NCBI GenBank assembly: GCA_031281385.1
Contig: JAITFL010000124.1
Location: forward strand, 1-13,500
Origin: Holophagales bacterium
GTDB taxonomy: Bacteria > Acidobacteriota > Holophagae > Holophagales > Holophagaceae
Length of the DNA: 13,500 bases
Reading direction: 5' to 3'
Positions within the stretch are counted from its first letter, which is position 1, and every line of letters starts with the position of its first letter. The notes beneath the pieces were generated by a model, which searched no databases, was not told the DNA's origin, and saw nothing but the letters and a program-made list of their open reading frames with translations. Of this stretch, positions 1 through 13,500 are shown one piece after another. The position numbers were made by a program, and so were the translations under genes.

Positions 1-116
1 TAACGGCGGGCAAAGCCCGCCTGCGAGCAATACGCGGCAAGGATTTGCATGCAAATCCTTGCATAGCAGTTCAACCTACAATAGGTTGAACTGCTATACC
101 ATTGTAGCCTATAGCA
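1..116. repeat. Cluster of three long hairpins downstream of purM
   Basis: Three consecutive perfect inverted repeats fill most of the space after the purM stop. Arms 5-11 and 15-21 (GGCGGGC / GCCCGCC, loop AAA); a 26-base perfect palindrome at 37-62 centred on TGCATGCA; and a 16-bp stem, 63-78 with 82-97, loop CAA. An alternative pairing TGCTATA (92-98) with TATAGCA (110-116) competes with the third hairpin. There is no T-run after the stems on the purM strand, so a classical terminator is not obvious, although a 3'-end function for purM is possible. TACGCGGCA (31-39) recurs at 8014-8022 inside another multi-hairpin region. The cluster may continue beyond the window edge. Confidence 0.75.
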
Positions 117-148
117 AAACCGCCATCTGCGCAAGTTGGCATTATTGG

Positions 149-1198
149 CTAACCGTTGTATATGACCTTTCCGCTGCCCTTGGCCAATTCGCCTATGACC
201 CAAGGTTTTTCGCCGCTGGATTCCAATTGGCGCAGTGCGCTGTCGCAGTCGCACTTTTTAACCATTGCCACCATTCCCGCGCCAAGGTTAAAAGTTCGCC
301 TTGCGTCCTCTATGGGCATGTCCGCCTTTTCGATGATGAAATTAAACAGGGGCGGAATTTTCCAGCTAGACGCGTCCACCACGAAATCCAATGTGGGCGG
401 CAGCACTCGCGGCACGTTGTCGGTCAGTCCCCCGCCAGTGATGTGCGCCATCGCGCTAACCACTTTTTCTTTCACAAGGGGCAGCAGGTGGGGCAGATAG
501 CTCTTGTGTACCGCCAATAGGGCCTCGGCAACGGTCTGTCCCGTGCCTGGCAGTTCATCGCTCACGGCCAGCCCCGCTATTTCAAAGCAGACCTTGCGGG
601 CAAGCGAATAGCCGTTGGTGTGAAGCCCCGAAGAGGGAAGCGCGATGACGGCATCGCCTGGGGCCATGTCATGCTGCTTTGGCAAAAGGTCGCCTTCGTC
701 AACGAGGCCGACTATTGTCCCCGCAACATCTACTTCGCCGCTGGCGTACACACCGGGCATCTCGGCGAGCTCGCCCCCGATGAGGGCGCACCTCGCCGCG
801 CTGCATGCCCCTGCCATGCCTTTCACGATTTGTTCGATGATTTCAGGTTCCAACCGCTGCGCTGCTATGTAGTCCAAAAAGAACAGTGGGCGGGCGCCCT
901 GCACTAGGATGTCGTTGATGCAGTGGTTCACTAAATCCGCGCCCACTGTATCCCAAACGCCCGCCAACCTAGCTACTTTCATCTTTGTGCCCACGCCGTC
1001 CATGCTGGCCACCAACAAGGGCATCGGCTCTGAAAAAGACGCGCTGAAAAGCCCCCCGAAAAGGCCAATGTCGCTGCGGACTCCCGCCGTCTTTGTGGCC
1101 TTTGCCAAAGGTTTGATGCGTGCAATGGCTTCGTCCTGGCGGTTGATGTCAACGCCAGAAGATGCGTATGTGACTGGGAGCCTGTCCATGTTCACCAT
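149..1198 (-). CDS. purM: Phosphoribosylformylglycinamidine cyclo-ligase (AIR synthase)
   Basis: PurM closes the imidazole ring: FGAM + ATP gives aminoimidazole ribonucleotide, the fifth step of cytosolic purine synthesis. The 349-residue product has the family's usual length. Recognisable family segments are YASSGVDI near the N-terminus, the LVASMDGVGTKMKVA substrate/ATP region, DLVNHCINDILVQGARPLFFLDY, GGELAEMPGVY, the LPSSGLHTNGYSL block and the C-terminal HITGGGLTDNVPRVLP and FNLGAGMV segments. The start gives the sequence MVNMDRLP; a second ATG three codons inside, preceded by GGTGA, is an alternative. It stands alone here, with no purN or other pur gene adjacent, and is divergent from folE. 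Its stop is followed by the hairpin cluster at 1-116. Confidence 0.97.
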   Translation of the reverse strand: MVNMDRLPVTYASSGVDINRQDEAIARIKPLAKATKTAGVRSDIGLFGGLFSASFSEPMPLLVASMDGVGTKMKVARLAGVWDTVGADLVNHCINDILVQGARPLFFLDYIAAQRLEPEIIEQIVKGMAGACSAARCALIGGELAEMPGVYASGEVDVAGTIVGLVDEGDLLPKQHDMAPGDAVIALPSSGLHTNGYSLARKVCFEIAGLAVSDELPGTGQTVAEALLAVHKSYLPHLLPLVKEKVVSAMAHITGGGLTDNVPRVLPPTLDFVVDASSWKIPPLFNFIIEKADMPIEDARRTFNLGAGMVAMVKKCDCDSALRQLESSGEKPWVIGELAKGSGKVIYNG

Positions 1199-1277
1199 GC
1201 CCTTTCTGCTTCAAAGCCTCGAATAGCTATTGTATTAGAATTAGACAACCAATAGCCAATATTGCTATCATTGATAT
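1199..1277. promoter_or_regulatory. Divergent purM/folE intergenic region
   Basis: This AT-rich 79-base gap must hold the 5' signals of both purM and folE. It contains an inverted repeat GCTATTG (1226-1232) / CAATAGC (1250-1256) with 17 bases between the arms, a plausible operator or part of the promoters. No convincing -35/-10 pair could be chosen on either strand, and no Shine-Dalgarno sequence is visible before folE. Confidence 0.35.
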
Positions 1278-1820
1278 ATGCACATTGACATCGAGCGAGC
1301 GGAACGGGCTGTGCAAGACCTGCTGATCAGTTTTGGGCTGGAGCAAGGTTTGCCCGGCCTCAAAGGCACTCCCGCAAAGGTGGCCGCTTTCTGGGCCGAA
1401 AGGCTCGATGGCTATGGCTATGATCCGGCTTCTGACCTACAGCCTATCTCTGAAAATTCGGAAGCGTGTCCGATAATCTTGGAAAATGTGCCCTTTGCCA
1501 GCACTTGCGAACACCACTTGGCCCCATTTTCTGGGCGGATGGCCTTGGGCTATGCGCCTGGAGACCTTGGGGCGGTGGGGCTTTCCAAATTGATCCGGCT
1601 CGCGCAGGCGTTTGCCCACAGGCTCCAACTTCAGGAGCGCATGACGCGGCAGATATTCGACGCCATGGGCGCCCACCTTAAACCAAAGGGCTGGGGAGTT
1701 CAAGTAGTGGCGGAACACACCTGCATTGCCCACAGAGGTGTTAAAATATCGGATGTGCCAATCACGACAATCCTGCTTGGCGGGGAGTGGCAAATTGATC
1801 CCCCATCTGCGTTTCGGTGA
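1278..1820 (+). CDS. folE: GTP cyclohydrolase I (FolE type)
   Basis: FolE converts GTP to 7,8-dihydroneopterin triphosphate, the entry to tetrahydrofolate and also to queuosine/preQ0 synthesis. The 180-residue protein has the usual type IA core: a short N-terminal helix, then LKGTPAKVAAFWAERL, the zinc-binding FASTCEHHLAPFSG with C77 and H80, GLSKLIRLAQAFAHRLQLQERMT, and the third zinc ligand C149 in AEHTCIAHRGVK. It is shorter than the Escherichia coli protein mainly at the N-terminus, as in many bacteria. The ATG at 1278 is the only sensible start, but no Shine-Dalgarno is seen upstream. The response-regulator gene starts 23 bases after its stop, suggesting cotranscription. No other folate gene is in the window. 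Confidence 0.97.
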   Translation: MHIDIERAERAVQDLLISFGLEQGLPGLKGTPAKVAAFWAERLDGYGYDPASDLQPISENSEACPIILENVPFASTCEHHLAPFSGRMALGYAPGDLGAVGLSKLIRLAQAFAHRLQLQERMTRQIFDAMGAHLKPKGWGVQVVAEHTCIAHRGVKISDVPITTILLGGEWQIDPPSAFR

Positions 1821-1843
1821 CTGTTTTCGGGTTCGGAGGAAAG

Positions 1844-2551
1844 ATGGATGACTTAAGCAAAATCAAGGTTTTGGTGGTAGATGACGACAACGTCACTAGG
1901 CATTTCACGCTCGCGTTCCTGAAAAATGCAGGCTTCCAAGTCCAAGGCGCATCAAGCGGCGAAGAAGGGCTGGCAATATCAAAAGAGATCAAACCCGACG
2001 TAATCGTCCTAGACATTTTGATGCCCGGCATGGACGGTTTCGATACCTGCGTCAAGTTGCACGAAAACGGGATAGACTCCATCATCATAATGCTTACGGT
2101 CAGATCCGAGGACATTGACAAAATCCACGGCCTCGAGATAGGCGCCGACGATTACATGGTGAAGCCATACAATCCCGATGAATTGGTGGCTAGGATCAAG
2201 GCCGTCCTAAGGCGCTGGCTGCCCACCCACCATTTGGACACTTTGTCAGACCACATGGGCCTCAGCATTGACTATAGCCAATTTGTGGCATTCAAAGACG
2301 GCGTGGAGCTAGATTTGACCAGGCGGGAAATCACCCTCTTGGGCGCATTCCTGCGAAACCCCGGAAAGCTTCTCACACGCGAAGACCTGTTCAACGTCGT
2401 CTATGGCGAAAACCATTTTGGCACCCAAAAGGTGATTGACGTATATGTAAAGAGGATCAGAGAAAAAATTGAAAACGACCCCCAAAACCCGGCGATAATA
2501 AAGACGGTTTGGGGCAAGGGTTACGTCTGCGGCGAATTGACAGAATCCTGA
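1844..2551 (+). CDS. OmpR/PhoB-family response regulator, orphan
   Basis: A two-domain transcription regulator of 235 residues. Receiver domain at about 7-120: acidic pair D13/D14, phospho-acceptor D57 in VLDILMPGMDG, switch T85, and K107 in the MVKPY motif. The C-terminal winged-helix DNA-binding domain (about 135-232) includes LDLTRREITLLGAFL, the recognition-helix segment GTQKVIDVYVKRIREKI and the closing TVWGKGYVC. The ATG at 1844 is chosen because GGAGG lies 4 bases upstream; a GTG at 1817 overlapping the folE stop would add nine residues not typical of the family. No histidine kinase is adjacent, so the partner and target genes are unknown. It runs convergently towards the TPR gene, 36 bases away. 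Confidence 0.95.
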   Translation: MDDLSKIKVLVVDDDNVTRHFTLAFLKNAGFQVQGASSGEEGLAISKEIKPDVIVLDILMPGMDGFDTCVKLHENGIDSIIIMLTVRSEDIDKIHGLEIGADDYMVKPYNPDELVARIKAVLRRWLPTHHLDTLSDHMGLSIDYSQFVAFKDGVELDLTRREITLLGAFLRNPGKLLTREDLFNVVYGENHFGTQKVIDVYVKRIREKIENDPQNPAIIKTVWGKGYVCGELTES

Positions 2552-2587
2552 CAACCGTGCGCTAGGATTGGCCCGGCACGTTCAGCC

Positions 2588-4135
2588 CTAATATTCTGCT
2601 AGGCCAACGCTGCCTGTTTCCAGCCAGTGTTGAATGTCGGAATCCTTTACTCCCAGCTTTGCAAGGTGCTCGGTCGCCATTTTTAGGCTCTGACATTCAT
2701 CGCGGCAAATGAGGAGCCGCTGCTTCCAAGCTTCGATGGCCCGCGGAAGCAAGTCGGGTTCTCCGCCGGCTATCCTTTTTTCGAGGACGAAACCAAGGTT
2801 GTTGGCCGCCTTTCGATGGTACGGTGAGAGTTGAAGCGCCTTTTCGTACGCGTTAGTCGCCTCTTTCAAGTGGCCTTCCACCTCAAACGCGACCCCCTGG
2901 GCGTTCCACACGTCTGCATCGTCTGGGGCAATGTCCATGGCCTGTTTGACCATTGCCACCTGTTCGGCCGTTCTCCTAGCCAGCCTGAAGCACTCCGATA
3001 GGCCAAGGTAGGCGCTGAATTCGTTTGGATCTAGCTCTAGGGCCTGGCGGAAATATTTTTCCGCCTCTTCGGGATTGTTGTCCTCGACCAAGACATAGCC
3101 AATCTGAATCTTTACATCTGGCGCATCTGGATCCCTCTGCAATGCCTCCACGTAGCAGCGCAGCGCCTTTTCGAGCTGCCCATCTTCCATCGCTATGTCG
3201 CCTAGCGCCATCCAAGGGTTGGGGGCTTCGAGGTCGGTCTCTGCCGCCAGCGTGAAATACGATATGGCGCCTTCGGAATCCCCCGAATCCAGCTTTAGCT
3301 CGCCGATGGACGAAAAGGCCAGGGCCTGGATTTCTTTTTTCGGCGACATCAGCACTAGGCGGTGCATTTCGGCCTGGGCAAATTCCAGATGCCCCAGCTC
3401 GGCGGCAATTTCCGATAGGATGAAATAGCTTGCCGGTTCGCTCGATTTGAGGCTGCGGGCGCGGTTGATGCAGCGCATGCCCAAATCGAAATCGCCCTGC
3501 TTTATTACCAGCTCGCCAAGGCTGTGCCAGCCCCAGAAATAGCAGTCATTTTCTTCCAGCGCGGCGACAAGGCTGCTTTCGGCAAGGGCCGTGTCTCCGA
3601 TCTCTTCGCAGGCTATGGCCAATAGCCTAAGCGTGCGCGGAGTGCGTGGCGCAAAACTTAGGGCTTTCAGCAGCCACCCCTTGGCCGCCTCTGGCTGTTC
3701 CTTACGCAAACAGAGCAACCCCATCAGCCCCAGAGCGCGGTGGTCGCTGCCATTTCTTTCCAAAGCCTGTTGAAGGGCCCTTTCGGCGTCGTCCAAGCGC
3801 TGCTGGAGTATCCGTATGTAGCCCAAGTTTCTGTGGTGGGCTGCGTCATCTAGGTTTTCGTCTCGGATGGATTCAATCTCTTTGTGTATCTCTTCCAAAT
3901 TTTCAGCATTGATGCCGCCGTCGCCTTCGACGATGATCCTTTCGAACCAGGCCTCTCCATCGTTTCTGTGCTTTTCGAGCCAAGGCTCCAGCAGCTCTAG
4001 GGCCTCCTCGTGTCTGCTCCTTAGGTTTAGCTCGGTCGCTAGGGGGAGTATGTCCTCCCTGCTGCCAGAGGCCGCCTTTCCCCGCAATTCAAAGATTTTT
4101 GGTTCCAGCACTCTTAGCCAATTGCGCCTTAACAT
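2588..4135 (-). CDS. Cytosolic tetratricopeptide-repeat protein
   Basis: A 515-residue protein built almost wholly of TPR units (at least nine recognisable, for example ALERNGSDHRALGLMGLLCL, AEKYFRQALELDPNEFSAYL and ATNAYEKALQLSPYHRKAAN). TPR solenoids bind proteins or peptides; no catalytic motif, signal peptide or membrane segment is visible, so a cytosolic scaffold is likely but the partner is unknown. The ATG at 4135 has GAGG seven bases upstream and sits about 50 bases after a good promoter at 4191-4219. A GTG at 4183 would add 16 unlikely residues and falls at about the predicted transcription start. The dehydrogenase gene ends 93 bases upstream on the same strand, but this gene seems to have its own promoter. 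Confidence 0.9.
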   Translation of the reverse strand: MLRRNWLRVLEPKIFELRGKAASGSREDILPLATELNLRSRHEEALELLEPWLEKHRNDGEAWFERIIVEGDGGINAENLEEIHKEIESIRDENLDDAAHHRNLGYIRILQQRLDDAERALQQALERNGSDHRALGLMGLLCLRKEQPEAAKGWLLKALSFAPRTPRTLRLLAIACEEIGDTALAESSLVAALEENDCYFWGWHSLGELVIKQGDFDLGMRCINRARSLKSSEPASYFILSEIAAELGHLEFAQAEMHRLVLMSPKKEIQALAFSSIGELKLDSGDSEGAISYFTLAAETDLEAPNPWMALGDIAMEDGQLEKALRCYVEALQRDPDAPDVKIQIGYVLVEDNNPEEAEKYFRQALELDPNEFSAYLGLSECFRLARRTAEQVAMVKQAMDIAPDDADVWNAQGVAFEVEGHLKEATNAYEKALQLSPYHRKAANNLGFVLEKRIAGGEPDLLPRAIEAWKQRLLICRDECQSLKMATEHLAKLGVKDSDIQHWLETGSVGLAEY

Positions 4136-4190
4136 GGTATGCCTCACAAAGATAGTGGCTCTCTGCCAGAGATGACCGCCCACTTGCTCA

Positions 4191-4219
4191 ATGATAATCC
4201 GCTCAACAATGCTTGTCTA
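4191..4219 (-). promoter_or_regulatory. Predicted sigma-70-type promoter for the TPR gene
   Basis: Read on the minus strand: -35 TAGACA (4219-4214), a 17-base spacer, and -10 TATCAT (4196-4191), each matching five of six consensus positions. Transcription would begin near 4184, about 50 bases before the chosen ATG. It lies wholly in the gap after the dehydrogenase gene. Confidence 0.5.
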
Positions 4220-4228
4220 TCAGCTTGC

Positions 4229-5182
4229 TCATTCCAGTGCTTGCGCGATGCCTTTGCACAGCAGTTCGGCCATGGCTGATCTAGCCTCCACTGTCGCAGA
4301 GCCAAGGTGTGGCGTCAACACAGTTCTCGGCGCGTCCAGCCAGCCCGGATGCAGCTTTGGCTCGCCATCGTACACGTCTAGGCCAACCCCGCCCAAATGG
4401 TTCGACGCCAGCATCGCCATCACTTCTATTTCGTCCAGTATGCCGCCCCTGGCCGCATTGATGACCACCGCCCCTTTCGGCAGCAGCGCCAGTTCGCGCT
4501 TCCCCAGCAGCCCCTTTGTCTGGTCTGTCAGTGGGCAGTGCAGCGATAGGACGTCCGACCGGCGGAGAAGCTCGTCCAACGGCAAACGTATGGCAGGCGG
4601 CCCTGCAATTGTCTTTTCGCCATCGGACAAGTAATCCACGGGGCGGCCCAGCCCGTCCCTGTCCCAAAAAATGGGAGTCATCCCCAGCGACCAAACCCGG
4701 CGCGCAAAAGCCCTCCCGATAGGGCCCGAGCCAAGGATGCCGCACGTCTTCCCAGATAGGCCGATGCCAAGTAGCTGGCTAGGCTGCCATCCTTCCCATT
4801 CTCCAGAGCGCACCATCGCCTCGCCTTCCGCTATGCGCCGCGCCACCGCAAGCAGCAGGGCCAAGGCCAAGTCGGCGGTGGCGTCGGTCAACACGTCCGG
4901 CGTGTTGATTATTGAAATGCCCCTGGCCTCGCACAAATCAACTGGAAGGTGGTTGGTGCCAACCGAGTACGTCCCGATGGCTTTAAGGTTGGGGCAGCGA
5001 TCCACGTCCTCGGAGCCAAGCGGCTCTGATAGAAGCACGATAAGGGCCTCGGCGCTTTCCATCTCGCGCCGCCAAGCCTCCGAGCGGTACGGCAAGATTG
5101 AAAGCAGTGGAAATTTTTCCCCCAGCACTTTCAACGAAGGGCCGACTAGCGGCGAGGTCGAGAGGACGCGGGTTGCCGGCAT
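4229..5182 (-). CDS. D-isomer-specific 2-hydroxyacid dehydrogenase
   Basis: An NAD-type oxidoreductase of 317 residues, reducing a 2-keto acid to a D-2-hydroxy acid or the reverse. Rossmann motif GILGSGPIGRAFARR (GxGxxG at G151, G153, G156), with an acidic D174 in FWDRD after the second strand, favouring NADH. Catalytic triad: R245 in INAARGGILDE, E274 in YDGEP and H292 in TPHLGSAT. Length and motifs resemble glyoxylate/hydroxypyruvate reductases and the catalytic part of phosphoglycerate dehydrogenase; there is no C-terminal ACT domain, so SerA is less likely. Substrate cannot be decided. The start at 5182 puts the gene 7 bases after the ruvA stop with GGTGAG just upstream; the longer reading frame overlaps ruvA and lacks family similarity. 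Probably translated from a ruvA mRNA. Confidence 0.92.
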   Translation of the reverse strand: MPATRVLSTSPLVGPSLKVLGEKFPLLSILPYRSEAWRREMESAEALIVLLSEPLGSEDVDRCPNLKAIGTYSVGTNHLPVDLCEARGISIINTPDVLTDATADLALALLLAVARRIAEGEAMVRSGEWEGWQPSQLLGIGLSGKTCGILGSGPIGRAFARRVWSLGMTPIFWDRDGLGRPVDYLSDGEKTIAGPPAIRLPLDELLRRSDVLSLHCPLTDQTKGLLGKRELALLPKGAVVINAARGGILDEIEVMAMLASNHLGGVGLDVYDGEPKLHPGWLDAPRTVLTPHLGSATVEARSAMAELLCKGIAQALE

Positions 5183-5189
5183 AGAATGC

Positions 5190-5780
5190 TCACCGCCGAA
5201 GGGCTTTGAGGCAGATGCGAATGGCATCCGCAAGCGGGGGCTTGTCTTGCTTGAACTGCGCCAGAAGCGGCAAAACGGCATCTTCCTTGAAGCCAAGGTT
5301 TGTCAGGGCGGACTTGAGGTCGGCTTCCCACGAAGTCCCCGGCGCGGCCCCTCCCGACAGCCCGTCAAGCCCCGCCAGTCCGCCAAGCTTTTCGCTCAAC
5401 TCAAAGCAAAGTTTTTCGGCGGTCTTTTTGCCAACGCCTGGGATGCGCGTCAGGGCCGAAATGTCCCTACCCCTAATGGCAGAAATTAAGTCTTCGGTGG
5501 GAAGGGCTCCAAGGGCGGCCAAGGCCAGCTTGGGGCCCACCCCATCCACCTTGACCAACAGGCGGTACAGGCTCCTCTCATGGGCAGTAGCAAAGCCCAG
5601 CAGGCTCAAGTCGTTTTCCCGCAGAATGGTCTCAACGAATAGGACGATTTCGGCCCCCTCTGGCGGAAGCGAGCCAAAGGTGGCCAAAGATATAGAGCAA
5701 GCGTAGCCGACCCCGCCGCATTCCACCAAAACGGAGCCCGTGGTCTTTTGTATCAGTTCGCCTCGCAGCCGCCCAATCAT
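5190..5780 (-). CDS. ruvA: Holliday junction branch-migration subunit RuvA
   Basis: RuvA binds four-way DNA junctions as a tetramer and loads the RuvB motor for branch migration. The 196-residue protein shows the three family domains: an N-terminal OB-fold beginning MIGRLRGELIQKT, two helix-hairpin-helix motifs (KVDGVGPKLALAALGAL and RIPGVGKKTAEKLCFEL), and after a flexible Gly/Ala-rich linker a C-terminal RuvB-binding domain (about 148-196). ruvB and ruvC are not in the window; the gene instead heads a likely two-gene unit with the hydroxyacid dehydrogenase. The start is fixed by the invariant N-terminus, though its Shine-Dalgarno is weak. It is divergent from the exported TPR gene at 5871. 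Confidence 0.97.
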   Translation of the reverse strand: MIGRLRGELIQKTTGSVLVECGGVGYACSISLATFGSLPPEGAEIVLFVETILRENDLSLLGFATAHERSLYRLLVKVDGVGPKLALAALGALPTEDLISAIRGRDISALTRIPGVGKKTAEKLCFELSEKLGGLAGLDGLSGGAAPGTSWEADLKSALTNLGFKEDAVLPLLAQFKQDKPPLADAIRICLKALRR

Positions 5781-5870
5781 TTTTCAAGGATACATGACTG
5801 GCATATTTTTTACACCATTTTCGCTGCTGGTGTGGCATAATTGTTGTCAACAGCACTATAGGAGGCATCT
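5781..5870. promoter_or_regulatory. Divergent region between ruvA and the exported TPR gene
   Basis: A 90-base gap shared by two divergent 5' ends. It contains the inverted repeat ACACCA (5812-5817) / TGGTGT (5828-5833), a short TGTTG/CAACA repeat around 5843-5853, a CATAAT that could be a -10 for the plus strand (5836-5841) without a clear -35, and a strong GGAGG at 5861-5865 five bases before the ATG at 5871. On the ruvA strand a TTGACA is present but lacks a well-spaced -10. Confidence 0.35.
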
Positions 5871-6896
5871 ATGAAATCATCTTTGCTGGTGGCCACAATT
5901 GCCATTGTTTCCTTTCCCCTCGCCGCGCAAACGACCGGGCGAATAGGCGGGAAAATTCTCGACTCTGCCGGAAACCCGATAGCCAAAGTAACTGTGACAC
6001 TGCGGAGAGCCGACACCAATGTCACGAGACAGATCAAAGTGGACAAAAATGGCAGCTATCTTCAAGTTGGCTTAGAACCTTATGAATTTGAGTTTGTGGT
6101 CAAAGCCGAAGGCTACGTGGAACACAAAGAAATGATCAGCATTTCGATAGACCGCCAGCTCACGAAAGACATCACCCTCAAAAAGCCCAGCGAAGTAGCC
6201 GCCGCCGCAGGACAGGTGGCAGACCCAGGCATTGAAAGGGGCAACGAGGCCGCTGATGCCTACAATCGGGGCATCGCCTTCTTTAATGCGAAAAATTACG
6301 CAGACGCTTTGACGGCACTGGAATCAGCTTTGGCATCGTTTAAGGTGTCCATCGAAACCGTTGAAAACCCAGACATAAAAACAGGGCTCCAAAAGAACAT
6401 AGCATTGACAGCTAGAATGTTCGCGCTCTGCCAGTACGAAATCGGAAAGGCCGACGCCGACACCGACGCCGAAAAACGCAAAGAGATGTGGGCATTGGCA
6501 AAGCCAGTCCTGCAAGCTGACTTTGAGAACAATCCAGACTCCTACGTCGCGCAAGCCTTGGCCAACATAGCCAGAATGGAAGGGGACAAGGAGGCCGAAA
6601 CCCGATACCTTGACGCGATTGACAAAATCGAAGGGCCGCAGGCAGAGTCTTCTTTCAATCGGGCCGTGGATCTTTATAATGAAGGCAACTTCGCTGCTGC
6701 CAAAGTTCACCTAAAGAAGGCCATAGAAATTGATCCCAAGCTCTCCGACACCTATTACCTGCTTGCGGTCTGCGAGTACTTCGATCAAGACATGAAAGCG
6801 GCCAAGTCGCTATTGGAAAAGTACCTGCAACTGGATCCAAAAGGCAAGTACGCCGACACTGTGAAGGAAATGCTAACCGACCCAGACCTCAAATAA
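5871..6896 (+). CDS. Exported protein: carboxypeptidase-regulatory-like domain plus TPRs
   Basis: A 341-residue protein with a signal peptide (positive MKSS, hydrophobic run, LAA cleavage site around residue 19-20), so it is exported, probably to the periplasm. Residues ~22-105 form a carboxypeptidase-regulatory-like beta-sandwich (GRIGGKILDSAGNPIAKVTV, then NGSYLQVGLEPYEFEF and KAEGYVEHK). After a linker, two TPR-containing helical parts follow: ~125-160 (ADAYNRGIAFFNAKNYADAL) and ~258-330 (SFNRAVDLYNEGNFAAAKVH, then a repeat ending YLQLDPKGKYADTV). This architecture suggests a protein-binding role at the envelope; no enzyme motif is seen and the function is unknown. GGAGG five bases upstream supports the start. 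It is convergent with the exonuclease gene, 39 bases away. Confidence 0.92.
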   Translation: MKSSLLVATIAIVSFPLAAQTTGRIGGKILDSAGNPIAKVTVTLRRADTNVTRQIKVDKNGSYLQVGLEPYEFEFVVKAEGYVEHKEMISISIDRQLTKDITLKKPSEVAAAAGQVADPGIERGNEAADAYNRGIAFFNAKNYADALTALESALASFKVSIETVENPDIKTGLQKNIALTARMFALCQYEIGKADADTDAEKRKEMWALAKPVLQADFENNPDSYVAQALANIARMEGDKEAETRYLDAIDKIEGPQAESSFNRAVDLYNEGNFAAAKVHLKKAIEIDPKLSDTYYLLAVCEYFDQDMKAAKSLLEKYLQLDPKGKYADTVKEMLTDPDLK

Positions 6897-6935
6897 CGCT
6901 CGGCCTAGCCAGCCTTGCGGCCCCGCCAACTTTTG

Positions 6936-7709
6936 CTATAGCTCGATGCTGATGGGGCAGTGGTCAGAGCCAAGTGCGTCATTGTGGATCGCTGCGTCTT
7001 TTACCCGCCCCACAAGGGCGGTGCTGACTAGAAATAGGTCTATCCTCCACCCCACGTTTCTCGCCCTCGCTCCGCCCCTCTGGGTCCACCAAGTATATAG
7101 GCCAGGCTTGTCAGGGTTGCGCTCGCGCAGCACGTCCGCCAGCCCCGCCTGCAAGTAGCCTTGAAAATCTTCCCGTTCCTCTTGCGTAAAGCCTGGGTTG
7201 CCGACGTTGTCTTTTGGGCGGGCCAAGTCAATCTCCTGCGGCGCCACGTTCATATCGCCAACTAAGATCACTTGCTTGCCGGCAGAATGTTCCTTGCCGA
7301 CCAGCCTTGCGATTTCTTTTGCGAAAGCCCTTTTGTATGGCAGGCGCACTAGCCCTTGGCTGGCATTGGGGAAATAGCCGCCGAACAGCGTCAAGTCGCC
7401 CAGCCGACTGACGACCATTCGGCCCTCTGCGTCGAACTCTTCTGCGCCCATCCCCCTTTCGTGCTTCCAGTCGTCGCCGCGCTTGGTTAGGGTGGCGCAC
7501 CCTGCGTAGCCTTTTTTTGAGCTGGACGGGAACCAGCAAACTTCATACGCGCTCTCCAGCACCTTTCTTGCCGCTAGGTCAATCTCGTCCCATTCGCACC
7601 TTATCTCTTGGAGGCACAACACATCGGGTTCTGCATCCTCCAGCCAGTCAAGGAAGCCTTTTTTGAGGACTGCCCGAAAGCCATTTACGTTCCAAGAAAA
7701 AAACCGCAT
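6936..7709 (-). CDS. xthA: Exonuclease III / AP endonuclease (Xth family)
   Basis: A 257-residue Mg-dependent nuclease of the exonuclease/endonuclease/phosphatase fold that cuts DNA 5' to abasic sites and degrades 3' ends in base-excision repair. Family residues are visible: N7 in FSWNVNG, E35 in LCLQEIR, Y in FGGYFPNA, the D-x-N pair in LVGDMNVAP, the substrate-binding RIDLFLVS segment and the terminal Asp-His pair in LGSDHCPI. The ATG at 7709 begins exactly at the conserved N-terminus (MRFFSWNVNG) with GGAG a few bases upstream; an upstream ATG at 7757 would add 16 residues unlike the family. A CACTTGCAAAAC motif lies 20 bases upstream, at the edge of the noncoding island. Confidence 0.96.
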   Translation of the reverse strand: MRFFSWNVNGFRAVLKKGFLDWLEDAEPDVLCLQEIRCEWDEIDLAARKVLESAYEVCWFPSSSKKGYAGCATLTKRGDDWKHERGMGAEEFDAEGRMVVSRLGDLTLFGGYFPNASQGLVRLPYKRAFAKEIARLVGKEHSAGKQVILVGDMNVAPQEIDLARPKDNVGNPGFTQEEREDFQGYLQAGLADVLRERNPDKPGLYTWWTQRGGARARNVGWRIDLFLVSTALVGRVKDAAIHNDALGSDHCPISIEL

Positions 7710-7797
7710 CAGTTCTCCACTGTCGAAGCACTTGCAAAACCCATTACCATTGTCCATAACCTCTTATTCAATTCCTGAAAACTGCTACACAAAAAGC

Positions 7798-7912
7798 CAC
7801 CCTCAATTATAGCCCTTCCCGTAGGGAATGGCACGGAGTGCATAGGCTGCGCCGATAATGGTAAGGGGAAAATCTTCATGGCACCATTTTTGTCCGTCAT
7901 TAATTGAGGGTG
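7798..7912. repeat. Long-range inverted repeat with internal hairpins
   Basis: Perfect 12-base arms CACCCTCAATTA (7798-7809) and TAATTGAGGGTG (7901-7912) enclose 91 bases that contain a small hairpin TTCCC-gta-GGGAA (7816-7828) and ATGG-ca-CCAT near 7878-7887. It could be a closed RNA or cruciform-like fold upstream of xthA. Confidence 0.5.
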
Positions 7913-7928
7913 CCCATGCGGATGTATA

Positions 7929-7961
7929 GCGTATCCAAGCGCAAGCGCAGGATACCGAGAG
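7929..7961. repeat. Short hairpin repeat, first copy
   Basis: A nested hairpin: GTATCC (7931-7936) pairs with GGATAC (7950-7955) and inner GCGC (7939-7942) with GCGC (7945-7948). The whole run from GCGTATCC to ACCGAGAG recurs at 13465-13498 with only a two-for-one-base change between GTATCC and AGCGC. Confidence 0.7.
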
Positions 7962-7998
7962 ATGAAACAAGCCACCGATAGGGATGGAGACTAATCGC

Positions 7999-8184
7999 CG
8001 TTGGCTTTGACGCTACGCGGCAGCGTCATACCGATTTGCAATCAAAAGATTGCATAATCGGTATAAGGCGGCGGGAACCGACGCCCGCAAGTTTTTGAAA
8101 ATGCTGGGTTTCCCGGCGTTTTCAAAAACTTTGGCGTACAGCGTTCAATGTCAATTGAACGCAATTTGGTATCAAAAGCCAACG
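7999..8184. repeat. Multibranched hairpin structure, possible structured RNA
   Basis: A 10-bp closing stem CGTTGGCTTT (7999-8008) / AAAGCCAACG (8175-8184) encloses five hairpins: GACGCT / AGCGTC (8009-8014, 8022-8027); a 16-bp stem with one bulge (8028-8043 with 8048-8064, loop AAAA); GCGGG / CCCGC (8071-8075, 8084-8088); a 20-bp stem with two G.T pairs (8089-8108 with 8112-8131, loop TTT); and GCGTTCAAT / ATTGAACGC (8141-8149, 8154-8162). Nearly all bases are in some stem, far more than expected by chance. No known RNA family is recognised and the strand of any transcript is unknown. Confidence 0.6.
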
Positions 8185-8274
8185 CCACTTGACCTTGTTC
8201 CTCCGGTGACTTGCAAGACTCTGCCAAATCTTTTCTTACTGGCGAATGGCAATTCCATCACGCCGAATGAAGAC

Positions 8275-8511
8275 GCGGCGAGGTCATTCGCCGCTTGGAC
8301 TCGGGACGGGCGTACTTCGGCCTTGAGTGTTTCGCGCCGAGTCATGGAAAAGCTTATTAAATGCTAACTGGGGATTCATTCAGGGTGGCCTCGCATGCGA
8401 GTCCACCCTTCATTACTCCCCAGACCCCTTATACTCGCTTCGCCTACGGCCCTATGTAGGGGCTGATACATGGGCACGGCTTCGATGAACGCGAAGAGAG
8501 TTTTGCAAGTG
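8275..8511 (-). repeat. Dispersed repeat copy R1 (full length)
   Basis: Read on the minus strand: end motif CACTTGCAAAAC (8511-8500), 13 variable bases, the 31-base unit (8484-8454), a conserved block of about 30 bases, the covarying hairpin (8423-8368), the conserved TTAGCATTTAATAAGC and following ~70 bases, and finally GCGGCGA / TCGCCGC (8294-8275, loop of six). Hairpin: outer stem 8368-8374 / 8417-8423, inner stem 8382-8388 / 8403-8409, capped by the 12-base palindrome CTCGCATGCGAG (8390-8401). It lies just downstream of the metG-SRPBCC transcription unit in the same sense, so it could be in the 3' end of that mRNA. Confidence 0.75.
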
Positions 8512-8553
8512 GCTCAATTGTCAATTTGTCAGTAGGAATCTCAAAACCCGAAA

Positions 8554-8904
8554 CTAGCCATGTTTTGCAAGATGCTCTATGAGCCGTTCCCAAACGCGCT
8601 CGCTCCTGATGCGCCACCAGCCCATCAAAAGGATCACCGGCCAGCCCTTAAAGCGGTTCCTGTATGTGAGCAATAGTCGGCCCTCTTGTTTTTCCACCGT
8701 GTACCAAGCGTCTTCCTCGATGCCCAACCTATTGAATCTGCACGAAGCCACAAAACGCTCACCGTCCTCCACGATTTGGGGGTCTGCCCTGCGGCAGCGC
8801 GGGTGCCAGCGGCAATAGCTGGCCCCGTCCATCAGTGCATCGCGGACTAAGTGGAAAGGGGCATTGGTGTCCCGCACCAGCTCGAACTGCCAGACAGGGC
8901 GCAT
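8554..8904 (-). CDS. Small SRPBCC/START-like protein
   Basis: A 116-residue protein whose pattern fits the SRPBCC (polyketide cyclase/START-like) fold: an N-terminal strand WQFELVRDTNAP, a helix with YCRWHPRC, beta strands ERFVASCRFNRLG, EEDAWYTVEKQEGRLLLTYR, and a C-terminal amphipathic helix SERVWERLIEHLAKHG. Such proteins bind hydrophobic ligands; the ligand here is unknown. The family is usually 130-160 residues, so it is short. The ATG at 8904, 40 bases after the metG stop, is preferred because the fold begins there; an in-frame ATG at 8973 overlapping metG by 29 bases would add 23 residues. Neither start has a strong Shine-Dalgarno. Probably cotranscribed with metG. Its last codons contain CTTGCAAAAC, which recurs 62 bases further on at the edge of R1. 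Confidence 0.72.
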   Translation of the reverse strand: MRPVWQFELVRDTNAPFHLVRDALMDGASYCRWHPRCRRADPQIVEDGERFVASCRFNRLGIEEDAWYTVEKQEGRLLLTYRNRFKGWPVILLMGWWRIRSERVWERLIEHLAKHG

Positions 8905-8944
8905 CAATGGTTCTGCCGCCCGCAAGGACAATCGTGGATGGGCA

Positions 8945-10912
8945 TCACTTGACGATGAACCCAGGCAGCGCATCGTCAGCGGGCGAGATCAGATAGGGCT
9001 TTGAATTGTTGTCCGAGGCGCACAGCAGCATCCCGTGGCTCTCTATCCCCATCAATTTTCGCGGGGCCAAGTTTGCGACAACAATAACGCTTCTGCCTAC
9101 CAATTGGGCGGGTTCGTAGGCCTTTCCGATGCCGCCAACGACCGTGCGAATTTCTAGCCCAATGTCAACTTTCATCTTTATCAGCTTGTCGCTTTTTGGA
9201 ACCCGCTCTGCCTCCAATATCCTGCCCACCCTAAGGTCTGTCTTCCAAAAAGTGTCGTAGTCTGTCGTTTCGCGGAGTTCGGGTACATCCAGTTTTTGTG
9301 CCTTGGGAGCGGGTGCCGCTTGCTGGGCCTCTATTTCGGCCATCGCCGAATCTTTGTCTATCCTTGCAAACAAAGGCTTGGCCTCTTTCACCGGGCCGGG
9401 GGCTGGAGCTTCCACCGCCAAATCCGCAAATTTCTGGTCTGCGGCCCTGCCCGCAAGCCCCAGCGATTCCCACAGAGTCTGGCACATTTCGGGCATCACG
9501 GGCGAGGCGAGCACGGCGGTCAGCCTAAGGGCGCGGTACAGTTGGGCCAGAACAGTGTCCAGCTTTGCGCTGTTCGATTCGCTCTTTGCCAAATTCCACG
9601 GCTCGGATTTTACGATATAGCCATCTAGGCCCCTGAGCATCCCCCAAAGGCCATCCAACGCGCCGCTGAAGTTGTACTGCTCCATCTTTCCCAAGTATTC
9701 GGGGCCAGCCTTTGCAATCAAGCCCTTTATTTCCTTGTCGGCGTCGTCCCATTTCGCGGGGGTGGGCACCGAGCCGCCGCGGTAGCGGTGGATCATGCTT
9801 ATAGTTCTGCTTGCTAGGTTGCCAAGGCCATTGGCCAAATCTGCGTTGAGGCGTTCCATGTAGCCCTCGAATGTAAAACTTCTGTCGTGCCCAATCTGCA
9901 TGTCCCTGAGCAAAAAATATCTGGCCGCGTCATTCCCAAAGTGCAGCAGCTCTTTTGGCCTGACAATGTTCCCCAGAGACTTGCTGATCTTTGTGTCGCC
10001 CATGAGCCACCATCCATGGGTGAGGATGGCATGTGGCAGTTGCTTTCGTATGCGGTCGGGCAGCTCGCCGTCCAACGCGTCGCCTTTCTCTCTGAACTCC
10101 GCCATGAGGAAGGCAGGCCAATAGACAGCGTGGAAGCGCAAAATGTCCTTGCCTATGACCTGCGCCCTTGGCGGCCAATGGCCATCCTTGCAGCCGCTCA
10201 TGTAGCTGTGCAGCGCGTCAAACCACACGTACATTACGTGTTTCTCGTCCCCGGGCACTGGTATGCCCCACGAAATTGAAGTGCGGCTTATAGAGAGATC
10301 CTGCAAGTGGCCCCTCTCCCCATTTGGCGCGACGAACTGCTTGACTTCGTTCAGGCGAAATTCGGGGACGACAAATTCCGGGTACCGGTCAAACAACTGG
10401 ATCAGCCAATTTTCGTAAGCGGACAGGCGAAAGAAGTAGCTCTCTTCTTTCAATGTCGTAAGCGTATGCCCCAGCCCTTGCGCCTGCAGCTCTTTGACTT
10501 GCATCTCGGTGACAAAGGCCTCGTCCGATACGCTGTAAAGCCCTTCATACTCGGCCTTGTAGATGTCGCCCTTGGCCAATAGCTCCTTGAAACGCTTTTG
10601 CACTAGGTCTTTGTGGGCTTTGTGCGTCGTCCTGATAAAAAAGTCGTGGGTCAGGCCCATCTGTTTCCACAGGTTTTCAAAATTGGGCGCCACGTCGTCA
10701 ACCAACTGCTGCGGGGCTATCCCCAATTCGCTGGCAACCCTCTCGATTTTTTGCCCATGCTCGTCTGTGCCTGTCAAAAAAAACACGTCATCGCCCATCA
10801 TGCGGCGGTGCCTGGCTATTACGTCAACCAAGATCGTTGTGTACGTATGCCCTATGTGCGGCTTGTCGTTCACATAGTACATCGGTGTGGTGATAAAAAA
10901 CTTTTGGGGCAC
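8945..10912 (-). CDS. metG: Methionyl-tRNA synthetase with C-terminal tRNA-binding domain
   Basis: MetG attaches methionine to tRNA-Met in the cytosol. The 655-residue protein shows the class I signatures PHIGH (residues 18-22) and the KMSKS loop as KISKS (308-312), the FLTGTDEHGQKI segment near 46-56 and the anticodon-binding helical domain near 350-500. A C-terminal EMAP/Trbp111-type OB domain (about 550-655, DLRVGRILEAERVPKSDKL to the end) favours dimerisation and tRNA binding. The connective-peptide region (about 125-165) has no cysteines, so the zinc knuckle of many MetRS enzymes is absent, as in the zinc-free group. The start codon is GTG with GGAGGG four bases upstream; translation begins at the expected N-terminus. 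First gene of a likely two-gene unit with the SRPBCC-like gene. Confidence 0.97.
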   Translation of the reverse strand: MPQKFFITTPMYYVNDKPHIGHTYTTILVDVIARHRRMMGDDVFFLTGTDEHGQKIERVASELGIAPQQLVDDVAPNFENLWKQMGLTHDFFIRTTHKAHKDLVQKRFKELLAKGDIYKAEYEGLYSVSDEAFVTEMQVKELQAQGLGHTLTTLKEESYFFRLSAYENWLIQLFDRYPEFVVPEFRLNEVKQFVAPNGERGHLQDLSISRTSISWGIPVPGDEKHVMYVWFDALHSYMSGCKDGHWPPRAQVIGKDILRFHAVYWPAFLMAEFREKGDALDGELPDRIRKQLPHAILTHGWWLMGDTKISKSLGNIVRPKELLHFGNDAARYFLLRDMQIGHDRSFTFEGYMERLNADLANGLGNLASRTISMIHRYRGGSVPTPAKWDDADKEIKGLIAKAGPEYLGKMEQYNFSGALDGLWGMLRGLDGYIVKSEPWNLAKSESNSAKLDTVLAQLYRALRLTAVLASPVMPEMCQTLWESLGLAGRAADQKFADLAVEAPAPGPVKEAKPLFARIDKDSAMAEIEAQQAAPAPKAQKLDVPELRETTDYDTFWKTDLRVGRILEAERVPKSDKLIKMKVDIGLEIRTVVGGIGKAYEPAQLVGRSVIVVANLAPRKLMGIESHGMLLCASDNNSKPYLISPADDALPGFIVK

Positions 10913-10929
10913 GATCCCTCCAACTCACT

Positions 10930-10937
10930 ATTTTATA
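10930..10937 (-). promoter_or_regulatory. Possible -10 element of metG
   Basis: On the minus strand TATAAAAT lies about 17 bases before the GTG start and its GGAGGG. No good -35 is found at the right distance, so the call rests on the -10 alone. The end motif CTTGCAAAAC of R2 begins 24 bases further upstream. Confidence 0.3.
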
Positions 10938-10960
10938 CCGACATGCAATATTTTGGGCTT

Positions 10961-11262
10961 CTTGCAAAACTATCCGCCCGTCTATCGAAGCCATGCCCAT
11001 GTACCAGCCCCTACATCGAAGCCACCCACCATGCATCCACTCGCTGAACGAAGTCATGACCATGTATCAGCCCTTACATAGGGCAGTTGGCGAGGCGAGT
11101 ACCCGGGGTCTGGGGGGTAGCGAAGGGTGGCCGCAACAACGCGCTTACTAGCAACACCAGATGCGGGCAACCCTGAGCGGACCCCCAGTTAGCATCCGGG
11201 CGGGCTCCATGAACCGGCGATGAATGAGCTAAGTCACCGGGCCACCATCCCGAGTACGTAAG
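10961..11262 (+). repeat. Dispersed repeat copy R2 (long form)
   Basis: On the plus strand: CTTGCAAAAC (10961-10970), 15 bases, three tandem 31/32-base units (10986-11079), the conserved ~30-base block (11080-11109), then the hairpin with outer stem CTGGGGG (11110-11116) / CCCCCAG (11182-11188), the G.A-rich middle GTAGCGA (11117-11123) / GAGCGGA (11175-11181), inner AGGGT / ACCCT (11124-11128, 11170-11174) and CCGC / GCGG (11131-11134, 11163-11166). Its apical loop is longer than in R1 and R3. TTAGCAT follows (11189-11195), then sequence still alignable to R1 (TCCATGA...CGGCG, ATCCCGAGT) to about 11262. It points away from metG. Confidence 0.75.
10986..11079 (+). repeat. Three tandem 31/32-base units
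   Basis: Units at 10986-11016, 11017-11048 and 11049-11079 each begin CGAAG; the first and third end in CCC(C/T)TACAT and contain ATGTA...TACAT, able to form a small hairpin, while the middle one has diverged. The same unit occurs singly in R1, R3 and R4 and in tandem (second, degenerate unit) beside R3 and R5. Confidence 0.7.
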
Positions 11263-11406
11263 ATAGGAACGTGCTACCGGGACGCGCCGGGCACCCATTC
11301 TGCCCGATGAATCTGCCGGACTAGGAGTAGGGGTTAGGGTAAGCAAGGAGATCGTTGACAAGGATGCGGGTTGGTGCGCCGCGCCATGCTTATGCCGATT
11401 GATGGC
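11263..11406. other. GC-rich structured spacer between R2 and R3
   Basis: No gene is seen. Hairpins visible at or across its edges: CCCG-AGTACGT (11249-11259) with ACGTGCT-ac-CGGG (11269-11281); CGGGCA / TGCCCG (11288-11293, 11301-11306); and an 11-bp perfect inverted repeat CGCCGCGCCAT (11377-11387) / ATGGCGCGGCG (11402-11412) that competes with the GCGGCGA hairpin of R3. The run GGGTTAGGGTAAGCAAGGAG (11331-11350) resembles GCTAGGGCAAGCAAGGAG on the right side of ilvE (13169-13186). Confidence 0.5.
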
Positions 11407-11648
11407 GCGGCGAGGTCATTCGCCGCTCGAACTCGGGGCGGGCATCTTGTGGCCTGTTGCGTTTTGCGCCGGGGCTTGGAAAAGCTTATTGAATGCTAAC
11501 TGGGGATTCGCTCGGGCCCGCCGCGCATGCGCGTCGAACCCTCGCTACTCCCCAGCCCCCTTGTCCTCGTTTCGCTTACTGACCTATGTAGGGGCTGATA
11601 CATGGACACGGCTTCGATGGGCGGGTGGATGTTTGGGAGATGGCTTCG
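11407..11648 (-). repeat. Dispersed repeat copy R3 (full length)
   Basis: Read on the minus strand: a degenerate unit (11648-11617), the 31-base unit (11616-11586), the conserved block, then the hairpin 11555-11500 with outer stem CTGGGGA / TCCCCAG, G.A-rich middle GTAGCGA / GAGCGAA, short GGG / CCC stem and apical palindrome CGCGCATGCGCG (11522-11533). TTAGCATTCAATAAGC (11499-11484) and about 60 further alignable bases follow, ending in GCGGCGA / TCGCCGC (11426-11407). It is tail to tail with R2 and lies downstream of ilvE in the ilvE sense. Confidence 0.75.
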
Positions 11649-11781
11649 AGGTAGGCTTTTCAGGTGGGAAGAACGCTCATTCGGTGCTAAACGCTCAATC
11701 CGCAATTAATAATCATCGCGGCGAAGCCGCTTCAATACTTACCCTGCCCCCTAGCCCCTGATCTCTGAAACCCGACCCCTC
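11584..11781. repeat. Left arm of inverted repeat enclosing ilvE
   Basis: This stretch aligns end to end with the reverse complement of 13141-13332. Positions 11644-11703 match 58 of 60 bases; the parts on either side are more diverged but keep the hairpin GCGGC-gaa-GCCGC and the closing GACCCCTC. The core contains AACGCTCA twice as a direct repeat. Confidence 0.75.
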
Positions 11782-11809
11782 TTTAAGGGGCGCTTTGCGC
11801 CCCTTAAAG
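11781..11809 (-). terminator. 13-bp hairpin overlapping the ilvE stop codon
   Basis: Perfect arms CTTTAAGGGGCGC (11781-11793) and GCGCCCCTTAAAG (11797-11809), three-base loop. The ilvE stop codon (11804-11806) is inside the stem. Read in the ilvE sense the hairpin is followed by AGGGGTCGGG, not a T-run, so it may protect the mRNA 3' end or end transcription in a factor-aided way rather than as a standard intrinsic terminator. Confidence 0.6.
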
Positions 11810-12916
11810 TATCTTGTAAAGCCACCCATGCGTATCTGGAGCAAGGCCGTGCTGTATGTTCAGCAGCGTTTCGCGCAGCTTCGCGGTGACGGGTCCTGTC
11901 TGGCCGTCCTTGACGACCCAAGTTCCGCGTGAGGATTTGACGGTTCCTATTGGCGTGATAACGGCTGCGGTGCCGCAGGCGAATGCCTCTGTCATGCGAC
12001 CTTCTTTAAGGTCTTTTTCCCAGTCGTCAATCGAAATCCTGCGCTCCTCTGCGCCAAAGCCCAGTTCCTTTGCTACCTCCAGCAGGCTCATGCGGGTAAT
12101 CCCCGGCAGCAGCGTTCCCGTCAGAGCTGGCGTGGCGACTATGGTCTTGCCATTTTCTTCATAGACAAAAAAGATGTTCATCCCGCCCATCTCTTCTACG
12201 TATTTGCGGTGTATGGCGTCTATCCACACAACTTGGTCGCACCCAAGGCCCTGCGCCTGGCGCTGTGCCACTAGGCTGGCGGCATAGTTGCCCGCGCATT
12301 TTGCGTAGCCAGTGCCGCCTGGCGCAGCGCGGACGTAGTCTTCAGAAATCCACACCGTGACAGGCTTTACACCTTGGGGAAAGTAGGCCCCCGACGGAGA
12401 GGCAATCAGGATGAACAGGTATTCTTTGGAAGCCCTGACCCCAAGCCCAATTTCCGTGCTTACCATGAATGGGCGCAAATAAAGGCTTTCACCCAAATTC
12501 TTTGGAACCCACGCGCGCTCTTGCGATACCAGCAGTTCGGTGGCCTCGATAAAAAGCTCCACGGGAAGGTCGGGCATGGCCAGCCTCTTGGCCGACGCAT
12601 TGAACCGGTCGGCGTTGGCCTTGGGCCTAAACGTCTTTATGCTTCCGTCCGGCTGGTGGTATGCCTTGAAGCCCTCAAAGATCGCCTGCCCATAGTGGAA
12701 CACCGACCCCGCCGGGTCAATCGGAATAGGGCCGTACGGCTGCAGCTTGCCCACACCCCAGCCCTCGCCCTCCTTGTAGGGGATAACGACCATGTTTTCG
12801 GTGAGCACCCGGCCGAACCCAGGATTTTTCATCTTGGCCTCCCTCTCGCTGTCCGGCATGGGGGGCGCGGGCATCAACTCAAAGCGTCCGCTTGCAGATA
12901 GTTTGGCATTGGACAT
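11804..12916 (-). CDS. ilvE: Branched-chain amino acid aminotransferase
   Basis: A PLP-dependent class IV (fold type IV) aminotransferase that interconverts leucine, isoleucine and valine with their 2-keto acids using glutamate/2-oxoglutarate. At 370 residues it is of the longer BCAT type (about 350-370) rather than the ~309-residue enterobacterial form. Visible motifs: HYGQAIFEGFKAY, YLRPFMVSTEIGLGV, the Schiff-base lysine K206 in GGTGYAKCAGNYAASL, VEEMGGMNIFFV, TPALTGTLLPGITR and EAFACGTAAVITPIG. The ATG has GGAG five bases upstream. A TACAAT about 70 bases upstream on the gene strand could be a -10, but no well-spaced -35 is seen. No other ilv or leu gene is adjacent; the gene sits alone between inverted repeat arms. 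Confidence 0.97.
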   Translation of the reverse strand: MSNAKLSASGRFELMPAPPMPDSEREAKMKNPGFGRVLTENMVVIPYKEGEGWGVGKLQPYGPIPIDPAGSVFHYGQAIFEGFKAYHQPDGSIKTFRPKANADRFNASAKRLAMPDLPVELFIEATELLVSQERAWVPKNLGESLYLRPFMVSTEIGLGVRASKEYLFILIASPSGAYFPQGVKPVTVWISEDYVRAAPGGTGYAKCAGNYAASLVAQRQAQGLGCDQVVWIDAIHRKYVEEMGGMNIFFVYEENGKTIVATPALTGTLLPGITRMSLLEVAKELGFGAEERRISIDDWEKDLKEGRMTEAFACGTAAVITPIGTVKSSRGTWVVKDGQTGPVTAKLRETLLNIQHGLAPDTHGWLYKIL

Positions 12917-13044
12917 GGTCGCTCCAAAAGGTTCAAGTTTTGGGGGGTGCTAGGATAACTCTGATTGTTGCTTGCATCTACATTGTATCAACTTTTTTGT
13001 GCTTCGCCATCAAACTGTATCTTTTCCCCCAAAAAAAGAACCTT

Positions 13045-13150
13045 TTTGCAAAATCTTCCAAATGCCCATCGAAGCCGTGCCCATGTATCCGCCCCAACAT
13101 AGGGCAGTAGGCGAGGCGAGTACCAGGGGTCTGGGGGGTAGCGAGGGGTC
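13045..13150 (+). repeat. Dispersed repeat copy R4 (truncated)
   Basis: TTTGCAAAAT (13045-13054, 8/10 to the end motif) is followed after 15 bases by one 31-base unit (13070-13100), the conserved block and the 5' half of the hairpin, CTGGGGG-GTAGCGAGGGG (13131-13148). The 3' half of the hairpin and TTAGCAT are missing; the sequence runs instead into the module shared with the left side of ilvE. It points away from ilvE, in its upstream region. Confidence 0.7.
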
Positions 13151-13332
13151 AGGTTTCAAGGATCAGGAGCTAGGGCAAGCAAGGAGGCGGCTTCGCCGCG
13201 TTGATTGTTAATAGCGGATTGAGCGTTTAGCACCGAATGAGCGTTCTTCCCGCCTGAAAAGCCTACCTCAAAGCCATCTCCATGTATCTGTCCGCTCATC
13301 GAAGCCATGCCCATGTATCAGCCCCTACATAG
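13141..13332. repeat. Right arm of inverted repeat enclosing ilvE
   Basis: Reverse-complement partner of 11584-11781. It includes the 60-base core (13214-13273), the hairpin GGCGGCTTCGCCGC around 13186-13199, and overlaps the end of R4 and the 31-base units of R5. It lies outside the presumed ilvE promoter region. Confidence 0.75.
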
Positions 13333-13375
13333 GGCAGTAGGCGAAGCGAGTACCCGGGGTCTGGGGTGCAAGCGG
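13269..13375 (+). repeat. Dispersed repeat copy R5 (truncated)
   Basis: Two tandem 31-base units (13269-13299, degenerate; 13300-13330, consensus-like), then the conserved block up to GGGGTCTGGGG. It departs from the family within the first hairpin arm (TGCAAGCGGGG instead of GGTAGCGAAGG). Same orientation as R4, so R4 and R5 are direct repeats about 230 bases apart. Confidence 0.7.
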
Positions 13376-13464
13376 GGCAGCGCGAGAACGACGCTGAACA
13401 AGCTGAAAACGCACGTGGCAGCACTGGCGACCAATGTGCCGCAGAGGCCAACGGAGGAAGTCTC
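13376..13464. other. Unassigned sequence after R5
   Basis: Nothing recognisable. A plus-strand frame that begins inside R5 (ATG at 13306 or 13312) stays open to the window end and would read TLNKLKTHVAALATNV here, but it has no ribosome-binding site and starts in repeat sequence, so it is not called as a gene; the continuation outside the window could change this. Confidence 0.3.
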
Positions 13465-13498
13465 GCGTATCCGGAGCGCAAGCGCAGGATACCGAGAG
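13465..13498. repeat. Short hairpin repeat, second copy
   Basis: Matches 7929-7961. GTATCC (13467-13472) pairs with GGATAC (13487-13492), GCGC (13476-13479) with GCGC (13482-13485), and here the stem extends with CTCG (13462-13465) / CGAG (13493-13496) across one unpaired C. Confidence 0.7.
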
Positions 13499-13500
13499 CC

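Follow-up and report, generated by a model that had tools for sequence, protein, structure and literature searches.

On a contig of a Holophagales bacterium (Holophagaceae, Acidobacteriota), a hairpin found in three full copies lies at the heart of an intergenic repeat that is dispersed, mosaic and non-coding. The two sides of its stem have changed in concert, and a set of unusual G.A pairs has not varied; this suggests preservation of the folded single strand itself. We favour, with a probability of roughly 0.38, the reading that this is a dispersed mosaic element whose hairpin, folded in one polarity, would work as single-stranded DNA (ssDNA) in the manner of REP sequences and BIMEs. We infer that the element works like a REP; membership as a REP is not claimed.

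Copies and architecture of the hairpin

In the window, by which we mean the whole 13.5 kb stretch of DNA that was analysed (contig JAITFL010000124.1), the hairpin, hereafter the GA hairpin, is present as three full copies (R1, R2 and R3) and two partial ones. The full copies lie in two intergenic regions, and the coordinates given for them in an earlier description of this DNA (the initial annotation) are correct.

8368..8423, minus strand: GA hairpin copy R1, 56 nt
11110..11188, plus strand: GA hairpin copy R2, 79 nt, with the stem base as in R1 and R3 and an apical part 23 nt longer
11500..11555, minus strand: GA hairpin copy R3, 56 nt
8361..8367 (minus strand, R1), 11493-11499 (R3) and 11189-11195 (R2): TTAGCAT, unpaired, directly 3' of the hairpin in the sense direction
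13131..13148, plus strand: hairpin represented by its 5' arm (CTGGGGGGTAGCGAGGGG), with no 3' arm seen; continues into the long M module
13361..13379, plus strand: degenerate 5' arm only (CTGGGGTGCAAGCGGGGCA)

The sense direction of the hairpin is minus at R1 and R3 and plus at R2, and the three copies have a common fold. In R1, a 7-bp outer stem is followed by a 7x7 zone with G.A and A.G oppositions, a 7-bp inner stem, an A.G opposition and a 4-bp apical stem with a CATG loop. At the feet of the hairpins, GGGT or GGGG precedes CTGGGG, and TTAGCAT comes after CCCCAG. The sense-strand alignment of R1, R2 and R3 (A2) gives a consensus fold of 21 Watson-Crick or wobble pairs, two of which are unformed in R2. 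Four G.A/A.G oppositions are kept in all three copies, while R1 and R3 are identical in the CATG loop and in five such oppositions.

The initial annotation had described a shared fold with compensatory changes and a G.A pattern. This description holds, and the case is stronger than was stated there. Outer pair 7 is indeed A-T in R1 and R3 and G-C in R2, and the middle zone reads, on the sense strand, GTAATGA/GAATGAA in R1, GTAGCGA/GAGCGAA in R3 and GTAGCGA/GAGCGGA in R2. One T-A pair has become T.G in R2, and a T-A to G-C swap separates the apical stems of R1 and R3, both as described. In the inner stem, three further pairs with two-sided changes (columns 15/65, 18/62 and 20/60 of A2) had been overlooked, as had the fifth A.G opposition, which lies between the inner and the apical stem in R1 and R3 and is replaced by a C-G pair in R2.

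Modules surrounding the hairpin

The hairpin is embedded in longer repeats composed of shared modules.

8262..8487, minus strand: longer repeat around R1, with a 3' module N (8262-8367), the hairpin and a 5' module (8424-8487)
11394..11781, minus strand: longer repeat around R3, with module N, the hairpin and the long module M, which runs up to the hairpin overlapping the ilvE end
10953..11195, plus strand: 5' module and R2, with a 31-nt unit repeated inside
13042..13379, plus strand: two more copies of the 5' module, each with the hairpin 5' arm only

Positions 8262-8487 and 11394-11619 are 82% identical over 226 bases without gaps, and in the M module 11550-11781 (232 bases) is 83.6% identical to the reverse complement of 13143-13366. 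R2 shares with R1 and R3 the 5' module, the hairpin and TTAGCAT, and nothing further is visible. As in BIMEs, the hairpins and their shared modules are intergenic and alternate in orientation, in the two regions that hold full copies. Neither terminal inverted repeats nor a target-site duplication were seen, by eye at 11394-11781 or in the lists of repeats, the ends of the repeat being uncertain.

Several other structures were observed. The 31-nt unit (ATCGAAGCCATGCCCATGTACCAGCCCCTAC) occurs about three times at 10984-11079, upstream of metG. A hairpin formed by GCGGCGAATGACCTCGCCGC (sense) is identical in both N modules (8275-8294 and 11407-11426) and has a terminator-like score at R1. A 43-base repeat (88%) is found at 7920-7961 and 13456-13498, with an identical 24-base core and a GTATCC...GGATAC hairpin. 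Finally, positions 8000-8183 form a 184-base island of stacked hairpins with the termini GTTGGCTTT...AAAGCCAAC and GCC on both flanks; it looks like a MITE. Positions 8018-8192 fold far above shuffles (RNA z -9.9 on plus and -7.4 on minus).

Covariation of the stem

Standard pairs occupy 61 of the 63 cells (96.8%) formed by 21 pairs in three copies, and 7 of the 21 pairs show a two-sided change in one copy or more. When the 3' letters were shuffled among copies, none of 500 shuffles reached the observed paired cells, two-sided changes or covariation score, and 18 of 500 reached the observed number of pair types. With the partners displaced by 1-3 columns, 29-52% of the cells were paired and the two-sided changes numbered 0-1, compared with 96.8% and 7 observed. 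Since this last control favours any structure drawn from its own sequences, a direct test of R1 against R3 was added.

Of the 56 positions, 13 differ between R1 and R3, and every one of these is among the 42 paired positions. The pairs show six two-sided changes and one one-sided change, and none is broken. With the 13 differences placed at random, six two-sided changes were reached in 0 of 200,000 runs; with positions fixed and letters random, they were reached in 0.7%. The 14 unpaired positions, comprising the G.A oppositions and the loop, are invariant (hypergeometric 0.0135). Divergence is higher in the stem (13 of 42 paired positions) than in the flanks (28 of 170 positions). Judged by the longest run, the blocks conserved between R1 and R3 are not significantly clustered (P 0.30).

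Compared with R1 and R3, R2 keeps four and three two-sided changes, respectively, with two pairs broken in each comparison (20 of the 21 pairs counted). The 79 nt of R2 alone fold better than shuffles (z -4.16), whereas R2 with its flanks (11080-11240) folds no better than shuffles (z -0.62). R2 is weaker evidence, and the three-copy case leans mostly on R1 versus R3. Selection on the fold, as proposed in the initial annotation, is supported by two-sided changes beyond chance, by the invariant G.A and loop positions and by controls free of this pattern.

These tests also bear on a mutational artefact, in which the arms would have been made alike by template switching in a quasi-palindrome or would match by chance. 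Template-switching correction can make hairpin arms complementary, but here two covarying pairs are flanked on both sides by unrepaired G.A oppositions, so that a copying tract of two bases would be required. Chance is itself made very unlikely by the random-placement and fixed-position results for R1 and R3. We regard this explanation as largely refuted and its truth as very improbable.

Control hairpins

The same repeats contain another hairpin (GCCCATGTA...TACATAGGGC), present in five copies with nine pairs. There, 79 comparisons are unchanged and all 11 varied comparisons, which concern two pairs, are broken, in one copy; it shows no covariation. For the GA hairpin, 13 of 19 varied pair comparisons are two-sided and kept, two are one-sided and four are broken.

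Two palindromic repeat families (four copies each) were taken from G307, the nearest genome by MetG (82%) among 396 phylum genomes sampled evenly from a larger group. Two-sided kept changes account for 3 of 36 and 3 of 33 varied comparisons in these families, one-sided changes for 12 and 21, and broken pairs for 21 and 9. Their two-sided counts were reached by 118 and 131 of 500 shuffles. The families were chosen by eye from the best 60 of 147 repeat pairs, after 14 folded stretches had been viewed, and this control is not blind because broken pairs were already visible in one family at selection.

The control families are relevant to the proposal that the hairpin is passive, a palindromic part of a MITE-like element that a DDE transposase would move, and is kept only through copying. 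G307 is rich in dispersed multi-hairpin repeats, possibly IS630-like, and the window contains a similar island at 8000-8183; both points count in favour of this proposal. The G307 families lack the covariation of the GA hairpin (3/36 and 3/33 against 13/19). At the ends of the GA-hairpin repeat, which are uncertain, no terminal inverted repeats were seen by eye. A passive module appears unlikely.

Strand polarity

One strand polarity of the hairpin is favoured, which is compatible with RNA and ssDNA alike. In all 12 middle-zone oppositions the sense strand has G.A or A.G, with C.T on its complement, and each of the three wobble cells reads T.G on the sense strand (C.A on the other). The DNA fold energies for R1, R2 and R3 are -18.9, -20.2 and -19.3 kcal/mol on the sense strand versus -14.7, -15.7 and -13.1 kcal/mol on the antisense strand. 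As RNA, sense and antisense reach -33.7 and -30.4 kcal/mol for R1, -39.4 and -37.6 kcal/mol for R2, and -36.6 and -27.1 kcal/mol for R3. The differences between sense and antisense, for DNA and RNA alike, are to be taken with caution, as the energy tables credit tandem G.A. Tandem G.A pairs are stable in DNA.

The hairpin could alternatively matter as extruded duplex DNA, where a DNA-bending or supercoiling protein would find a double-stranded or cruciform site. Its intergenic position, palindromic character, dispersal and occurrence in both orientations would suit such a site. A cruciform carries both strands, and the confinement of the G.A oppositions and T.G wobbles to one of them therefore argues against this reading, which we judge quite unlikely.

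Genomic context

The window carries housekeeping genes, among them those below; the gene names other than metG are a reading of translations.

8554-8973, minus strand: SRPBCC-like open frame
8945-10912, minus strand: metG
11804-12916, minus strand: ilvE

MetG is 95% identical to P0001 and 81-82% identical to P0003 and P0005 (Holophagales/Holophagaceae MAGs). The gene order of G307 differs from that of the window. In the sense direction, R1 follows a same-strand gene at about 130 nt and R3 does so at about 250 nt, and R2 is antisense and upstream of metG. R2 and R3 share one intergenic region, in which their 3' ends point towards each other.

No promoter-like site was found in 10900-11830 (0.6 expected), and two were found in 7758-8560 (0.8 expected), one of which, a weak one, precedes R1. 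Positions 11781-11809 form a perfect 13-bp hairpin that reaches into the end of ilvE; it scores as terminator-like on the plus strand only, ilvE being on minus, and so does not indicate that ilvE transcripts end ahead of R3. A 120-aa open frame running through R3 was taken as spurious because no relatives were found (five candidates, none with E<=1). Translations from the window were read by eye, and no Y1 transposase-like open frame was noticed.

This context is pertinent to the chief alternative, a structured RNA: the element would be transcribed, and the hairpin with its tandem G.A pairs would bind a protein or stabilise the transcript, either in a small RNA or at the 3' ends of mRNAs. The position of R1 and R3 means that both could be in mRNA 3' ends. 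Watson-Crick covariation with fixed non-canonical pairs and a fixed loop, the greater stability of the sense RNA in the three copies and the unpaired TTAGCAT 3' of each of them speak for an RNA. A role of REPs as RNA has, moreover, been put forward: many REPs are possibly transcribed and act as RNA, and their G-T pairs and downstream position are taken as a hint of this in part of PMC3733652. A possible outer helix around the hairpin has one two-sided change in R1/R3 (columns 94-98/178-182 of alignment A3), but R2 folds differently there and has no counterpart at the same place; with a single two-sided change in two copies, it was dropped as part of the element. The antisense position of R2 upstream of metG, the scarcity of promoter-like sites, the neighbouring hairpin without covariation and the failure of any Rfam family to reach its threshold all count against an RNA. 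On balance a structured RNA is a serious possibility, to which we give less than even odds, and ssDNA is slightly more likely than RNA.

Searches for further copies

The initial annotation had proposed a search of Rfam and a collection of copies from relatives. In Rfam, no family was found at its gathering score; nine weak matches in 7930-8560 and one in 10915-11803 were all far below threshold, the best on R1 having 16.5 bits against a threshold of 70. In the relatives covered, the search gave no convincing copy; each of the distribution searches was limited in its query and they cover relatives, not the genus itself.

One exact pattern gave no match in GTDB contigs, and four gave none each in IMG/VR. 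Distant BLAST searches with 8262-8530 in plasmids and 10940-11800 in phages returned nothing. Among 77 Holophagaceae genomes, the DNA of 8262-8530 was found in none (up to nine candidates scored per genome), and that of 11387-11790 gave fragments of 20-44 nt in six, with E values from 1.8e-4 to 0.0076, which were taken as chance. One match of 36 bases at 89% (L119:1501-1536 in G140, E 1.8e-4) concerns the beginning of module N, in the region of the GCGGCGA hairpin, and may likewise be chance. A covariance model gave two marginal matches at E<=1 (0.67 and 0.86) in the 77 family genomes. In 93 class genomes, with stricter filters and a limit of 50 scored candidates each, it gave none at E<=0.01, an empty answer which, without a known positive, shows little. 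The hairpin was not found in the 183,903 bases of G307 that were searched. An architecture scan written from the three copies returned only R1, R2 and R3 from 1,610,276 bases (the window and 118 loci).

PF01797 is present in 13 of the 77 family genomes. It is absent from the five of the 396 sampled phylum genomes that score highest by MetG (G307, G346, G323, G105 and G165).

G307, the only genome measured in this respect, has 147 self-match repeat pairs in 183,903 bases and contains dispersed multi-hairpin repeats (for example L106:4747-4947, L106:6013-6183, L116:1-168, L100:5334-5505 and L099:7742-7839). One of its repeat families has TTAGAATTGGAAT at an end, and TTAGAATTGGAAT also follows the end of a putative IS630-like transposase (L081:1-150).

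In the literature on REP/RAYT, mosaic elements and Holophaga repeats, the titles and abstract openings of the matches listed do not describe the hairpin. A query on intergenic repeats with compensatory changes had no match, and the abstract openings of the matches on G.A mismatch DNA concern other subjects.

A possible mode of action

If the hairpin acts in a REP/BIME-like manner, it would fold as ssDNA in one polarity, and a trans-acting protein would bind the folded strand in a strand-specific way, reading the shape of the stem, the G.A pairs and the loop. The bound protein might then spread or cut the element. The best-known candidate for such a partner would be a HUH (Y1) tyrosine transposase.

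We counted in favour of the ssDNA reading the covariation and chance tests, the greater stability of the sense strand in the three copies both as DNA and as RNA, the presence of copies in both orientations relative to genes, the truncation of copies and exchange of modules, a trait of mosaic elements, and the lack of promoter-like sites in 10900-11830. Counted against it were that no Y1-like frame was noticed and PF01797 is absent from the five genomes closest by MetG, that the foot of the hairpin has no GTAG/CGTC tag, that there are three full copies only, on one contig, and that fixed non-canonical pairs with covarying stems are equally expected of a structured RNA.

REP sequences offer precedents, as far as the parts of the papers used here describe them. 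In E. coli, the activity of TnpA-REP needs the conserved stem mismatches of REPs, and one strand only is bound (PMC8266576). REP subfamilies have alternative complementary stem residues, and in the GTAG-24 elements of P. aeruginosa unpaired GA residues are fixed (PMC3733652).

A wider claim would be doubtful at present. It would hold that an uncultured Holophagaceae genus has an undescribed class of dispersed bacterial hairpin, with a fixed G.A ladder and a covarying stem, whose folded single strand is read by a protein other than the known RAYTs and the IS200/IS605 transposases. The three copies are enough to suggest that a one-strand fold is preserved, the stem varying more than the flanks without a broken pair between R1 and R3. 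If more copies confirm this, action as RNA or as ssDNA would become testable for such repeats, and one could look for a partner protein that reads structure in the Holophagaceae group, for which, to our knowledge, none is known.

Comparison with known systems

Certain features of the GA hairpin recall known structures, on the RNA as well as on the DNA side. There are structured RNAs with tandem sheared G.A pairs, which share with it the tandem GA/AG next to a stem and the covarying helices; unlike these, it has no Rfam match. The kink-turn is defined with a three-base bulge, which the hairpin lacks, and this candidate was dropped. A reading as a terminator was considered and also dropped.

MITEs and mosaics such as RIME, an intergenic mosaic element, are small, dispersed, non-coding and multi-hairpin, as is the repeat that carries the GA hairpin. 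It differs in its stem covariation, which was not seen in the two G307 palindromic families, and in that no terminal inverted repeats were seen by eye.

The attC sites of integrons have an outer and an inner stem with an unpaired central zone between them, and their apical part varies in length, a layout that resembles that of the GA hairpin. Their boxes RYYYAAC/GTTRRRY are complementary and close the stem. An identity as attC was rejected: no AAC-type box was seen by eye 5' of the sense hairpin, and GTTAGCA on its 3' side is without a complement before it. The GA hairpin is, moreover, found among housekeeping genes rather than cassettes.

The subterminal hairpins of IS200/IS605 elements are likewise imperfect and recognised on one DNA strand (PMC8266576, in part). 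In contrast to these, the GA hairpin came with no transposase gene that was noticed, and no paired left and right ends were seen.

The closest known system is that of REPs and BIMEs, for which parts of PMC3733652, PMC8266576, PMC2817692 and PMC3116915 served as background. REPs measure 20-40 bp with stems of 5-13 bp (PMC3733652), while the GA hairpin has 56-79 nt and 21 pairs over stacked helices and so lies outside this size range. REPs are also marked by their many copies per genome; for the GA hairpin, the 13.5 kb of the window give three full and two partial ones. The GTAG tag of REPs may vary as GYAG, GYRG, GTRG or GTMG (PMC3733652); in the GA hairpin, GTAG/CGTC is absent at the foot, and GTAG appears only in the middle zone of R2 and R3 (GTAA in R1). 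The GA hairpin also has more G.A oppositions than the REPs described in these parts, and no RAYT was seen. Common to both are short intergenic hairpins in both orientations, mosaics and inverted pairs, together with conserved stem mismatches, alternative complementary stem residues and strand specificity (PMC3733652, PMC8266576).
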